NCBI GenBank assembly: GCA_022239325.1
Contig: JAKOGP010000001.1
Span: forward strand, 248,001-312,000
Reading direction: 5' to 3'
Length of the DNA: 64,000 nt
DNA from: Flavobacteriaceae bacterium LSUCC0859
GTDB taxonomy: Bacteria > Bacteroidota > Bacteroidia > Flavobacteriales > Flavobacteriaceae
The notes below the pieces were generated by a model. That model did no database searches, was not told where the DNA came from, and saw only the letters and a program-made list of their open reading frames with translations. The position numbers and the translations under genes are program-made. Below, in pieces: positions 1 through 64,000 of this stretch; the stretch's first letter is position 1; every line of letters begins with the position of its first letter.

Positions 1-890
1 TTTTAGAGCAGTTTGGAAACAAACACCCTGAAGTACCAGTTTGCATTCGGATAAACCCTCATGTAATGGCAGGTGGTAATGCCAACATTTCTGTAGGGCA
101 TATTGACTCTAAATTTGGTATTAGCATACATCAAATTCCTCATATTTTGAGAATTGCAGCACTCACCAATATGAATATTAACGGGATTCACATGCATACA
201 GGGAGTGACATTTTAGATATAGAGGTGTTTTTATACGCTTCTGAAATCTTGTTCGAAACCGCTAAAAATTTTAAAAACCTGGACTTTATAGACTTTGGTA
301 GTGGTTTTAAAGTGCCTTACAAAGAAGGAGATATTGAAACAAACATTGAAGAATTGGGAGAAAAACTCTCAAAAAAGTTCAATTCCTTTTGTAAAACTTA
401 TGGAAAAGAACTCACTCTAGCCTTTGAACCTGGAAAATTTTTAGTGAGTGAAGCAGGCTCTTTTTTAGCCAAAGTTAATGTGGTAAAACAAACAACCTCT
501 ACCGTATTTGCTAGTATAGACAGTGGCTTTAACCACCTCATTAGACCCATGCTTTACGGGGCTAGCCATGGTATTACAAATATATCCAATCCAAACGGCA
601 GGGAGCGATTTTATTCTGTAGTGGGTTACATCTGTGAGACAGATACCTTTGCCACCAATAGAAAAATTGCAGAAATTACCGAAGGTGATGTGCTGAGATT
701 TAAAAATGCTGGAGCCTACTGCTTTACCATGGCAAGTAACTATAACTCTAGGTTTAGACCCGCGGAGGTCTTATGGCATGAAGGAAAAGCCATACTCATT
801 AGAGCGGCAGAAAATATGGACGATATTTTGAGGAATCAAATAGATGTCAAAGATCTGTTTGAGGCTAAACAAGCTGCAGAAGCTCAATAA
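1..890 (+). CDS. lysA: Diaminopimelate decarboxylase, 3' part (5' end outside window)
   Basis: The reading frame is open from base 3 to the stop at 888-890, giving 295 residues. Full-length family members are about 400, so roughly the first 100, including the PLP-binding lysine, lie upstream of the window. Visible group IV decarboxylase motifs are HIDSKFG, HMHTGSD, the phosphate-binding DFGSGF, EPGKFL, the active-site CETD (the equivalent of CESxD) and a C-terminal GAYCFTMASNYNSRFRP block. The enzyme decarboxylates meso-diaminopimelate to L-lysine in the cytoplasm, the last step of lysine synthesis. The ATG at 66 is internal, because motif-bearing sequence continues upstream of it. The last 75 bases are duplicated directly downstream (see the 816-965 repeat). 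Confidence 0.93.
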   Translation, partial: LEQFGNKHPEVPVCIRINPHVMAGGNANISVGHIDSKFGISIHQIPHILRIAALTNMNINGIHMHTGSDILDIEVFLYASEILFETAKNFKNLDFIDFGSGFKVPYKEGDIETNIEELGEKLSKKFNSFCKTYGKELTLAFEPGKFLVSEAGSFLAKVNVVKQTTSTVFASIDSGFNHLIRPMLYGASHGITNISNPNGRERFYSVVGYICETDTFATNRKIAEITEGDVLRFKNAGAYCFTMASNYNSRFRPAEVLWHEGKAILIRAAENMDDILRNQIDVKDLFEAKQAAEAQ

Positions 891-965
891 ATGGACACTA
901 TTCTAAAAAATCAAATAGATGTCAAAGATCTGTTTGAGGCTAAACAAGGGGTAAAAGTTCAATAA
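816..965 (+). repeat. Tandem 75-bp duplication of the lysA 3' end
   Basis: Bases 816-890 (last 24 codons and stop of lysA) are repeated immediately at 891-965, with no spacer. The second copy begins with ATG and ends with TAA in the same phase, and would encode 24 residues (MDTILKNQIDVKDLFEAKQ then GVKVQ). By hand count the copies differ at 11 of 75 positions, all near the two ends. The central 40 bases are identical. This looks like a remnant of a second lysA copy or a tail duplication kept similar in the middle. Whether the second copy is translated is unknown. Confidence 0.9.
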
Positions 966-996
966 TTAGTCTTATTTTTATAAAAACTTTATACCT

Positions 997-1503
997 ATGA
1001 GCATAAAGGATTTCTTTGTTTGTTTGTTTGTTATGTCTGTCTCAAGCCTTTGGGCGCAGGACATAACATGGATTTCCTTTGAAGAGGCTGTGGCTTTACA
1101 GTCTTCAGACGCCACTCCAAAAAAAATGTTCATAGATGTGTACACTGACTGGTGTGGTTGGTGTAAAAAAATGGACAAAGAAACCTTTCAAAATCCTGAG
1201 GTAGCTGCCTATATGACGGCACACTTTTATATGGTTAAACTGGACGGGGAAGGAAAAGATCCTATTCAATACAAGGGAACTACTTTCTCCTTTGTTCCCT
1301 CTGGAAGAAATGGCTATCACGAGCTTGCTGCCAGTCTCATGCAGGGACAACTGAGCTATCCAACAGTGGTGTTTTTAGACGAACAAATGAACCTTTTATC
1401 TCCTGTACCAGGCTACCAAACTGTAAAACCCTTTTTAAAAATAGCCCGTTTTTTTGGAGATGATATTTTTAAGACCACCTCTTGGGAAGACTATTCTAAA
1501 TAA
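997..1503 (+). CDS. Secreted thioredoxin-fold protein (thioredoxin_7/DUF255-like)
   Basis: A 168-residue protein with a short hydrophobic signal peptide (about residues 1-20, ending WAQ) and a redox motif WCGWCKKM near residues 52-59. That motif is typical of periplasmic thioredoxin-like proteins that reduce or isomerise disulfides. The following DKETFQNPEVAAYMTAHF block resembles the family in which a catalytic CxxC is followed by a conserved helix. The partner is unknown. The gene lies 31 bp after the lysA tail duplication and converges on guaB, with a shared terminator between them. Its signal-peptide codons contain a (TTTG)4 repeat. A second in-frame ATG at 1033 lies just after that repeat and would make a signal-less form. 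Confidence 0.82.
   Translation: MSIKDFFVCLFVMSVSSLWAQDITWISFEEAVALQSSDATPKKMFIDVYTDWCGWCKKMDKETFQNPEVAAYMTAHFYMVKLDGEGKDPIQYKGTTFSFVPSGRNGYHELAASLMQGQLSYPTVVFLDEQMNLLSPVPGYQTVKPFLKIARFFGDDIFKTTSWEDYSK
1015..1032 (+). repeat. TTTG tetranucleotide microsatellite inside a signal-peptide coding region
   Basis: Four uninterrupted TTTG units (1015-1030) plus TT lie within codons 7-12 of the thioredoxin-fold gene. Gain or loss of one unit would shift the reading frame inside the signal peptide, upstream of the in-frame ATG at 1033. Confidence 0.8.
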
Positions 1504-1526
1504 AAATTAATTCATATAAATTCCTC

Positions 1527-1560
1527 AAAAAAAAAGACGCCTCAAAGGCGTCTTTTTTTT
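1527..1560. terminator. Bidirectional intrinsic terminator
   Basis: An A-run and the stem AGACGCC/GGCGTCT, with a short TCAAA-type loop, are followed by a T-run. It sits between the converging thioredoxin-fold gene and guaB and can serve both strands. Confidence 0.9.
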
Positions 1561-1579
1561 ATGTGATAAAACTAAAAAA

Positions 1580-3052
1580 TTACCTGCTGTAGTTGGGTGA
1601 CTCTTTGGTAATAGTAACGTCGTGTGGGTGACTTTCATTAATACCAGATGCGGTAATTTTCACAAATCTAGCTTCCTCTTTTAAAGTAGCAATGTCTTTG
1701 GCACCACAGTAGCCCATTCCGGCTCTTAGACCACCAACAAATTGATGAATGCTCTCAAAAAGTTCTCCTTTATAAGGTACACGTCCCACAATTCCCTCTG
1801 GAACTAGTTTTTTAATATCGTCTTCTACATCTTGGAAATAACGGTCTTTACTTCCCTGTTTCATAGCCTCTACAGATCCCATTCCCCTATAAGATTTAAA
1901 TTTTCTACCCTCATAAATAATGGTTTCTCCAGGAGACTCTTTGGTACCTGCTAGTAGAGAACCTAGCATAACCGTGTCTGCACCCGCAGCAATGGCCTTT
2001 GGAATGTCTCCGGTGTAGCGAATACCACCATCTGCTATGACAGGTACACCGCTGCCCTTTATGGCTGCTGCTACTTCTAGAACCGCAGAAAACTGAGGGA
2101 AGCCAACACCTGCCACCACCCTAGTGGTACAAATAGAACCGGGTCCTATACCTACTTTAACAGCGTCTGCGCCCGCTGCAACCAAAAACTTGGCAGCTGC
2201 AGCTGTAGCTATATTACCAACAATAACCTCCAAATCTGGAAACTGTGCTTTTACCTGCTTTAAAATCTGAACCACCCCTTGGGTATGCCCGTGTGCTGTG
2301 TCTATCACCACAGCGTCTACACCTGCTTGCACCAGAGCAGCAGCACGATCTACAGCGTCTGGAGTAACTCCAAGGGCAGCAGCTACTCTAAGCCTTCCAT
2401 AGGCGTCTTTATTGGCTATGGGTTTTTGGGTGAGCTTGGTAATATCTCTAAAGGTAATGAGTCCCACGAGTTTTTGCTCTTTGTTCACCACTGGGAGTTT
2501 CTCAATTTTATTTTGCTGTAAAATGTCTTCTGCCTGCGATAAAGAAGTTCCTTCACTCACGGTTACTAAATTACCAGAGGTCATGACTTCTGAGATGGGT
2601 CTGGCATTGTTCTTTTCAAAACGCAGGTCTCTATTGGTCACAATTCCCAACAATTTATGGTCTTTGTCTACAATAGGAATGCCTCCAATACTGTACTCCC
2701 GCATGCTCTCTTTGGCGTCTTGAACTGTGGCACTCAAAGGGAGGGTTACAGGATCTATAATCATACCACTTTCTGCACGCTTTACTTTTCTCACTTTGAG
2801 TGCTTGCTGCTCAATAGTCATATTCTTGTGCAGTACTCCAATGCCGCCCTCTCTGGCTATAGCAATAGCCATTCTAGACTCTGTTACCGTGTCCATAGCA
2901 GCAGAAACAATGGGAACATTGATGGAGATATTTCTAGTAAATTTTGATTGAATACTAACCTCTCTGGGAAGTACTTCTGAGAAAGCTGGAATTAGAAGTA
3001 CGTCGTCATATGTGAGACCCTCTCCTACAATTTTATCAAGATGTGCTTGCAT
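1580..3052 (-). CDS. guaB: IMP dehydrogenase
   Basis: A 490-residue enzyme that oxidises IMP to XMP with NAD+, the committed step of GMP synthesis, in the cytoplasm. The TIM barrel starts with [11 protein letters not shown]. It is interrupted at about residues 95-205 by two CBS domains (the usual adenine-nucleotide-sensing pair). It then carries the catalytic loop [11 protein letters not shown] with the nucleophilic cysteine, the DGGI phosphate site and the YRGMGS flap. The length is standard for the bacterial enzyme. The gene stands alone between a bidirectional terminator and a divergent TonB receptor gene. A good -7 box lies 24 bp upstream of the ATG. Confidence 0.97.
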
Positions 3053-3075
3053 GGCAATTAGAGTTTAATTGCGTG

Positions 3076-3083
3076 CAAATATA
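3076..3083 (-). promoter_or_regulatory. Candidate guaB promoter (-7 box)
   Basis: On the minus strand the sequence reads TATATTTG, a perfect match to the Bacteroidota -7 box TAnnTTTG, 24 bp before the guaB ATG. No TTTG is present 19 bp upstream, so only half of the promoter is supported. Confidence 0.45.
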
Positions 3084-3200
3084 CTTATTTTATTTGGATT
3101 TATCCTGATATTATCTCACAATTAGCCTGTTGATTTTGAAGTACTTAAAATAGAGTTGCAAGAAGTCTTAAAAATTTATTTTTATTTATTCTAAATAAGC

Positions 3201-3231
3201 TTTGTAGTTTTCATGTTCAGATGTATATTTG
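3201..3231 (+). promoter_or_regulatory. Promoter of the TonB-dependent receptor gene
   Basis: TTTG at 3201-3204, a spacer of exactly 19 bases, and TATATTTG at 3224-3231. This is a full match to the Bacteroidota primary-sigma consensus TTTG-N19-TAnnTTTG. The start codon follows 34 bp later. Confidence 0.8.
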
Positions 3232-3264
3232 CGTCATTATTTTTAATAAGTCTAAATAAAATAC

Positions 3265-5487
3265 ATGAAGCCTTCGCATTTTTTCATCCTAATTATAGCT
3301 AGCATTAGCCAGCTACTAAGTGCACAAAGCACTACAAAAACAAAGCAAGACAGCACCCAACAGCTTAAAGAGGTAGTGGTTTCTGCCCACCAATTATTTG
3401 GCAGCAAGTTTAAAGCCAAAAACAGAACGGGGGCTGCGTATTATATGGACACCAAAGAGCTACAGAAATTTAATATCACAGATGTGAACAGAGCGTTAAA
3501 AGCAGTTCCAGGAGTTTCTGTATACGAAGAAGACGGAATGGGGCTCCGACCCAATATTAGTTTGAGAGGAAGTTCTCCAGAGCGTTCTGCAAAGATCACT
3601 CTCATGGAAGATGGCGTGCTTATAGCCCCTGCACCTTATAGTGCCTCTGCTGCATACTATTTCCCTACCATAGCTAGAATGCAGGCCGTGGAGATCCTAA
3701 AAGGGAGTAGTCAAATTCAGTACGGCCCTTACACTACAGGAGGGGCTATAAATATGGTCTCTTCTCAGATCCCGACAAGCTCTCAGACCTCCATACTCGC
3801 ACAATATGGCACCTATAACAGCGAACTATACAGGCTACTTCACGGAAACACTTTTGGTAAACTGGGCTATGTTGTAGACTATACCAGATATGGCTCCAAT
3901 GGATTTAAAGACCTTCCTAGTGGCGCCAACACTGGCTTTGACAAACAGGACTTTGTGGGAAAGCTTTCTTATGACTTCAATGCCTTTGGCGTGTCTCAAA
4001 CCCTACAAGCAAAATATCAGTACTCAGATGAAACGTCTAACGAAACTTATGTAGGACTCACAGATACAGATTTTAAAGCGAATCCTTTTGAAAGGTATGC
4101 GGGTTCCGAAAAAGACCAAATGAATACCTTACACAGACAGTATATGCTTACCCATAGCTTTAACTTCTCCCCCTATCTGTCCTGGACCACTACGGCCTAT
4201 CAGAATGAATTTGGCAGAAACTGGTACAAACTCAATAATGTGGGCACCGAAAATGGAAAATTTTCGTTGGGTGGTATTTTTACAGACCCTACTACCTATG
4301 CAGAGGAGCTGGCTGTTATTAAGGGAACAAGCAATCAATCAGATGCTCTATTATATGTGAAAGCCAATAACAGACAATACCTATCTAAAGGAGTACAAAC
4401 CAAACTAGACATCCATTGGAGCAGCGGAGAAAGCTTTCATGACATGGAATTGGGGGCTAGATGGCACTATGACGAGGAAGACAGGTTCCAGTGGGTAGAC
4501 CAATATATAATAAACGCCAATGGCATGCAACTTAGCGAAAAAGGCACCCCAGGTACGGACGCCAATAGAATTGCAAGTGCCCAAGCTTTTTCCAGCTATG
4601 CATTGTATAAACTAACCTATAAAAACCTCACCCTAAGCCCTGGTATTAGATATGAAAACATGGACCTAGCTAGAGTAGACTATGGAAAATCTGATGTAAC
4701 AAGATCTGGCTCTGATGTGAGTGAGCGCAGCAATAATTTAGATGTTTTTATTCCTGGTATTGGTTTTCAATATAAAATGAATCAAGCTTCCATATTTGGT
4801 GGAATACACAAAGGATTTGCACCTCCAGGTTCTGTAGCTGGTCAAAAAGCAGAGGAAAGCATTAATTCAGAGTTGGGTCTTAGATTTTCCTATGCAGGTA
4901 TAGCAGGAGAGATTGTAGGATATAGAAATGATTACAGCAATTTATTGGGCAGTGATTTTGCAGCCACAGGAGGTACTGGAAATTTAGATTTATTTAATGC
5001 TGGTGAGGTTTTGGTTCAGGGGCTTGAGCTCTTGTTAAACTATGATCTTTTACAAAACAAAGCCGGACAAAGTTTCCCTATTAGTTTTGGATATACCCTA
5101 ACAGATTCTGAATTTTTAAATGATTTTAATGCTAATGACGGTTTGTGGGGAACTGTTTCTATTGGAGATGAAATGCCGTATATTGCCAAGCATCAATGGC
5201 ATTTAGGCTTTGGTTATGAGCGCGCTAAATGGGCCTTTAATAGCCAGATAAGATATATGGGGGCTATTCGCACTCAGGCCGGACAAGGTCTTATCCCAGC
5301 TGCAAATAAAATTGACGCCAATACTGTGGTAGACGCCAGTGTGCAGTACCAACTGCAATCTAATCTAAGACTACAACTCAATATTATAAATGGACTAGAC
5401 GCCACATACGCTAGCTCACGAGTACCTTACGGACTTAGACCTGGACATCCCTTTGGAATGAATATAGGTTTGAGATACGGATTCTAA
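3265..5487 (+). CDS. TonB-dependent outer-membrane receptor, FecA-like
   Basis: A 740-residue receptor with a signal peptide (residues 1-20, cleaved after LSAQ). It has no N-terminal carboxypeptidase-like domain. A TonB-box-like stretch (LKEVVVSA, about 34-41) is followed by a plug domain (NITDVNRALKAVPGVSV, then SLRGSSPERSAKITLMEDG and EILKGSSQIQYGP) and a 22-strand-type barrel ending in a C-terminal phenylalanine (LRYGF). The plug is closest in character to ferric dicitrate/siderophore receptors such as FecA, so import of a ferric chelate is the likeliest role, but the substrate cannot be read from sequence. No FecR/FecI pair is adjacent. It has its own full promoter and a strong terminator, so it is probably monocistronic. 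Confidence 0.9.
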   Translation: MKPSHFFILIIASISQLLSAQSTTKTKQDSTQQLKEVVVSAHQLFGSKFKAKNRTGAAYYMDTKELQKFNITDVNRALKAVPGVSVYEEDGMGLRPNISLRGSSPERSAKITLMEDGVLIAPAPYSASAAYYFPTIARMQAVEILKGSSQIQYGPYTTGGAINMVSSQIPTSSQTSILAQYGTYNSELYRLLHGNTFGKLGYVVDYTRYGSNGFKDLPSGANTGFDKQDFVGKLSYDFNAFGVSQTLQAKYQYSDETSNETYVGLTDTDFKANPFERYAGSEKDQMNTLHRQYMLTHSFNFSPYLSWTTTAYQNEFGRNWYKLNNVGTENGKFSLGGIFTDPTTYAEELAVIKGTSNQSDALLYVKANNRQYLSKGVQTKLDIHWSSGESFHDMELGARWHYDEEDRFQWVDQYIINANGMQLSEKGTPGTDANRIASAQAFSSYALYKLTYKNLTLSPGIRYENMDLARVDYGKSDVTRSGSDVSERSNNLDVFIPGIGFQYKMNQASIFGGIHKGFAPPGSVAGQKAEESINSELGLRFSYAGIAGEIVGYRNDYSNLLGSDFAATGGTGNLDLFNAGEVLVQGLELLLNYDLLQNKAGQSFPISFGYTLTDSEFLNDFNANDGLWGTVSIGDEMPYIAKHQWHLGFGYERAKWAFNSQIRYMGAIRTQAGQGLIPAANKIDANTVVDASVQYQLQSNLRLQLNIINGLDATYASSRVPYGLRPGHPFGMNIGLRYGF

Positions 5488-5504
5488 ATCTAAAACAGTC
5501 TTAA

Positions 5505-5536
5505 CAAAAAAGCCCCTGTATATAAGGGGCTTTTTT
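5505..5536. terminator. Bidirectional intrinsic terminator
   Basis: The stem AAAAAAGCCCC/GGGGCTTTTTT with a 9-base loop lies between the TonB receptor gene and the converging HMG-CoA-lyase-like gene. The stop codon of the latter begins inside the T-run. Confidence 0.9.
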
Positions 5537-6401
5537 AATGGTATTTTTGGAAGATGGCAGAGGCTTTATTATGCGCCGCCTCAAAAGCCATCCATCGCAC
5601 CCTGTGTTCAATCTTTTGGCTGCTAAAATAGGAGAGCATTTTTTCTGTAGGCATGTTTCCAGTTAGGGCATCGGCTGCCATTGGGCAGCCTCCAAAACCT
5701 TGAATAGCACCGTCAAATCTCCTACATCCCGCTAGGTAGGCCGTGTGAATTTTATCTCTCCACTCTTGAGGTTTACAGTGTAAATGGGCCCCAAATTCTA
5801 TATTTGAATAGGCAGGAACCAAGCTTTCAAATAAAGCTTTAATATCGGTAGTGTGTGCACTTCCAACAGTGTCTGAAAGGGAGAGTATCTCCACACCCAT
5901 AGCCGCTAAACGCGCTGTCCATTCCTGGACAATTTCTGTACTCCAGGGGTCTCCATAAGGATTTCCAAACCCCATTGAAAGGTAAACCACCACTTTTTTA
6001 TGGGATTGATCTGCTAGGTTTAAAATCTCTGATAACACTTTTATGGCCTGGGAAATGGTGCTGTGGGTGTTCCTCATTTGAAAGTTTTCAGAAATGGAAA
6101 AAGGATAGCCTAGAAAATCAATTTCCGGATGAGAACAGGCTGCCATGGCACCCCTCACATTGGCCACAATAGCTAAAAGTTTTGTTGGGGTCTGAGAGAG
6201 ATCTAATCTCTCTAACACCGCTGCAGTGTCTGCCATTTGAGGAATGGCTTTGGGAGACACAAAACTTCCAAAATCTAAGCTGTGAAAATTACAATTTAAA
6301 AGAGACTGCAAATAGAGCACCTTCTCCTGAGTTGGGATAAAGGTTTTAATTCCTTGCATGGCGTCCCGGGGACACTCAATGATTTTAACAGCTGGATCCA
6401 T
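5535..6401 (-). CDS. mvaB: Hydroxymethylglutaryl-CoA lyase-like protein
   Basis: A 288-residue member of the HMGL/DRE-TIM metallolyase superfamily. Residues 11-16 (PRDAMQ) match the PRDGLQ active-site strand. Residues 46-58 (SFVSPKAIPQMAD), SLSDTVG (174-180), HLH (206-208) and GGCP with Cys239 match the metal and catalytic motifs of HMG-CoA lyase. That enzyme cleaves HMG-CoA to acetyl-CoA and acetoacetate in leucine degradation. The substitution of PRDGLQ by PRDAMQ is slightly unusual. The related pyruvate carboxyltransferases share the fold, so the substrate is an inference. It is the last gene of a minus-strand run with a LysE exporter and pyrD. Confidence 0.8.
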   Translation of the reverse strand: MDPAVKIIECPRDAMQGIKTFIPTQEKVLYLQSLLNCNFHSLDFGSFVSPKAIPQMADTAAVLERLDLSQTPTKLLAIVANVRGAMAACSHPEIDFLGYPFSISENFQMRNTHSTISQAIKVLSEILNLADQSHKKVVVYLSMGFGNPYGDPWSTEIVQEWTARLAAMGVEILSLSDTVGSAHTTDIKALFESLVPAYSNIEFGAHLHCKPQEWRDKIHTAYLAGCRRFDGAIQGFGGCPMAADALTGNMPTEKMLSYFSSQKIEHRVRWMAFEAAHNKASAIFQKYH

Positions 6402-6433
6402 AGTGCGTTATCGCTAGCTAAAATACAAATAAT

Positions 6434-7057
6434 TTAGGGGAGCAAAAGGAAAACTCCTATGGTAGCAAACAACAAAATTTGTGCCCAATGGAGGTAGTTT
6501 AAAAAAACACTATGGCGGTCTAGGTTTCTAAAAAGAGTAGAAGCCATAACTGCAATTCCCGAAAACACAAGTGTAGAAACTAAAATAAAAACCAAACCCG
6601 AGGCATAGAACTGCAGGTAGGTTTCAGTACCCGGCAAAAACAAAAAACCCGGAAAAAAAGATAAAAAAAACAAGCTTACCTTGGGGTTTAAAAGGTTCAT
6701 AAGCAGCCCTTGCAAGTAGAGGGAAGCCCCGGGCTTTTCTGCCACAGCTGTAGACGAAAGTGTTTGAGGCGCTCCAGACCTCAACAGACTCACTGCCAGA
6801 TAAAAAAGGTATAAAGCACCAGCAGTCTTAATCCCTATAAATAAAGAGGGATATTCTTTAAGTACAACAGAAAAACCAAATGCAAGGAAACTGGTGTGTA
6901 TGAGACATCCAGACATGAGCCCTAAAATAACCATAAAGGCCTTTTTAAATCCATACTGAACCGATTGCAGGCCAACGTAAATATTGTCAGGGCCAGGAGA
7001 AATGGCTAAGACCGCAACAGCTGCAGAAAAAGTAAATAATATTTGATAGTCAATCAA
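6434..7057 (-). CDS. LysE/RhtB-family amino-acid exporter
   Basis: A 207-residue inner-membrane protein with about six hydrophobic segments. The family hallmark is the N-terminal SPGPDNIYVGLQSVQYGFKKA block (residues about 21-41), followed by GLMSGCLIHT. A NLLNPKVSLFF motif near residue 120 is also typical of LysE/RhtB exporters, which expel amino acids or related small molecules by proton exchange. The substrate is not predictable. It lies 32 bp upstream of the HMG-CoA-lyase-like gene and 29 bp downstream of pyrD on the same strand, so co-transcription is likely. Confidence 0.9.
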   Translation of the reverse strand: MIDYQILFTFSAAVAVLAISPGPDNIYVGLQSVQYGFKKAFMVILGLMSGCLIHTSFLAFGFSVVLKEYPSLFIGIKTAGALYLFYLAVSLLRSGAPQTLSSTAVAEKPGASLYLQGLLMNLLNPKVSLFFLSFFPGFLFLPGTETYLQFYASGLVFILVSTLVFSGIAVMASTLFRNLDRHSVFLNYLHWAQILLFATIGVFLLLP

Positions 7058-7086
7058 AATGACCCAATTATAGCTTAGAAAATAGC

Positions 7087-8130
7087 TTATGTAGCTTGTT
7101 TAACCAGAGCTTTGTTAATGTCCTTTATTAAAGCTGGACCCTCGTATACGAAACCGGTCCACAACTGAACCAAAGAGGCACCCGCATTTAATTTTTCTAG
7201 CGCGTCTTCAGCAGAATGAATCCCTCCTACTCCAATAATAGGAAAGGCTCCTTTGCTATTTTCAAAGAGAAAGCGAATTACTTGAGTACTTCTATCTCTA
7301 ACAGGCCTACCACTCAAACCTCCCGCCTGAGCTGTGAGATTTTCATTAGAGGCCAAACCTTCCCTGCTTAGGGTGGTATTGGAAGCAATCACACCATCTA
7401 TATTTGTAGCAGAAACAATCTCAATAATATCTAGGAGTTGGTTGTCTGTGAGGTCTGGTGCAATTTTAAGAAGCAATGGCCTGTTCGCCAGCTCAGGCTG
7501 GGCCAGCTGCAAGATCGCTTTTCGCTCCATGAGACGGTGAAGCAATTCCATAAGCGGTTTTTTCTCTTGTAAGGCTCTGAGTCCCGGAGTGTTTGGAGAG
7601 CTTACGTTCACTACAAAATAGTCTACTGAAGAAAATAAGGCTTCCAAACAAATCAGATAATCCGAAGTGGCTTGGTCATTGGGGGTGTGCTTATTCTTCC
7701 CAATGTTTCCCCCTATAAGCACCTTATGGGGCTTTTTTAAGGCTTTAACTGCCTGGTGTACGCCATGGTTATTAAAGCCCATTCTATTAATAATACCCTG
7801 GTCTTTTTTGAGTCTAAACAATCGTTTTTTGGGGTTTCCATCTTGTGGCTTTGGAGTAAGAGTACCAATCTCTACAAAACCAAAACCAAAGTCCGATAGT
7901 TCATTGTACAGCGCTGCATTTTTATCAAATCCTGCTGCCAATCCTACTGGATTTTTAAATTTTAAACCAAAGACTTCTCGTTCTAAACTCGGGTGCTCCA
8001 GCTGGTACATGGCCCTGATGAGTGGCCCCAAACCAAGCTTTCCCATAAACTTTATGACTGCAAACGAAAAGTGATGTATTGCTTCTGGGTCAAAGAGAAA
8101 AAACAAAGGTCTGAGGAACTTTTTATACAT
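7087..8130 (-). CDS. pyrD: Dihydroorotate dehydrogenase (quinone), class 2
   Basis: A 347-residue membrane-associated flavoenzyme that oxidises dihydroorotate to orotate with quinone, step four of pyrimidine synthesis. The N-terminal amphipathic extension ([22 protein letters not shown]) is the class 2 membrane and quinone-binding tunnel. It is followed by [10 protein letters not shown], the [10 protein letters not shown] strand, INRMGFNN, the catalytic serine region [12 protein letters not shown] and the FMN-phosphate loop GVGGI. The length is normal. It heads the minus-strand run pyrD-lysE-mvaB. A second pyrimidine gene, pyrF, lies about 27 kb away. Confidence 0.97.
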
Positions 8131-8161
8131 AGTGGGCAGAAAATTTCAAAAAAAAGGACAT

Positions 8162-8190
8162 AAAAAAGGCCTGTTTAACAGGCCCTTTAA
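8162..8190 (-). terminator. Intrinsic terminator after yajC
   Basis: The inverted repeat GGCCTG/CAGGCC (8168-8173 and 8179-8184, loop TTTAA) is followed on the minus strand by a run of T. It closes the nusB-DUF1573-yajC run before the pyrD promoter region. Confidence 0.85.
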
Positions 8191-8200
8191 ATGCATTGTA

Positions 8201-8485
8201 TTATTTAGCATGTGCTTGCAGCTTTTTGCTCATCTCCATAGAAATAGCAGAAACGTCAAACTTTATTTTACCAGCCATAGTTTCTATCACACAGCTTTGG
8301 TCTTTCTCGTTAAGCTCTACCACCTTGCCGTGCATACCACTTTTCGTGATCACTTTATCTCCTTTAGCCAAGGCAGATGCAAATTTTTTTTCTTCCTTTT
8401 GGCGTTTCATCTGCGGACGTATCATAAAGAAATATCCTACGACAATAATGAGAAAAAGGGGTAAAAATTGGTTTAATGCTTCCAT
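8201..8485 (-). CDS. yajC: Preprotein translocase accessory subunit YajC
   Basis: A 94-residue protein with one N-terminal transmembrane helix (about residues 5-22, FLPLFLIIVVGYFFMI) and the family signature RPQMKRQKEEKKF. A small beta domain follows (GDKVITKSGMHGKVVELNEK). YajC associates with SecDF in the inner membrane and assists the Sec translocon. It sits 24 bp after a DUF1573 gene that follows nusB, a gene order I recall as common in Flavobacteriia. Confidence 0.95.
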   Translation of the reverse strand: MEALNQFLPLFLIIVVGYFFMIRPQMKRQKEEKKFASALAKGDKVITKSGMHGKVVELNEKDQSCVIETMAGKIKFDVSAISMEMSKKLQAHAK

Positions 8486-8509
8486 AAAAAAGTAATTCTT
8501 GGTAGGTTG

Positions 8510-8983
8510 TTAGTTAGTAGGTATTGCAGGACCGTTAGCAGCTAAAACAAAAGCTTGAATTTTAAGCATTTCTGTTCCATTGGCGGTATTGGCCTGCACA
8601 TTAATAGTCTTTGTTACCTGGTTCTGGCCAGATCCATTAAATTTCACAACTAATTTCCCAGACTCCCCTGGTGCAATGGGTGTATTTTTAGGATACTCTG
8701 GAATGGTGCAACCACAACTAGAAGTTGCATTGGTTATAATTAGAGGCGCGTCACCTGTATTTGTGAAGGTAAAAATAGTCTCCTGAGGCGTACCCTGAGC
8801 AATCTGACCAAAGTCATGAAATGTTTTATCAAAACTCATAATGGGTACTTTTTTTGCAGCCTGATCTCTTTCGGTAGCCATTTCTACCTGATTGTTATCT
8901 ATTTTTTCTGTGGCTTTTTTCTCTTTACAAGAAAACACGGTCAATGATAAAAAAGCCGTCGCTATTACAATTGTTTTTTTCAT
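8510..8983 (-). CDS. DUF1573 lipoprotein
   Basis: A 157-residue protein with a lipoprotein signal peptide (lipobox TVFSC, Cys19) followed by a charged linker. A DUF1573 immunoglobulin-like domain covers about residues 47-150 and is recognisable from FDKTFHDFGQIAQG, FTFTNTGDAPLIITNATSSCGCT and the later IAPGESGKLVVKFN. The family is widespread in Bacteroidota and has no established biochemical role. The CGC motif in the domain is characteristic. It lies between nusB and yajC on the same strand. Confidence 0.88.
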   Translation of the reverse strand: MKKTIVIATAFLSLTVFSCKEKKATEKIDNNQVEMATERDQAAKKVPIMSFDKTFHDFGQIAQGTPQETIFTFTNTGDAPLIITNATSSCGCTIPEYPKNTPIAPGESGKLVVKFNGSGQNQVTKTINVQANTANGTEMLKIQAFVLAANGPAIPTN

Positions 8984-9023
8984 GAGTTATTTTTTTAAAT
9001 TTTAAGATACGAATATAATTAAA

Positions 9024-9971
9024 TTAGAGTAAACCACGACCCACTTTTTCTAATCTTCCACTGTCTTTGTAGTCCTTAGAAAGAGTATCTAAAATACCAT
9101 TGATAAAAATACTGCTTTTAGGAGTAGAGTACTCTTTTGAAATTTCCAAATATTCATTGATGGTTACACGTACCGGAATGGAGGGAAAATGCAGTAATTC
9201 ACAGATGGCCATTTTAAGTAAAATAGCATCTATCTCTGCAATCCTATCCTTATCCCATTTTGGAGTTTTAGCCTGTATTTCTTCTGTAAGAACACCGTCT
9301 TTTAAGGCAGTTTTAGCCAATAAATTTGCGGCAAAATCTAGGTCGTCCTCCTGAATTTCCAAGCCTTTTAAGAAATCTGCCTCCAGCTGGTTTTGATCCA
9401 TTTTCTTAAGTTGCTTTAAAAGGTAGGTATTTACAATAGGCATATCGTCTGCCCAAGTAATGGTGTCGTCCTCCAGAAAATCATACATTTTCTCGTTGGG
9501 CGCTATAATTTCTTTAAATATTTTAATCACAAAGGCTAAATCCTCTTGGTAATTACCCCCGGGGGTCTTAAGATATGTGGCATACGCCTCGCTAGAAATA
9601 ATCTCCTTAAAGACAATTTTCACATATTCCTCATTCAAATACCAGGTATTTAATTTTCTATTGGCAATCTCTTGAGTCACAAACTTATTCTCCACAAGCT
9701 GCTTTAAAACCAGATTATTAGAAAATTTCTCTTTTTGAGGGTCTGCATCGGCCTCAGAGGCAATATATTTTTTAGATTCTAGCTCTAATTGTTTCGTAGC
9801 ACGAGCTTGCAATTCTATCAGTAGACTAAGCAGAAGCAAATACAAATTGCTCATGTTCTTTATACTTACTTTCAGAAATTTCTGCTGTTTTTCTAGGGAC
9901 TCTTCTTTGGTTTGGGATAGTGCATAAAGACCCTGCATCACTTTCACCCTAATGTGTCTTCTTGTAAGCAT
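9024..9971 (-). CDS. nusB: Transcription antitermination factor NusB, long flavobacterial form
   Basis: A 315-residue protein. The N-terminus LTRRHIRVKVMQGLYAL and the C-terminal block IAEIDAILLKMAICELLHFPSIPVRVTINEYLEISKEYST are NusB signatures. NusB binds boxA RNA with NusE (S10) to promote rRNA antitermination. Typical NusB proteins are about 140 residues. Here the two signature halves are separated by a long, mostly helical, charged insertion (about residues 35-225), a feature I recall for Bacteroidota NusB. It is the first gene of the nusB-DUF1573-yajC run and diverges from an ABC exporter gene. Confidence 0.92.
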   Translation of the reverse strand: MLTRRHIRVKVMQGLYALSQTKEESLEKQQKFLKVSIKNMSNLYLLLLSLLIELQARATKQLELESKKYIASEADADPQKEKFSNNLVLKQLVENKFVTQEIANRKLNTWYLNEEYVKIVFKEIISSEAYATYLKTPGGNYQEDLAFVIKIFKEIIAPNEKMYDFLEDDTITWADDMPIVNTYLLKQLKKMDQNQLEADFLKGLEIQEDDLDFAANLLAKTALKDGVLTEEIQAKTPKWDKDRIAEIDAILLKMAICELLHFPSIPVRVTINEYLEISKEYSTPKSSIFINGILDTLSKDYKDSGRLEKVGRGLL

Positions 9972-10085
9972 GATAAAGAACTTAAATTTAATTTAGGGCA
10001 AAAATACTACTTATTTAAAGATGTCAAACTTTATGTGAAGATTTATATTACACCCAAAAGCTTCCTAGAATACACACTTATAACC

Positions 10086-10093
10086 TATATTTG
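10086..10093 (+). promoter_or_regulatory. Candidate promoter (-7 box) of the ABC exporter gene
   Basis: TATATTTG lies 33 bp before the ATG at 10126 and matches TAnnTTTG. No convincing -33 TTTG lies at the expected spacing. Confidence 0.4.
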
Positions 10094-10125
10094 TGTGCCC
10101 GAAGAAAAAGCCTCCCCTACCTTAA

Positions 10126-11883
10126 ATGAAGGAACTAAAACATCTCAATACCTATTTTTACAAATACCGCTTTAAGCTGCTCATCGGTGTTTTCATCACT
10201 ATTATTGCCAGGGTATTTTCTTTGGTCATGCCACCCTTTATTAATAAATCTGTTCAGGCCGTTGAAAACTATTTATCTGGGCCTGCGGCCGATGTCAGCC
10301 TAGTTAAAGAACAGCTCATACAATATATTATCATTATTATTGCTGCAGCTTTGCTTTCTGGTTTTTTCACCTTTCTCATGCGGCAAACCATCATAAATGT
10401 TTCTAGATACATTGAAAGAGATCTAAAAAATGAAGTCTTTGATCACTATCAAAAACTGCATTTGGGATTTTATAAGAATAATAGAACAGGAGACCTCATG
10501 AATAGGATTAGCGAAGACGTGAGTCAGGTTCGTATGTATGCTGGTCCAGCTATTATGTATGGCATTCAAACGCTCACTTTATTTTGTTGCCTTATACCCT
10601 TAATGTTTATTAAAGCACCCACCTTGGCTGCTTACACCCTACTCCCACTGCCCTTTTTATCTGTTTTAATCTATAAAATAAGTAAGATCATACACAAAAG
10701 AAGTACCGCAGTGCAGAGTTTTTTGTCTACCCTTTCTACCTTCACACAGGAACGATTTTCAGGAATTTCTGTGATTAAAGCTTACCATTTGGAGGAACAA
10801 ACCAATGACCAACTAGAATTACTAGCCAATGAAGGGCGGCAAAAAAGTATTTCTTTAGCCAAAGTAAATGCCTGGTTTTATCCTCTGATGATTATGATGA
10901 TTGGAGTGAGTAACCTCCTTGTAATCTATATAGGGGGACGTCAATATATTTCTGGAGAAATTAAATCTATAGGCCTTATTTTAGAGTTCATTATTTACGT
11001 AAACATGCTCACATGGCCAGTAGCAGTGGTGGGTTGGCTCACCTCCATTATTCAACAGGCAGCCGCTTCTCAGAAAAGGATTAATGAATTCCTCCAGACT
11101 AAATCTTCCATTAGGGATATTTCTAAAGGTCCCCACCAAATAGAAGGCCAAATAAGTTTTAACAAGGTGAGCTTTACCTATCCAGATACTGGTATTAAAG
11201 CTATAAACCAGCTTTCATTTGAAGTAAAGAAAGGAGAGACATTAGCCATCCTAGGAAAAACAGGTTCCGGAAAGTCTACCATTTTAGAGTTAATCACCAG
11301 AATGTACGACATAGATGACGGACGCATTGAAATAGACGGAAAAGACTTAAAAGAACTCCCTCTTTCTGGCCTTAGAACCGCAATAGGAATGGTGCCTCAA
11401 GACGCTTTTTTGTTTTCTGACACCATTCACAACAATATTGCCTTTGGCAAAGAAAATGCCACTCCAGAAGAAGTGATTTGGGCGGCAAAACAAGCCAAAG
11501 TACATCGGAATATTATAGAGTTTTCTAAAGCATATGAAACCATCTTAGGAGAAAGAGGTATTAGCTTAAGTGGTGGGCAAAAACAAAGAGTATCTATAGC
11601 GAGGGCCCTGATTAAAAATCCAACTATTTATCTATTTGACGACTGCCTTTCTGCGGTAGACACAGAAACGGAAGAAGCCATTTTAAAAACCCTAAAACAA
11701 TCTGCCAAAGGCAAAACTTGTCTGATTGTAAGTCACCGGGTGTCTGCAGCTAAAAATGCAGACAAAATCATTGTTTTGGAGGATGGAAAAAAAATTCAGG
11801 AGGGAACACACCGAGAACTAATTCAAGTAAAAGGCTACTACAAAGCGCTTTACGACAGCCAATATTCGGAGAAAGAAAAATAA
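10126..11883 (+). CDS. ABC exporter, fused membrane and ATPase domains
   Basis: A 585-residue half-transporter. The N-terminal membrane domain (about residues 15-310) has six hydrophobic helices and the YIERDLKNEVFDHYQKLH coupling region. The ATPase domain follows, with Walker A GKTGSGKST (377-385), Q-loop VPQDAFLFSDT, signature LSGGQ (481-485), Walker B YLFDD (D505) and switch histidine in VSHRVSAAKNAD. The residue after the Walker B aspartate is Asp506 rather than the catalytic glutamate, as in the degenerate site of heterodimeric exporters, yet no partner half lies next to it. The substrate is unknown. The stop is followed after 70 bp by the PUR-domain gene on the same strand. Confidence 0.93.
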   Translation: MKELKHLNTYFYKYRFKLLIGVFITIIARVFSLVMPPFINKSVQAVENYLSGPAADVSLVKEQLIQYIIIIIAAALLSGFFTFLMRQTIINVSRYIERDLKNEVFDHYQKLHLGFYKNNRTGDLMNRISEDVSQVRMYAGPAIMYGIQTLTLFCCLIPLMFIKAPTLAAYTLLPLPFLSVLIYKISKIIHKRSTAVQSFLSTLSTFTQERFSGISVIKAYHLEEQTNDQLELLANEGRQKSISLAKVNAWFYPLMIMMIGVSNLLVIYIGGRQYISGEIKSIGLILEFIIYVNMLTWPVAVVGWLTSIIQQAAASQKRINEFLQTKSSIRDISKGPHQIEGQISFNKVSFTYPDTGIKAINQLSFEVKKGETLAILGKTGSGKSTILELITRMYDIDDGRIEIDGKDLKELPLSGLRTAIGMVPQDAFLFSDTIHNNIAFGKENATPEEVIWAAKQAKVHRNIIEFSKAYETILGERGISLSGGQKQRVSIARALIKNPTIYLFDDCLSAVDTETEEAILKTLKQSAKGKTCLIVSHRVSAAKNADKIIVLEDGKKIQEGTHRELIQVKGYYKALYDSQYSEKEK

Positions 11884-11953
11884 AAAAACCTTGTTGGAAA
11901 GACATTTTTTTTCCAATTTTGGAGGTATAAATGCACTTGCAAAAAACGGAAAT

Positions 11954-12355
11954 ATGTACGCAAAAGATTCAATGGAACAAGAAGAAATATATTCAAAAGT
12001 TTTAAGGGCTGGAAGAAGAACTTATTTTTTTGATGTTAGAAGCACCAAGGCGGGAGACTACTATTTAACGATCACAGAAAGTAAAAAATTTACTCATGAA
12101 GACGGATCGTTTCACTATAAAAAACACAAAATTTACTTGTACAAAGAAGATTTTGAAGCCTTTAGAGAAAATATGGACGAGATGATGGATTATATTATTG
12201 AAAATAAAGGAACAGAAGTGATCTCGGAAAGGCATCAATCAGATTTTAAAAGAGATGCTGCACAGGATGTAGAAAATGAGAATGCCTCTGAGTCTATTCC
12301 TGCAGAAGACACACCTACCTCTAGTTTTACGGAGGTAGATTTTGATGACATCTAA
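11954..12355 (+). CDS. PUR-domain (DUF3276) nucleic-acid-binding-like protein
   Basis: A 133-residue cytoplasmic protein. Residues about 10-95 match the bacterial PUR-alpha-like repeat (EIYSKVLRAGRRTYFFDVRSTKAGDYY, then TITESKK and KIYLYKEDFEAF). The fold is related to eukaryotic PUR-alpha, which binds single-stranded purine-rich DNA or RNA. The acidic C-terminus is low-complexity. I use the ATG at 11954. The frame is open back to 11891, but the extra 21 residues overlap a likely promoter and lack family similarity. Another in-frame ATG follows at 11972. The role in Bacteroidota is not established. Confidence 0.82.
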   Translation: MYAKDSMEQEEIYSKVLRAGRRTYFFDVRSTKAGDYYLTITESKKFTHEDGSFHYKKHKIYLYKEDFEAFRENMDEMMDYIIENKGTEVISERHQSDFKRDAAQDVENENASESIPAEDTPTSSFTEVDFDDI

Positions 12356-12373
12356 GTGGTGAAATAAATGAAT

Positions 12374-12404
12374 AAAAAAGGGCCTTAATCAAGGCCCTTT
12401 TCTT
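12374..12404 (+). terminator. Intrinsic terminator
   Basis: The stem AAGGGCCTT/AAGGCCCTT (12378-12386 and 12391-12399) with loop AATC is followed by TTTCTTATTTTT. It lies 19 bp after the PUR-domain gene. Confidence 0.88.
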
Positions 12405-12439
12405 ATTTTTATATCCTTCATAACCATAAAAACCAGACT

Positions 12440-14962
12440 ATGAAACATCTTTTAATGATCTGCTTAAGTATGTTTGGAGCTACTGTACTAGCCCAACAGA
12501 CCCTTAACCTAAACTATTATCTACCCCAAGACATTAGCTACGACCCTAGTATTCCTACCCCTAAGGATGTGATAGGCCACGAAGTAGGAGAATGGCATGT
12601 AACCCATGACAAATTGGTTCAATATATGACCACACTGGCCCAAGTGTCAGATAGAATCACTTTAGAAAATAGGGGAACTACATTTGAAGGCAGACCACTT
12701 TTACTTCTTACAGTAAGTAGTCCAGAAAATCATGCTAACATAGATCGCATACAAAGAGAACATCTATCTCTAACTGAGGGGAATGCAACGGAGCTTCCCA
12801 TAGAGAACATGCCCATTGTAGTGTATCAGGGTTTTTCTATTCACGGAAATGAACCAAGTGGCGCCAACGCTGGCTTAGCCTATGCCTACTATTTAGCAGC
12901 TGCACAAGGCCCCGAAATTGAAAGTATTTTAGACCATACGGTTATCCTAATGGATCCCTCATTTAATCCAGACGGTTTACAGCGTTTTGCGTATTGGGCC
13001 AACACCAACAGAGCGCAGTTACTAAACCCAGATCCCAATGACAGAGAATACCACGAAGTTTGGCCTGGCGGAAGAACCAATCACTATTGGTTTGACATGA
13101 ACAGGGACTGGCTTCCAGTTCAGTTACCTGAAAGCAGAGCTAGGATTGCAAGCTTTCACGCTTGGAAACCTAATATCTTAACAGATCACCATGAAATGGG
13201 AACCAATTCTACTTTCTTTTTTCAACCAGGTGAACCCACCAGAGTGCACCCTTTAACACCAGCTTTAAATCAGCAGTTAACAGCAGAAATTGGGAGTTAT
13301 CACGCCAAAGCTCTAGACAAGATTGGGTCGCTTTATTATTCAGAGGAAAACTATGACGATTACTATTACGGTAAAGGATCTACATTCCCAGACATCAATG
13401 GTAGTATAGGAATTTTATTTGAGCAAGGGAGCTCTAGGGGACATATTCAGGAGAGTGAAAATGGAATTCTCACTTTCCCTTTTACAATTAGAAATCAGTT
13501 TACTACAGCACTCTCCACTATAGCTGCAGCGCAAGGCATGCGTACAAAAATATTAAAGTATCAAAGAGACTTTTTTGCCAACGCCAGAAAAACGGCTGCC
13601 AAAGAAAAACAAAATGCCATTGTATTTGGAGACAGCAAAGACGCTTCCAAAACCAATGCATTGGCAGAGGTTTTACACAGACATCAAATTAAATTTCACA
13701 GCTTAAAGCAAGACGCTACTATCAACGGCAAAACTTTTAAAAAAGGGCATGGTTACCTGGTACCACTTAACCAGCAAAATCACACCCTTATTAACGCCAT
13801 GTTTGAAAAAAGAACCACTTTTACAGACAGTCTGTTTTATGACATCTCTGCTTGGACTTTCCCTCTGGCTTTTAACTTGGAGTACACCACTACAAACACC
13901 ATGGGCAACGCAGGAGCAGAAGTAACAGAAATTCCAGTAAATGAGGGGCGCATAAGTGGGTCTAGTGACTATGCTTATCTATTTGAATGGCACGAATATT
14001 TTACCCCTAAGGCCCTGAATATGATTCTTGAGAAAGGACTTAGAGCCAAAGTGGCAAAAAGACGTTTTTCATTAGAAAATCAATCTTTTGATTACGGAAG
14101 TATTATGATTCCAGTGGCCAATCAATCTATGAGCTCTGAAGAAATTTATAACTTTTTGTCTAAGGTAGCTCAAGAATCTCATATTACTATTAAAGCAGTA
14201 GGGACCGGTTTAAGCCAGGGTATAGATTTAGGGAGCAATAATTTTGAAGGACTTCAGAGAGCAGCTGTAGCTATTGTTGTAGGAAACGGAACCGCCTCAT
14301 ACGACGCTGGCGAAATTTGGCATTTGTTTGACCAGCGCTACCAGATGAAACTCACTAAAATAGATGTAGATTATTTTAATCGGGTAGACTTATCTAGATA
14401 TACCACCTTAATTGTACCCAATATGTATGGTAGTGCACTAGACAAAGGAGCTACAGAAAAAATTAAAAATTGGGTGAAAGACGGTGGTACACTCATAGCT
14501 TATAAAAATACGGCCAAGTGGTTGGAGCGCAACGAATTCATGAGAATGGATTTTAAAGAAGCTAAACTTACTGCCACTAACATAAATTACGAAAATAAAG
14601 AGAATTTTTATGGGGCTCAACAAACTGGAGGTGCGATTTTTGAAGCTAAATTAGATCTAAGTCATCCCATAAATTACGGTTACCACAAGCCTTATGTAGC
14701 GATGTTTAGAAAAACTAATGTATACCTTGAAGCAGACGAGCAAAGTTTTAACAACCCCATTCAATACACAGCTAAGCCCCTTCTAAGTGGCTATCATTCA
14801 AAAATAAATGCTACACTAATTCCCAATACGGTACCATTTAAAACTAATGGTATGGGTCGGGGCCAAGTGATACTGTTTACAGATAACACCAACTTTAGAG
14901 CTTTCTGGTATGGAACTAATAAGTTCTTAGCAAATGCTATTTTCTTTGCAGACCTTATGTAA
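12440..14962 (+). CDS. Secreted M14-family zinc carboxypeptidase
   Basis: An 840-residue exported protein with signal peptide at residues 1-18 (cleaved near LAQ). The M14 catalytic domain spans about residues 50-370, with the zinc ligands in IHGNEPSGAN (His and Glu) and the third histidine in DHHEMGTN. A general-base-type glutamate lies in LFEQGSSRG. The C-terminal half includes a region like a class I glutamine amidotransferase/DJ-1 fold (AIVVGNGTASYDAGEIWHLFD through LIVPNMYGS, about 612-680), common in large Bacteroidota M14 peptidases. It probably digests peptides in the periplasm or outside the cell. It is preceded by a terminator. Its own terminator lies inside the 3' coding region of the abutting, convergent acyltransferase gene. 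Confidence 0.92.
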   Translation: MKHLLMICLSMFGATVLAQQTLNLNYYLPQDISYDPSIPTPKDVIGHEVGEWHVTHDKLVQYMTTLAQVSDRITLENRGTTFEGRPLLLLTVSSPENHANIDRIQREHLSLTEGNATELPIENMPIVVYQGFSIHGNEPSGANAGLAYAYYLAAAQGPEIESILDHTVILMDPSFNPDGLQRFAYWANTNRAQLLNPDPNDREYHEVWPGGRTNHYWFDMNRDWLPVQLPESRARIASFHAWKPNILTDHHEMGTNSTFFFQPGEPTRVHPLTPALNQQLTAEIGSYHAKALDKIGSLYYSEENYDDYYYGKGSTFPDINGSIGILFEQGSSRGHIQESENGILTFPFTIRNQFTTALSTIAAAQGMRTKILKYQRDFFANARKTAAKEKQNAIVFGDSKDASKTNALAEVLHRHQIKFHSLKQDATINGKTFKKGHGYLVPLNQQNHTLINAMFEKRTTFTDSLFYDISAWTFPLAFNLEYTTTNTMGNAGAEVTEIPVNEGRISGSSDYAYLFEWHEYFTPKALNMILEKGLRAKVAKRRFSLENQSFDYGSIMIPVANQSMSSEEIYNFLSKVAQESHITIKAVGTGLSQGIDLGSNNFEGLQRAAVAIVVGNGTASYDAGEIWHLFDQRYQMKLTKIDVDYFNRVDLSRYTTLIVPNMYGSALDKGATEKIKNWVKDGGTLIAYKNTAKWLERNEFMRMDFKEAKLTATNINYENKENFYGAQQTGGAIFEAKLDLSHPINYGYHKPYVAMFRKTNVYLEADEQSFNNPIQYTAKPLLSGYHSKINATLIPNTVPFKTNGMGRGQVILFTDNTNFRAFWYGTNKFLANAIFFADLM

Positions 14963-16072
14963 TCAGAGTAATTTTTTAACGCTTAGAAGGTTAAAAGAAA
15001 AGAAGATCATAGGGGCCGCGACTGCGGCCCCTATATTTTTGGTAAGTAGCCAGATTCCTATGGCTAAAAAAAGATAAAAAAGAGGATAAAAAACCATGCA
15101 AAAAGCAAATCTAAGGGTGCTAATAAATTCTTTTTGAACTATAGCTGGTCTAATGTATTTTCTCCAAATAAATATTGGTAGTGCGTTTACTATATGGAAA
15201 AACAGCACAAAAATAGACCGCCTAGATTTGGCGCTTGATCTGCTAAGCTTTTCTTCAAAATAGGTATCTTTTGTGTTATTAGAATTGTCAGAATGAAGAG
15301 CTTTATTTGGGTATTGACTCATAAATTCATGAATGAATTCACGAGTGGCAACAGGATCTAAAAAATTGGCATTTTGGGCATGTAGAAATTGCAAACAACG
15401 CTTATAATCTGCTTCACTGTCTAATGGGATGTGAGTGGTTAATTCTATTAAAGCATTGGCCACTCTATCTATTAAAACTTCAGAGACCTCGGTCTCTACG
15501 CTTTCCTTTTCACAAAGCAGTGGCGATCCAAAAATTACAGATACACGATCTGGAAACTGGGTAAGATCTTCATAATTTAAACCCATAGGAGCTATAAAAA
15601 CCGGGTCTTTCCCAAGATTCCATCTCTGTGAAAGCAATTGTAAAAATCCTTTTTTTAAGGGTCTAAGCTTTCTTTTATACCCGTGATTGCCTTCTGGAAA
15701 TATGAGAATTGCCTCTCCTTGGTCTAAAATGGTACCACAGCGCTCAAAAATGGGTTTATTTTTTTTTAATGTGTCTACCCCATCTCTAAATCTGTAAATG
15801 GGTAGCATACCAATATATCTAAGAAAAGCTCCAATGAAGGGGTTTTTAAATACATCTGAACGGGTTATAAAAGTGGTTTTTCTATGCGTATGGGCAGCAA
15901 TTAGAAGGGCGTCCAACAAAGCATTTTGATGGTTCGCCATATAAATAACAGACGCTCCGTGACACTCCTTAGAAAACCCCTGAATGTGTATCTCTTTAAA
16001 ATAACACCACAAACCAAGCCTAACAAGACTCTTAATTCCATTGGTGATTGTTTTTTGAAGAAATACACTCAT
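14963..16072 (-). CDS. PlsC-family acyltransferase
   Basis: A 369-residue membrane protein. The acyltransferase domain (about residues 20-230) carries an ANHQNALLDALL block in which the catalytic His and Asp are separated by five residues. The second motif is IFPEGNHGYKRKLRPLKKG. Members transfer acyl chains to glycerophosphate or related acceptors in lipid synthesis. The C-terminus has two to three membrane helices (about 295-360). The last codons abut the end of the M14 peptidase gene with no spacer. The start overlaps the BASS transporter stop by four bases (ATGA), indicating translational coupling. Acceptor specificity is not predictable. Confidence 0.88.
   Translation of the reverse strand: MSVFLQKTITNGIKSLVRLGLWCYFKEIHIQGFSKECHGASVIYMANHQNALLDALLIAAHTHRKTTFITRSDVFKNPFIGAFLRYIGMLPIYRFRDGVDTLKKNKPIFERCGTILDQGEAILIFPEGNHGYKRKLRPLKKGFLQLLSQRWNLGKDPVFIAPMGLNYEDLTQFPDRVSVIFGSPLLCEKESVETEVSEVLIDRVANALIELTTHIPLDSEADYKRCLQFLHAQNANFLDPVATREFIHEFMSQYPNKALHSDNSNNTKDTYFEEKLSRSSAKSRRSIFVLFFHIVNALPIFIWRKYIRPAIVQKEFISTLRFAFCMVFYPLFYLFLAIGIWLLTKNIGAAVAAPMIFFSFNLLSVKKLL
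15010..15040 (+). terminator. Terminator of the M14 gene, inside the antisense acyltransferase coding region
   Basis: A perfect 10-bp stem, TAGGGGCCGC/GCGGCCCCTA (15010-15019 and 15024-15033), with loop GACT is followed by TATTTTT. On the minus strand the same bases encode the GAAVAAP stretch of the acyltransferase. It lies 48 bp after the M14 stop codon. Confidence 0.8.
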
Positions 16073-16977
16073 AAAGCACTGGTTTTAGAATGTGGCATGA
16101 GATTAAACACAGTCCCTAAAATTAATCCAGAAACTAAATGCCAAATACCCCAAAAAGCAGCAAGTATAGCCATACCCCCAAGTCCGTCAAAAAAAGTAAA
16201 AATGAGCAAGAGACCCAAACCTGAATTTTGTATCCCCGTTTCTATGGTTATGGTCTTCACATCTTTCCAAGGAAGCCTAAAAAAAGTTCCTAGGGAAAAA
16301 CCACAAAAGAAAGCCATCATATTGTGAAACAAAACCAACCAAAAGACTTGCATGACGTAGGTCTGAAAGGCGACAAAGTTTTTTTGAAGCGCTAAAAAAA
16401 CCAAACTAATAAAAAACAACAAGGAGGCTTTCTTGAAAAATAGAGAGACTCTAATGGCTTTCTGAGGGTATTTTTTACGGATAGACATCCCCAAAATAAG
16501 AGGGAGGCCTAGTATGAGTGCTACTAAAACAACCATGTCTTGTGGGACTATAGAGACGGCCTTTAGCATTTGATTTGTAGGTGGGTATACCCCTGCCCAA
16601 AACGAAAAATTTAGAGGGGTCATCCCCACCGCCAAAAGGGTCGCAATAGCTGTGAGACTCACGGACAGTGCGTCATTACCCCGCGCATAATGTGTAATAA
16701 AATTGGAGATATTACCACCCGGGCAGGCTGCCACTAAAAACATTCCTAAAGCCACTGCAGGGTCTGGTTTTAATACATTTACCAATAAAAAAGTAACGGC
16801 AGGGAGAATTAAAAATTGGCTGCCTACGCCAATAATCACAGATTTAGGCTTTTTAAATAAGGGTTTAAAACTACTCACATCAATAGAAAGAGCAATGCCA
16901 AACATTACAAAAGCTAGGGCTATATTGAGCACCCATAAACTTTGGCTGTCAAAATTGATTTGTGCCTGATCTAACAT
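16069..16977 (-). CDS. Bile acid:sodium symporter (BASS) family transporter
   Basis: A 302-residue inner-membrane protein with about nine to ten hydrophobic helices. Family motifs are FGIALSID near residue 26, AACPGGNISNFITHYARGN (about 83-101) with the Na+-site residues, and ETGIQNSGLG near 245. BASS proteins couple Na+ to organic-anion uptake (keto acids, pantoate, bile acids). The substrate cannot be assigned. Its stop overlaps the start of the acyltransferase gene by four bases. Its own start is 2 bp after the csaA stop, so the run is one operon. Confidence 0.9.
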   Translation of the reverse strand: MLDQAQINFDSQSLWVLNIALAFVMFGIALSIDVSSFKPLFKKPKSVIIGVGSQFLILPAVTFLLVNVLKPDPAVALGMFLVAACPGGNISNFITHYARGNDALSVSLTAIATLLAVGMTPLNFSFWAGVYPPTNQMLKAVSIVPQDMVVLVALILGLPLILGMSIRKKYPQKAIRVSLFFKKASLLFFISLVFLALQKNFVAFQTYVMQVFWLVLFHNMMAFFCGFSLGTFFRLPWKDVKTITIETGIQNSGLGLLLIFTFFDGLGGMAILAAFWGIWHLVSGLILGTVFNLMPHSKTSAL

Positions 16978-16979
16978 GA

Positions 16980-17324
16980 TTAAGAAATTTTAAGCCCGTT
17001 TTCTGTGGGAGACTTGGGTTGCAACAAGATAACTTCTTTTCCATGGACCGCGCCTAAGACAAGACATTCGCTCATAAAGTTAGCGATCTGTTTTTTTGGA
17101 AAATTAACCACTGCCACTACTTGCGTACCTATAAGGCTTTCTTTGGTATAGCCGCTGGTAATTTGTGCAGAGGTCTTAAGCACTCCTACCTCTGCTCCAA
17201 AATCTATATGCAATTGATAAGCTGGGGTTCTGGCCTCAGGAAAATCTGCCACCCGCAAGACGGTACCCACCCGCATGTCTATCTTTGAGAAATCACTCCA
17301 ACTAATGCTTTCTTTAATCTTCAT
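16980..17324 (-). CDS. csaA: CsaA-like tRNA-binding/chaperone protein
   Basis: A 114-residue protein consisting of one tRNA-binding OB-fold domain (the EMAP-II/MetRS C-terminal type). SKIDMRVGTVLRVADFPEARTPAYQLHIDFG and the C-terminal NFPKKQIANFMSECLVLG are characteristic of CsaA and YgjH. CsaA dimers bind tRNA and have been reported to assist protein export in Bacillus. The gene lies in an operon-like minus-strand run (DinB protein, csaA, BASS transporter, acyltransferase) with 2-bp gaps. Confidence 0.92.
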   Translation of the reverse strand: MKIKESISWSDFSKIDMRVGTVLRVADFPEARTPAYQLHIDFGAEVGVLKTSAQITSGYTKESLIGTQVVAVVNFPKKQIANFMSECLVLGAVHGKEVILLQPKSPTENGLKIS

Positions 17325-17326
17325 AT

Positions 17327-17854
17327 TTATTTAAAAGATTTTAAAGCAAACTCTAATTGAGCTAGATGGTGTTTCCCATGCCAAGCGTAGGCACCTAAAG
17401 TATTGTATAGATACTGATAATTCATAGACTCAGGATGCTGAAATTGTTTGCTAAAGTCAGACTCATTCATTTTATTGAGCAAGTAGACCCATTTTCCATG
17501 GACGGCAGAAAGGTGCGCTATGGAAAGTTCAATGGGTGCATCGACGTCAGCCAAAACAGACCATGCTACCTCATCATACGCTTTAATGAGGGGTTTTTCT
17601 TCGGTGAGCGCCCACTTAAAACGGGTATAAGAATGGTGGTGGCTATCTGCTATATGGTGTATGAGCTGTCTCAGGGTCCAGGCACCTGGTCTTAGTGGCC
17701 TGGAGAGCAGCTCTGAAGAGACTGAATCACAAAGGCTTTCTAAGGCCTTTGGAAGAGAGGCAATATCTTGAATCCATTGATGAACCTGGCTTGGATTAAA
17801 CGAAGAAATGGGCTTGAAGGTACCTATGGGATAAATAATTGCGTCTGTATTCAT
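17327..17854 (-). CDS. DinB/YfiT-family putative metal-dependent hydrolase
   Basis: A 175-residue four-helix DinB-fold protein of the YfiT type. It begins with YPIGTFKP. The metal-binding histidines are expected in LIHHIADSHHHSY (about residues 65-77) and GKHHLAQL (about 160-167). It contains the RFKWALTEEKP segment typical of the family. Relatives are bacillithiol/thiol transferases or putative hydrolases. Flavobacteria carry bacillithiol pathways in some lineages, so a thiol-transferase role is possible but not shown. It is the first gene of the run ending with the acyltransferase. Confidence 0.85.
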   Translation of the reverse strand: MNTDAIIYPIGTFKPISSFNPSQVHQWIQDIASLPKALESLCDSVSSELLSRPLRPGAWTLRQLIHHIADSHHHSYTRFKWALTEEKPLIKAYDEVAWSVLADVDAPIELSIAHLSAVHGKWVYLLNKMNESDFSKQFQHPESMNYQYLYNTLGAYAWHGKHHLAQLEFALKSFK

Positions 17855-17938
17855 CTATGATGCTTTGGGTTATGCTTAAAATAAGTAAGGCCTAAAAATA
17901 TAAGTGTCTAAAAAGAAACGAATTAAAAATATATACCC

Positions 17939-17946
17939 TACATTTG
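17939..17946 (+). promoter_or_regulatory. Candidate cold-shock gene promoter (-7 box)
   Basis: TACATTTG matches TAnnTTTG and lies 29 bp before the cold-shock ATG. No TTTG lies at 19-bp spacing. The AT-rich leader may also act after transcription. Confidence 0.5.
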
Positions 17947-17975
17947 CCCCTAATATAATTTTTTAATTTTTAGTA

Positions 17976-18167
17976 ATGAACAAAGGAACAGTAAAATTCT
18001 TCAACGACACCAAAGGATTCGGTTTTATCAGCGAAGAAGGAACAAGCAAAGAACATTTCGTACACATCTCTGGTTTAATTGACGAGATTCGTGAAGGTGA
18101 TGAAGTTGAATTCGAGCTTGAGCAAGGAAAAAAAGGATTGAATGCGGTGAACGTTAAAGTGATCTAA
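17976..18167 (+). CDS. cspA: Cold-shock domain protein
   Basis: A 63-residue single cold-shock OB-fold protein. It contains the RNA-binding motifs KGFGFI (RNP1) and EHFVHIS (RNP2), and starts with the canonical GTVKFFN. Such proteins bind single-stranded RNA/DNA and melt RNA structure. It is a one-gene unit with its own -7 box and a strong terminator. The precise paralogue is not decidable, so the symbol is the family name. Confidence 0.94.
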   Translation: MNKGTVKFFNDTKGFGFISEEGTSKEHFVHISGLIDEIREGDEVEFELEQGKKGLNAVNVKVI

Positions 18168-18190
18168 TCATATACCCCTTTTAAAAAACT

Positions 18191-18221
18191 AAAGCCTGTC
18201 TTGTAAAGACAGGCTTTTTTT
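18191..18221 (+). terminator. Terminator of the cold-shock gene
   Basis: The stem AAGCCTGTCTT/AAGACAGGCTT (loop GTA) is followed by TTTTT, 24 bp after the stop codon. Confidence 0.9.
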
Positions 18222-18244
18222 ATGCGTTTCGCTTGTGAAAAAGC

Positions 18245-18287
18245 AAAAACCTTAGCAACAGAATATGGGGTTGTTAAGGTTTTTTTA
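18245..18287. terminator. Hairpin with flanking A and T runs, probably terminator of the PPIase gene
   Basis: AAACCTTAGCAAC pairs with GTTGTTAAGGTTT (one G-T wobble) around an 11-base loop. A-rich and T-rich flanks let it work on the minus strand after the PPIase gene and also on the plus strand. Confidence 0.75.
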
Positions 18288-18297
18288 TGCAATTGTG

Positions 18298-19230
18298 TTA
18301 CTTGGCACCTACCAATTCTACGTCAAAAACTAAGATGGCGTCTGGAGGAATGACTCCGCCAGCTCCAGCACTCCCGTAAGCTAAGTCTGAAGGAATAACA
18401 AAACGGGCTTTGTCTCCCACATGAAGCAACTGAAGACCTTCATCCCATCCAGAAATTACTTGACCAATTCCCAACTGAAATTCAATTGGTTCTTTTCTCT
18501 TGTAAGAAGAATCAAAAACAGTTCCGTCTGCTAGAGCGCCCTGATAATGTACAGAGACTTGCTGTCCTTTTTGAGCTTTTGCTCCATTTCCTTTTTGAAC
18601 AATCTGGTATCTCAGACCAGAGGGAGTTTCGTTAAAACCAGCAGAAAGCTTATCTAATTCTGCGGCCTGAGCTGCTTTTGCTGCCGCTATTCTCTTCTCT
18701 CGAGAACCTTCAAAGGTTCTAAAAGCCTCCACTGCATTCCACGCTTCTGCTTCTGCACCTACTCTTATAATTTCTAAAGTCTCCAGAGTGTCTCCTTGAG
18801 CGGTAGCGTCTACTACCTCTTGACCTTCTACCACATGACCAAAAACAGTGTGTTTGTTGTCCAACCAAGGTGTGGCCACATGGGTAATGAAAAATTGACT
18901 CCCATTGGTTCCTGGCCCAGCGTTAGCCATAGATAAAACACCTGGTTTGCTGTGATTGAGTTCTGGGTGAAACTCGTCGTCAAACTTATAACCTGCGTCT
19001 CCAGTTCCTGTACCAAGGGGACAGCCTCCTTGAATCATAAAATCTGGTATTACTCTATGAAATTTTAAACCGTTGTAATAAGGCGTTCCTTGAGGGCTTA
19101 CTTTATTTTCTAAATTACCTTCTGCTAAGGCCACAAAGTTTCCAACGGTGCCAGGGGTTAAATCATGTGTTAATTTTACCGTAATGGCTCCTTTTGTCGT
19201 GTTGAATTTTGCGTAAATTCCGTCTTGCAT
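18298..19230 (-). CDS. Dual-domain peptidyl-prolyl isomerase: cyclophilin-FKBP fusion
   Basis: A 310-residue protein with two unrelated prolyl-isomerase folds in one chain. Residues about 5-165 are a cyclophilin ([35 protein letters not shown]). After an alanine-rich helical linker, residues about 205-310 form an FKBP domain ([37 protein letters not shown]). Both active sites look complete. No signal peptide is seen, so it is cytoplasmic. Dual-family immunophilins of this order have been described in flavobacteria. The gene is monocistronic, with a hairpin terminator before the cold-shock gene. Confidence 0.93.
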
Positions 19231-19267
19231 TGTTCTCTTTTTTTAATGAGTGGCAAATATAAGGAAT

Positions 19268-20680
19268 CTATTCATTTTCTAAGGGAGTTAAACCATAGGT
19301 ATCGTACAAATAGACCAAGGCCGTCATGGCAGCAGCTCCCATATCTAGCTCTCTTTTATTTACCGCCTCAAAGGTATCTGTAGCAGCGTGGTGGTGGTCA
19401 AAATAACGTTGAGAGTCTGGTCTAAGTCCTGCCAGAACCATTCCAGGTTCTTTTAAAGGTCCAATATCTGCTCCAGACCCACCTCGGGTAAGGGCTGGAA
19501 TAAAATAAGGCGTAAACAAAGAGGCCCACTTAGATAATTGATTAAAATGTGCCTGCGAGGCGTCTACAGAAAATCCTCTTGGTGTAAAACCTCCAGCGTC
19601 GCTCTCCAGAGCAAAGATGTGCTTTTCTCCTTTTTCCTTTGCCATTTTAGCATAGGCCAATCCCCCTCTTAATCCATTTTCTTCATTCATAAACATCACC
19701 ACTCTGATGGTTCTTTTTGGGGTATATCCTATTTTTTTTAAAATCTCTAAGACAGCTATGCTTTGCACACATCCTGCCCCGTCGTCATGAGCTCCATCTC
19801 CCACATCCCAAGAGTCCAAATGTCCCCCAACTACTATAATTTCGTCAGGAAACTCACTCCCTCGAATTTCTCCAATAACATTATGCGAAGGAACATCTTC
19901 CATGCTGCTACAACTCTGTTTAAAATAAAACTTTAAAGCAGGGTTTAGCTTTAAGGTGGTGCTTAAATAGTCTGCGGCATTCGTAGAAATAGCAGCAGCA
20001 GGAATTCTTTGAGAAAGAGGTAGATCTCCATAAGACATTCCACCCGTATGGGGATAGTCATCTAATCTGAGATTCATAGAGCGAACAATAACACCTAGTG
20101 CTCCATAAGTTGCAGCTGCCGCAGCACCTTTAGATCGTTGGTCTACTGCACCAGAATATGCCGCAAAGGTGTTTACTAAGGTAGGGTCCATAGGACGGTT
20201 AAAAAAGACTATTTTCCCTTGGATCTCCTTTTCTCCCAAGGCTTCTAAATCTTCTAATTGTTGTACCTCTACCACTTCTGCTTTAATTCCCAATCCAGGG
20301 GTTGCCACAGAACCTCCTAGAGCCAGAATAGGAACGTCGGTAGTGACGCCGGGAGAGAGCTCTATGTATGCAAATTCAGGGGTTCCTCTGACCCATTTAG
20401 GTACCATCACGTCTTGTTTCCATACCTTGGGAATTTGAAGATCATTCAGGAGCGCCTCTGTATAGCTCACTGCTTGAGCTGCTTGAACAGAACCCGAAAG
20501 TCGCCCACCAATCTGATTAGACAAATGGTTTAACCAGTCGTAAGATTGACTCTCACTTAGGGCTGTGTCAAAAATTTTCTTAAATTGTTTTTGGTCTTGC
20601 GTACTCTGGGAGTATATTGAGTTTAGGCTTACAAGGCTTAAAACAGCCAGGTAACACATTTTAGATACTAGTTTATTCAT
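19268..20680 (-). CDS. Secreted M28-family peptidase (carboxypeptidase Q-like)
   Basis: A 470-residue exported zinc peptidase. I start at the ATG at 20680 (MNKLVSKMCYLAVLSLVSLNS, a good signal peptide). The frame extends to 20737, but that would overlap the end of the upstream regulator gene and spoil the signal. A PA-like insertion (about 100-240) precedes the M28 catalytic domain, where GGHLDSWDVGDGAHDDGAG and FMNEENG carry zinc ligands and the catalytic glutamate. The downstream HHHAATDTF block supplies another ligand. It probably trims peptides in the periplasm. Its start is 4 bp after the sigma-54-type regulator gene. Confidence 0.92.
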   Translation of the reverse strand: MNKLVSKMCYLAVLSLVSLNSIYSQSTQDQKQFKKIFDTALSESQSYDWLNHLSNQIGGRLSGSVQAAQAVSYTEALLNDLQIPKVWKQDVMVPKWVRGTPEFAYIELSPGVTTDVPILALGGSVATPGLGIKAEVVEVQQLEDLEALGEKEIQGKIVFFNRPMDPTLVNTFAAYSGAVDQRSKGAAAAATYGALGVIVRSMNLRLDDYPHTGGMSYGDLPLSQRIPAAAISTNAADYLSTTLKLNPALKFYFKQSCSSMEDVPSHNVIGEIRGSEFPDEIIVVGGHLDSWDVGDGAHDDGAGCVQSIAVLEILKKIGYTPKRTIRVVMFMNEENGLRGGLAYAKMAKEKGEKHIFALESDAGGFTPRGFSVDASQAHFNQLSKWASLFTPYFIPALTRGGSGADIGPLKEPGMVLAGLRPDSQRYFDHHHAATDTFEAVNKRELDMGAAAMTALVYLYDTYGLTPLENE

Positions 20681-20684
20681 TCTA

Positions 20685-21851
20685 TTATTTATTTGCAAAA
20701 AGTGAAACATCAGAAGCGGTAATTTCTTTAGAACCAAGAATTAAAAGACGCTCTACCACGTTTCTAAGCTCTCTAATATTTCCGGTCCAATCATAGGCTT
20801 TTAAGGCTAAGACCGCTTCTTCTGAAAATGTTTTTGGCGCAATACCCTGCTCTTTTGAAAGTGTCTTAACAAAGTGATTTAACAGTAGAGGTATGTCTTC
20901 TTTTCTGTCATTCAATGAGGGGACATCAATAATAATGACCGCTAACCTATGGTATAAATCTTCTCTAAATCTGCCCTCAGCAATTTCTCTTCTGAGGTCT
21001 TTATTAGTGGCTGCCAAGACCCTTACATCTACTTTAATGTCTTTGTCAGATCCAACTCTAGAAATTTTATGCTCCTGGAGTGCTCGCAACACTTTAGCCT
21101 GTGCAGACAGACTCATATCTCCAATCTCATCTAAAAAGAGAGTTCCCATATGGGCAGACTCAAACTTTCCAGTTCTGTCTTTTACTGCAGAGGTAAATGC
21201 GCCTTTCACATGCCCAAACAATTCACTCTCTATGAGTTCTGAGGGTATGGCTGCACAATTTACCTCTACAAAAGGTGCCTTAATCCGGCTTCCTTTTTGA
21301 TGCAACCAATGCGCTACCAATTCTTTTCCAGAGCCATTAGGACCAGTAATAAGCACTCTGGCATCTGTAGGAGCTACCTTGTCTATCATCTCTTGGATAT
21401 GCACAATAGCGGGGCTCTCCCCTATCATTTCATATCCTTTAGCAACCTTTTGTTTTAAAAGTGTATTCTCTAGCTTTAAATTCTTTTGCTCCAGCGCATT
21501 TCTCACCGCTGTCAATAATCTATTTAGGTCCGGCGGCTTAGAGATATAATCAAAAGCACCCATGCGCATGGTCTCCACGGCTGTATCTAAATCTCCATGG
21601 CCAGAGATCATAATAAAGGGAGTATTTGGATGTATTTTTTTTGCTTTTACCAGAACCTCTACTCCATCCATTTTAGGCATTTTAATGTCACAAAGCACAA
21701 GTGCAAACTCCTTCTCTTTAATTAAATTTAAGGCAGACAGGCCGTCCTGTGCTACAGAGACTCTATATTCCTTAAACTCTTCTTCTAGAATTTTAACAAG
21801 TACCCTACTAATGGCTGCTTCGTCTTCAACTACTAATATATCTGAATTCAT
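20685..21851 (-). CDS. Sigma-54-type response regulator lacking a DNA-binding domain
   Basis: A 388-residue protein. The receiver domain is residues 3-118, with Asp55 the expected phosphorylation site and Lys105. The AAA+ domain is about 140-375, with Walker A GPNGSGKE (170-177; usually GESGTGKE) and Walker B GTLFLDEIGD (236-245). The sigma-54 contact loop reads GAFTSA (217-222) instead of GAFTGA. The protein ends about 25 residues after the AAA+ lid, with no Fis-type helix-turn-helix, whereas NtrC proteins are about 460-480 residues. It might act from solution or through a partner. No histidine kinase is adjacent. It lies 0 bp from the MscS stop and 4 bp from the M28 gene. Confidence 0.9.
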   Translation of the reverse strand: MNSDILVVEDEAAISRVLVKILEEEFKEYRVSVAQDGLSALNLIKEKEFALVLCDIKMPKMDGVEVLVKAKKIHPNTPFIMISGHGDLDTAVETMRMGAFDYISKPPDLNRLLTAVRNALEQKNLKLENTLLKQKVAKGYEMIGESPAIVHIQEMIDKVAPTDARVLITGPNGSGKELVAHWLHQKGSRIKAPFVEVNCAAIPSELIESELFGHVKGAFTSAVKDRTGKFESAHMGTLFLDEIGDMSLSAQAKVLRALQEHKISRVGSDKDIKVDVRVLAATNKDLRREIAEGRFREDLYHRLAVIIIDVPSLNDRKEDIPLLLNHFVKTLSKEQGIAPKTFSEEAVLALKAYDWTGNIRELRNVVERLLILGSKEITASDVSLFANK

Positions 21852-22700
21852 TTAGTCGTGTTTATATAAGTGAACATCCCTTTGAGGAAATGGAATAGAA
21901 ATCTCATTCTCTTTAAATGCTGCAGCAATTTTATATCTGATCTCACTTTTTAGCTTTGGATCTGTAAAACTATCGTTGATGGAAAAGTGTAAGGAAAAAT
22001 CCAATGAAGAGTCCCCAAAATTATCAAAAAGCACAAATGGCTTTGGATTCTTAAGCACTCCCTTTTGTTGGTCTGCAACCGTTTCTAATATCTGAGTCAC
22101 CAATAAAATATCGGAATTATAAGAAACTCCAACAGAAACTTTTTCTCTTGTAGTTTTATGGTTTTGAGTGTAGTTAAATATGCTGTTGGTCAAAAAAATA
22201 TGATTGGGAATGACCACCACTTTGTCATCTCTTGTGATGGCTCTGGTAGTTCTAAGTCTAATTTCAAGCACCTTACCTACCTTGTCGTCTACTTCAATAA
22301 TGTCTCCTACATGTAGGGATTGGTCTAAGATGATGAGTATTCCTGAAATAATGTCTTGAAAAAGGTATTGGAGTGCAAAACCCAAACCTACAAACAAGGC
22401 CGCAGAAGCTGTTAAAAATACAGTGAGGTCTATTCCTGAAGTATGAAGGACTGTCACAATAGCCAGTATGTAAAACAGATACTTTAGGAACCCAAAAATA
22501 CTGTTGAATTTGTTCTTGTCCTCCTCGGGTAATTTAGAATTTACAATCCTGCGCACTAACTTGAGCAAAAAACTAACCACAATAATTGCAGTTAAAATAA
22601 GTAAGAGCGTCCCCAGGTTTATGTGAACGGAGGCAGAGTCATACAAAGAAGTACCAAGGAAATCCTTTACAGCCGTGAAAATTTTTTGAATGGTATGCAT
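21852..22700 (-). CDS. MscS-family mechanosensitive channel
   Basis: A 282-residue inner-membrane protein with three hydrophobic helices (about residues 20-115). The third has the Gly/Ala-rich pore pattern (FLTASAALFVGLGFALQYLFQDIISG). It is followed by the MscS beta domain (VGDIIEVDDKVGKVLEIRLRTTRA, then VVIPNHIFLTNSIFNY) and a cytosolic vestibule. It releases ions under osmotic downshock. I choose the ATG at 22700. The frame extends to a GTG at 22718 with no supporting signal. The stop directly abuts the regulator gene (no spacer), so the two may be translationally linked. Confidence 0.9.
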   Translation of the reverse strand: MHTIQKIFTAVKDFLGTSLYDSASVHINLGTLLLILTAIIVVSFLLKLVRRIVNSKLPEEDKNKFNSIFGFLKYLFYILAIVTVLHTSGIDLTVFLTASAALFVGLGFALQYLFQDIISGILIILDQSLHVGDIIEVDDKVGKVLEIRLRTTRAITRDDKVVVIPNHIFLTNSIFNYTQNHKTTREKVSVGVSYNSDILLVTQILETVADQQKGVLKNPKPFVLFDNFGDSSLDFSLHFSINDSFTDPKLKSEIRYKIAAAFKENEISIPFPQRDVHLYKHD

Positions 22701-22759
22701 AACACATGAATTACACACCTAAAATACACATTATAAGTGACACTGTATAGGGCTAAAAA

Positions 22760-22800
22760 GCAAAACCCACCCTTAAAACGAGTTCTAAGGATGGGAAAAA
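22760..22800 (-). terminator. Terminator of the grpE-dnaJ operon
   Basis: CCCACCCTTA (22766-22775) pairs with TAAGGATGGG (22786-22795) with one mismatch and a 10-base loop. On the minus strand it is followed by TTTTGCTTTTT. It lies 90 bp after the dnaJ stop. Confidence 0.6.
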
Positions 22801-22884
22801 AATTGCTATGAAAAAGAATTTACTATTATGCAAAAACATAAAAGTAAAATCAAATATACATATTTTCTTTAAATGTTACTCTTT

Positions 22885-23994
22885 TTAAGCAAACATATCT
22901 TTTACCTTTTCAAAAAATGATTTATCTGATTTCTCAGGTTTGGGGTCAAAATTTTCATCGCCCTGCATTTTTTCAAAAAAGGATCGCTGCTCTTTATTGA
23001 GTTCTTTGGGAGTCCATACATTTACATGAACTAAGAGATCTCCCGCACCATAACCGTTAATATTTTTAATTCCCTTGCCTCGAAGTCTGAGTATTTTACC
23101 CGATTGAAGGCCAGGTTCTAATTTAATTCTAGCTTTACCAGACACAGTGTCTATGTCCTTAGAAGTCCCTAAAACGGCTTCAGAAATACTAATATATAAA
23201 TCAAAATGAAGGTTGTCTCCCTCTCTCTTTAAGGTGTCGTGCTCAGCAGTTTCAATGGCTACAATGAGATCTCCTGCTATACCGTTTCCTGGAGCATCGT
23301 TTCCTTTACCTCCTACTTTTAATTGCATACCGTCTTCTACCCCAGCAGGTATTTGAATACTTACCGTGTCTTCCTGAATAACCATGCCCTGTGCGTCTGC
23401 TTCGCTTGGCTTGGAGTCAATGATCTGGCCGCTTCCGCCACAGCTACTACAGCTGGCTGAAGTTTGCATTCTACCTAAAATTGTATTGGCAATTTTAGTA
23501 ACCTGCCCCTGTCCGTTACAAGTAGTACAGGTCTTGTAGGTAACCCCTTGGGCGAGCTTTTTTCTACGCACCTTCACTTTTTTCTCTACCCCAGCAGCTA
23601 CTTCTTCTAGGCTCAGTTTTACGCGAATTCTCAGATTACTCCCTTTAGCTCTTCTTTGGCCACCACCGCCAAATCCACCAAAACCTCCAAATCCACCGCC
23701 ACCAAAGATGTCTCCAAACTGGCTAAAGATGTCGTCCATATTCATGCCTCCGGCACCACCACCAAAACCACCTTCAAAGGCAGAATGACCGTACTGATCG
23801 TACTTGGCTTTTTTGTTGGGGTCGCTCAAAATCTCATAGGCCTCTGCAGATTTCTTAAATAATTCCTCTGCCTTGGCGTCTCCAGGGTTTTTATCTGGAT
23901 GGTATTCAATGGCTTTTTTTCTATATGCTTTTTTGATCTCTGCAGCAGATGCTCCCTTTGAAATACCTAAAATGTCGTAAAAATCTTCTTTCAT
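22885..23994 (-). CDS. dnaJ: Molecular chaperone DnaJ with a two-motif zinc region
   Basis: A 369-residue Hsp40 co-chaperone that delivers substrates to DnaK and stimulates its ATPase. The J domain (residues 3-68) has HPD at 32-34. A Gly/Phe-rich region follows at about 74-112. The zinc region contains only two CxxCxGxG motifs, CTTCNGQG (156-163) and CSSCGGSG (182-189), where classical DnaJ has four. It can therefore hold one zinc at most. The substrate-binding and dimerisation domains follow. As far as I recall this is the normal form in Flavobacteriia. The gene is 7 bp downstream of grpE in one operon. Confidence 0.95.
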   Translation of the reverse strand: MKEDFYDILGISKGASAAEIKKAYRKKAIEYHPDKNPGDAKAEELFKKSAEAYEILSDPNKKAKYDQYGHSAFEGGFGGGAGGMNMDDIFSQFGDIFGGGGFGGFGGFGGGGQRRAKGSNLRIRVKLSLEEVAAGVEKKVKVRRKKLAQGVTYKTCTTCNGQGQVTKIANTILGRMQTSASCSSCGGSGQIIDSKPSEADAQGMVIQEDTVSIQIPAGVEDGMQLKVGGKGNDAPGNGIAGDLIVAIETAEHDTLKREGDNLHFDLYISISEAVLGTSKDIDTVSGKARIKLEPGLQSGKILRLRGKGIKNINGYGAGDLLVHVNVWTPKELNKEQRSFFEKMQGDENFDPKPEKSDKSFFEKVKDMFA

Positions 23995-24001
23995 AAACTA
24001 A

Positions 24002-24601
24002 TTAGTTTCCAACAACCACTTTGGGGTGACGGATTATTTTATCGCCTAATTGAAAACCTTTTTCAATTACATCTATAATTTTACCTTTCATCTTTTTGTC
24101 AGGGGCAGGAATTTGAGTGATGGCGTCGTGAAGCTCAGAGTCAAACACGTCTCCTGCTTTTACCGCAACCTCTTCCAAACCTTTATTTTTCAAAACGCCC
24201 CAAAATTTATTTTGAATAAGTGACACCCCCTTAAACAAATCAGAAGATTCATCTTTAGACAATTCTTTTAAGGCCCTTTCAAAGTCGTCTACCACAGGTA
24301 ACATAGCAACTATTACCTCCTGATTGGCTGTTTTAAAAAGGTCCATACGCTCCTTAGAGGTGCGCTTTTTATAATTTTCAAACTCTGCAAAAAGTCTCAA
24401 AAACTTGTCTTGCTCATTGGCTAAGGATTTTTTCAACTGCTCCTCTTCACTAAGAGGCGTTTCTGCAGCTGTTTCTTGATCCTGATCTGTTTGTGCAGCT
24501 TGTTCCTTCTCTTTTTGCTGCGTCTGACTCTCAGACTCATGGTCTATAATTTCTTGCTTTTCTAACTCTTGGTCTTCAAACTTATTTTCTGGTGTACTCA
24601 T
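24002..24601 (-). CDS. grpE: Nucleotide exchange factor GrpE
   Basis: A 199-residue cytoplasmic protein that releases ADP from DnaK. The first 55 residues are a very acidic, glutamine-rich low-complexity tail. A long helix follows (EEQLKKSLANEQDKFLRLFAEFENYKKRTSKER), then the C-terminal beta domain with QIPAPDKKMKGKIIDVIEKGFQLGDKIIRHPKVVVGN. It leads the grpE-dnaJ operon. An inverted repeat, TGCCAAA-N12-TTTGGCA, lies just upstream and may be a stress-control site. Confidence 0.96.
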   Translation of the reverse strand: MSTPENKFEDQELEKQEIIDHESESQTQQKEKEQAAQTDQDQETAAETPLSEEEQLKKSLANEQDKFLRLFAEFENYKKRTSKERMDLFKTANQEVIVAMLPVVDDFERALKELSKDESSDLFKGVSLIQNKFWGVLKNKGLEEVAVKAGDVFDSELHDAITQIPAPDKKMKGKIIDVIEKGFQLGDKIIRHPKVVVGN

Positions 24602-24638
24602 CTACTAAAAATATTTGTCTAATTCTGTTCAAAAGTGT

Positions 24639-24681
24639 TGCCAAAGAACAACAAATGCCAAAATGTCACTGTGATTTGGCA
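24639..24681 (-). promoter_or_regulatory. Repeated TGCCAAA elements upstream of grpE-dnaJ
   Basis: TGCCAAA occurs at 24639-24645 and 24656-24662 as direct copies. TTTGGCA at 24675-24681 forms an inverted repeat with the second copy (12-base spacer). The elements lie 38-80 bp before the grpE ATG. They do not match the CIRCE element. They might be an operator for heat-shock control or, less likely, a weak terminator for the upstream epimerase gene. Confidence 0.45.
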
Positions 24682-24685
24682 GTTA

Positions 24686-25606
24686 TTATAAGGATGTAAA
24701 AGAAGTTAAAGCAGGGGCAATAGTCTCATATTTAAACACGAAACCTTCAGATAAGATCTTCTTTGCCGCTACTTTTTGACTTTCAAACAAAAGAGCAGAC
24801 ATCTCACCCAATACCACTTTCATAACAAAATTTGGAATATTAGGCAGCCAAAGTGGCTTGTTAAGTTGCTTAGCAATTTGTTTGACCAATTCTTTTTGTG
24901 TCACAGGATTGGGCGCTACTCCGTTAAAAACTCCTTCTGATTTTCGCTGAGATAAAAAAACAAACATGGCAGCAATATCTTTTAGGTGTATCCAAGACTG
25001 CCATTGCTTTCCGCTACCAAAGCAAGCTCCAGTCCAAAGTTTAATTGGCTTTACGAATTCTGGTAAAGCTCCTTTTTTTTCATCCAAAACCAAACCTACT
25101 CTGATTTGAGCAAGAGGAATACCCAAAGCGGCAATTTCTAAATTTGCATTTTCCCATGCCAGAACTGTTTCCCTTAAAAAAGAATCTGGCCCATGAGGCA
25201 CTGTTGGGTCTTGCTCCGTGTACAAATGATCCAAATGACTGGGATAGATTCCAATAGCAGAAGCGCCTAGAAAATGACTAATATGCTGAGAGTTCCCTAA
25301 TTCTATTCCTTTTTTTAAGGTCTGAATGCTAGAGATCCTAGACTGCAAAATTTCTTGCTTATAGGCCTTGGTCCATGGAGCAGCTATACTTGAACCGGCC
25401 AAATTAATAATATGAGTTACCCCCTCAAAGGCTTTTAGATCTATTTCAGATTTAGCAGGATTCCATAAAAAACCACTACATAATGGATGGCTTTTAATTT
25501 TAGAGGTTCGGGTGGTTAGATAGTGAACAGCTATGTTCTGTTCCATAAATAGCTTGGTGATTTCAGATCCAATTAAACCCGTAGCACCTGTTATTAAAAC
25601 CTTCAT
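24686..25606 (-). CDS. TIGR01777-family NAD-dependent epimerase/dehydratase-like protein
   Basis: A 306-residue extended-SDR protein. The N-terminal Rossmann motif is TGATGLIGSEI (residues 7-17), and VTHIINLAGSSIAAPWT and ASAIGIYP are family hallmarks. The C-terminal FNGVAPNPVTQKELVKQIAKQL block followed by the LWLPNIPNFVMKVVLGEMSALL region (a DUF1731-type end) defines the SDR39U1/TIGR01777 group. The family has a known fold but no firmly established reaction. It is 4 bp downstream of mnmD on the same strand. Confidence 0.9.
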   Translation of the reverse strand: MKVLITGATGLIGSEITKLFMEQNIAVHYLTTRTSKIKSHPLCSGFLWNPAKSEIDLKAFEGVTHIINLAGSSIAAPWTKAYKQEILQSRISSIQTLKKGIELGNSQHISHFLGASAIGIYPSHLDHLYTEQDPTVPHGPDSFLRETVLAWENANLEIAALGIPLAQIRVGLVLDEKKGALPEFVKPIKLWTGACFGSGKQWQSWIHLKDIAAMFVFLSQRKSEGVFNGVAPNPVTQKELVKQIAKQLNKPLWLPNIPNFVMKVVLGEMSALLFESQKVAAKKILSEGFVFKYETIAPALTSFTSL

Positions 25607-25610
25607 ATGA

Positions 25611-26282
25611 TTAAATTTTAATAGGTTTAGTAGCCCTTAACATTTCTCTTTTTCCAGGAGGCCCTTCTAGTTTTTCCACGGTAAAACCAAGGCTGATCAT
25701 TGCTCTTCTCACACTACCCTTAGCAGCATAAGTAACAAGAACACCTCCAGGGTTTAGGGCATTATACATTTTTTCAAAAATAATTTCAGACCATAATTCT
25801 GGCTGAACTCTAAAACCAAAAGCGTCAAAGTAAATTAAATCATAACAACTAGTATCTGTAATATCTTGAAACTTTTGCTTCTTTTTAAGCAATTTAAACT
25901 GATCATTTACATACATTGGAACGCCCCACTCCCCCTGGTGCATTTTTTTAAAATCTTTTAATAAATGAGGTGCATTTAGAGCTACATCATATTCCATTGC
26001 TAGTGCTTCCTCCATAGAAACAGGAAATGCCTCTACCCCACAATAGTCTACTTGAAGGTCTCTTTTCGAAGACTCTATATAGGTAATAAAAGCGTTTAAG
26101 CCCGTTCCAAAACCGATTTCTAAAAGAGATAAAGACCTATTTTTAAACAGATCCAGTCCGTTTTTAATAAATACGTGCATGGCTTCTTGAACCGCACCAT
26201 GCATAGAGTGGTATTGCTCATTCCAATCTTCTATCTGAAGGGTCTTTGAACCGTCTGCAGTGGTTACAATTTTTCTTTTCAC
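25611..26282 (-). CDS. mnmD: tRNA wobble-uridine methyltransferase MnmD
   Basis: A 223-residue SAM-dependent methyltransferase. It starts KIVTTADGSKTLQIEDWNEQYHSMHGA, the recognition block of the MnmD/MnmC1 family. The SAM motif is LLEIGFGTGLNAFITYIES, and the later YDLIYFDAFGFRVQPELWS is the family's catalytic-side strand. It methylates 5-aminomethyl-2-thiouridine at tRNA position 34. Only the methylase half of MnmC is present, as in many non-proteobacteria. It forms a two-gene unit with the epimerase-like gene and diverges from ilvE. Confidence 0.92.
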   Translation of the reverse strand: MKRKIVTTADGSKTLQIEDWNEQYHSMHGAVQEAMHVFIKNGLDLFKNRSLSLLEIGFGTGLNAFITYIESSKRDLQVDYCGVEAFPVSMEEALAMEYDVALNAPHLLKDFKKMHQGEWGVPMYVNDQFKLLKKKQKFQDITDTSCYDLIYFDAFGFRVQPELWSEIIFEKMYNALNPGGVLVTYAAKGSVRRAMISLGFTVEKLEGPPGKREMLRATKPIKI

Positions 26283-26520
26283 TCCGTAAAGATATGGGTT
26301 CTGATCACAGGAGAAAAGAAATCTTATGTCCTAGAAAACGAAGGGTGCATAATAAATAACTTAAGATTCAAAGGAAACACTAGATAGCCCTAGCAGCTGT
26401 TAATTTATTGCGAAATTCTCACGAAAAGCACATAAAAACACCAATTCGTTAATAGTATGAAAACAAAAGAGCAGGAAAGGTATTTTTATTTAATTTTACA
26501 TTTTTAAAAAATCACTTTAA

Positions 26521-27588
26521 ATGAGCCGTTTTAATACACCCATATCTATAGAAACAGTAGCTGCTTCTAAAATTGATCAAGTAGACTTTAGCAATCTAGC
26601 TTTTGGAAACATATTTTCAGATCATATGCTAGTATGTGATTTTAAAAATGGAGCTTGGGAAATGCCCAAAATTATGCCCTACCAGAATATTTCTATATCA
26701 CCAAGTGCCCGAGTATTTCACTACGGGCAAGCTATTTTTGAAGGCATGAAAGCTTATAAAGATCAAGAGGGTGCCGCATGGCTTTTTAGACCTGAAGAGA
26801 ACTTTAAAAGATTTAATACTTCTTGCGTCCGAATGGCTATGCCAGAGATAAGAGAAGATTATTTTTTTGACGGCTTACAAGAGCTTTTGAAACTAGATCA
26901 AAACTGGATAAAGTCTGGTGCAGGAAACTCCTTGTATATTAGACCTTTTATGATTGCCTCAGAAGCAGGTGTGTCTGCTTCTCCAGCCACAGAATACAAA
27001 TTCATGATTATATGTTCTCCTGCTCAAGCATACTACGGTGGCCAGGTGAGAGTTAAAATAGCCGAAAAATTTAGCCGTGCTGCTCCAGGCGGCTTTGGCT
27101 ACGCCAAAGCCGCTGGTAATTACGCTGGGCAATTCTATCCTACCAAATTGGCTCAAGAAGAAGGTTTCCAACAGCTCATATGGACGGACGCCAAAACACA
27201 CGAGTATATAGAAGAGGCAGGTGTCATGAACATTTTTGTAAGAATTGGAGACACCCTCATTACCGGACCAACTTCAGACTCTATATTAGATGGAGTGACC
27301 AGAAAAAGTATCATTCAAATCGCAGAAGACCAAGGCTACGCTATAGAGGTAAGACCCCTGAAAGTACAGGAAATATTAGATGCTCAAAAAGATGGCAGCC
27401 TAAAAGAAATGTTTGGTGCAGGTACTGCTGCTGTAGTAAGTCCTATTTCTGGCTTTGGTTATCAGGGTGAAACTTACGAACTCCCTAGCATAGAAAATAG
27501 CTATGCCATGCAGTTTAAAAAGAAACTCAATGACATACAATACAACCAAGCAGCAGATCCTTATGGCTGGAGAGTAGCTGCATGGTAA
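26521..27588 (+). CDS. ilvE: Branched-chain amino-acid aminotransferase
   Basis: A 355-residue class IV PLP aminotransferase for the last step of leucine, isoleucine and valine synthesis and the first step of their breakdown. Motifs include HYGQAIFEGMKAYK, IRPFMIASEAGVSASPA, the PLP-lysine region GGFGYAKAAGNYAGQFYPTKLA, EEAGVMNIFV and the C-terminal EMFGAGTAAVVSPI. The length matches the BCAT group of eukaryotic-like type (about 355). It is monocistronic, with a 16-bp-stem terminator downstream. A TACATTTT element 16 bp before the ATG is a weak promoter candidate. Confidence 0.96.
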   Translation: MSRFNTPISIETVAASKIDQVDFSNLAFGNIFSDHMLVCDFKNGAWEMPKIMPYQNISISPSARVFHYGQAIFEGMKAYKDQEGAAWLFRPEENFKRFNTSCVRMAMPEIREDYFFDGLQELLKLDQNWIKSGAGNSLYIRPFMIASEAGVSASPATEYKFMIICSPAQAYYGGQVRVKIAEKFSRAAPGGFGYAKAAGNYAGQFYPTKLAQEEGFQQLIWTDAKTHEYIEEAGVMNIFVRIGDTLITGPTSDSILDGVTRKSIIQIAEDQGYAIEVRPLKVQEILDAQKDGSLKEMFGAGTAAVVSPISGFGYQGETYELPSIENSYAMQFKKKLNDIQYNQAADPYGWRVAAW

Positions 27589-27631
27589 GATCCGTGAAAT
27601 ACTTTATTATTTGTAACGTAAATATGCATCC

Positions 27632-27668
27632 GCATAAAAAAAGCGCCCAAAAGGCGCTTTTTTTATGC
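27632..27668. terminator. Bidirectional terminator with 16-bp perfect stem
   Basis: GCAT, A7 and GCGCC (27632-27647) pair with GGCGC, T7 and ATGC (27653-27668) around the loop CAAAA. It is shared by the converging ilvE and the MazG-like gene. Confidence 0.92.
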
Positions 27669-27684
27669 AAAACCAATAGAGACT

Positions 27685-28074
27685 CTATCCGTCTTCCAGA
27701 ATCTGTTTTAAATTAGGCTTAAAGTAATTAGGGCCTTTGAGTACCTTGCCGTCTTCTCTGTAAATGGGCTGGCCGTCTGCACCCAATTTACTCATATTAG
27801 AACGTTGAATTTCATTAAATACGGCTTCTATCTTGTCCTGAAGCCCATGCTCTATGATGGTGCCACACAATATGTACAACATATCTCCCAAAGCGTCTGC
27901 CACCTCTACCAAATCATTGTTTTGAGCTGCCTGCAAATACTCCTCATTTTCCTCAGCCATAAGCTTAAACCGCAACTTATTTTTATCTCCAGCCAAACTA
28001 GCTATGGGACTTTTGGCATAACCAATTTTAAAAGCATTATGGAAGTCTTGAACAGCTTTAATTTTTTCTTTCAT
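27685..28074 (-). CDS. MazG-like nucleoside triphosphate pyrophosphohydrolase
   Basis: A 129-residue all-alpha NTP pyrophosphatase of the phosphoribosyl-ATP-pyrophosphohydrolase-like group. The metal-binding acidic motifs are visible as EENEEYLQA (about residues 40-48) and EVADALGDMLYILCGTIIEHGL (about 56-77). The C-terminal REDGKVLKGPNYFKPNLKQIL is characteristic. It hydrolyses (d)NTPs to monophosphates, probably for pool cleaning. I start at the ATG at 28074. A TTG lies in frame at 28092 but adds no family sequence. Confidence 0.88.
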   Translation of the reverse strand: MKEKIKAVQDFHNAFKIGYAKSPIASLAGDKNKLRFKLMAEENEEYLQAAQNNDLVEVADALGDMLYILCGTIIEHGLQDKIEAVFNEIQRSNMSKLGADGQPIYREDGKVLKGPNYFKPNLKQILEDG

Positions 28075-28129
28075 ATATAAGGTATTAGGCAAGAGAATAG
28101 GGGGCTCCCCATCTTAAAGTATTTTAATG

Positions 28130-28137
28130 TAGCTTTG
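28130..28137 (+). promoter_or_regulatory. Candidate promoter (-7 box) of the small membrane protein and fluC
   Basis: TAGCTTTG matches TAnnTTTG and ends 15 bp before the ATG at 28153. It overlaps the alternative TTG start at 28135, which argues for the ATG. Confidence 0.5.
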
Positions 28138-28152
28138 CGTAAAAATAGGAAT

Positions 28153-28341
28153 ATGTTTAGTAAGGGACAAATGATTTTTGCCGCACTCTTTGCAGTGACA
28201 TTTATAGTAGCAATTAGCTATGCCTTTATCCGAGAAAAAGCACAACACAAAAAAAACTACAAAGGTGTGGTTTGGATACTCCTGGGATTCCTTCTTTTTA
28301 TAGCATTGTTATTTGTACTAAAAACATACTTAAAATCATAA
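28153..28341 (+). CDS. Small two-helix membrane protein, function unknown
   Basis: A 62-residue protein. It has two hydrophobic segments (about residues 6-24 and 43-60) separated by a basic linker (REKAQHKKNYKG) that should be cytoplasmic under the positive-inside rule. I recognise no family with a known role. It ends 1 bp before fluC, so the two genes are almost certainly co-transcribed and possibly coupled. The ATG at 28153 is preferred over an upstream in-frame TTG because of the promoter position. Confidence 0.75.
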   Translation: MFSKGQMIFAALFAVTFIVAISYAFIREKAQHKKNYKGVVWILLGFLLFIALLFVLKTYLKS

Positions 28342-28342
28342 G

Positions 28343-28720
28343 ATGTTCTCCTTAAAGTCTGTTCTTATTCTTTTTTTAGGTGGCGGCCTTGGAACCGTCC
28401 TGAGATATATGATCAGTAGGGTCTTAAACCCCCTAAGCCCCCATTTTGTTTGGGGCACCTTTGGAGTAAATATATTAGGAAGTCTACTTTTGGGCCTCCT
28501 AGTGGGCTATAGCTTAAAATATCCTAGTATAAGCCAACAAGCTTGGTTTCCCTTTCTTGCAGTAGGACTCTGCGGAGGTTTTACAACCTTTTCTAGCCTG
28601 GCACTTGAAAACTACAACTTTATTAAAAGTGGACAATTTTTAGAATTCTCCCTGTACCTAGCTGCCAGTGTCATTTTAGGCATAGGAGCCATTGCGGCAG
28701 GCATTTTTATATCTAAATAA
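28343..28720 (+). CDS. fluC: Fluoride-specific channel FluC (CrcB)
   Basis: A 125-residue four-helix membrane protein. GGGLGTVLRYMISR at the N-terminus, GTFGVNILGSLLLGLL and GLCGGFTTFSSLALEN are the family signatures. They include the Asn on the first polar track, the Na+-site glycines and the TTFSS phenylalanine-box region. It works as a dual-topology dimer exporting fluoride from the cytoplasm. No fluoride riboswitch is visible upstream. The gene follows a small membrane protein gene by 1 bp. Confidence 0.95.
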   Translation: MFSLKSVLILFLGGGLGTVLRYMISRVLNPLSPHFVWGTFGVNILGSLLLGLLVGYSLKYPSISQQAWFPFLAVGLCGGFTTFSSLALENYNFIKSGQFLEFSLYLAASVILGIGAIAAGIFISK

Positions 28721-28792
28721 GAGCTTCTTCCTTACTTTAAATACCTACCTAACTCTAGGGGTGGGATTTTGCATATTTCTCATTTTTTATAA

Positions 28793-28801
28793 ATACCCCC
28801 C
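28793..28801 (+). promoter_or_regulatory. Half-site of the nitrogen-operator palindrome
   Basis: ATACCCCCC matches the left arm of the 25-bp palindromes at 28848 and 28901. It starts 55 bp before the first of them, close to their mutual 53-bp spacing. The right arm is missing, so the functional call is weak. Confidence 0.4.
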
Positions 28802-28847
28802 AAAAAGTACAATAGCCAATCTTATAATTTTAATACATTAAAAAAGT

Positions 28848-28872
28848 ATACCCCCTATTTTTTATAGGTTAT
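28848..28872 (+). promoter_or_regulatory. Putative nitrogen-regulon operator, distal site before glnK-amt
   Basis: ATACCCCCTA, five spacer bases and TATAGGTTAT: the left arm is perfect and the right arm is degenerate compared with TAGGGGGTAT. It has the same 10-5-10 architecture as the site at 28901. The centres are 53 bp apart, about five helical turns, so a protein could bind both on one DNA face. Confidence 0.65.
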
Positions 28873-28900
28873 TATTTTCATATACATAAAAATAACAGCA

Positions 28901-28925
28901 ATACCCCCTAAAAATTAGGGGGTAT
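28901..28925 (+). promoter_or_regulatory. Putative nitrogen-regulon operator, proximal site before glnK-amt
   Basis: A perfect palindrome, ATACCCCCTA-AAAAT-TAGGGGGTAT. Eleven bases after it begins CATATTTT, a -7-like element. The palindrome covers the place where a -33 box would be. The glnK ATG is 53 bp beyond the palindrome. The glnA promoter shows the same layout. Confidence 0.75.
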
Positions 28926-28978
28926 TATATTAAAAACATATTTTCACGGCGTATTAACCTATAAATAATAACGCTTAG

Positions 28979-29317
28979 ATGAAAAAAGTAGAAGCCATTA
29001 TTAGAAAGTCAAAATTTGACGACGTCAAAAAGGCACTACACGCCATAGACGTGAATTTCTTTAGTTACTGGGATGTGACCGGGGTAGGAAATGAAAAACA
29101 AGGACATGTGTACAGAGGTATCTCTTATAGCACCTCAGACATACAACGTCGTTTTATCTCTATAGTGATCTCAGATGAGTTTTTAGATGTTACCATAAAT
29201 GCCATTTTAGAAGCCGCTGGTACCGGAAATGTTGGAGACGGAAAAATATTTGTCTCTGAAATTCAGGAGGCGTATCGCATTAGGACCAGAGAGAACGGAA
29301 AAGCAGGCATTAACTAA
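28979..29317 (+). CDS. glnK: PII nitrogen-regulatory protein
   Basis: A 112-residue trimeric PII signal protein that senses ATP/ADP and 2-oxoglutarate and gates the ammonium channel. It starts MKKVEAIIRKSKFDDVKKAL. The T-loop (about residues 36-55) keeps a tyrosine at position 50, equivalent to the uridylylated Tyr51 of E. coli, within VYRGISY. The ATP-binding B-loop is GTGNVGDGKIFV, and the C-loop contains RIRT. The adjoining amt gene (17 bp downstream) is its expected partner, so this is called glnK. Two palindromic operator-like sites lie upstream. Confidence 0.95.
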   Translation: MKKVEAIIRKSKFDDVKKALHAIDVNFFSYWDVTGVGNEKQGHVYRGISYSTSDIQRRFISIVISDEFLDVTINAILEAAGTGNVGDGKIFVSEIQEAYRIRTRENGKAGIN

Positions 29318-29334
29318 GAAAAATATATCATAAA

Positions 29335-30579
29335 ATGGAGACAGCAATTTTTACAGCAAATAACATATGGATGATGGTTTGTACCGCTTTGGTATTTTTC
29401 ATGCATCTAGGATTTTCTTTTTTAGAAATCGGACTAACCAGACAAAAAAACACCATAAACATCCTTTTTAAAAACGTATTTATTATCTGTATGGGTTTAC
29501 TCCTATACTACATTGGAGGCTTTAACCTCATGTATCCGGGAGATTTTAATGGCTATCTAGGCTTCGCCGGATTTGGAATTCCCTTACCTGAGGGAGGACT
29601 CACGGCAGATTACGCCTCTGGCGGATACACCTATTGGACAGATTTCCTATTCCAAGGCATGTTTGCTGCCACAGCAGCGACTATTGTTTCTGGAGCAGTA
29701 GCAGAACGCATAAAACTAGGTGGCTTTATGATTTTTACTCTAGTATATGTAGGATTGGTATATCCTATTGTAGGATCTTGGCAATGGGGTGGCGGTTTCT
29801 TAAGTAGCCTCGGTGGAGAAAACGGTGGTTTTCACGATTTTGCTGGCTCTACTCTAGTACATTCTGTTGGAGGCTGGGCCGCACTAATAGCCATATACCT
29901 CTTAGGACCTAGAATAGGTAAATTTGACGAGAACGGAAAAGCGCAAGCCATACCTGGTCACAATATTCCATTAGCCGCTGCAGGGGTGTTAATCCTGTGG
30001 TTGGGATGGTTCGGATTTAACGGAGGCTCTGTATTATCAGGAGATCCAGCCGGAACCTCATTAGTGCTAGTCACCACTTCTTTAGCAGCTGCAGCTGGAG
30101 GAATTGGGGCCTTTGTTCTTTCTACTATACTTTACAAAAACTATGACCTTACCATGTTTTTAAACGGAATTCTTGGTGGCCTAGTAGGTATTACAGCCGG
30201 GGCAGATCTCATGTCTCCCAATGAGGCCGTAATTATAGGATTACTTGCAGGAGCCCTTATTGTTTTGGCAGTAGCTTTTGTAGACAAAATTAAATTAGAT
30301 GACCCAGTAGGTGCGGTTGCTGTTCACTTAATATGTGGGATATTTGGCACACTCGCAGTAGGAGTTTTTGGAGCTAAAGCAGGCCTAGATCAATTCTTAT
30401 ATCAGCTCGCTGGGGTAGGTGCCACCGCTACTTTTTGTTCCCTAACTGCTTTTATTATCTTAATTGTTATAAAGAAAACAAGTGGCCTAAGGGTGTCAAA
30501 AGAAGAGGAATTAGAAGGCCTTGACTTACACGAACACGGAATGGACGCTTACGCAGACTTTAGATTGAACCAACACTAA
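29335..30579 (+). CDS. amt: Ammonium transporter
   Basis: A 414-residue Amt/MEP/Rh channel with 11 expected membrane helices. Visible blocks include WMMVCTALVFFMHLGFSFLEIGL, the FQGMFAATAATIVSGAVAERIK stretch, GSWQWGGGFL, AGSTLVHSVGGWAAL with the first pore histidine, and NGGSV followed by VHLICGIFGTLAVGVF with the second histidine region. It conducts ammonium into the cytoplasm and is normally blocked by deuridylylated GlnK. It is cotranscribed with glnK. A hairpin follows, with a porin gene 78 bp downstream. Confidence 0.97.
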   Translation: METAIFTANNIWMMVCTALVFFMHLGFSFLEIGLTRQKNTINILFKNVFIICMGLLLYYIGGFNLMYPGDFNGYLGFAGFGIPLPEGGLTADYASGGYTYWTDFLFQGMFAATAATIVSGAVAERIKLGGFMIFTLVYVGLVYPIVGSWQWGGGFLSSLGGENGGFHDFAGSTLVHSVGGWAALIAIYLLGPRIGKFDENGKAQAIPGHNIPLAAAGVLILWLGWFGFNGGSVLSGDPAGTSLVLVTTSLAAAAGGIGAFVLSTILYKNYDLTMFLNGILGGLVGITAGADLMSPNEAVIIGLLAGALIVLAVAFVDKIKLDDPVGAVAVHLICGIFGTLAVGVFGAKAGLDQFLYQLAGVGATATFCSLTAFIILIVIKKTSGLRVSKEEELEGLDLHEHGMDAYADFRLNQH

Positions 30580-30599
30580 ACAAAACCTATAAAAACGGC

Positions 30600-30628
30600 A
30601 ACGGAGCGTTTTGCAGAACGCTCCGTTT
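30600..30628 (+). terminator. GC-rich hairpin after amt, possible attenuator before the porin gene
   Basis: AACGGAGCGTT (30600-30610) pairs perfectly with AACGCTCCGTT (30617-30627) around a 6-base loop. The following T-run is short (TTTGTT), so it may stabilise mRNA ends or partly terminate. Confidence 0.6.
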
Positions 30629-30657
30629 GTTAAAAAAACCATTTAAAACAGATTCGC

Positions 30658-31719
30658 ATGATTTTTAAAACTATTACAAATAAAGCAAAAATTTTAACAC
30701 TAAGCATGGTCATTACAGCAGTTACTATGACCCATGCACAGGAAGCAGAAACCCAAGCAGAGACCCCAAAGTTTAGTCTTAGTGGTACTATAGACGCCTA
30801 TTTTAGAGGCAACCTAAATGCACCAAATGCAGGGGAATTCACCATGGCTCCAGGAAGCTCATTTGCCCAACTATCCGGTTTTTCCTTAGGGATGGCCAAC
30901 CTAATTACCTCCTATGAAGGAGAAAAAGTAGGTTTTGTGGCAGATTTGGTATTTGGACCCAGAGGAACAGATGCTATTTTTAACTCTCCCATGTACTCTG
31001 CATCTGGAGATATAGTAAACCAGTTGTACATGTACTGGAATGTGAGTGAAAGTGTCACTTTAACCATGGGAAATTTTAATACCTTTTTGGGATATGAAGT
31101 AATATCTCCAGCAGCCAATTTTAACTACAGTACCTCCTATTTATTTTCATATGGCCCATTTAGTCATACAGGCTTGAAGGCAGATTTTGCCCTAAGTGAA
31201 GATCTTTCTGCTATGATTGGCGTATTTAACCAGACAGATATTACAGAGTACAATCCAACTGCTATATATGCCATTGGTGCCCAAATAGGTTATAAAGGAC
31301 AATACTTGAACTTCCTATCAGATTCAGGAGCCTTTGAAATTGACTATACTGGTGGGTTTAATCTATCTGAAAGTTTTTATTTGGGCTTAAACGCAGCTCA
31401 TTACGATAGCGACGGAACTGGATTTTCTGGAGTGGCACTTTACCCACAACTAAACACTTCAGAAACTTTTGCTATTGGGCTTAGAGGAGAATATTTTGCA
31501 GAGTCAGGAGCTTTTGGTGCAATTGACAGAACGGATAGTGTTGTGGAAAACAACAGTGTTTTTGCCCTAACACTTACAGGAAGTGCTTCTATCGGTAACC
31601 TGCTAATTAAGCCAGAAATTAGAATAGATAATGCCTCTGAAGATAGTTTCTTAGATACAAAATTTGCCCCACAAAAAAGCTTGTCTTCTTTTGTACTGGC
31701 AGCGGTATATGCTTTTTAA
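30658..31719 (+). CDS. Outer-membrane beta-barrel porin (BBP2/OmpL-like)
   Basis: A 353-residue protein with a signal peptide (residues 1-27, ending THAQ) and an acidic linker. The barrel has alternating amphipathic strands and ends in aromatic Phe (LAAVYAF). FSLSGTIDAYFRGNLN and QLSGFSLGMANLITSYEGEKVGFVADLVFGPRG resemble the putative beta-barrel porin-2 family. It lies directly after glnK-amt on the same strand. The location suggests it admits a nitrogen source through the outer membrane under the same control, but this is inference. A weak hairpin separates it from amt. Confidence 0.82.
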   Translation: MIFKTITNKAKILTLSMVITAVTMTHAQEAETQAETPKFSLSGTIDAYFRGNLNAPNAGEFTMAPGSSFAQLSGFSLGMANLITSYEGEKVGFVADLVFGPRGTDAIFNSPMYSASGDIVNQLYMYWNVSESVTLTMGNFNTFLGYEVISPAANFNYSTSYLFSYGPFSHTGLKADFALSEDLSAMIGVFNQTDITEYNPTAIYAIGAQIGYKGQYLNFLSDSGAFEIDYTGGFNLSESFYLGLNAAHYDSDGTGFSGVALYPQLNTSETFAIGLRGEYFAESGAFGAIDRTDSVVENNSVFALTLTGSASIGNLLIKPEIRIDNASEDSFLDTKFAPQKSLSSFVLAAVYAF

Positions 31720-31772
31720 TCCAAGCCTTCCTCCTAAAGGTTCATAAGTATATGTTCATTTTAGTTTAGTGG

Positions 31773-31800
31773 AGAATCCCGGCCCCGCCGGGATTCTTTA
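31773..31800. terminator. Strong bidirectional hairpin terminator
   Basis: An 11-bp stem, AGAATCCCGGC paired around the loop CCC with GCCGGGATTCT (31773-31797), lies between the porin gene and the converging DUF1684 gene. Confidence 0.8.
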
Positions 31801-32532
31801 TTCAAAGGCTTTAACACCTGCTTCTACAAAGATATTGAGATGATTTTCTGGGGGTACTATAGGACAAGAATATTTTTTATTGTAGGCGCAGTAAGGATTG
31901 TAAGCCCTGTTAAAATCTAATAAAATCTGATCCCCTTGAGGAAGCCTTAGATCCAGGTATCGGCCTCCGCCGTAGGTGGTGGCTCCATTGGTGAGGTCCG
32001 TAAAAGGCAAAAATAAATAATCTTCATACCCTTCCTTCTCCAGTAAGTCTTGGCTTTCATAAACATCTAATTCAAAAGACCTCCCTTGAAGTTCAAAAAA
32101 CAACTTTCCAAATAGCCGTTCTTGCGACATTCGCTCCGTATTGGTAGGCATCCCAAAAGGAAGGGCTTCTGGAGTCCTTTGCAAACGAGCCATGGCAATA
32201 AAATTAGCATTTGGAGGGAAAAAATCCAAACCGCTAAACGCCATCTTATCTGCGTCCTTTAGAGGAGAGATCTCCGGGTCTCTGAAAGTCTCATTTAGGT
32301 TCTCTTGAAATGTAACAACAGCCATTAAAAGACTATCTTGGTTTGCTAAGAAACCATTATTGGTTAGAGCTTTTATAATTTCTATAGGTTGTTGCTCTTG
32401 GTCATGATATTTTTTAGGCTGTTTACAAGACAGATGCAAAAAAAAGAATGCACTGGCACAACCCGCCATGAGACCCAGGCGCCCCACGCTATTCCAAATC
32501 TGAGCTTTCCGTCTCCTCTTCTCTAATTCCAT
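31798..32532 (-). CDS. DUF1684 lipoprotein
   Basis: A 244-residue protein with a basic N-terminus and a hydrophobic segment ending in a lipobox (LHLSC, Cys36), so probably a lipoprotein. The DUF1684 domain spans about 50-240. Typical blocks are FSGLDFFPPNANF, LFGKLFFELQGRSFELDVYES and the end YNPYCAYNKKYSCPIVPPENHLNIFVEAGVKAF. The domain has no established function. The start at 32532 overlaps the upstream gene by 44 bp. A shorter start at 32469 would avoid the overlap but loses the basic signal-peptide end. Confidence 0.82.
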   Translation of the reverse strand: MELEKRRRKAQIWNSVGRLGLMAGCASAFFFLHLSCKQPKKYHDQEQQPIEIIKALTNNGFLANQDSLLMAVVTFQENLNETFRDPEISPLKDADKMAFSGLDFFPPNANFIAMARLQRTPEALPFGMPTNTERMSQERLFGKLFFELQGRSFELDVYESQDLLEKEGYEDYLFLPFTDLTNGATTYGGGRYLDLRLPQGDQILLDFNRAYNPYCAYNKKYSCPIVPPENHLNIFVEAGVKAFE

Positions 32533-33205
32533 ATCGTCCTTTTTTTAAATATACCTCCAATACCGCCTGAAACTCGGGCATAATTCTGAGCAAACCCGTA
32601 TCTGGCAATGCGTTAAGCGTTTCAAGATCTGTATAGCCATTTTTAAGGGCAGCCTCCAAATAAAATAAAGCGGTCCCGTAATCCTCCATTTTACTGCTGT
32701 AGGATATAATAGATAAATAAGCTACGTAATCCTTGGGGTTAACAATGGTTCGTAGCATGAGTAAAAACACTAAAGCAGGATAGTCTCTAATTTCTGGCGG
32801 TCTATTGGCCTCTGCTTCATACACATCTCTGACTACACCCATCATAGAGACAACTGTTTTTTTTGCATAGGAAATACGCAGAGAGTCTTGCGGTGTTGCG
32901 GGCTGGGAGTCTTCTATTTTTTCCAACAAGCTATTGTACTGAAACTGCCACCAGCCTAAATTTTCAAAATTTCTGAAATCTAAATCTTCTAACAGCACAT
33001 AATTGAAATAGGCTGTTTTATAGTCTAGAGAGTCTGATAATTTTCGCTCTAAGCGTTTATACATTCTTGCTTGTTTGTTTTGTAAGCGAACCTCTTTCTT
33101 GGAGCGCTCGCTCCCCGAATTGTTCAAGCTGTCTTGTGCCTGAAGTGCCATAGGAATCAGAAACCAATAGCAGAGCATTAAAAATATAGTGCAGTTATGT
33201 CTCAT
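32489..33205 (-). CDS. Exported hypothetical protein with a TPR-like segment
   Basis: A 238-residue protein with a signal peptide (about residues 1-23, ending ALQAQ). A charged helical region (about 35-60) follows, and the body is mostly helical. The segment DYVAYLSIISYSSKMEDYGTALFYLEAALKNGYTDLETLNAL (about 160-200) has the spacing of a tetratricopeptide-like repeat. I do not recognise a specific family. It overlaps the DUF1684 lipoprotein gene by 44 bp, so the two envelope proteins are probably made together. Confidence 0.72.
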   Translation of the reverse strand: MRHNCTIFLMLCYWFLIPMALQAQDSLNNSGSERSKKEVRLQNKQARMYKRLERKLSDSLDYKTAYFNYVLLEDLDFRNFENLGWWQFQYNSLLEKIEDSQPATPQDSLRISYAKKTVVSMMGVVRDVYEAEANRPPEIRDYPALVFLLMLRTIVNPKDYVAYLSIISYSSKMEDYGTALFYLEAALKNGYTDLETLNALPDTGLLRIMPEFQAVLEVYLKKGRYGIREEETESSDLE

Positions 33206-33239
33206 AGGTTAAAGGTAAAAAACTAAGTGCAGAGATTTC

Positions 33240-33689
33240 TTATTTCACCTCAATAATAGGTGCAGATGAAACCACTTCAGACAACACAATATGTGTCCTG
33301 GTTTCTCCGTATTGAATGAGGGTGTCTATAAAGGTTTCCAAATGTTTCTGATCCCTTAAAACCACCTCCATCATGATGTTTTCATTTCCGGTAATTCTAT
33401 AGCAATTGATCACCTCTTTAAATGAGGGCACTACCTCTAAAAAAGGTTTTAACTTTCCCACAAAAGCGCGAAGGGTAATCATGGCTTTGAGCTGGTAGCC
33501 CATGTGGGTGTAGGACACCTTAGTGTTGTACTTTAAAATAACACCGGTGTCTTCTAATTTTTTCACCCGCTCTGCCACAGCAGGCGGGGTAAGCCCAATC
33601 GCACGACCCATCTCTGCAAAACTGGTTCTTGCTCCTTTTTGAAGGGCATGAACAATCTTGGCATTCAGTACATCTAACTTTTTAATCAT
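33240..33689 (-). CDS. Lrp/AsnC-family transcriptional regulator
   Basis: A 149-residue one-component regulator. The N-terminal winged helix (LDVLNAKIVHALQKGARTSFAEMGRAIGLTPPAVAERVKKLEDTGVI) is followed by a RAM ligand-binding domain (TLRAFVGKLKPFLEVVPSFKEVINCYRITGNENIMMEVVL). Such proteins form octamers and respond to amino acids. The target is unknown. The divergent gene at 33805 and an AT-rich 115-bp region with TATATTTG on the minus strand (33732-33739) suggest autoregulation. Confidence 0.93.
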   Translation of the reverse strand: MIKKLDVLNAKIVHALQKGARTSFAEMGRAIGLTPPAVAERVKKLEDTGVILKYNTKVSYTHMGYQLKAMITLRAFVGKLKPFLEVVPSFKEVINCYRITGNENIMMEVVLRDQKHLETFIDTLIQYGETRTHIVLSEVVSSAPIIEVK

Positions 33690-33804
33690 TAGAAAAAATT
33701 ATATAAATACTTATAATTAAAAGTTTATTTACAAATATACTATATTATTAAAATTCATTATCTAGCAAAAGCAAGTAATTTTATGGAAATCAATAGCCTT
33801 AAAA

Positions 33805-34194
33805 ATGAAGCTCATAGCAAACAAAAAGTTGTTACATAAAGCGACGGAATTAAACGCTTTAAGTACGGCTTTGGCCTATGGTTTGAGTTTTGACAGATTA
33901 CTTTTAAGACATTATAAATACTGGTCGTTTGACCATGAGATTACCCATTTTTTATTGGAGGATTCAAAAAGCTTGTTAGATGCTTTAAAAAGACTTTCTA
34001 TTATAGAATGTCAAAAGGAAAAATTCTCCTTGCTGAACAATATACAAACCATTACCAATAACATATATAGCTACTGTAGTGGTTTGGAATACCACAGCCA
34101 TAAAAACAAAGACTATGTTGGGCTCTACAAAAAAGAGCTTAAGCAGTTCTCAAACTTTTTCCAAAAATATTTTAAACAACATACAATAGATTGA
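33805..34194 (+). CDS. Hypothetical protein, divergent from Lrp
   Basis: A 129-residue, probably cytoplasmic, largely helical and lysine/leucine-rich protein. It has no signal peptide or membrane segment. Tyr and His are frequent in the middle (RHYKYWSFDHEITHFLLED and YCSGLEYHSHKNKDYVGLY). I recognise no family. It is read divergently from the Lrp-type regulator and could be its target. A hairpin terminator follows 67 bp downstream. Codon use looks like that of its neighbours. Confidence 0.65.
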   Translation: MKLIANKKLLHKATELNALSTALAYGLSFDRLLLRHYKYWSFDHEITHFLLEDSKSLLDALKRLSIIECQKEKFSLLNNIQTITNNIYSYCSGLEYHSHKNKDYVGLYKKELKQFSNFFQKYFKQHTID

Positions 34195-34261
34195 AAATTA
34201 AGACGTTGTTCTTGTAACAAGCCTTTCATTTTTCATTGATGATTTTTTTAGATTTAGTTAA

Positions 34262-34290
34262 CATAAAACCGGTGTACACATCGGTTTTAT
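34262..34290. terminator. Intrinsic terminator between converging genes
   Basis: ATAAAACCG (34263-34271) pairs with CGGTTTTAT (34282-34290) around a 10-base, partly self-complementary loop. It lies between the hypothetical gene and the alpha/beta hydrolase gene. Confidence 0.7.
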
Positions 34291-34297
34291 CTGTTTA

Positions 34298-35110
34298 TTA
34301 AAGCTTTGGGTTTGGAGTTAGTGGCAAGGTACTAAGCTGCCTTAAATACTTTAAAACGGTAGTATTAAATACCTCTGGCTGCTCTACATTAACCACATGT
34401 CCGCAGGCCTTCACCACAAATAAAGAGGCAGCCATATGGGCTTTGGTCAATTTTTGAACGGCTGGCAAAAAAAGATAATCCTCTTCCCCCATCACGTACA
34501 GGGTAGGTATTTTCACCTCAACATTTCTAAAAAACCGGAGAAGTGGGTTTATCTCTGCAGTGAGTTTAAACCATTTAATAAATTCTTTTTGATATAATTT
34601 CTTAGCCTCCCTTACAAATAGAGTCCGAGACTCCTTGTGATTTTTGTTAGGCATAATGACAAAAGCAAAAAAGGAATACAACCACAAATAAGGCACCACG
34701 GACTTAAATATAATTCCAAGTCTCATTAAAATTTGAGACCTCACATTGAGCTTTAGTATGGCCCCACCCATGACCATGCTTAGCACCCTCTCGGGACTGC
34801 GCTCTGCTAAGTTTCTAATCAGGATAGTCCCCAAAGAGATCCCTATAAAATGAGACTTCTCTATGCCTTCGTAATCTAAAACTTCTACAATATCTTGGGT
34901 GATAGAGTCAAAGGTGTACTTTTTACCAAATGCTTTCTGTAGAGAGATTTTGGAGTCTCCGTGTCCTCTTAAATCTAACAGCAATACATTATAGATTTGC
35001 TTAAAAGCTTTGAGCTGCTTAAACCAAATAGAAGAACTGCCGCCAGCACCGTGCACAAAGGTCACCCATTGGGTGCTTTCTGAATGTCTGTAACAATGGT
35101 AGTGTATCAA
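34298..35110 (-). CDS. Alpha/beta hydrolase with TTG start
   Basis: A 270-residue alpha/beta-fold hydrolase. The oxyanion-loop motif is VHGAGGSSSIW (residues 19-29), the nucleophile elbow is GISLG with Ser92, and the acid and base are probably Asp211 (GEEDYLF) and His238 (ACGHVV). A helical cap lies at about 120-195. The substrate is unknown. The start must be TTG at 35110: TAA stands four codons upstream in frame, and no ATG precedes the fold's first strand. It is last in a minus-strand run with pyrF, 34 bp downstream of it. Confidence 0.88.
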   Translation of the reverse strand: MIHYHCYRHSESTQWVTFVHGAGGSSSIWFKQLKAFKQIYNVLLLDLRGHGDSKISLQKAFGKKYTFDSITQDIVEVLDYEGIEKSHFIGISLGTILIRNLAERSPERVLSMVMGGAILKLNVRSQILMRLGIIFKSVVPYLWLYSFFAFVIMPNKNHKESRTLFVREAKKLYQKEFIKWFKLTAEINPLLRFFRNVEVKIPTLYVMGEEDYLFLPAVQKLTKAHMAASLFVVKACGHVVNVEQPEVFNTTVLKYLRQLSTLPLTPNPKL

Positions 35111-35144
35111 TGTAAAAAATTAAGGCCCCTCTAAAATAAGAAAA

Positions 35145-35978
35145 TTAAATGAATAGCTTCTTGGCTTCTAATATGGCTGCCATTTGTGTTTGTAGCTTCA
35201 GGGCCTCCCTAGACGCTGCAGCTGCAAAGTGAACACTAGAGTCTGCATAAATAATTCCTCTAGAAGAATTTACAAGAAGACCTACATCTCGGTTTAATCC
35301 CGCCTCGCATACCTCTAATAAACTCCCTCCCTGTGCCCCCACTCCTGGCACCAACAAAAAGCTTTCTGGAATAATTTTTCTAATAGATTTTATAGCTGCT
35401 GCCTGTGTGGCCCCCACTACAAACATAAGCTGCTGGGCATTTTTATATTGAACAGCGGTTTCTAAAACGGTTTCGTAAAGATACTTCCCGTTGGCCATGG
35501 GCAGCATTTCGTAATCTGCAGCTCCAGGATTAGAGGTAAGTCCTAAAAGAATAGTGAATTTGTCTTCAAACGCTAAAAAAGGTTCAATGGAGTCTCTACC
35601 CATATAAGGGGCAACTGTTAGAGAGTCAAATCCTAAATCTTCAAAAAAAGCTTTGGCATAACGGCTGGCCGTATTGCCTATGTCTCCGCGTTTGGCGTCT
35701 GCAATAGTAAAGATCTCAGGGTACTGTTCCTTTAAATAACAAATGGTTTTTTCTAATGCCTGCCAGCCTGTAACACCATAAGCCTCATAAAAGGCTATAT
35801 TGGGCTTGTAGGCTACCGCATAATTGTGAGTTGCGTCTATAATGGCCTTATTAAAAGCAAATATAGGATCTTCCTCTTCCAGCAAATGCGATGGGATTTT
35901 TTCTAGATCTACATCTAAGCCCACACAAAGGAAAGAGGCTTTTCTTTTTATTTCAGATACCAGCTTATGGGTAGTCAT
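35145..35978 (-). CDS. pyrF: Orotidine-5'-phosphate decarboxylase, long (type 2) form
   Basis: A 277-residue TIM-barrel enzyme making UMP from OMP, the last step of pyrimidine synthesis. [13 protein letters not shown] (17-29), [12 protein letters not shown] and the catalytic [11 protein letters not shown] (94-104, Lys96) identify the long PyrF subgroup common in Bacteroidota and Actinobacteria. PGVGAQGG forms the phosphate loop. It is 9 bp downstream of prfA on the same strand. Confidence 0.96.
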
Positions 35979-35987
35979 AGCGTTTCA

Positions 35988-37064
35988 TTAAAAAATTTCA
36001 GAGGCAGCTTTAAGCTTCTCTGTGTTGTCTACCAACATGAGTTCATCTAGGATTTTCTGAATATCGCCGTTTACAATATTGGGAAGGTCGTATAGGGTTA
36101 ATCCAATTCTATGATCTGTAACTCTCCCTTGTGGGTAGTTGTAGGTTCTAATTTTTGCAGAACGGTCTCCAGAACTCACCTGTGAGTTTCTCTTAAGCGC
36201 GTCTTCTTCCTGTTTTTTGGCCAATTCTAAATCATATAACCTGGAACGCAATACCCCAAAGGCTTTCTCCTTGTTTTTATGCTGTGACTTTTGGTCTTGA
36301 CACTGCGCTACTAATCCTGTTGGTATGTGCGTAAGACGCACCGCAGAATAGGTAGTGTTTACAGACTGCCCTCCAGGCCCTGAGGAACAGAAAAAATCTA
36401 TTCGAACATCCTTGGCCTCTATGTGAACATCAAATTCCTCTGCCTCTGGCAGTACCATAACCGTGGCTGCAGAAGTATGCACCCTGCCCTGTGTTTCTGT
36501 CTGTGGCACCCTTTGTACCCTGTGAACACCAGCCTCAAATTTTAAAGTCCCGTATACATCTTCACCCTGTACCTCAAACTGAATTTCTTTATAGCCTCCA
36601 GAAGTACCTTCACTGAGGTCTATCACATTGGTTTTCCAACCCCTACTCTCACAGTATTTGGTGTACATTCTAAAGAGGTCTCCAGCAAAAATACTAGCCT
36701 CGTCTCCACCTGTACCGGCACGAATTTCTACGACCACATTTTTAGCGTCTTCGGGTTCTTTTGGAATGAGTAAAAGTTTAATCTCGTCTTCCAAGGCTGG
36801 CATGGCTTTTTTGGCCTCTTCTAATTGCATCTTGGCCATCTCTACCATTTCTGCATCGGAGCCATCCTCTATGATTTCTTGAGATTCTTCAATATTATTG
36901 TGAAAAGAAATGTATAATTCTCTCTTTTCCATGAGGATTTTCAAATCCTTATATTCTTTATTAAGTGCCACATAACGCTTCTGATCCATGATCACGTCTG
37001 GCTGGATAATTAAATCCGAAACCTCGTCAAAGCGCTGCTTAACCACTTGTAATTTTTCTAACAT
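35988..37064 (-). CDS. prfA: Peptide chain release factor 1
   Basis: A 358-residue factor that reads UAA/UAG and hydrolyses peptidyl-tRNA. The codon-recognition tripeptide position reads P-Q-T in [17 protein letters not shown], matching the PxT of RF1 rather than the SPF of RF2. The catalytic GGQ lies in [18 protein letters not shown]. The N-terminal helical domain and C-terminal [14 protein letters not shown] block are complete. It sits between purM and pyrF on the minus strand. Confidence 0.97.
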
Positions 37065-37110
37065 AAAGTCTTACTATATAGGGTGTAAAGGTACAATAAA
37101 AAAAGCCCTT

Positions 37111-38289
37111 TTAATACTCAAAAGTTCCGTACGCACTGCGAATGGTCAGTTTTTTGGTCTCACTGGCTTCTACCCTACCTATGATCTGAGCAGCTACTCC
37201 AAAGGACTCTGAAATTTCTATAAGGTCTTGGGCTACCTCTGTAGAGACATAAAGCTCTAACCTATGGCCACAATTAAACACCTCATACATCTCTCTCCAT
37301 GAGGTTCCAGACTGCTGCTGGATCATTTGAAACAAAACAGGCACCTCAAAAAGTTGGTCCTTTACAATGTGAAGCTGGTCTATAAAATGTAAAATTTTTG
37401 TTTGAGCCCCTCCGCTGCAATGCACCATTCCATGAATGCTACTGCTGTCATAAGAATGGAGTATTTTCTTTACAATGGGTGCGTAAGTACGGGTGGGTGA
37501 CAACACTAATTTCCCAACATCAACAGGGCTACCAGCCAACTGATCCGTAAGACCCATGGTTCCAGAATACACTAAATCTGAGGGCACAGATGGGTCAAAA
37601 CTCTCTGGATACTTAGCGGCTAAATCCTTGTGAAAAACATCGTGACGTGCAGAAGTAAGTCCATTGGAACCCATGCCACCGTTGTAATCTTTCTCATAAC
37701 TAGCCTGACCAGAGGAAGACAAGCCTACGATCACATCTCCTGCCTGAATATTGGCATTGTCAATCACCTTGGCTCTTGGCATTCTCGCAGTTACGGTAGA
37801 GTCTACAATGATGGTGCGAACTAGATCTCCCACATCGGCGGTTTCACCGCCAGTGCTATGAATTTCAATACCGTGCTTGGACAAATCAGATAGGAGCTCC
37901 TCCGTGCCGTTTATAATGGCAGAGAGCACCTCTGCAGGAATGAGATTTTTATTTCTTCCAATGGTAGAAGAGAGCATAATATGGTCTGTAGCGCCCACAC
38001 AAATGAGGTCGTCAATATTCATTATCAGAGCATCCTGGGCAATACCTTTCCAAACCGAGAGGTCCCCTGTTTCTTTCCAATACATATACGCCAAAGAAGA
38101 CTTAGTGCCCGCTCCGTCTGCATGCATGACCAAACAATGGTCTTCGCTACCCGTTAAATGATCGGGTACAATTTTGCAAAAAGCCTTTGGAAACAAGCCT
38201 TTATCTATATTCTTTATGGCTCGGTGTACGTCTTCCTTAGCGGCTGAAACCCCTCTTTGACTATACCTTCCCTGTTCGTTTGCTTCCAT
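37111..38289 (-). CDS. purM: Phosphoribosylformylglycinamidine cyclo-ligase (AIR synthase)
   Basis: A 392-residue purine-synthesis enzyme that closes the imidazole ring to form AIR using ATP. The N-terminal YSQRGVSAAKEDVHRAI, the nucleotide loop ADGAGTKS, the MNIDDLICVGA region and STGGETADVGD match PurM. The C-terminal domain contains GLSSSGQASYE and GMVHCSGGAQTK. At 392 residues it is longer than the about 345 of E. coli PurM, consistent with the Bacteroidota form. It is upstream of prfA in a minus-strand run. Confidence 0.92.
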   Translation of the reverse strand: MEANEQGRYSQRGVSAAKEDVHRAIKNIDKGLFPKAFCKIVPDHLTGSEDHCLVMHADGAGTKSSLAYMYWKETGDLSVWKGIAQDALIMNIDDLICVGATDHIMLSSTIGRNKNLIPAEVLSAIINGTEELLSDLSKHGIEIHSTGGETADVGDLVRTIIVDSTVTARMPRAKVIDNANIQAGDVIVGLSSSGQASYEKDYNGGMGSNGLTSARHDVFHKDLAAKYPESFDPSVPSDLVYSGTMGLTDQLAGSPVDVGKLVLSPTRTYAPIVKKILHSYDSSSIHGMVHCSGGAQTKILHFIDQLHIVKDQLFEVPVLFQMIQQQSGTSWREMYEVFNCGHRLELYVSTEVAQDLIEISESFGVAAQIIGRVEASETKKLTIRSAYGTFEY

Positions 38290-38402
38290 GATGTGGTGTT
38301 TTGTGCAAAAATAAAGGAATCCCTAAAAAGTTCAAGTGTTCTCCTTAGATAATTCTATAAACTTATACCCAATTGTTGAGAACTATCTGAACCAGGGTCT
38401 CC

Positions 38403-40598
38403 TTATTTTATTTGCAGCAACTCTCTGTATTTTAATAGCGGCCAATATCCGTCTGCTACCAGTCTCTCTAAGCGGTCTGCATGGCTTCTAATCTTGCTAA
38501 ATATAGGCTTTACCTCATTGGCATAGGCCAAGGCACGTTCTTGGGAGCTCTGTAGGGTGTTGGCTTTTTTTCTAGCGGCAGTCATTTGGTCTAGCTCCAT
38601 TTTTAGAGATTGAATATGGGTGTTTATAGTTTCTATTAACTGAGCCTGAGCGCTTGGAGCCCCTTTAAAAGTACCACCCAAATGCGCAGACAATTTACTG
38701 AGGTTTTCTAAGAGCTCATTCATATATGACACTCCTGCAGGCAGAATTTGAGTAAGTACCATCTCTTCGTATACGCGACCTTCAATTTGAGTGTGCATGG
38801 TGTAAGCCTCCCACTCTACCTCTTGTCTAGCCTTGAGCTCCTTCTCACTTAACACAGCGGTATCCTTAAAAAGTGCTATATGCCTTTTCTCGCTGAGAAC
38901 TGCAATAGCTTCTGGAGTGGTCCTTAGATGGCTTAGCTTTCTTTTGGCAGCCTCTTTTTCCCAGGCCTCACTGTATCCGTCCCCCTCAAAACGAATGCGC
39001 TTGGAAGATTTTATATACTCTCTAAGCACATTAAATATAGCCTCATCTTTTTTAAGTCCTTTCTGGTCTATTAAAGTGTCTACCTCTTTTTTGAACGCTT
39101 TTAGCTGATGCGCCACTGCCGTGTTCAAGACCGTCATGGGTTTGGCACAATTGGTCTTAGATCCTACCCCACGCATTTCAAATTTATTACCGGTAAAAGC
39201 AAAAGGAGAAGTTCTATTGCGGTCTGTATTGTCCATGAGAATTTCAGGGATTTTACCTACCACATTGAGCTTGAGTTCCGTTTTTTCTTGGGGTGACAAT
39301 TTACCCAAAGACACCCCTTCCAATTCATCTAAAACAGCAGAGAGCTGCTTGCCAATAAAAATAGAGAAAATAGCAGGTGGGGCCTCGTTGGCACCCAATC
39401 TATGGTCGTTACTGGCAGAAGCTATGGAAGATCTAAGTAAGGCTTCATAGCTATCTACTGCCTTTATGGTGTTAATGAAAAAAGTAAGGAATTGTAGATT
39501 TTTCATGGGGGTAGCTCCCGGACTTAATAAATTAACCCCTTCATTGGTAGCCAAAGACCAATTGTTGTGTTTCCCAGATCCATTAATACCTTCAAAGGGC
39601 TTTTCATGAAACAACACTTTTAAATGGTGCTTGTCTGCAATCTTTTCCATGACATCCATAAGAAGTAGGTTGTGGTCTACAGCCAAATTAGCCTCTTCAA
39701 AAACAGGAGCCAACTCAAACTGATTGGGAGCCACCTCATTGTGTCTGGTTTTCACTGGAATTCCCAAATGCATGCACTCCTTCTCCAACTCGCTCATAAA
39801 ACCAATCACCCTGGCTGGAATGACACCAAAGTAGTGGTCGTCTAACTGCTGCCCTTTGGCAGCAGTATGCCCCATAAGGGTCCTGCCACTTAAGGATAGA
39901 TCTATCCGAGCCGCGGCCATAGATTTGTCAATTAAAAAATATTCTTGTTCCCATCCCAGGGTAGCGTTAACTTTTGTCACGGTTTTGTCAAAGTACTTGG
40001 CTACTGCAGTAGCTGCTTGGTCTACTGCGTAAAGCGCTCTTAACAATGGCGCCTTATTGTCCAAGGCCTCTCCAGTGTAAGACACAAAAATAGTGGGAAT
40101 ACACAGGGTTGTTCCATATACAAAGGCTGGCGAACTGGGATCCCAGGCTGTATATCCTCTAGCTTCAAAGGTATTTCGAATACCGCCAGAAGGAAAGCTT
40201 GAGGCATCTGGTTCTTGCTGCACCAACTGCCCGCCTCCAAAAATTTCTAAGGCCTGGTTATCTTGTATGTCAAAAAATGCGTCGTGCTTTTCTGCTGTAG
40301 ATCCTGTGAGCGGTTGGAACCAATGGGTGTAATGGGTAGCCCCCATTTCTATAGCCCAAGATTTCATGCCTTCTGCCACCTGGTCTGCCAGCTTCCTGTC
40401 TATCTTAGATCCTGAAAATATAGCGTCCCTTACTGCCGCAATAGCGTCTTTTGTAAGGTATTGCAACATTTTATAATCGTTAAAAACATGACTAGCAAAT
40501 AAACTGGACCTCCTAGAAGGCTCAGATACAGACACCGCTTCTCTCTGTGAGCTTTGGTCCAAAGCATGCCACCTGGAATGGGTAAAATGTGGTTTCAT
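38403..40598 (-). CDS. glnN: Glutamine synthetase type III
   Basis: A 731-residue GSIII that forms glutamine from glutamate, ammonium and ATP. The family-specific N-terminus includes SLFASHVFNDYKMLQYLTKDA. GWEQEYFLID is the metal-binding strand, and HNEVAPNQFELAPVFEEANLAVDHN, GINGSGKHNNWSL and LGANEAPPAIFSIFIG are catalytic blocks. A long helical C-terminus is typical of the class. GSIII works as a dodecamer and is not controlled by adenylylation. The gene diverges from the GSII-like glnA across 182 bp that hold palindromic operator-like sites. The site at 40654 is 55 bp from this start. Confidence 0.96.
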   Translation of the reverse strand: MKPHFTHSRWHALDQSSQREAVSVSEPSRRSSLFASHVFNDYKMLQYLTKDAIAAVRDAIFSGSKIDRKLADQVAEGMKSWAIEMGATHYTHWFQPLTGSTAEKHDAFFDIQDNQALEIFGGGQLVQQEPDASSFPSGGIRNTFEARGYTAWDPSSPAFVYGTTLCIPTIFVSYTGEALDNKAPLLRALYAVDQAATAVAKYFDKTVTKVNATLGWEQEYFLIDKSMAAARIDLSLSGRTLMGHTAAKGQQLDDHYFGVIPARVIGFMSELEKECMHLGIPVKTRHNEVAPNQFELAPVFEEANLAVDHNLLLMDVMEKIADKHHLKVLFHEKPFEGINGSGKHNNWSLATNEGVNLLSPGATPMKNLQFLTFFINTIKAVDSYEALLRSSIASASNDHRLGANEAPPAIFSIFIGKQLSAVLDELEGVSLGKLSPQEKTELKLNVVGKIPEILMDNTDRNRTSPFAFTGNKFEMRGVGSKTNCAKPMTVLNTAVAHQLKAFKKEVDTLIDQKGLKKDEAIFNVLREYIKSSKRIRFEGDGYSEAWEKEAAKRKLSHLRTTPEAIAVLSEKRHIALFKDTAVLSEKELKARQEVEWEAYTMHTQIEGRVYEEMVLTQILPAGVSYMNELLENLSKLSAHLGGTFKGAPSAQAQLIETINTHIQSLKMELDQMTAARKKANTLQSSQERALAYANEVKPIFSKIRSHADRLERLVADGYWPLLKYRELLQIK

Positions 40599-40653
40599 AG
40601 GTTCTAATTAATAATAATGCAAAATAACAGCAAAAAATTATAATATTAATATT

Positions 40654-40678
40654 ATACCCCCTAAAATTAGAGGGGGTT
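40654..40678. promoter_or_regulatory. Putative nitrogen-regulon operator, glnN-proximal site
   Basis: Left arm ATACCCCCTA (40654-40663), then AAATT, then AGAGGGGGTT. The right arm is a near match to TAGGGGGTAT shifted by one base. On the glnN side a TAATTTTT element follows 13 bases away (minus strand), and the glnN ATG is 55 bp away. It lies 51 bp from the site at 40705. Confidence 0.65.
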
Positions 40679-40704
40679 GAAAATTATTAATAAGTTTTTA
40701 ATAA

Positions 40705-40729
40705 ATACCCCTTCAATTTTTATGGGTAT
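40705..40729. promoter_or_regulatory. Putative nitrogen-regulon operator, glnA-proximal site
   Basis: ATACCCCTTC-AATTT-TTATGGGTAT, with the same 10-5-10 form as the glnK sites. TATATTTT begins 11 bases after it, as CATATTTT does before glnK, and the glnA ATG starts 52 bp beyond its right edge (the corresponding glnK gap is 54). Confidence 0.7.
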
Positions 40730-40780
40730 TCCTAAAATATTATATTTTTACCGGAGTTTTATAATCTAATCCATAATCTC

Positions 40781-41794
40781 ATGAGCAAAACTAAATTAGA
40801 GTATATCTGGCTAGACGGTTACACTCCAACTGCCAATCTTAGAAGCAAGACCAAAGTAGAAAACGACTTTTCAGGAAAATTGGAAGACTGCCCTATATGG
40901 TCTTTTGACGGAAGTTCTACCAAACAAGCAGAAGGAGGATCTTCTGATTGTCTTTTAAAGCCTGTTGCGATTTTCCCAGACCCTACCAGGAGAGACGCTT
41001 ATTTGGTAATGACAGAAGTACTCAATGCAGACGGTACCCCACACGCCTCTAACGCAAGAGCTACTATTGACGACGACGACAATGACTTCTGGTTCGGTTT
41101 TGAGCAAGAATACTTTATCATGGATAAGAAAACCCAACTTCCTTTAGGTTTCCCAGTGGGAGGTTACCCTGGTCCTCAAGGAATGTACTACTGCTCTGTG
41201 GGTGGGAAAAACACACACGGTAGAGATTTTGTAGAAGAGCACGCAGATCTATGTATAGACGCTGGATTAAACTTTGAAGGAATAAACCAAGAAGTAGCCT
41301 CTGGCCAATGGGAATTTCAACTATTTGCAAAGGGTGCCAAAAAAGCAGGTGACGAAATTTGGGTGGCTCGCTACCTATTAGATCGTCTCACTGAAAAATA
41401 CGGTTACTATATAGAATACCACCCAAAACCAGTAAAAGGAGATTGGAACGGCTCAGGTATGCACGCCAACTTCTCCAACAGCGTACTTAGAACCTGTGGT
41501 TCAGAAGAGACCTACAGAAAAATTTGTGAGGCCTTTAGACCCGTGGTGAAAGAACATATTGAGGTATACGGAGAATTTAACGACCAAAGATTAACTGGAC
41601 TGCACGAAACTGCGGCCATCACAGACTTTAGCTATGGAATTTCTGATAGAGGAGCCTCTATTCGTATTCCTATCATCACCGTAGAAAAAGGATGGAAAGG
41701 ATGGTTGGAAGACAGAAGACCTGCTTCTAATGGAGATCCATACAAAATTGCCGGACGTATTGTTAAAACCGTAAAGTCTGCCAATATTTCTTAA
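40781..41794 (+). CDS. glnA: Glutamine synthetase, eukaryotic-like GSII type
   Basis: A 337-residue synthetase with a beta-grasp N-terminus. KLEYIWLDGYTPTANLRSKTKV, WSFDGSSTKQAEGGSSDCLLKP, FGFEQEYFIM, GINQEVASGQWEFQ, NGSGMHANFSNS and DRGASIRIP correspond to the GSII blocks for glutamate, metal and nucleotide binding. GSII proteins are octamers or decamers and lack the adenylylation site of GSI. Having GSII and GSIII side by side, read divergently, implies joint nitrogen control. A strong terminator follows. Confidence 0.95.
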   Translation: MSKTKLEYIWLDGYTPTANLRSKTKVENDFSGKLEDCPIWSFDGSSTKQAEGGSSDCLLKPVAIFPDPTRRDAYLVMTEVLNADGTPHASNARATIDDDDNDFWFGFEQEYFIMDKKTQLPLGFPVGGYPGPQGMYYCSVGGKNTHGRDFVEEHADLCIDAGLNFEGINQEVASGQWEFQLFAKGAKKAGDEIWVARYLLDRLTEKYGYYIEYHPKPVKGDWNGSGMHANFSNSVLRTCGSEETYRKICEAFRPVVKEHIEVYGEFNDQRLTGLHETAAITDFSYGISDRGASIRIPIITVEKGWKGWLEDRRPASNGDPYKIAGRIVKTVKSANIS

Positions 41795-41816
41795 CCTATC
41801 ACTTACACTTATTACA

Positions 41817-41851
41817 TAAAAGGTGTTCGCTAAAGCGGACGCCTTTTTTTA
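41817..41851 (+). terminator. Terminator of glnA
   Basis: AGGTGTTCGC (41821-41830) pairs with GCGGACGCCT (41835-41844), two G-T pairs, loop TAAA, followed by T6 and preceded by A-rich sequence. Confidence 0.88.
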
Positions 41852-41856
41852 TGTCC

Positions 41857-42795
41857 CTAGGAGAGTGTTACATAGATAAAAGCAACATAGGCCGCTAGTA
41901 GAATAAGCCCATCTCGCCATCCCAATTTCATTTTGCTGGGCACAAAAACCAAGGGCAGCACTAAAAAGGCAAAGCCAAGCATCCAGTAAATGTCAGATTC
42001 TAACAGGGCTTTGTCCATCACCTGTACAGGCGTAATCATGGCGGTAATACCCAATACAGCGAAAATATTGAAGATATTAGAGCCCAGTAAATTCCCCAAA
42101 GATATGGCCTTCTCCTTTTTAATTACTGCAATTACAGAGGCGGCCAATTCTGGTACAGAGGTACCTACAGAAACAATGGTTATTCCAATAACACGTTCAG
42201 AAACACCAAAAAAAGTGGCTAGACCCACAGCTCCAGAAATAAGCAGTTCAGAACCACCCCAAAGTCCCAGCCCCCCTAAAACCGTAAACATAAGGGTTTT
42301 ATGCAAAGGCAAGGGAACGTCATCCTCTGGGAGTTCGTCTATCACGGCATGTTCCTGAAAACGCAGTAAGTACCATAAAAAAAGTAATAATAGGGAAAAC
42401 ATAACCAAACCTTCCCAAAAAACCAATTGCCCATCTATATACAGAAAAGCAAAGAAAATTAAAGAGGCCAAAAACATAACAGGCCAGTCTGTCTTATAAA
42501 AACTTTTAGTCACCTGAATGCTGCCCAGAAGTAAGGTAATCCCCAACACCAAACCAAGGTTAGCAATATTTGAGCCAATGACGTTGCCCAAAGACAAGTC
42601 CGGAAACCCATCCAATGCTGCCTTAATACTCACAATGAGCTCTGGAGCAGAAGTAGCAAATGACACCACGGTCATTCCAATAACAATTTTCGGAATTTGA
42701 AGCCTGAGCGACAAAGCTACCGCAGCCTTTAACAACCAATTTCCTCCCAAAACAAGGATTAGCAAACCAAGGATTATATAAAGTAGGTCTAACAT
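41857..42795 (-). CDS. Calcium/sodium antiporter (CaCA, YrbG-like)
   Basis: A 312-residue inner-membrane antiporter with two inverted five-helix repeats. The alpha-1 repeat is MTVVSFATSAPELIVSIKAALDGFPDLSLGNVIGSNIANLGLVLG. The alpha-2 repeat is TIVSVGTSVPELAASVIAVIKKEKAISLGNLLGSNIFNIFAVLG. These carry the ion-binding Glu and Asn residues. It is likely to export Ca2+ in exchange for Na+ or H+. I start at the ATG at 42795. Another ATG at 42813 lies 2 bp from a -7 box, so it would precede or coincide with the transcript start. Confidence 0.93.
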   Translation of the reverse strand: MLDLLYIILGLLILVLGGNWLLKAAVALSLRLQIPKIVIGMTVVSFATSAPELIVSIKAALDGFPDLSLGNVIGSNIANLGLVLGITLLLGSIQVTKSFYKTDWPVMFLASLIFFAFLYIDGQLVFWEGLVMFSLLLLFLWYLLRFQEHAVIDELPEDDVPLPLHKTLMFTVLGGLGLWGGSELLISGAVGLATFFGVSERVIGITIVSVGTSVPELAASVIAVIKKEKAISLGNLLGSNIFNIFAVLGITAMITPVQVMDKALLESDIYWMLGFAFLVLPLVFVPSKMKLGWRDGLILLAAYVAFIYVTLS

Positions 42796-42814
42796 ATTAA
42801 AATTTATAAGCATC

Positions 42815-42822
42815 CAAAGATA
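42815..42822 (-). promoter_or_regulatory. Candidate promoter (-7 box) of the Ca/Na antiporter gene
   Basis: It reads TATCTTTG on the minus strand, a match to TAnnTTTG, 19 bp before the chosen ATG. Its position decides against the upstream ATG. Confidence 0.5.
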
Positions 42823-42862
42823 GGAAAGCTAAAGCGTTATTTTAAGACAAATTCACAATGTG

Positions 42863-42870
42863 TATCTTTG
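42863..42870 (+). promoter_or_regulatory. Candidate promoter (-7 box) of the 48-residue gene
   Basis: TATCTTTG matches TAnnTTTG and lies 37 bp before the ATG at 42908. The divergent antiporter promoter carries the same octamer. Confidence 0.45.
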
Positions 42871-42907
42871 TTTTTTACCCCAGCTAAAACCCTCAAAATC
42901 AAACTCG

Positions 42908-43054
42908 ATGTTCAGATTACTAGCACAACTTAACAAAATATTCCTTCCCTCTTTCACTAAAAAAAGACTAGACTTGGCCAAAGCCTCCAAATGGCAATTG
43001 GCATTGGTAGGATGGCGCTATTATGTAACCACCCGCGCACTAGACAAAGAATAG
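42908..43054 (+). CDS. Conserved small basic protein of 48 residues
   Basis: Residues include MFRLLAQLNKIFLPSF, then KKRLDLAKASKW, then a hydrophobic stretch (QLALVGWRYYVTTRAL). I recall short flavobacterial proteins of this pattern, some of which carry the label SsrA-binding protein in databases. This sequence is far too short to be SmpB (about 150 residues), so I do not transfer that function. The frame is open back to a GTG at 42860, but that overlaps the -7 box. It is followed by the tRNA gene 85 bp on. Confidence 0.65.
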   Translation: MFRLLAQLNKIFLPSFTKKRLDLAKASKWQLALVGWRYYVTTRALDKE

Positions 43055-43085
43055 TCATTTATCCCTCATTTTAAAGAAACTTATA

Positions 43086-43116
43086 TTTGGCTTTAGCCAC
43101 AAAAGAATTATATTTG
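43086..43116 (+). promoter_or_regulatory. Promoter of tRNA-Arg
   Basis: TTTG at 43086-43089, a 19-base spacer, and TATATTTG at 43109-43116: a full consensus promoter 23 bp before the tRNA 5' end. Confidence 0.85.
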
Positions 43117-43139
43117 CAGCCCTATTAAAGGGAAAACAA

Positions 43140-43213
43140 GGCCTCGTGGCGCAACTGAATAGCGCATCTGATTACGGCTCAGAAGGTTACAGGTTTGAAT
43201 CCTGTCGAGGTCA
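43140..43213 (+). tRNA. tRNA-Arg (anticodon ACG)
   Basis: The 74-base cloverleaf folds completely. The acceptor GGCCTCG pairs with CGAGGTC (one G-T), and the D stem is GCGC/GCGC. The anticodon stem TCTGA/TCAGA carries the loop TTACGGC, so the anticodon is ACG (read as ICG after A-to-I editing, covering CGU/CGC/CGA). The T stem ACAGG/CCTGT encloses TTTGAAT. The discriminator is A and CCA is not encoded. Confidence 0.96.
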
Positions 43214-43222
43214 CGAATAAAT

Positions 43223-43279
43223 AAAAATCCCACCTGTCAATCCAAGCTTGCTTGAATTTGTTAAGGCGGGATTTTTATT
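43223..43279 (+). terminator. Terminator after tRNA-Arg
   Basis: AAAATCCCACCT pairs with AGGCGGGATTTT (one mismatch) around a long loop, followed by a T-rich run (TTTTTATTTT). Confidence 0.7.
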
Positions 43280-43297
43280 TTCAAAGCGGAGCTTTGC

Positions 43298-43327
43298 AGG
43301 ATCAGCGAGCGAAGCGAAGCTAATCCT
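43298..43327. repeat. REP-like palindrome downstream of the tRNA
   Basis: AGGATCAGC (43298-43306) pairs with GCTAATCCT (43319-43327) with one mismatch, around a loop containing the direct repeat GCGAAGCGAAGC. A smaller hairpin, AAAGC-GGA-GCTTT, lies just before it. This GC-rich island in AT-rich DNA could be a dispersed palindromic repeat. Confidence 0.5.
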
Positions 43328-43388
43328 GAGTATTCGTGAAGAAAAAGGAAGATTTATCTCAAATAGTTAAAAAATAAACCCGTTTCAT

Positions 43389-43559
43389 TTATTCGCCTTT
43401 TTTTAGAACAATCCACAATACTATATAGATTATAGCGAAGCCACCAAAGAAGGATAATATTCTCCAGAGTATTGGATCTATTCCTGTGTGTTCTCCCATT
43501 CCGTGACATACCCCACCTAAGTACCCTTGTTTTGGAAATCTCTTTAATCTATTTCTCAT
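43389..43559 (-). CDS. PspC-domain small membrane protein
   Basis: A 56-residue protein with the PspC domain signature GYLGGVCHGMGEHTGIDPILWRILSFF, and one or two membrane segments (IIYIVLWIVL). PspC domains occur in phage-shock and envelope-stress proteins. These stand-alone short versions are of unknown function. I start at the ATG at 43559. A TTG lies in frame at 43571. Confidence 0.8.
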   Translation of the reverse strand: MRNRLKRFPKQGYLGGVCHGMGEHTGIDPILWRILSFFGGFAIIYIVLWIVLKKGE

Positions 43560-43815
43560 ATCATGTAACAATTAATCGTTTATAGAAATATGACGATTAT
43601 TCCCCTAAAATGTTACAATACAAGAATGGAATTAAAACCTCCAAAAATGAAGGGGCTATTACCAATAACATCCGTTTGAAAATAATCTCAATATATTGAG
43701 TGTATTGCAGCACAAACAAGTTTATTAGTTTTGACTTAAAATCCTAAAAATAAGGGAAACCTTATTTTGCGCTCAAATATTCAACGGTTTAATTTATACT
43801 TTTAAAAAAAAAAAA

Positions 43816-45114
43816 ATGAGACCTGTTTTTTTAAGTTATTTTTTGTTCTTCGCTGGCTTAGTGAGTTTTTCTCAGGAAGTGACTGTGCCTTATGCCAATA
43901 ATCACATGCTTTTTTCTCACAAAGACAGTGCTTATTTAATTTCGGGAGATTCAATTTTTAATGTAAGCCAAAACCCTTGGAAAGCCAGAGCCCACAAATT
44001 AGAATTACTCGCCTACCATTTTGTAAGTAATGATAGCGTGGCCTACCTTGTAAGCAGAGCCAACGGTATAGTCTATGGTTTTGATGGATTAGAGTTTAAC
44101 AGGCTAGACCAGTCCTTTGATCACCGCTCTCAATACGGTATGTACCCTTTTATAAAAGATGGAAATCTTCACACTTTTGGGGGCTACGGACTGTTTACAT
44201 TTAAAAATATAATTACCCGTTTTAATTTACTCAGTAAAGAAACTGAACTAGTAGAAAGCCTTTCAGAGCCCACAGACGCACCTAGGGGAATGTCTGAGAC
44301 CATAGCCCACTATAATAAGGACGTTTTATATGTGGCCAACGGAAATGTCGCCTTTAAAAATTTTGAAAACATAAAGCGAAATTTGGCTCTAAACGAAACC
44401 TGGGCCTTTCATTTTAAAGATAAAAAATGGCGCTTTTTAGGAGAAACAGTAAAAGAACTGCTTGGTTACGGGCATTATATTTCAAATTTTAAATCGGGAA
44501 ATCTATATCTGTTGAATAATGAATTTATTCAGTTAGATTTTGAAAATAATAAACGCTACCGCTATGCCATAAAAAATGAATACGATCCATTCGCCATTGC
44601 GCTCATTGCCTACAACCAAAAACAAGATGGTTTTTACATTTTAAAACGAAAAACAAAGCACATCAGATTTTTAGAGTTTATTAAATCTGCAGACTTATTG
44701 GGAGAAAAATCTACTGTAGGACCAATCTATAAACCTTCCATGCTTTTAGAAATACTCGTAGGAGGTGTTTTATTATTATTGACTTTTATTGGCGTATATA
44801 TTAAAAAAACCAAGAAAACCATTGTAGAAAAAGTCATTTCTAAAAGAGTGAAAATAGAAAAAACCCTATCTGATAAAGAAAAAGAAATACTGCATTTACT
44901 TTTAAATAATCCTAAGGAATATGTTGGTTTTAGAGAATTACTGCTACTCTTTGATCAAAATTATTCCTACGACAGTTTAAAAAAGAAATTGAGAGAACAC
45001 CTAGACTCTTTAGATCAAAAACTCATGAAAGCCTTAGGCTCAAAAAACTCTGTAATGGAAGAACGAAAAAGTATAAATGACGCAAGAAATAAAGAGGTAA
45101 AAATAAAGTCTTAA
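43816..45114 (+). CDS. Membrane-anchored regulator-like protein: periplasmic propeller-like sensor, TM helix, cytoplasmic helical domain
   Basis: A 432-residue protein. The signal peptide is residues 1-20 (cleaved near SFSQ). About 285 periplasmic residues show repeated short beta blades with FGGYGLFTFKN, WAFHFKDKKWRFLGE and NLYLLNNEFIQLDFENNKRY, reminiscent of Kelch/propeller repeats. One TM helix (about 309-329) is followed by a basic juxtamembrane stretch and about 100 cytoplasmic residues. Within these, LSDKEKEILHLLLNNPKEYVGFRELLLLFDQNYSYDSLKKKLREHLDSLDQKL looks like a winged helix. I infer a one-component, membrane-bound transcription regulator. No family name is certain. It is monocistronic. 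Confidence 0.72.
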   Translation: MRPVFLSYFLFFAGLVSFSQEVTVPYANNHMLFSHKDSAYLISGDSIFNVSQNPWKARAHKLELLAYHFVSNDSVAYLVSRANGIVYGFDGLEFNRLDQSFDHRSQYGMYPFIKDGNLHTFGGYGLFTFKNIITRFNLLSKETELVESLSEPTDAPRGMSETIAHYNKDVLYVANGNVAFKNFENIKRNLALNETWAFHFKDKKWRFLGETVKELLGYGHYISNFKSGNLYLLNNEFIQLDFENNKRYRYAIKNEYDPFAIALIAYNQKQDGFYILKRKTKHIRFLEFIKSADLLGEKSTVGPIYKPSMLLEILVGGVLLLLTFIGVYIKKTKKTIVEKVISKRVKIEKTLSDKEKEILHLLLNNPKEYVGFRELLLLFDQNYSYDSLKKKLREHLDSLDQKLMKALGSKNSVMEERKSINDARNKEVKIKS

Positions 45115-45154
45115 GCTGCCTATTTGCAAAGTTAAAAAACAACATAAAATAGCC

Positions 45155-45241
45155 TTATCTATTTACTAACCATATCATTAGGGCAAACCACAAAAAGGTG
45201 ATTAGAGGCCAATACTTCTTTGTAATTTTTAAGAGTTTCAT
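45155..45241 (-). CDS. Possible 28-residue membrane peptide
   Basis: ATG at 45241 to TAA at 45155 encodes MKLLKITKKYWPLITFLWFA then LMIWLVNR: a basic start and one tryptophan-rich membrane helix. That composition is unlike random AT-rich translation. A TATATTTA element lies just before the start. No relatives can be checked here, so this is tentative. The remaining parts of the 283-bp gap 45115-45397 show nothing else clear. Confidence 0.35.
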   Translation of the reverse strand: MKLLKITKKYWPLITFLWFALMIWLVNR

Positions 45242-45397
45242 TTTATAAATATAGGGTTTTTGTTCAAAGTCGTAGAAAATCGTAGCATATCATACCAGCT
45301 TTAAATCACAAGACACCTTTGTGCTTAATGAATTTCACTGTTACTAACTGTGAAATAGCATCGAGATAAACCGCCTAAAAATTGTGGTACTTACGCC

Positions 45398-45811
45398 CTA
45401 CTCCTTTCCCAACAAATCAAGAATATCCTGATTAATCCGAGTAGGCCTTTTGGTGTGAGCGTCTATGAGACACCAAGTAGACACCAATTTGCACAATAAC
45501 TTGTCCCCTTTAGAGATGCTTATATGCCTTGTAGATTTAACCCCCTTGCTAACACCTACCCAGGTGAGAATGTCTACTGCATCGCCCAAGAGGGCTTCCC
45601 CTAAATAATCAATTTCGTGGCGCAAACAGACCCAAAAATAACTAGCGTCTATGCTAGGGTTAGAGAGCTGTTTCCAATGCTCTGCTGCAATGTCATTGGC
45701 CCACTGCAAATAAACTACATTGTTTACGTGGTTTAAAGAATCTATGTCCTTAGCTTGCACCACATAGGATTTCTGGAAAGAATTGCTGTTGGTGGGAGGG
45801 TGTATACTCAT
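45398..45811 (-). CDS. Acyl-CoA thioesterase (4HBT hot-dog fold)
   Basis: A 137-residue hot-dog thioesterase. KSYVVQAKDIDSLNHVNNVVYLQWANDIAAEHW is the 4-hydroxybenzoyl-CoA/YbgC-type active-site block, with the catalytic Asp and the conserved HVNN. The core strands VCLRHEIDYLGEALLGDAVDI and CKLVSTWCLIDAHTKRPTRI follow. The acyl substrate is unknown. I start at the ATG at 45811. The frame reaches a TTG at 45850, which gives a longer, unsupported N-terminus. Confidence 0.9.
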   Translation of the reverse strand: MSIHPPTNSNSFQKSYVVQAKDIDSLNHVNNVVYLQWANDIAAEHWKQLSNPSIDASYFWVCLRHEIDYLGEALLGDAVDILTWVGVSKGVKSTRHISISKGDKLLCKLVSTWCLIDAHTKRPTRINQDILDLLGKE

Positions 45812-46049
45812 GGAATAAATGTAGTGTACTCTCTTTAAATACTGCCACAAAGCTTTATTTATTTCACCAATCCGTCATGGAGCATAAGCATACAAGCAAT
45901 ATAGACACTAAAACAGCTATTGGTTCACTCCATCTATTAAGTGCACATTTAAGCTAAAAACCGCTCCAAAAACATTCTATAAATAACTGCGACCACATGT
46001 AAGTAAGTAAAATAAACTGTAATTTTAATACCTTATTTAAGCTTAGATC

Positions 46050-46661
46050 ATGGACTTATTCTCCTCAGAACACAATTCAAAAGACAACCTACTCCCCAAA
46101 GACGGAGAGGTCCATTATCACGGACCCATTTTTAGTTCTAGTCTAGCCAATGAATACTATGACAAACTACTTACAGAGATAGCTTGGGCACCAGACCAGG
46201 CGCTTATTTTTGGGAAACTCATCACCACCAAAAGGGAAGTGGCATGGTATGCAGACAAAGCCTACTCCTATACCTATTCTAAAATTACTAAGAAGGCTTT
46301 GCTCTGGACCCCACTCTTATTACAAATTAAGGCAGCCGTAGAAAAAGTCTCAGGGGAGACCTACAATGCCTGCCTGCTCAACTTATACCACAATGGCAGC
46401 CAAGGCATGGCCTGGCACAGCGACGGTGAGAAGGATTTAAAAAAAAATGGCGCCATAGCTTCTGTGAGTTTTGGAGCCCAGCGAAAGTTTGCATTTAAAC
46501 ACAAAGAAGATAAAGCTGTGGTGGCAGTACCACTAGAGCACGGCAGTTTATTGGTTATGAAAGGGAGCACTCAAAGCCATTGGCTTCATAGATTACCTCC
46601 AACCAAAAAAATACATAGCCCCAGAATAAACCTGACGTTTAGAACCATTGTAGGAACCTAA
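46050..46661 (+). CDS. alkB: 2-oxoglutarate/Fe(II) dioxygenase, AlkB family
   Basis: A 203-residue dioxygenase. The iron ligands are His123 and Asp125 (WHSDGE) and His180 (HWLHRLP). The 2-oxoglutarate and substrate arginines lie in PRINLTFR (Arg192, Arg198). Together with ACLLNLYHNGSQGMAWHSD and SVSFGAQRKFAFKHK this matches the ALKBH2/3-like bacterial group that repairs 1-methyladenine and 3-methylcytosine in DNA or RNA by oxidative demethylation. It converges on the thioredoxin gene with a 6-bp gap. Confidence 0.93.
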   Translation: MDLFSSEHNSKDNLLPKDGEVHYHGPIFSSSLANEYYDKLLTEIAWAPDQALIFGKLITTKREVAWYADKAYSYTYSKITKKALLWTPLLLQIKAAVEKVSGETYNACLLNLYHNGSQGMAWHSDGEKDLKKNGAIASVSFGAQRKFAFKHKEDKAVVAVPLEHGSLLVMKGSTQSHWLHRLPPTKKIHSPRINLTFRTIVGT

Positions 46662-46667
46662 GCTAGC

Positions 46668-46964
46668 CTACAAAAATTTCTTTAAAACGGTTTCCAAATC
46701 TGCCGCAGAATAGACTCCAGATTCACGCCAAAGAGACGCTCCATTTTTAAATATCATAAGCGTAGGAACCCCACGAACCTGATACTTTGCAGCAATTCCA
46801 GGGTTTTTATCTACATCTATCTTTAATACAAAAATCTGGTCACCCATAGAAGCTTTTAACTGCTCCAAAACTGGAGACATGGCTTTACAGGGGCCACACC
46901 AGGTAGCATAAAAATCTATAAGTACGGGTTTAGAAGATTGTATGAGGTCTGAAAAAGAAGCCAT
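46668..46964 (-). CDS. trxA: Thioredoxin
   Basis: A 98-residue cytoplasmic thioredoxin with WCGPC at residues 22-26, the cis-proline strand RGVPTLMIF (about 73-81) and the usual fold blocks VLIDFYATWCGPCKAM and VLKIDVDKNPGIAAKY. It reduces protein disulfides. It is one transcription unit facing alkB. The upstream minus-strand sequence carries TAATTTTG (46981-46988), a possible -7 box. Confidence 0.94.
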   Translation of the reverse strand: MASFSDLIQSSKPVLIDFYATWCGPCKAMSPVLEQLKASMGDQIFVLKIDVDKNPGIAAKYQVRGVPTLMIFKNGASLWRESGVYSAADLETVLKKFL

Positions 46965-47061
46965 AATTAAAAATTTAAGACAAAATTACCCCTTTTGTGC
47001 CAATGCTTTTGTAACCCAGGTGACAATTAAATTATTAATATATTTGAGCAAAGCATAGGTC

Positions 47062-48546
47062 TTGCCAAACACATTTACATCTTTCTTTAAAAAACACCCC
47101 ATTCTAAGTGTAGTGATTGGTTTTCAAGGCATTCGTTTGGGCTTAGTGCCCCTTATGGGGCTCATGCCACAAGACGCCTATTATTTTATGTATGGCCAAC
47201 ACTTAGACTGGTCTTACTTTGACCACCCCGGCATGGTAGGTTACATGTTACGTGGGTTTACGGAAATTTTAGGTTCCCATGTATGGGTGCTTAAAGCGGC
47301 AGACTTCACGGTGAGCAGTCTCTCCCTATGGGTGTTTTACAACCTCTGTACGCAATTTTTGTCTCAGGCTCGCAGCGCAGTAGCCATGTTGCTGCTCTGT
47401 AGCTCCGTGCTTTTGAGTATGCTCTCTCTCAATAGCACCCCAGACGTCCCATTGTTTTTATTCTGGGCACTCTCCCTTTACTGCTTAGAGAAAGCCATTT
47501 TCAAACAGAAATGGACCTTTTGGATCCTTGGTGGCTTATGCATGGGATTGGCCTTTAACAGTAAGTATACCGCGGTTTTATTGCCCTTTGGGCTGATGCT
47601 TTTTTTACTTTTTTCCAAAACATACAGAAAGTTGCTTTGGGGTCCGTGGCCCTGGGTGGCCCTGGGGGTTTTCACAATCGTTTGTTACCCTGTGTACTAC
47701 TGGAATGAGCAACACGATTTTATCTCTTTTGCCTTCCAATCTACAGAGCGCTCCAAATCTGTAAGTGACTTTGGTTTTAGCCCCAAACTACTAGGCGGAT
47801 TTATAGCCACCCAGATGGCCTTGATTTTCCCCCTAGCCTTTCTCATGCTAAGTAAACTAGCCGTAAAATACAGCTGGCGTGTCCTGAGATACTGGAGATT
47901 CCCCTCAGACCAAATACTGTTTTTAGGAGCTTTTTTCTTACCCACTTTTTTAGGTTTCTTTTTGCTGTCTCCCTTCTATTGGATAAAAATTAACTGGTTG
48001 GTCCCCTCTTATGTTTCTGGCCTCATTTTATTAGCTGTATTTTTTAAGAGAAAATGGCTTAAACCACAACTCATCCTCGGTCTTATTATTCACAGTTTAA
48101 TCGCTTTTGAACTGGTTACTTATATAATACCTATACGTTCAGATGACACCTGGTGGGGCTGGGAGGAACTTTCCCAAGAGGTATCTAAAATAGAGAGCTC
48201 CATAAATCCCGATTTTATTTTTTCTGCAGACAATTACAAAACATCTGCAATACTCAGGTTTTACAAACACAAAAACGTATACAGTGCCAATGTGATTGGA
48301 GACAAGGGGCTACAATTTGGCATCTTAGATCCAGATTTAAATATACTAGCTGGTCAAGACGCCCTTTTCATAGACTCAGACCCCAGATTTAAAAACTTGG
48401 ACAGACCTAAAGTAGCTCCTGAAAAAGCCCTCCCATTTTTTAAAGAAATACTTCCCTTAGACCCTATTCTAATTAGAAATAGCAAGGGAGAAGTCCTTAG
48501 GAAGTTCCATGTATTTAAGGGAGTGGGTTACCTTCCTAAAGACTAA
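47062..48546 (+). CDS. GT39/ArnT-like membrane glycosyltransferase with TTG start
   Basis: A 494-residue polytopic protein with about ten hydrophobic helices. PQDAYYFMYGQHLDWSYFDHPGMVGYMLR near the N-terminus carries the acidic pair in the first periplasmic loop used by Pmt/ArnT enzymes. LCMGLAFNSKYTAVLLPFGLMLF is also typical. Such enzymes move sugars from polyprenyl phosphate onto lipid or protein at the periplasmic face. The acceptor is unknown. The only possible start before the first helix is TTG at 47062, since TAG lies two codons upstream. The 3' end overlaps the convergent FG-GAP gene by 4 bp. Confidence 0.82.
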   Translation: MPNTFTSFFKKHPILSVVIGFQGIRLGLVPLMGLMPQDAYYFMYGQHLDWSYFDHPGMVGYMLRGFTEILGSHVWVLKAADFTVSSLSLWVFYNLCTQFLSQARSAVAMLLLCSSVLLSMLSLNSTPDVPLFLFWALSLYCLEKAIFKQKWTFWILGGLCMGLAFNSKYTAVLLPFGLMLFLLFSKTYRKLLWGPWPWVALGVFTIVCYPVYYWNEQHDFISFAFQSTERSKSVSDFGFSPKLLGGFIATQMALIFPLAFLMLSKLAVKYSWRVLRYWRFPSDQILFLGAFFLPTFLGFFLLSPFYWIKINWLVPSYVSGLILLAVFFKRKWLKPQLILGLIIHSLIAFELVTYIIPIRSDDTWWGWEELSQEVSKIESSINPDFIFSADNYKTSAILRFYKHKNVYSANVIGDKGLQFGILDPDLNILAGQDALFIDSDPRFKNLDRPKVAPEKALPFFKEILPLDPILIRNSKGEVLRKFHVFKGVGYLPKD

Positions 48547-51500
48547 TTTTCTATACTAAAAAGCTGAGATAGATCATTGTTGTTAAGTACCATAATATGC
48601 CGCTTCCCTTGGATGGTGATAGGGGTGAGTTTTTTTGCGTCTAAAGGCGTATAAAAACCGCTTTCTGTAAGTGGGACACTCACGAAATCTCCTTTAGAAT
48701 TTCCTTTCAAAAATACACCTACCCCTGCGTCATTTCTAGCGGTCTCTATTTCTGACACAAAAAGATTAGCTACCGCCAAAATATCTTGGTGCCCGTCCCC
48801 ATCAAAATCTTCTAGTAAAATGTCATTTAAATTACTCCACTGGGCGGGAGTAGGTAGCATTTTTAATGCAAACGCCCCACCTCCTTTATTCTCAATATAA
48901 TACGAGGCAAAGGTTTGTGTTTTATAATGCAAAGATTGCTTTAGATTTTCTGCTCCATAAACCTCCTCTATTTGTAGGGCAGCAAAAACATCGTACTTTT
49001 TAAAAGTACTTTTTAAAATAGGTATCTGTTCAGATGAGCAAGAAAAGCCCCTTAGCGGGAAATGTTTATTTTCGTTGTAATAGCCCAGTACAATATCATA
49101 TTGGCCATTGCCGTCAAAATCATTGTAATAGACATCAAAAGGAGCCTGCTCAGAGGTTTTATACTTGTAATTTAAACCCAAATTTCCCACCACATAATCT
49201 GTATCCCCGTCTGCGTCCATGTCCTTGGCCTCCACAGAAAACCACCAACCACTGGTGTTTTCAAAATCTGCCACATTTATTTTACGTAATACACCAGCAT
49301 TATTGTCAAATAAAGTAAGTGGCATCCATTCTCCAAGCATCATTAAGTCCGAATCTCCATCTTGGTCATAATCTGTCCAAACGGCGTCTGTAACCATACC
49401 AATATGTTTAAATTCAGGGGCCAGTTTTTCCGTAGCGTTTTCCAGCTGACCACTATTGTTTAGTAAAATCATACTGGTTGCGGGGCTGGGGTATTGATGA
49501 GGCACATGACGGCCTCCTACGTATAAGTCTAAATCTCCGTCTGCGTCTATATCTGCGGCTCTGACCACACTCCCACTGGTTCTAGCTAGGCCCATTATGG
49601 CACCCTTAGTAAAAGTCCCTTGGCCATTATTCAGATAGATGCGGTCTGCATAATGAAAATCATTGGCAGGATAAGCGTTCCCACCACTGACTACGTATAA
49701 ATCTAAAGCCTGATCGCCATTGATGTCTACAAACAGAGCGTCTATGTCTTCATAGGGGCTTTCCTTAGAAAGAAGTGCAGTGTTAGAAGCTATAAAACTG
49801 CCGTCTTCTTGTTGCAATAACAACTGTGCTGGCTGGTTGGCAGCCCCACCCAGATATAGATCTTCTAAACCGTCTCCATTTACATCGGCTTTAGCCAAAG
49901 CGGGCCCCATCTGAGACATTTTATGAGGTAAAAGCACCTGTACGTCATAGTCGTCAAAGTCATTTTCACGGTGCAGGTATGAAAGAGAAGCATGAGATGT
50001 CTCTTGGAATAATAAATTTGGATTTTTCTTGTCTTTAAGTATTGTTTTTGCCTCTTTTTGGCTCAAAACCAGGCTTTGATTGGCCCTTATATCATAGAGA
50101 GTTTGCACCTTCCCATTTGGCCACTCTACCCTTAGACTGTCTGCCTTTTCGCTACTACCCATACCAAAGTGCAAGCTGCTTTCAGAGGTAGAATATATTC
50201 CTTTGGCATTGATAGACTCCAGAAACTGCATTTGATTGTCGTGGTAGAGGTACAGCTTGGTACCCAATACACTTTTGTGCTGTTCTTCCTGGAGCTCTAA
50301 GCGAAGATAGTGTTGGGAAGTGAGGTCCATAGTATTGTTTTTGTACAAAAATGCAGCTGCATTTATATTGCTCACCACAAGATCTAAATCTCCGTCATTA
50401 TCAAAGTCTGCGTAGGCGGCTCCATTAGAAAAAGAAGCATGGTCTAGGCCCCACTCTTTCCCTGCTTTTTCAAATTGCATACCTCCTTTGTTTTTAAAGG
50501 CGTAATTTTTCAAGGGAACAGAGGGCAGTAGGTTAATTGTTTTTTCTATATCTAGAATATCAAATAGGTTCACATCCCCGGCATTGGGGTTTTTTAAGAC
50601 CCAGTCATTGGCAAATTCAGATACAAAAGACGCTACTTTCTTGTCTGCGTCTGTATTTCTAATGTCGTACAAGAGTCCGTTGGTTATATACACATCTTTA
50701 TGACCGTCATTATCAAAATCTGCCATTAAAGTAGACCAGCTCCAGTCTGTAGCTGCCATTCCTGTAAACTGTGCCAGATTACTAAAATTGCCGTTGCCGT
50801 TATTGTGTTGCAAGGCGTTAAACATATATTGGTAATGTCCGCCTTCATTTACCACCTTCCAAAAGGAGTCTGGGTTCATCCCACTCATATTAGACTTGAG
50901 TCTAAAATTATCTTCTGCTACCATATCTAAGGTGAAGATCTCTGGATGAGAGTCGTTGTCCAAATCTGCAATATCTACTCCCATAGCATAAAAAGACATC
51001 TGTCCCAAACGCTCATTGGCCTCATTTTTAAAGCTGCCATCTTTCTGGTTTATGAACATAAAATCTGGAGCTTCAAAGTCATTGGCAATATATATATCCT
51101 GCCAGCCGTCGTTGTTTAAGTCTGCTACACATACACCATTGGGGTAGCCTGTAAGATTAACTCCAGCCTGTTTGCTAACCTCTTTAAATTGACCAGACCC
51201 TAAGTTTTTAAACAACTTTAAATGGTACTGGGGCTGGCGCAGTGGGGTACCAAAAAAAGAAGAATAGCTACCCGGATTGGGTGGCTGGGTAAGCAGTAAT
51301 AGATCTAATAAACCGTCTTTGTTGTAGTCTAAAAAGCTCGCATGCCTGGTGCGCTCTGTGTCGTTCAAACCCAATGCTGCAGCCTGCTCTCTAAAGGTTC
51401 CGTTGCCGTTATTTAAATACAATAGATTGGCTCTTAATGGGATATTGTCATCAAATAATTCCCGAGACACATAGATGTCTAAATAACCATCTGCATTAAC

Positions 51501-51875
51501 GTCTGCTACAGTCACCCCTGTAGACCATCCAGCGTCTTGAATAATCCCAGCTTGGGAGCTTACATTTTCAAACTCAAAATTACCCATGTTAAAGTAAAGC
51601 TGGTCTGGAACCTGATTCCCTGCAAAAAATATATCTGTTAGGCCGTCGTTATTAAAATCTCCAACTCCAACACCTGCACCACCATAAAAATTAGAATAAA
51701 GTAAAATATTCTCCCTAGGATTGTCTTTGAGTCTATTGTTAAAATCTACCCCTGAAGACTCTGGTGCTATCAGAGTAAAAAGGGTCTTTTCTTGAGCTTT
51801 TGCCAGGGGACTAAAACCCAAAAAAAGCACCAAAACAGCACTTTTAAGTAGTAAATCTTTGAGATTTTTTTTCAT
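48543..51875 (-). CDS. FG-GAP/VCBS repeat protein with ASPIC/UnbV domain (CRTAC1-like)
   Basis: A 1110-residue exported protein with signal peptide at residues 1-27 (ending AKAQ). It consists mostly of FG-GAP/VCBS repeats with calcium-binding DxDxDG-like loops (DFNNDGLTD, DVNADGYLD, DYNKDGLLD, DFDNDGHKD, DADGDLDLYVG). These form one or more beta-propellers. An ASPIC/UnbV segment (about 530-605, KLYLYHDNQMQFLESINAKG then SLHFGMG and VEWPNGKVQTL) lies in the middle. Proteins of this CRTAC1 type accompany SusCD pairs in some Bacteroidota loci. A role in surface binding of a polymer is inferred. It follows susD, with a hairpin between. Confidence 0.88.
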   Translation of the reverse strand: MKKNLKDLLLKSAVLVLFLGFSPLAKAQEKTLFTLIAPESSGVDFNNRLKDNPRENILLYSNFYGGAGVGVGDFNNDGLTDIFFAGNQVPDQLYFNMGNFEFENVSSQAGIIQDAGWSTGVTVADVNADGYLDIYVSRELFDDNIPLRANLLYLNNGNGTFREQAAALGLNDTERTRHASFLDYNKDGLLDLLLLTQPPNPGSYSSFFGTPLRQPQYHLKLFKNLGSGQFKEVSKQAGVNLTGYPNGVCVADLNNDGWQDIYIANDFEAPDFMFINQKDGSFKNEANERLGQMSFYAMGVDIADLDNDSHPEIFTLDMVAEDNFRLKSNMSGMNPDSFWKVVNEGGHYQYMFNALQHNNGNGNFSNLAQFTGMAATDWSWSTLMADFDNDGHKDVYITNGLLYDIRNTDADKKVASFVSEFANDWVLKNPNAGDVNLFDILDIEKTINLLPSVPLKNYAFKNKGGMQFEKAGKEWGLDHASFSNGAAYADFDNDGDLDLVVSNINAAAFLYKNNTMDLTSQHYLRLELQEEQHKSVLGTKLYLYHDNQMQFLESINAKGIYSTSESSLHFGMGSSEKADSLRVEWPNGKVQTLYDIRANQSLVLSQKEAKTILKDKKNPNLLFQETSHASLSYLHRENDFDDYDVQVLLPHKMSQMGPALAKADVNGDGLEDLYLGGAANQPAQLLLQQEDGSFIASNTALLSKESPYEDIDALFVDINGDQALDLYVVSGGNAYPANDFHYADRIYLNNGQGTFTKGAIMGLARTSGSVVRAADIDADGDLDLYVGGRHVPHQYPSPATSMILLNNSGQLENATEKLAPEFKHIGMVTDAVWTDYDQDGDSDLMMLGEWMPLTLFDNNAGVLRKINVADFENTSGWWFSVEAKDMDADGDTDYVVGNLGLNYKYKTSEQAPFDVYYNDFDGNGQYDIVLGYYNENKHFPLRGFSCSSEQIPILKSTFKKYDVFAALQIEEVYGAENLKQSLHYKTQTFASYYIENKGGGAFALKMLPTPAQWSNLNDILLEDFDGDGHQDILAVANLFVSEIETARNDAGVGVFLKGNSKGDFVSVPLTESGFYTPLDAKKLTPITIQGKRHIMVLNNNDLSQLFSIEN

Positions 51876-51894
51876 GTGATATTTGAATAATAAA

Positions 51895-51920
51895 ATAAAG
51901 GAGGGTTGCCCCTCCTTTAT
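51895..51920 (-). terminator. Hairpin between susD and the FG-GAP gene's upstream edge
   Basis: ATAAAGGAGGG pairs perfectly with CCCTCCTTTAT (11 bp) around the loop TTGC, followed by a T-rich stretch on the minus strand. It could partly stop transcription from susCD so that the downstream gene is made at a lower level. Confidence 0.7.
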
Positions 51921-51985
51921 AAACTAACTGGACTTAAAACTAATTTACGTCATTTATGTAAAAATACAAAGTCGCAAATTATCGT

Positions 51986-53485
51986 TTATTTATCCCACCA
52001 CACTCGGGTTGTAAATTCATTTGGACCTTGCCTAGATAAAGCTGCAGCAAAGTTTTCTGCATTGGTACTGTTTTCTGAATTTGGATAAATTAATCTTCTA
52101 GGAATGGTTCCATTGGTTACATTTCCATCGTATATAGCTTCTCCACCAAAAGGCTGTAAGACAGGGAACCCTGTTCTTCTCCAATTGGCAAATGCTTCGT
52201 ATTCATTAAAGAAAGTAGCTGCCCAATATTGCTCCCCAATCATTTCTAAAGCATTTGCTGGGTTGTAAGGTTTAGCAGCCAGATAAGTGTCTACCTCCGC
52301 GTCAGTTATTACAGCAGCGTTAGGATATAACATGCTCAACATTTGCATAGCTCCCCTTACACCAGCTTCGTAATGAGCCTTAGCGTCTCCAGAAGCCCAT
52401 CCTTTAATAATAGCTTCTGCAATCATAAACTCTACCTCTGCATAAGTTTGGAATACCATAGGAGCGTCTTCTCCGGTAATCACCCCTCTGTTGGGTTCAG
52501 CATAATCCGCAGAAGTGGTTCCGTATTTAGCTGCTAAAGCTCCAGAAGTTAGTCCGTTTGGCATACCAATGAGGTCTGCAGGGTTGGTACTTCCGTCACT
52601 TCTTCTAGCACCAAGAATAGGCAACCTTGGGTCATCTTTTAAAAAATCTACGAAGGTTTTAGACAGTCTGGGGTTTCCGTCTGCCATAAAAACCTCACCA
52701 TGACCATTTTTATTTATACCTTCTGGGCCTAAAGTGTGTTGAATATAAGCAATGTCTGCGTTAGAAGTCATTACACCTGCACTTATGGCTTTTGAAGCCC
52801 ATGCCTGTGCCGTTGCTGGGTCTGCCTTAGAGAGACGCATAGCTAATCTAAGCATGAGAGAATTTCCAAAACGCTTCCATTTACCCATATCGCCCTGGAA
52901 AATGAGATCAGAGGCTCCCAAACTAGAACTACTTCCTAGCTGAGCTACACCTTCCTCAATTTCCTTAAGCATATCCATATAAATGTCCTGCTGCGCGTCA
53001 TATTTAGGTTTCAAGACTCCATCTATAAAGCCTTTACCTGCTTCAGAGTAAGGTATATCTCCATACAAATCTGTAATTCTGTGATAGATAAAAGCCCTCC
53101 AAATTCTGGCAATTCCCATCTGATCTCCGGTAACACCGTCGTTTTCTAATTGGAAGATAATATCTTCTATTTCCTTCACTTGCTGCGGGTAAGCCCTGTC
53201 AAATAAGGATGTGGCATAGCCTTCATTTCTGGTATAAAAATTACCTGTCCAGTAAGTTGCCGTAGAAGACATATGCTGCACAATTTGTGAAGAATATATA
53301 AAACTAGCCCTCCAGTTTTCATAACGCTCGCCTGAAGTTCTCAAAAATACAGAGGCCAACTTGTTGTTAACGTCTATCTGAGCGGCTTTCGTAGGATCAA
53401 TATTCATCTGCTCGAAGTCCTTGTCAAAATCACAAGAAACTATTACAAGAGATAAAACCAATAAAAGTGATAATAATTTTTTCAT
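51986..53485 (-). CDS. SusD/RagB-like nutrient-binding outer-membrane lipoprotein
   Basis: A 499-residue protein with a lipobox signal (VIVSC, Cys18) and the SusD-like (type 2) start FEQMNIDPTKAAQIDVNNKLASVFLRT. It is rich in helical TPR-like segments, with RIWRAFIYHRITDLYGDIPYSEA as the most typical block. The C-terminal EANFRRTGFP-like stretch (AFANWRRTGFPVLQP) is also characteristic. It should cap the SusC channel and bind a glycan or peptide ligand outside the cell. The gene is 5 bp downstream of susC. Confidence 0.95.
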   Translation of the reverse strand: MKKLLSLLLVLSLVIVSCDFDKDFEQMNIDPTKAAQIDVNNKLASVFLRTSGERYENWRASFIYSSQIVQHMSSTATYWTGNFYTRNEGYATSLFDRAYPQQVKEIEDIIFQLENDGVTGDQMGIARIWRAFIYHRITDLYGDIPYSEAGKGFIDGVLKPKYDAQQDIYMDMLKEIEEGVAQLGSSSSLGASDLIFQGDMGKWKRFGNSLMLRLAMRLSKADPATAQAWASKAISAGVMTSNADIAYIQHTLGPEGINKNGHGEVFMADGNPRLSKTFVDFLKDDPRLPILGARRSDGSTNPADLIGMPNGLTSGALAAKYGTTSADYAEPNRGVITGEDAPMVFQTYAEVEFMIAEAIIKGWASGDAKAHYEAGVRGAMQMLSMLYPNAAVITDAEVDTYLAAKPYNPANALEMIGEQYWAATFFNEYEAFANWRRTGFPVLQPFGGEAIYDGNVTNGTIPRRLIYPNSENSTNAENFAAALSRQGPNEFTTRVWWDK

Positions 53486-53490
53486 CTTAA

Positions 53491-56400
53491 TTAAAATTTA
53501 AGGTTTACGTTCATACCTATAGTTCTTGGGACGGGCATACCAAACCACTCTAATCCTTGAGAATTGCTTACATTGTAACCAGACTCTGGGTCTACATTTT
53601 CTACGCTATTAGACAAGAAAAATAAATTTCTTCCAATAAGTGAAACAGAGGCAGATTTAATAAATGTATTTTCCAATACTGCTCTAGGAATGGTATAACC
53701 TATACTCATCTGTCTGAGTCTTAAATAGTCTGCATCATAGATAGCCTCTTCCGCTATTTCATAAGTACGTCTCCAATAATCTTCAATCCTATCTGGCGCA
53801 ATAGTTGTAGTAAAGGCTGCACCGCTGGCGTCTACACCAGAGACTGTAAATCCGTTTTCACGGCCGTCTCCATCTATAGTGGCTTTGTGAACTCCAAAAT
53901 ATTTAGACATGGCATTGGTACCGGAGTACATTTGTCCGCCGTATTTACCCTCTACCAATACGCTCATATTGAAGTTTTTATATCTAAAGTTATTGCTAAT
54001 ACCAACGGAAGTTGGAGAAACACCAAAACCTAAGATTTTTCTGGCTCCTACCTGAGGTATGGGAGTACCATCTGGTTCTATGTCATGTATAATTCTACCT
54101 TGAGCATCTCTGTTATAAGAGGTTCCAAATAAGGCGCCATAGGTTTCCCCTACAATATGGGTCACATTTAAGTTTCTAGATCTGGGCTCGTCCATACTAA
54201 TATTGGTTCCCTCGTCATTGGTAGAAACTATTTTAGAGTCATTGTAAGAGTAGTTTAATGTTACATCCCAAGCAAAATCTTCTGTTCTGATAGGAGAACC
54301 ACTTAAAAGTACCTCATAACCCGTATTGGAAACTTCTCCCAGATTCGCTAAAGCACTTCCATAACCAGAAGTTGGAGAAGCACTTACACCAACAATATCA
54401 CCCTCAGTAGCATTGTCATAGTAGGTAAAGTCTAGAGAAAGTCTGCTGTCAAACATTCTAAGGTCAAAACCAAATTCCAATTCATTTTTCTCAAATGGTG
54501 TAATATTTGGATTTGGGATAGACCCGTTAGAAATGGTGCCTAAAGAAGCTCCTTGATGGCCTTGTCCGTATATACCATAGGTTAGGTTCAAGGTGTAGGG
54601 AGAATCTGCCCCACCTGCAACCTGAGAATAACCGGCTCTAATTTTAGCAAAAGTAATAGACTCTGGCAACTGGAACATATCTGACAATACCCAGGAGAAA
54701 CTCGCTGAGGTAAATAAATCATTGTTCGGGGTTTCTTTACCAGGAAGAGACAAGGTAGAGAACCAGTCATTTCTAGCAGTAAGTGTTAAATACACTGCGT
54801 CTTTAAAACCAAATTCTGCAGATCCATAGGCAGAGTTTATTTGTCTCTCGTTAAATCCGTAACCCGTATTTTGGTTTTGGGTGTTTTTTACATTGTATAA
54901 AAACGGAACAATAAAGTTTCCACCACTTGCAGTTACGGACTCTCCACTTTGGTAGTTTTTACCAATACCTGCAAAAGCAGTGAGAGAGAAGTCTTCCGCT
55001 ATTTTTAGGTTATCTGTCCCAAAAAATAAATCTGCATCTCTTTGCACATTTGTGAGTTTGTACTCATTCATAGACCCCAATGGCTGGTAAGCCGTTCCAT
55101 ATGGAGTAATGTCTGTTCTGTGATAATCAAATCGGTCTTGACCAAAACGCCCAGACAGGTATAAATAATCTGTGAGATCCCATCTGAGGTTAGCAGATGC
55201 AATCACACGCTCTTTTACAGAGTTGTTCACATATTGCCATGCAGCAAACCATGGGTTTTGAGAATATGTATTGTCTGAGGTTCTAAACTCAGTACCGTCT
55301 TCGTTGGTTCCAAGACCTCCTGCACCCAGCATGTCATTTACATCTATAGAAGGCGCAAATAATCTCATACCAAAGTTGGCGTTACCAGGAGAATCTGACA
55401 ACCTTGGAGAACCCACGGCGTCATCTTGAATGTACTTGATATTTACATCTGCCGTAAAGTTTCTAAACTTCTGAGAAGCATTTAAACCAAGGGTATTTCT
55501 AAGTAAGGTAGAGTTAGGGATAATGTCTGTATTGTCTAAGTTAGAGTAGGACACACGAACATTAGATTTCTCTGAAGCAGAGGAAATCGCTACGGTGTTA
55601 ATAAAGGTCTGACCACCGTCATAAAATTTCTTCAAATTATTTCCTTTATAAGAGTAAGGTCTGGCTACACCATCCCATTGTTCTACCAGAGAACCATTCA
55701 TTCTAGGTCCCCAGTTGGCATAGGTGTCTAAATTGTCAGAGTCTGTCACAAAATCTCTACCTTGCCCATAGGTGGTTTGAGGATCAAAAGGATCGTTATT
55801 AATGTCGTCAAATTGTATAGAACTACTTACGTCTACGGAGACACCATCAGAACCAGCTCCGGTTTTGGTGGTGATAATAATCACACCATTGGAGGCTCTA
55901 GATCCGTAAAGAGCTGCTGCAGCACCACCTTTTAGTACAGAAATAGATTCTACTTCATCTGGGTTTAAGGCAGAAATACCATCACCAGAGTCAGATCCAC
56001 CCCAGGTTCCAGCAGAACCTAAATTGGAGTTGTTAATGGTAATACCGTCAATCACATACAGTGGTTGGTTATTTCCAGTTAAAGAACTGTTACCCCTAAT
56101 AATAACTCGGGTAGAACCTTTTGCTCCTGTGGCGTTTCCGGAAATCTGTACCCCTGCAATTTTACCTTGTAAAGAATTAATGGCGTTAGTTTCCTTAATA
56201 GCATTTACTTCGTCTCCACCAACTTGGGTAACAGAGTACCCCAATGCTTTGGTGTTACGTTTTACCCCAAGAGCAGTAACCACCACTTCTCCCAACATTT
56301 CTGCGTCTTCAGAAAGCGTTACGTTTAAGCTAGAGGAACTTCCAACAACAACTTCTTTTGTAGTGTATCCTAGAGATGTAAATACTAGAATGGCATTGTT

Positions 56401-56604
56401 ACTACTTACAGAAATGTTAAAATTACCGTCAAAATCTGTAGAGGTTCCGTTATTGGTTCCTTTTTCTACCACATTTACACCCGGTAACGGCATACCAGAC
56501 TCCGATTCGGTCACCGTACCAGAGATGGTTTTGTTTTGAGCAAATAGTCCATTAAGACATAACATTGCAAAAAACAGTAATAAATAATGAATTTTTTTGT
56601 TCAT
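53491..56604 (-). CDS. SusC/RagA-like TonB-linked outer-membrane transporter
   Basis: A 1037-residue receptor. The signal peptide is residues 1-22 (ending LFAQ). A carboxypeptidase-like domain follows (about 25-110: ISGTVTESESGMPLPGVNVVEKGTNNGTSTDFDGNF), then a TonB-box-like EVVVTALG. The plug has GVQISGNATGAKGSTRVIIRGNSSL and the SusC signature LYVIDGITINN followed by SISVLKGGAAAALYGSRASNGVIIITTKTG. A 22-strand barrel ends NVNLKF. It imports the ligand captured by the SusD partner. No anti-sigma factor is present, and the domain architecture lacks an N-terminal signalling (STN) extension. Regulation therefore probably comes from elsewhere, perhaps the LytS/LytTR pair. Confidence 0.96.
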   Translation of the reverse strand: MNKKIHYLLLFFAMLCLNGLFAQNKTISGTVTESESGMPLPGVNVVEKGTNNGTSTDFDGNFNISVSSNNAILVFTSLGYTTKEVVVGSSSSLNVTLSEDAEMLGEVVVTALGVKRNTKALGYSVTQVGGDEVNAIKETNAINSLQGKIAGVQISGNATGAKGSTRVIIRGNSSLTGNNQPLYVIDGITINNSNLGSAGTWGGSDSGDGISALNPDEVESISVLKGGAAAALYGSRASNGVIIITTKTGAGSDGVSVDVSSSIQFDDINNDPFDPQTTYGQGRDFVTDSDNLDTYANWGPRMNGSLVEQWDGVARPYSYKGNNLKKFYDGGQTFINTVAISSASEKSNVRVSYSNLDNTDIIPNSTLLRNTLGLNASQKFRNFTADVNIKYIQDDAVGSPRLSDSPGNANFGMRLFAPSIDVNDMLGAGGLGTNEDGTEFRTSDNTYSQNPWFAAWQYVNNSVKERVIASANLRWDLTDYLYLSGRFGQDRFDYHRTDITPYGTAYQPLGSMNEYKLTNVQRDADLFFGTDNLKIAEDFSLTAFAGIGKNYQSGESVTASGGNFIVPFLYNVKNTQNQNTGYGFNERQINSAYGSAEFGFKDAVYLTLTARNDWFSTLSLPGKETPNNDLFTSASFSWVLSDMFQLPESITFAKIRAGYSQVAGGADSPYTLNLTYGIYGQGHQGASLGTISNGSIPNPNITPFEKNELEFGFDLRMFDSRLSLDFTYYDNATEGDIVGVSASPTSGYGSALANLGEVSNTGYEVLLSGSPIRTEDFAWDVTLNYSYNDSKIVSTNDEGTNISMDEPRSRNLNVTHIVGETYGALFGTSYNRDAQGRIIHDIEPDGTPIPQVGARKILGFGVSPTSVGISNNFRYKNFNMSVLVEGKYGGQMYSGTNAMSKYFGVHKATIDGDGRENGFTVSGVDASGAAFTTTIAPDRIEDYWRRTYEIAEEAIYDADYLRLRQMSIGYTIPRAVLENTFIKSASVSLIGRNLFFLSNSVENVDPESGYNVSNSQGLEWFGMPVPRTIGMNVNLKF

Positions 56605-56908
56605 ACTATTTAGTTTAGTTAGTTATTTAAAGGTCAAATAGACTCCTATTAGTAGTAAATTTGACATTACTTCACGAATTTCAGAAAAAAATTCGACAAA
56701 TAACAGACTATAAACGGCAAAAAACAGAAAAACTATAACGATTTCGAAGACAATATCCCTAAATAGGCCTTTATTTATGGGCATAAAAAGGCAAAACGGC
56801 AAAAAAGAGCATATTTAAAAATTATCGATAAATTTCGACCAATCGCATTTCTAAACACACCAACAACACACAAATCCCACCAGCTTTATGCTATGCTGCG
56901 GCTTTTTA
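56605..56908. other. 304-bp intergenic region upstream of susC
   Basis: AT-rich and without a plausible gene. It must hold the susC promoter (minus strand), but no good TAnnTTTG was found. It contains an inverted repeat, CGAATTT/AAATTCG, near 56675-56695. Two related plus-strand words, AATTCGACAAAT (56690-56701) and AATTTCGACCAAT (56831-56843), are possible binding sites. GACCAAT recurs at 59211-59217 upstream of the kinase gene. Confidence 0.4.
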
Positions 56909-58009
56909 CTACTTAGATTGTTTAATCACAGACCATTGAGCCTCTGTAATTGCATTCCCATCAAAAAAAGAAACCCCATTAGCACCATGATCTCTGGCTT
57001 GTTCAATAGCTAAAGCCAACTCGTTGGCAGTCATAGGCGGCACGTAAATACCGGTGTGTAAACCTATCCCCTTACCCTCTAAATCACGAACTCCCTGAGC
57101 CGTAGCAAAACCAATCCAGTCTACCCCCTCATTGTAAAAACTATTATATATCATGGGTAAAACTGCGTCTATATTCCATTTATCCCATCGCTGACGCACC
57201 ATATGATCTGCCATTTCTGGATAGGGAAAAACCGCTGCAGTAAGTTGTTTATTTTGGGCATGAACTATATCATAAGCCTCGTCTACGATACTTTTCACCT
57301 TGTTAAGTCTAAATTGTTTCCATTCTATATCAATCTCCGGATGCGCCATTTCCAGGGGATTTCTATGGTGTTTTTCTTGAAACTCAGCCACACAAACTTC
57401 ACAATAACAAAAATCAAATTCTGGCAATTCTGTGTCTTGAACCAGATCGTATTTTGGCAGTAAACCCACCGGCAAATAAATGTCAGAATACCTAATATAA
57501 TCTAAATGAACACTGGCTACCCCAGGCACTTTAGCCAAGCCAGAAACCAAGGAAAGCACATGATTTCTAGAAGCCTCTCTAGTAGGACACATCCATTTGT
57601 AATAGCCCACATAAGGTGGCTGATCATAGCAAGATTTACCGTCTCTGCTCACCGCATACCATTCCGGATGTTTCTCTGCCTCTGCATCTCCAGGCCTATT
57701 TATAGCCATAATCCAAGCGTGTACCTCTAGGCCTGCGGCCGATGCTATAGGCACCAATCGCTCCAGTAAACTAGGACTGGTGTTGGTGTTAATCAAAACC
57801 GCATCTATACCATTTGCTGCATATGTTGAAAATTCAATTTCGTAGTCTACATCTAACTTATCTGCTGAAGCGGTAGTCCATACCCAATATTTAAAATCAG
57901 GGCCTTCATGTACTTGCGCCGGTTTCACGGGGGGCTTACAAGCATTAAAAAAAAGCGATAAGCTAAGGGCCAAGCCAAATAATCTGAAAGATGTTTTAAG
58001 GGTTGTCAT
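56909..58009 (-). CDS. Glycosidase-like lipoprotein (GHL10 / family-10-like)
   Basis: A 366-residue protein. I start at the ATG at 58009, giving a lipoprotein signal (SLFFNAC). The frame extends to 58087 but with sequence that reads poorly and overlaps the upstream gene more. The domain is a TIM-barrel glycosyl-hydrolase-like type. The VHAWIMAINRPGDAEAEKHPEWYAV block and VASVHLDYIRYSDIYLP match the family of bacterial GHL10/GH10-like proteins. A later VLPMIYNSFYNEGVDWI strand is also typical. It may cleave or bind a polysaccharide. Activity is unproven for most relatives. It overlaps the CBM9-like gene by 14 bp. Confidence 0.85.
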   Translation of the reverse strand: MTTLKTSFRLFGLALSLSLFFNACKPPVKPAQVHEGPDFKYWVWTTASADKLDVDYEIEFSTYAANGIDAVLINTNTSPSLLERLVPIASAAGLEVHAWIMAINRPGDAEAEKHPEWYAVSRDGKSCYDQPPYVGYYKWMCPTREASRNHVLSLVSGLAKVPGVASVHLDYIRYSDIYLPVGLLPKYDLVQDTELPEFDFCYCEVCVAEFQEKHHRNPLEMAHPEIDIEWKQFRLNKVKSIVDEAYDIVHAQNKQLTAAVFPYPEMADHMVRQRWDKWNIDAVLPMIYNSFYNEGVDWIGFATAQGVRDLEGKGIGLHTGIYVPPMTANELALAIEQARDHGANGVSFFDGNAITEAQWSVIKQSK

Positions 58010-59075
58010 AAGTGCTAAATTTTCCTGAGGTATTAATTTGTAGAATTTCATGGGTAAAAGGACTTTCCGCAGAAAGTATAAATCCATTTGGTATTGGCGT
58101 GAGCTTTAAGTTCACTTCCTTCCCAAATAGAACCCCTTGAGGCTGCCATGAGACGGCTGCTAAAGGGGTGTTGTTTTTGTATGCAGCAAGTAGTTTTCTG
58201 TACTGCTCATACATAAACCATTTGAGAGCCTCCTGCTTTGGAATTTCAAATTCCGTTTTATTCATAGGTGTGTTTTCACTAAAATAAACATAGCCCCATT
58301 TTTCTGGTTCATGCATATTTATAACGCCCTGTGCAGACCACACCCAATTGTATTCAGGTAAATATGTACCCTTGGCATTTCGTTTTCTAGAATACTTTTG
58401 GCCCTGAAGCTCATAGTCCCAGTGGACCCTAGAAAAACCCATCCGCCAAAACTCACCAACTGGAGGCACTCGCCCTGAGCTAGCTTCTTGGAGTGCCTTC
58501 CATGGAATGGCCACTTCTACAGCCCAAAAGCGATCTTGGTCTAAAGGATTGTTAAGTGTTCCCTCCACATGAACAGCAGATTGTAAACCTTGCAAGTTAA
58601 ACTGATTTAAGACTTTTGGATTGTTCCTGTAAGGTGCCGTTAAAAATAAATCCCAAACCGTATTGAGCACATTTACTTCAAATTCTATATAATTGTGAGT
58701 GTCCCCATCTGGGTCTATGAAGATTTCAAAATCATTATTGTAAAAAATTACTGTATCTCGCTGTTTTAAGTCCCCCCAAATATGAGGCTCTTCCAGTTGG
58801 GCATAGACATAGAGATGGTCGGTGTCCCAAAGCATTTTCATGCGTGTCTTGTATTTGGGTACTTTGTGGCCTTCAATGTCTACAAATGGTTCTGACCAGG
58901 GTGCTGCCTCCCAGTCTTGTTCAAAAGCTAAACCGTCTATTTGAAGGAGTTGTGTAGCTTTATAAGTGGTGTAAGAACGTACTTTTTCAAAAGTACCTCC
59001 GGGATAACTTCCTTGCGCCTGAAGCCTTGTACTAGCTATTAAAAAGAAAAAAATATAAAAAATAAAAACTCTCAT
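57996..59075 (-). CDS. Secreted CBM9-like carbohydrate-binding protein
   Basis: A 359-residue protein with a signal peptide at about 1-21 (ending LQAQ), starting at the ATG at 59075 (a TTG start at 59120 adds unsupported residues). The body is a carbohydrate-binding family 9-like (DOMON-type) beta sandwich: LQIDGLAFEQDWEAAPWSEPFVD, RMKMLWDTDHLYVYAQLEEPHIWG, NDFEIFIDPDGDTHNYIEFEVN, FWAVEVAIPWKAL and WRMGFSRVHWD. Such domains bind sugar ends or heme. It is followed by the GHL10-like lipoprotein gene with a 14-bp overlap and diverges from the sensor kinase gene. Confidence 0.88.
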   Translation of the reverse strand: MRVFIFYIFFFLIASTRLQAQGSYPGGTFEKVRSYTTYKATQLLQIDGLAFEQDWEAAPWSEPFVDIEGHKVPKYKTRMKMLWDTDHLYVYAQLEEPHIWGDLKQRDTVIFYNNDFEIFIDPDGDTHNYIEFEVNVLNTVWDLFLTAPYRNNPKVLNQFNLQGLQSAVHVEGTLNNPLDQDRFWAVEVAIPWKALQEASSGRVPPVGEFWRMGFSRVHWDYELQGQKYSRKRNAKGTYLPEYNWVWSAQGVINMHEPEKWGYVYFSENTPMNKTEFEIPKQEALKWFMYEQYRKLLAAYKNNTPLAAVSWQPQGVLFGKEVNLKLTPIPNGFILSAESPFTHEILQINTSGKFSTYDNP

Positions 59076-59261
59076 GCAGTTTGAGGTTTGGTGGCTTATA
59101 GACTTAAAATTACAAATCAAAAACCAGCTGATGGCTTAGAAATGAAAATAAATTTTAATCTCTTTTGCTCACAAATTTTTCTAATTTTAGAAAATATCTA
59201 ACATATTTTAGACCAATGACTTAAAGTGGAAGTCAGACACCACTCCTTAAAAAATTAAAGC

Positions 59262-60350
59262 TTGATAGCAGACAAAGACATAGAGGCGCTATTAGCCCCA
59301 AGTAACTACGGAAGTAAATACACCATAACCAAAAGGCACCATGTGATTTTTTGGACCATTTACATTTTGTTTAATACCCTTAGGTGGGGAAGCTATTTTG
59401 ACGACTATACCTATTCGCTAAAAACGAACTTATTGGGATTCCCCATCCATATGGCACTCGCATACTTAAATGTGTATGTCCTCATGCCCAAATTTGTGTA
59501 CAAACGCAAATATTTGAGCTATTCTGTGCTCGTGTTTTTGGCACTATTCCTTATGCTTTTTGTGAAATATTACCTCACTTACTATTTAGTGAGCACCAAT
59601 GTATGGCCAGAAGGACCCGAGGAACCCAATGGCTTAAATTTCAATTATGCGGTTCAAATGATGTTAGGAGAGTTTTATGTGGTAGCCTTTGTTACCGCTA
59701 TAAAAGTGACCATAGATTGGTTGGGAGAAAACGACAGATTTAATGAATTGGAAAAACGACAGCTTGCCACAGAACTGCGTTTTCTAAGAACCCAGGTATC
59801 TCCTCACTTTTTTTTTAACACCCTAAATAACATCTATGCCCTCACCCTAAGTAAGTCTGACAAGGCTCCAGAAGTAGTTTTAAAACTGTCAGATCTCATG
59901 CGCTATTTACTGTACGCTACTAAAAAAAGAAAACAAGACTTAGCCCTAGAACTACAAAGCATACAAAATTATATAGACCTGGAACGCATTCGCTTTAATG
60001 AAGAATTACATATCTCGGTTTCTATACAAGGCAATCCCAAACATAAAAAAATTGCCCCTATGTTACTCATGCCTTTTGTAGAGAATGCTTTTAAGCATGG
60101 AGTTAACCATCATATTGGTGCTGCAGAAATAATCCTTGAGGCTACCGTGGAGGGAGACTTTCTAAATTTTAGGATAAGTAACACCATCCCAGAAAAAACT
60201 TCAAAATCAAAAAAAGACATCAAAAATAGCGGTATTGGACTTACCAATGTCAAAAAGAGATTAGAGCTAGGGTATAGCGCTAAAGACTACGAATTAACTA
60301 CCAAAGAAACCAACCAACTTTATATCGTGGAACTAAAAATTAAAGTATGA
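59262..60350 (+). CDS. LytS-type sensor histidine kinase with TTG start
   Basis: A 362-residue inner-membrane kinase. About four hydrophobic helices (residues 28-155) are followed by the His_kinase domain of the LytS/YehU type. The H-box is RTQVSPHFFFNTLNN with His182, and the catalytic domain has PFVENAFKHGV and GIGLTNVKKRLEL. It phosphorylates the adjoining LytTR regulator. The start is TTG at 59262: TAA lies two codons upstream, and the first ATG (residue 63) is beyond the first helix. It overlaps the regulator gene by 4 bp. Confidence 0.93.
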   Translation: MIADKDIEALLAPSNYGSKYTITKRHHVIFWTIYILFNTLRWGSYFDDYTYSLKTNLLGFPIHMALAYLNVYVLMPKFVYKRKYLSYSVLVFLALFLMLFVKYYLTYYLVSTNVWPEGPEEPNGLNFNYAVQMMLGEFYVVAFVTAIKVTIDWLGENDRFNELEKRQLATELRFLRTQVSPHFFFNTLNNIYALTLSKSDKAPEVVLKLSDLMRYLLYATKKRKQDLALELQSIQNYIDLERIRFNEELHISVSIQGNPKHKKIAPMLLMPFVENAFKHGVNHHIGAAEIILEATVEGDFLNFRISNTIPEKTSKSKKDIKNSGIGLTNVKKRLELGYSAKDYELTTKETNQLYIVELKIKV

Positions 60351-61060
60351 TTTTAAAAACCATTATAATAGACGACGAGCCACTAGCGGTGAGTGTCCTA
60401 GAAAATTACTGCAAAGAGATACAGGAGATAGAAGTTTTACAAACTTTTAACAATGCGGTAGCTGCTGCTACATTTGTTCAAGAACAGCAGCCAGACCTCA
60501 TTTTTTTAGACATTAATATGCCTATTTTAGACGGTCTTTCTTTTTTAAAAAGTTTGGTAGTAAAGCCTATGGTGATCATGACCACAGCATATGAGTCTCA
60601 CGCTTTGGAAAGCTTTGAACTTCAGGCGATAGATTACCTGGTAAAACCCATCCCTTTTCCTAGATTTTTATCTGCAGTTCAAAGAGTGATAGCCCTTTCA
60701 AATGGATGGCAGAATCCAGAAAAAAAATTAGATGCCCACAAAAGTATTTTCGTAAAAGTAGACAAAAAGAAACTTCAAAAAATAGATTTAAATAGCATTG
60801 TCCTTATAGAGAGCCTAAAGGACTACATTCGTATTAAAACAGACCAAGGAAAGTATATTATACACAAAACCCTGAGTAGTTTTACCGAAGAATTACCCTC
60901 GGATAAATTTATCAGAATACACCGCTCATTTACTATTGCCATAGACAGGGTAGAAGCGGTAGAGGGAAATAGCCTAGAAATACAAGGACAACGCCTCACT
61001 ATTGGAAGGAGCTATATCACAGAGGTGAAAGCTAGAATTCTCCAAAATCTAATTAGCTAA
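60347..61060 (+). CDS. LytTR-family response regulator
   Basis: A 237-residue regulator. The receiver domain (residues 3-120) has the acidic pocket DDE (9-11), Asp55 in LIFLDINMP as the phospho-acceptor, and Lys in YLVKP. The LytTR DNA-binding domain (about 135-235) includes IFVKVDKKKLQKIDLNSIVLIESLKDYIRI and FIRIHRSFTIAIDRVEAVEGN. It starts at the ATG at 60347, whose last bases form the kinase stop (ATGA), so the pair is translationally coupled. Likely targets are the flanking uptake genes, by inference from position. Confidence 0.95.
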   Translation: MILKTIIIDDEPLAVSVLENYCKEIQEIEVLQTFNNAVAAATFVQEQQPDLIFLDINMPILDGLSFLKSLVVKPMVIMTTAYESHALESFELQAIDYLVKPIPFPRFLSAVQRVIALSNGWQNPEKKLDAHKSIFVKVDKKKLQKIDLNSIVLIESLKDYIRIKTDQGKYIIHKTLSSFTEELPSDKFIRIHRSFTIAIDRVEAVEGNSLEIQGQRLTIGRSYITEVKARILQNLIS

Positions 61061-61218
61061 TTTTTGACTACTGCTTTTGATCCTCCAAAAAAACTAGAGA
61101 GCGGGTTATTGGTAGTCTTTGATTTTCCCTTGGTCAATTCAAAACTGCTATTAGTCTAATTTTATTGTGCAAGGCACTTTAAATCACAATCTTAGATAAA
61201 ATTGCGATTTAAAAATCT

Positions 61219-63591
61219 ATGAATTTTTACCCCACTTTTTTGGCAAAGCACAAGGCTTCTGGATCCGTTTGCATAGCGTTCTCCCTGTTTGTTTTACTTT
61301 GGGCTTGTAAGAATAACAGCCCAGCACCCTCCTACACTCCTCTTTCAGTAGGGGCTCAAAAAGTTCCCGACTCCATTGACTTTACCTTTCACGTAAAACC
61401 CATTCTATCCGACCGCTGTTTTAAATGTCATGGACCAGATAAAAATGCAGTAGAAGGGGGGCTTTCGCTGCATACTGCAGCGGGCGCCTACCAGGCGCTT
61501 GGACAGGCAGCAGACCATGCCGCCATAGTTCCCTTTAACACAGAAAAGAGCAGCTTGGTAGACCGTATATACAGTACAGATGCTGCGGTCCAAATGCCCC
61601 CTCCAGAGTCCAATTTAAGCTTGGAGGACTACGAAAAAGAAATATTAAAAAAGTGGATTGCCCAGGGGGCCGTTTACAAGGAGCACTGGGCTTTTATTAA
61701 ACCAGAAAAACAAGAGGTACCAAAAATTCAATCGGACTGGGGAAGCAATGAAATAGATGCTTTTGTCTTAAAAAAAATGAGGCAAAAAGGCTTATCTCCC
61801 AGTGAACCAGCAGACAAAGCCACCCTTGCCAGAAGGGTGTATTTAGATCTAACCGGACTGCCACCCAGCCCAGAGGAGATAGAGGAATTTATAAATGACA
61901 CCCATCCCAAGGCATATGAAAATCTCATTGAATCTCTTTTTAAAACGGATGATTACGCAGAACATATGACCGCAGAATGGCTCTCTATAGCACGTTATGC
62001 AGACACTCATGGCTACCAAGACGATTTTGAGAGAACCATGTGGCCATGGAGAGATTGGGTCATTCACGCCTTTAAAAAAAATATGCCCTATGATCAATTT
62101 GTGACCTATCAGTTGGCGGGAGACCAGCTTCCAGAGCCCACAAAAGAACAGCTTTTGGCAACTGGCTTTAACAGAAATCACAAAATCACTTTTGAGGGCG
62201 GTGTGATACCAGAGGAATATCGCGTAGAATACGTAGAGGATAGAACCAATACTTTTGGCACGGCCTTTCTAGGACTAACTATGGAATGCGCTAGGTGTCA
62301 CGATCACAAATACGACCCCATCTCTCAAAAAAATCACTTTGAACTCTTTAGCTTCTTTAACAATTTAGATGAAAAAGGCCTGGTGTCTGACAGAAATGAG
62401 GTGCCTGCTCCTCGTATGAAGGTCTCTGAACAAGACATAGAAGGAGTTCTTTCTTTTATCAATAACAGAGGCGTAAGCGGTATGGCACCTAAAAAAGAAA
62501 TGGAGCTCATGGTCATGAGAGACATGGAGCAAGCCAGGCCCACCTTTATTTTAAACAGAGGAGCCTATGACCAACCAAGCGAACAGGTGTTTCCTAGTAC
62601 CCCAGAAAAAATTCTCCCCTTCCCAGAGGAGTTTCCAAAAAACAGATTGGGACTCTCTAAGTGGTTGTTTCATAAAGACCACCCGCTTACGGCCAGAGTA
62701 GCTGTTAATAGAATTTGGCAGCGTTTTTTTGGCAACGGATTGGTAGCGAGCAGTTATGACTTTGGCAACCAAGGCAGCCTGCCAACCCACCCAGAATTAT
62801 TAGACTTTTTAGCCATTAAATACCGTGAAGAGGGTTGGAACACCAACCAATTAATTAGTTATATACTGCAGTCAGACACCTACAAACAGTCTAGTAAAAT
62901 GACCCCTGAATTGCTAGAAATAGACCCTGAAAACAAATGGCTGGCTAGGGCCACCAGAATGAGACTTTCTGCAGAAACCATAAGGGACCAGGCCTTGGCC
63001 ATTAGCGGTTTGCTGGTAAAGGAAGTAGGTGGCCCCAGTGTAAAGCCGTATCAGCCCGAAGGGCTATGGAAAGAGACTACAGGTGGGGGTGGCGGAAGTA
63101 CAGCTAATTATGTAATTGGCTCCGGAGAAGACTTGTATAGAAAAAGTATTTACACCTTTTGGAAAAGAACAGTCCCGCCTCCTAGCATGCTTACTTTTGA
63201 CGCTTCTAATAGAGATTTGTGCCAGGTTAAAACGGCCCAAACCAACACCCCACTTCAGGCATTGGTGCTATTAAATGACCCGCAAATGATTGAGGCCTCT
63301 AGACAGTTGGCATGGAAGGCAAGCAGGAAAAATGAAGATTTGGTCCATCAATTAAACTATATGTATTTGTCTGCAACTGGGCACGAAGCCAATGAGAAAA
63401 TCATAGGCTTACTTAAAAATTTATACCAAGATATGTTGGCACAGGTTCAAAGTAATGCAGTAAACACAGAGGCATATTTGAGTATTGGACAAAAACAACT
63501 TGAAGATCTAGCGCCCACAGAGGAGTTTTCTGCACTCTCTCTTACTGCCCATACCATACTAAATCTAGATCAAACCATAACCAGAAGCTAA
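61219..63591 (+). CDS. Cytochrome-motif DUF1549/DUF1553 lipoprotein (PSD1-type)
   Basis: A 790-residue protein with a lipobox signal (LLWAC, Cys30). The cytochrome-like segment has CFKCHG (67-72, CxxCH), followed by a DUF1549 domain. A second CxxCH, CARCHDH (357-361), lies in its second half. The DUF1553 domain at the C-terminus includes FPKNRLGLSKWLFHKDHPLTARVAVNRIWQRFFG and the stretch FDASNRDLCQVKTAQTNTPLQALVLLNDPQMIEASRQLA. These proteins are paired with DUF1501 proteins in Planctomycetes and Bacteroidota. The reaction is not established for most members. It is 1 bp upstream of the DUF1501 gene and follows the LytS/LytTR pair. Confidence 0.92.
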   Translation: MNFYPTFLAKHKASGSVCIAFSLFVLLWACKNNSPAPSYTPLSVGAQKVPDSIDFTFHVKPILSDRCFKCHGPDKNAVEGGLSLHTAAGAYQALGQAADHAAIVPFNTEKSSLVDRIYSTDAAVQMPPPESNLSLEDYEKEILKKWIAQGAVYKEHWAFIKPEKQEVPKIQSDWGSNEIDAFVLKKMRQKGLSPSEPADKATLARRVYLDLTGLPPSPEEIEEFINDTHPKAYENLIESLFKTDDYAEHMTAEWLSIARYADTHGYQDDFERTMWPWRDWVIHAFKKNMPYDQFVTYQLAGDQLPEPTKEQLLATGFNRNHKITFEGGVIPEEYRVEYVEDRTNTFGTAFLGLTMECARCHDHKYDPISQKNHFELFSFFNNLDEKGLVSDRNEVPAPRMKVSEQDIEGVLSFINNRGVSGMAPKKEMELMVMRDMEQARPTFILNRGAYDQPSEQVFPSTPEKILPFPEEFPKNRLGLSKWLFHKDHPLTARVAVNRIWQRFFGNGLVASSYDFGNQGSLPTHPELLDFLAIKYREEGWNTNQLISYILQSDTYKQSSKMTPELLEIDPENKWLARATRMRLSAETIRDQALAISGLLVKEVGGPSVKPYQPEGLWKETTGGGGGSTANYVIGSGEDLYRKSIYTFWKRTVPPPSMLTFDASNRDLCQVKTAQTNTPLQALVLLNDPQMIEASRQLAWKASRKNEDLVHQLNYMYLSATGHEANEKIIGLLKNLYQDMLAQVQSNAVNTEAYLSIGQKQLEDLAPTEEFSALSLTAHTILNLDQTITRS

Positions 63592-63592
63592 G

Positions 63593-64000
63593 ATGAGTGA
63601 AAAGAAAATTATTGAGGAACGCTCCTTACAATTAAACAGAAGGTCTTTTTTGGGAAAAACAGCTTTGGGTCTAGGAGGTATTGGCTTAGCGTCTCTTCTA
63701 GGTACCCCCTACTTTAACAAGACAAAAAATGGTGTAATTACCTCAGCTAACCCGCAAAGTGGAATGAAAGGCGTATTAGATGGGCTGCATCATCCCGCCA
63801 AAATTAAAAGAGTAATCTACCTATTTCAAAGTGGTGGTCCCTCACAATTAGAGCTTTTTGATTACAAACCTCTGCTCAATAAAAGACGGGGAGAAGACCT
63901 TCCTGAATCTATTAGAAATGGTCAGAGGCTCACCGGAATGACCTCAGGACAGGACTCCTTCCCACTAGTGGGCTCTCAATTTGGTTTTAAACAATACGGC
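63593..64000 (+). CDS. DUF1501 protein, N-terminal part (3' end outside window)
   Basis: ATG at 63593, open to the end of the window (136 codons). The N-terminus contains a twin-arginine signal (NRRSFLGKTALG, Arg16-Arg17) followed by a hydrophobic stretch, so it is probably exported folded by the Tat system. The following IKRVIYLFQSGGPSQLELFDYKPLLNKRRGEDLP is the DUF1501 N-terminal block, which belongs to the sulfatase/alkaline-phosphatase-like superfamily. Its gene starts 1 bp after the DUF1549/DUF1553 gene, forming the usual pair. Confidence 0.92.
   Translation, partial: MSEKKIIEERSLQLNRRSFLGKTALGLGGIGLASLLGTPYFNKTKNGVITSANPQSGMKGVLDGLHHPAKIKRVIYLFQSGGPSQLELFDYKPLLNKRRGEDLPESIRNGQRLTGMTSGQDSFPLVGSQFGFKQYG

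Follow-up and report, generated by a model that had tools for sequence, protein, structure and literature searches.

The window, by which we mean the whole 64,000-nucleotide stretch of DNA that was analysed, contains four dyads that belong to a single family, TACCCC-N(9-12)-GGGGTA, whose middle is rich in A and T. One pair of these dyads precedes glnK-amt-porin, while another pair is located between the divergent genes glnN and GSII. The genes and sites are arranged as follows:

28848..28872, distal dyad of glnK, ATACCCCCTATTTTTTATAGGTTAT; right half degenerate, two mismatches to ATACCCC-N11-GGGGTAT
28901..28925, proximal dyad of glnK, perfect ATACCCCCTA-N5-TAGGGGGTAT; spans about -50 to -26
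28979..29317, plus strand, glnK (P-II; Pfam PF00543)
29335..30579, plus strand, amt, ammonium transporter (Pfam PF00909, TIGR00836)
30658..31719, plus strand, BBP2 outer-membrane porin (Pfam PF07642)
38403..40598, minus strand, glnN, type III glutamine synthetase (Pfam GSIII_N, Gln-synt_C and C-ter)
40654..40678, glnN-proximal dyad, ATACCCCCTAAAATTAGAGGGGGTT; centre 40666.5
40705..40729, GSII-proximal dyad, ATACCCCTTCAATTTTTATGGGTAT; centre 40717
40781..41794, plus strand, GSII-type glutamine synthetase (GlnII-like; Pfam GS catalytic and beta-grasp)

The product of the GSII gene scored 393.7 bits against NF041605 (NCBIfam), which is below the cut-off of 500, and the GlnK of the window is 92% identical to that of strain MS024-3C (L093). 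A gene of the Lrp/AsnC family (33240-33689, minus strand) lies between the amt operon and glnN. Many other genomes have a porin-glnK-amt operon that opens with the porin gene, and the site pair then precedes this gene.

The preliminary description of this DNA had placed two dyads before glnK, a perfect one at 28901-28925 and a degenerate one at 28848-28872, with centres 53 bp apart. These coordinates were confirmed (centres 28913 and 28860). The same motif had been reported before glnN and glnA, and it was indeed found at the two positions between glnN and GSII, with centres 50.5 bp apart. With up to three mismatches the motif was matched at seven places in the window, where 1.75 were expected and none of 100 shuffled sequences reached seven; the window dyads are not attributable to chance. 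On a gap-tolerant dyad score, the sites centred at 28913, 40666 and 40717 reached 20, 18.5 and 17, respectively, and another place scoring 17, at 56102, is inside a gene. The distal glnK dyad is weak when taken alone, since its score of 14.75 equals that of three places within ORFs (34495, 51758 and 56247). Its support comes from the conserved spacing: many orthologous promoters have another site upstream of the proximal one, at 52-54 bp. The proximal glnK dyad is kept in the sister species, at an equal distance to the glnK start. A palindrome by itself is no proof, as perfect 10-N5-10 palindromes occur six times in the window (0.175 per shuffle), and the case is instead made by recurrence before orthologous genes. 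Throughout the genome to which the window belongs, a two-mismatch search was uninformative, returning 90 places versus 69 with the reversed control, and a one-mismatch search returned eight places, two in the promoters of the window and six inside genes.

Genes behind the site in other genomes

A scan of relatives for a dominance of nitrogen genes had been set beforehand as the check on a nitrogen regulon, and such a dominance was observed. When TACCCCCTA-N5-TAGGGGGTA was searched with up to two mismatches, 12 of 60 relatives (own genome included) gave a match, compared with 2 of 60 for the reversed pattern. Ten of these 12 sites precede glnK-amt (seven) or glnN (three), and the other two lie inside genes. 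An exact-pattern scan over a collection of 84,980 species returned at least 118 stretches. Among the matches listed, 26 belong to Bacteroidota, and 24 of these precede nitrogen-assimilation genes, namely glnK-amt (11), glnN (6), alanine dehydrogenase (4), gltB (1), amt (1) and, in one case, porin-glnK-amt beside a divergent gltB. The remaining two, L081 and L083, gave no clear assignment. Two of the 26 loci (L040 and L093) are from genomes already matched among the 60 relatives. The Bacteroidota with exact sites include Lutibacter, Robiginitalea, Gillisia and Gilvibacter, as well as single records titled Saprospiraceae, Cytophagaceae and Bacteroides (glnN). In record L081, a pair of sites 56 bp apart (5654-5730) was seen before a 101-aa ORF; this locus also has glnK-amt with a pair of its own.

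A two-site pattern, consisting of a right half, 28-34 bp and a full site, matched 153 of 299 family genomes, whereas the reversed control matched 37 of 299. The first 30 two-site loci precede glnN/GSII, the divergent gltB and porin-glnK-amt, ald or glnK in 27 cases. Among 60 further loci chosen by the analyst, 50 precede such nitrogen genes, nine do not, and the remaining one lies upstream of an ORF that reads as a distant Amt. The degenerate distal glnK site leaves the own genome without a match to the strict two-site pattern. One Flavobacteriaceae genome of the phylum sample has a site flanked by two divergent genes that read as ureA and urtA; here and elsewhere, gltB, ald, ureA and urtA were named from sequence reading rather than from a family search. 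A near-perfect pattern was present in 2 of the 392 genomes of this sample, one of them the own genome, which indicates that strong sites are uncommon outside some lineages. The breadth of the site beyond Flavobacteriales is borne by few records.

Loci with glnK or glnN, the own genome included, were also fetched by protein similarity alone, and a site was counted at a score of at least 15. Sites were present in 15 of the 26 usable glnK upstream regions (mean of 2% in shuffles) and in 31 of the 43 usable glnN upstream regions (mean of 1%). Pairs 50-55 bp apart were present in 13 of the 26 and 8 of the 43 regions, versus 0 and 0.1% in shuffles. Eleven glnK loci lacked a site, and five of these carry a pair before an upstream porin gene that opens the operon; 12 of the 43 glnN regions have no site of score 15, some of them having weaker sites or half-sites. 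Within 18 nitrogen-gene neighbourhoods (346 kb), all intergenic sites with a score of at least 15 and a middle of at least 70% A+T precede nitrogen genes; one of them (L503:7708, genome G463) stands before an ORF that reads like a second ammonium transporter gene, amt. When all ORF upstream regions in the fetched loci were counted, 64 of 182 had a site. This control neither supports nor weakens the case and was discarded, since divergent and neighbouring genes share the nitrogen promoters. The same motif thus stands before several unlinked ammonium-assimilation genes and is conserved across species, as is generally asked of a nitrogen regulon.

Promoter geometry and probable mode of action

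The core of the dyad is ACCCC-N9-12-GGGGT, with 11 and 10 as the commonest gaps, and its outer ACCCC letters are the most conserved. In a set of 93 promoters, which takes in motif-found loci and near relatives, 39 pairs are spaced 52-54 bp apart, while any other single spacing occurs at most six times. The claim of a preferred spacing is based on this set, because a separate list of 91 pairs had been preselected for 49-56 bp. Four sites in a row, spaced 51, 52.5 and 53.5 bp, are present in record L074. Words of the TTATCAA/TGATAAA type recur between the paired sites, chiefly in the promoters between gltB and the porin gene (e.g. L230, L284), and TTATCAA is found in about 22 of the 91 preselected pairs versus about 1.8 in shuffles. 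Such words may reflect either shared ancestry or a third binding site.

The position of the promoter box TAnnTTTG, -12 to -5, was taken from PMC9723704, a report on sigma-factor motifs of Flavobacterium psychrophilum. In 71 promoters aligned on the proximal site, boxes with up to one mismatch peak at 28-32 bp, mostly in glnK and some glnN promoters, and at 40-42 bp in glnN promoters. Perfect boxes are found at 28-30 bp in 12 of 21 glnK promoters, at 29-30 bp in 13 of 28 porin promoters and at 28-32 bp in 8 of 19 GSII promoters, with the GSII orthologues peaking at 30 bp, and there is one at urtA, at 30 bp. In the 22 glnN promoters the perfect boxes are scattered (four at 29-31 bp, two at 40, four at 51-52 and six at 59-67), and they are absent from all 34 gltB promoters and present in one of eight ald promoters. 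Given box distances of about 30 or 40-42 bp, the centre of the proximal site comes to lie near -38 or, for many glnN genes, near -49. The boxes predicted in the window fit the general spacing:

28939..28946, plus strand, predicted -7 box of glnK, TATTTTCA; two of the six conserved letters differ from TAnnTTTG; 29.5 bp from the centre of the proximal site
40620..40627, minus strand, predicted -7 box of glnN, TTATTTTG; centre 43 bp from the glnN-proximal site; among several one-mismatch candidates
40743..40750, plus strand, predicted -7 box of GSII, TATTTTTA; 29.5 bp from the centre of the GSII-proximal site; among three one-mismatch candidates

The position of the glnK box was deduced from the sister species, which have TATGTTTA/TAAGTTTA at about 29. 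It follows from the box positions that the site proximal to glnN is at the same time the distal site of GSII, and vice versa; GSII has a proximal site of its own. The sigma-54 -24/-12 pattern GG-N10-GC is absent from the glnK, glnN and GSII promoters of the window, and TGG-N10-GC occurs in 1 of the 93 orthologous promoters.

The site, its pairing and spacing, its target genes, its conservation and its distance to the -7 box are matters of direct observation. They support the earlier proposal of an operator of a nitrogen regulon, bound by a possible activator or repressor, and the promoter geometry speaks for the former. We consider it probable that many Flavobacteriales share a nitrogen-assimilation regulon with these sites as its operators, in which a protein bound to the pairs activates primary-sigma promoters. 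According to this model, a symmetric DNA-binding protein, probably a dimer, would occupy two dyads about five helical turns apart; its proximal site has its centre near -38 at glnK, porin, GSII and urt, and near -49 at glnN. The bound protein would activate a primary-sigma promoter with a TAnnTTTG-like -7 box, and the one pair between glnN and GSII would serve both divergent promoters. In this model a single regulator, responding to nitrogen status, would serve all targets. Counting against the model are the glnN regions that lack a site, the rarity of near-perfect sites in the phylum sample, the scatter of perfect -7 boxes at glnN with their absence at gltB and scarcity at ald, and the ability of the perfect dyad to form an RNA hairpin. 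The activator reading is suggested by a site beside or over -33, by its two positions about one turn apart, by the near-constant distance to the -7 box and by the second site five turns upstream.

Conversely, the bound protein could be a repressor that is released under nitrogen starvation, or the two sites could act oppositely. As the preliminary description had noted, and as was borne out, the proximal glnK site covers -33; this is also the case at porin promoters, and a repressor placed there could exclude the polymerase. However, the -7 box is left uncovered by the site in the aligned promoters, and at many glnN genes the site is about one helical turn higher, near -49, so that -33 is free. 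This upstream shift speaks for activation rather than repression. Moreover, distances of about 30 and 40-42 bp recur, which looks like activator phasing, and a repressor need not keep the helical phase. We therefore regard repression or opposite action as unlikely.

Candidate regulators and the terminator reading

Bacteroidota play a major part in polymer degradation both in the sea and in the gut. To our knowledge, no transcriptional nitrogen regulator has been described for this phylum. The preliminary description knew of no factor with this site, and our search of an open-access library likewise returned neither such a factor nor a Bacteroidota nitrogen regulator with this motif. The available parts of PMC9723704 and PMC12316311 (sigma-54 regulons) make no mention of such a regulon. 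Apparently, the shared nitrogen switch of flavobacteria is so far undescribed. A site that marks the assimilation genes opens a way to find the regulator and to predict the regulon in uncultured relatives.

Regulators of the CRP, GerE, short MerR and Lrp/AsnC families were compared across 22 genomes. Those counted as site-less were G041, G047, G054 and G058, each with a single loose match that is terminator-like or lies inside an ORF; G046 and G056, where the first of several matches was inspected; G043; and the 0.3-Mb G051, which has no match. No CRP, GerE or Lrp/AsnC orthologue group fully matches the distribution of the site in the 22 genomes or, for Lrp/AsnC, also in the 60 relatives. The CRP family was rejected as it offers no common orthologue: G463, G004 and G044/G057 hold different ones and G045 (92% complete) holds none. 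The GerE (NarL/LuxR) family was set aside too, being absent from G045 and represented in G004/G002 by members that are not orthologous to that of G000. As to a regulator conserved beside the nitrogen genes, the group of the Lrp encoded in the window was found near amt in L501, L502, L506 and L512, that is, in 5 of the 19 neighbourhoods compared (window included), and it is present in 5 of the 22 genomes; this candidate was rejected. Another ORF, read as a response regulator of the sigma-54 type, was shared by 3 of the 19 neighbourhoods. An autoregulated regulator gene was also sought in 497 kb of sequence surrounding other regulator genes (161 loci, partly overlapping), where no convincing site was detected; the one AT-centred intergenic site with a score of at least 14 is terminator-like.

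An AsnC-like Lrp (G000:C6:135740-136216), which would bind CCCTA-W5-TAGGG, has a small chance of being the regulator. An orthologue with at least 59% identity is present in 41 of the 60 relatives, and the six of the 22 genomes without any Lrp also seem to lack nitrogen sites. The group follows the sites well among these 22, G045 excepted; its helix is alike by eye where the sites are canonical, and AT-centred 15-bp dyads are typical of Lrp. Nevertheless, good glnN sites are found in G042 (99% complete) and G045 (92%), which have no orthologue of this Lrp, several of the 60 relatives carry it without a strong glnN site, and the outer ACCCC being the best-conserved letters of the dyad counts against an Lrp. 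For a regulator, this protein (L447, L465) is unusually conserved, with 92-99% identity in the genus genomes where it was found and, for most of the other family genomes with an orthologue, 79-96%.

We give similarly little weight to a near-universal short MerR protein of about 110 aa, which would be a counterpart of GlnR/TnrA. Among the families tested, it alone occurs in all site-bearing genomes of the 22, including G045. Dyads of the form ACC-N10-12-GGT are characteristic of MerR operators, and GlnR and TnrA are themselves MerR proteins, which act on glnRA and amtB-glnK. Yet it is found in 21 of the 22 genomes, including site-less ones, where it has the usual helix, whereas its helix, compared by eye, differs in G044/G057, which have perfect sites. 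Its presence accordingly accompanies the site throughout the 22 genomes, but its helix does not covary with it. The genes next to it were read as M23 peptidase and, in G045, LemA protein, which gives no hint of nitrogen.

It is most improbable that the hairpin-forming dyads are instead intrinsic terminators or RNA elements, for example at the end of crcB. The perfect dyad does fold as an RNA hairpin (-17.4 kcal/mol), and a terminator pattern scan lists it on both strands (five such sites in the region versus 0.5 in shuffles). In addition, the identical 23-mer is terminator-like in other bacteria. Matches listed outside Bacteroidota number 92 (85 SAR11, five Acinetobacter, one Paraclostridium and one Sphingomonadales), and with 92 of at least 118 stretches lying there, the exact 23-mer was rejected as a universal signature. 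In nearly all of the 85 SAR11 records listed, a gene of about 412 codons ends 15-16 bp before it, and a T run usually comes after it; in the five Acinetobacter records listed it lies between convergent ORFs. Both look like terminators. In Pelagibacteraceae (among L028-L144, e.g. L100:681-703), the two genes flanking the hairpin were read as coding for a branched-chain amino-acid binding protein and its permease, and this conserved SAR11 hairpin is probably an internal terminator. These cases are a warning against exact-match surveys without context. In the window, however, the tails of the dyad, TATTATATTA (plus strand) and CTGTTATTTT (minus strand), have no proper T run adjoining the stem, unlike in SAR11 and Acinetobacter, where the features expected of a terminator (a T run by the hairpin, a place after a gene end) are found. 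Furthermore, pairs of fixed spacing also occur between divergent genes, where nothing needs terminating, and Rfam gave no match.

Comparison with known nitrogen systems

The proposed regulon resembles the NtrC/sigma-54 regulon in having paired dyads before glnA and glnK-amtB, but it differs in that there is no -24/-12 promoter and the sites are close to a sigma-A type -7 box. With Lrp/AsnC systems it shares AT-centred dyads, regularly spaced multiple sites and a connection to amino-acid metabolism, whereas known Lrp/AsnC sites are 15 bp long and the best Lrp candidate is absent from two site-bearing genomes. In cyanobacteria, NtcA is a CRP-family global activator of amt, gln and glt that recognizes a GTA-N8-TAC dyad. 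The NtcA regulon likewise has dyad operators, near -41, at primary-sigma promoters, but the flavobacterial dyad reads ACCCC-N9-12-GGGGT, and the site-bearing genomes have no CRP orthologue in common. GlnR and TnrA have the half-site TGTNA-N7-TNACA, and TnrA of Bacillus activates from about -50. The half-site here is another one, and the distribution of the near-universal short MerR protein does not follow it; still, dyads stand before amtB-glnK and glnA in both systems, and the position of TnrA resembles the glnN arrangement described here. In its widest form, which we put forward tentatively and at slightly less than even chances, the model would give Bacteroidota a master nitrogen activator of their own, unrelated to NtrC, NtcA, GlnR/TnrA and AmtR, which would recognize dyads at a spacing of five helical turns, in pairs or, in one record, four in succession, and would drive the whole ammonium-assimilation set from sigma-A promoters.
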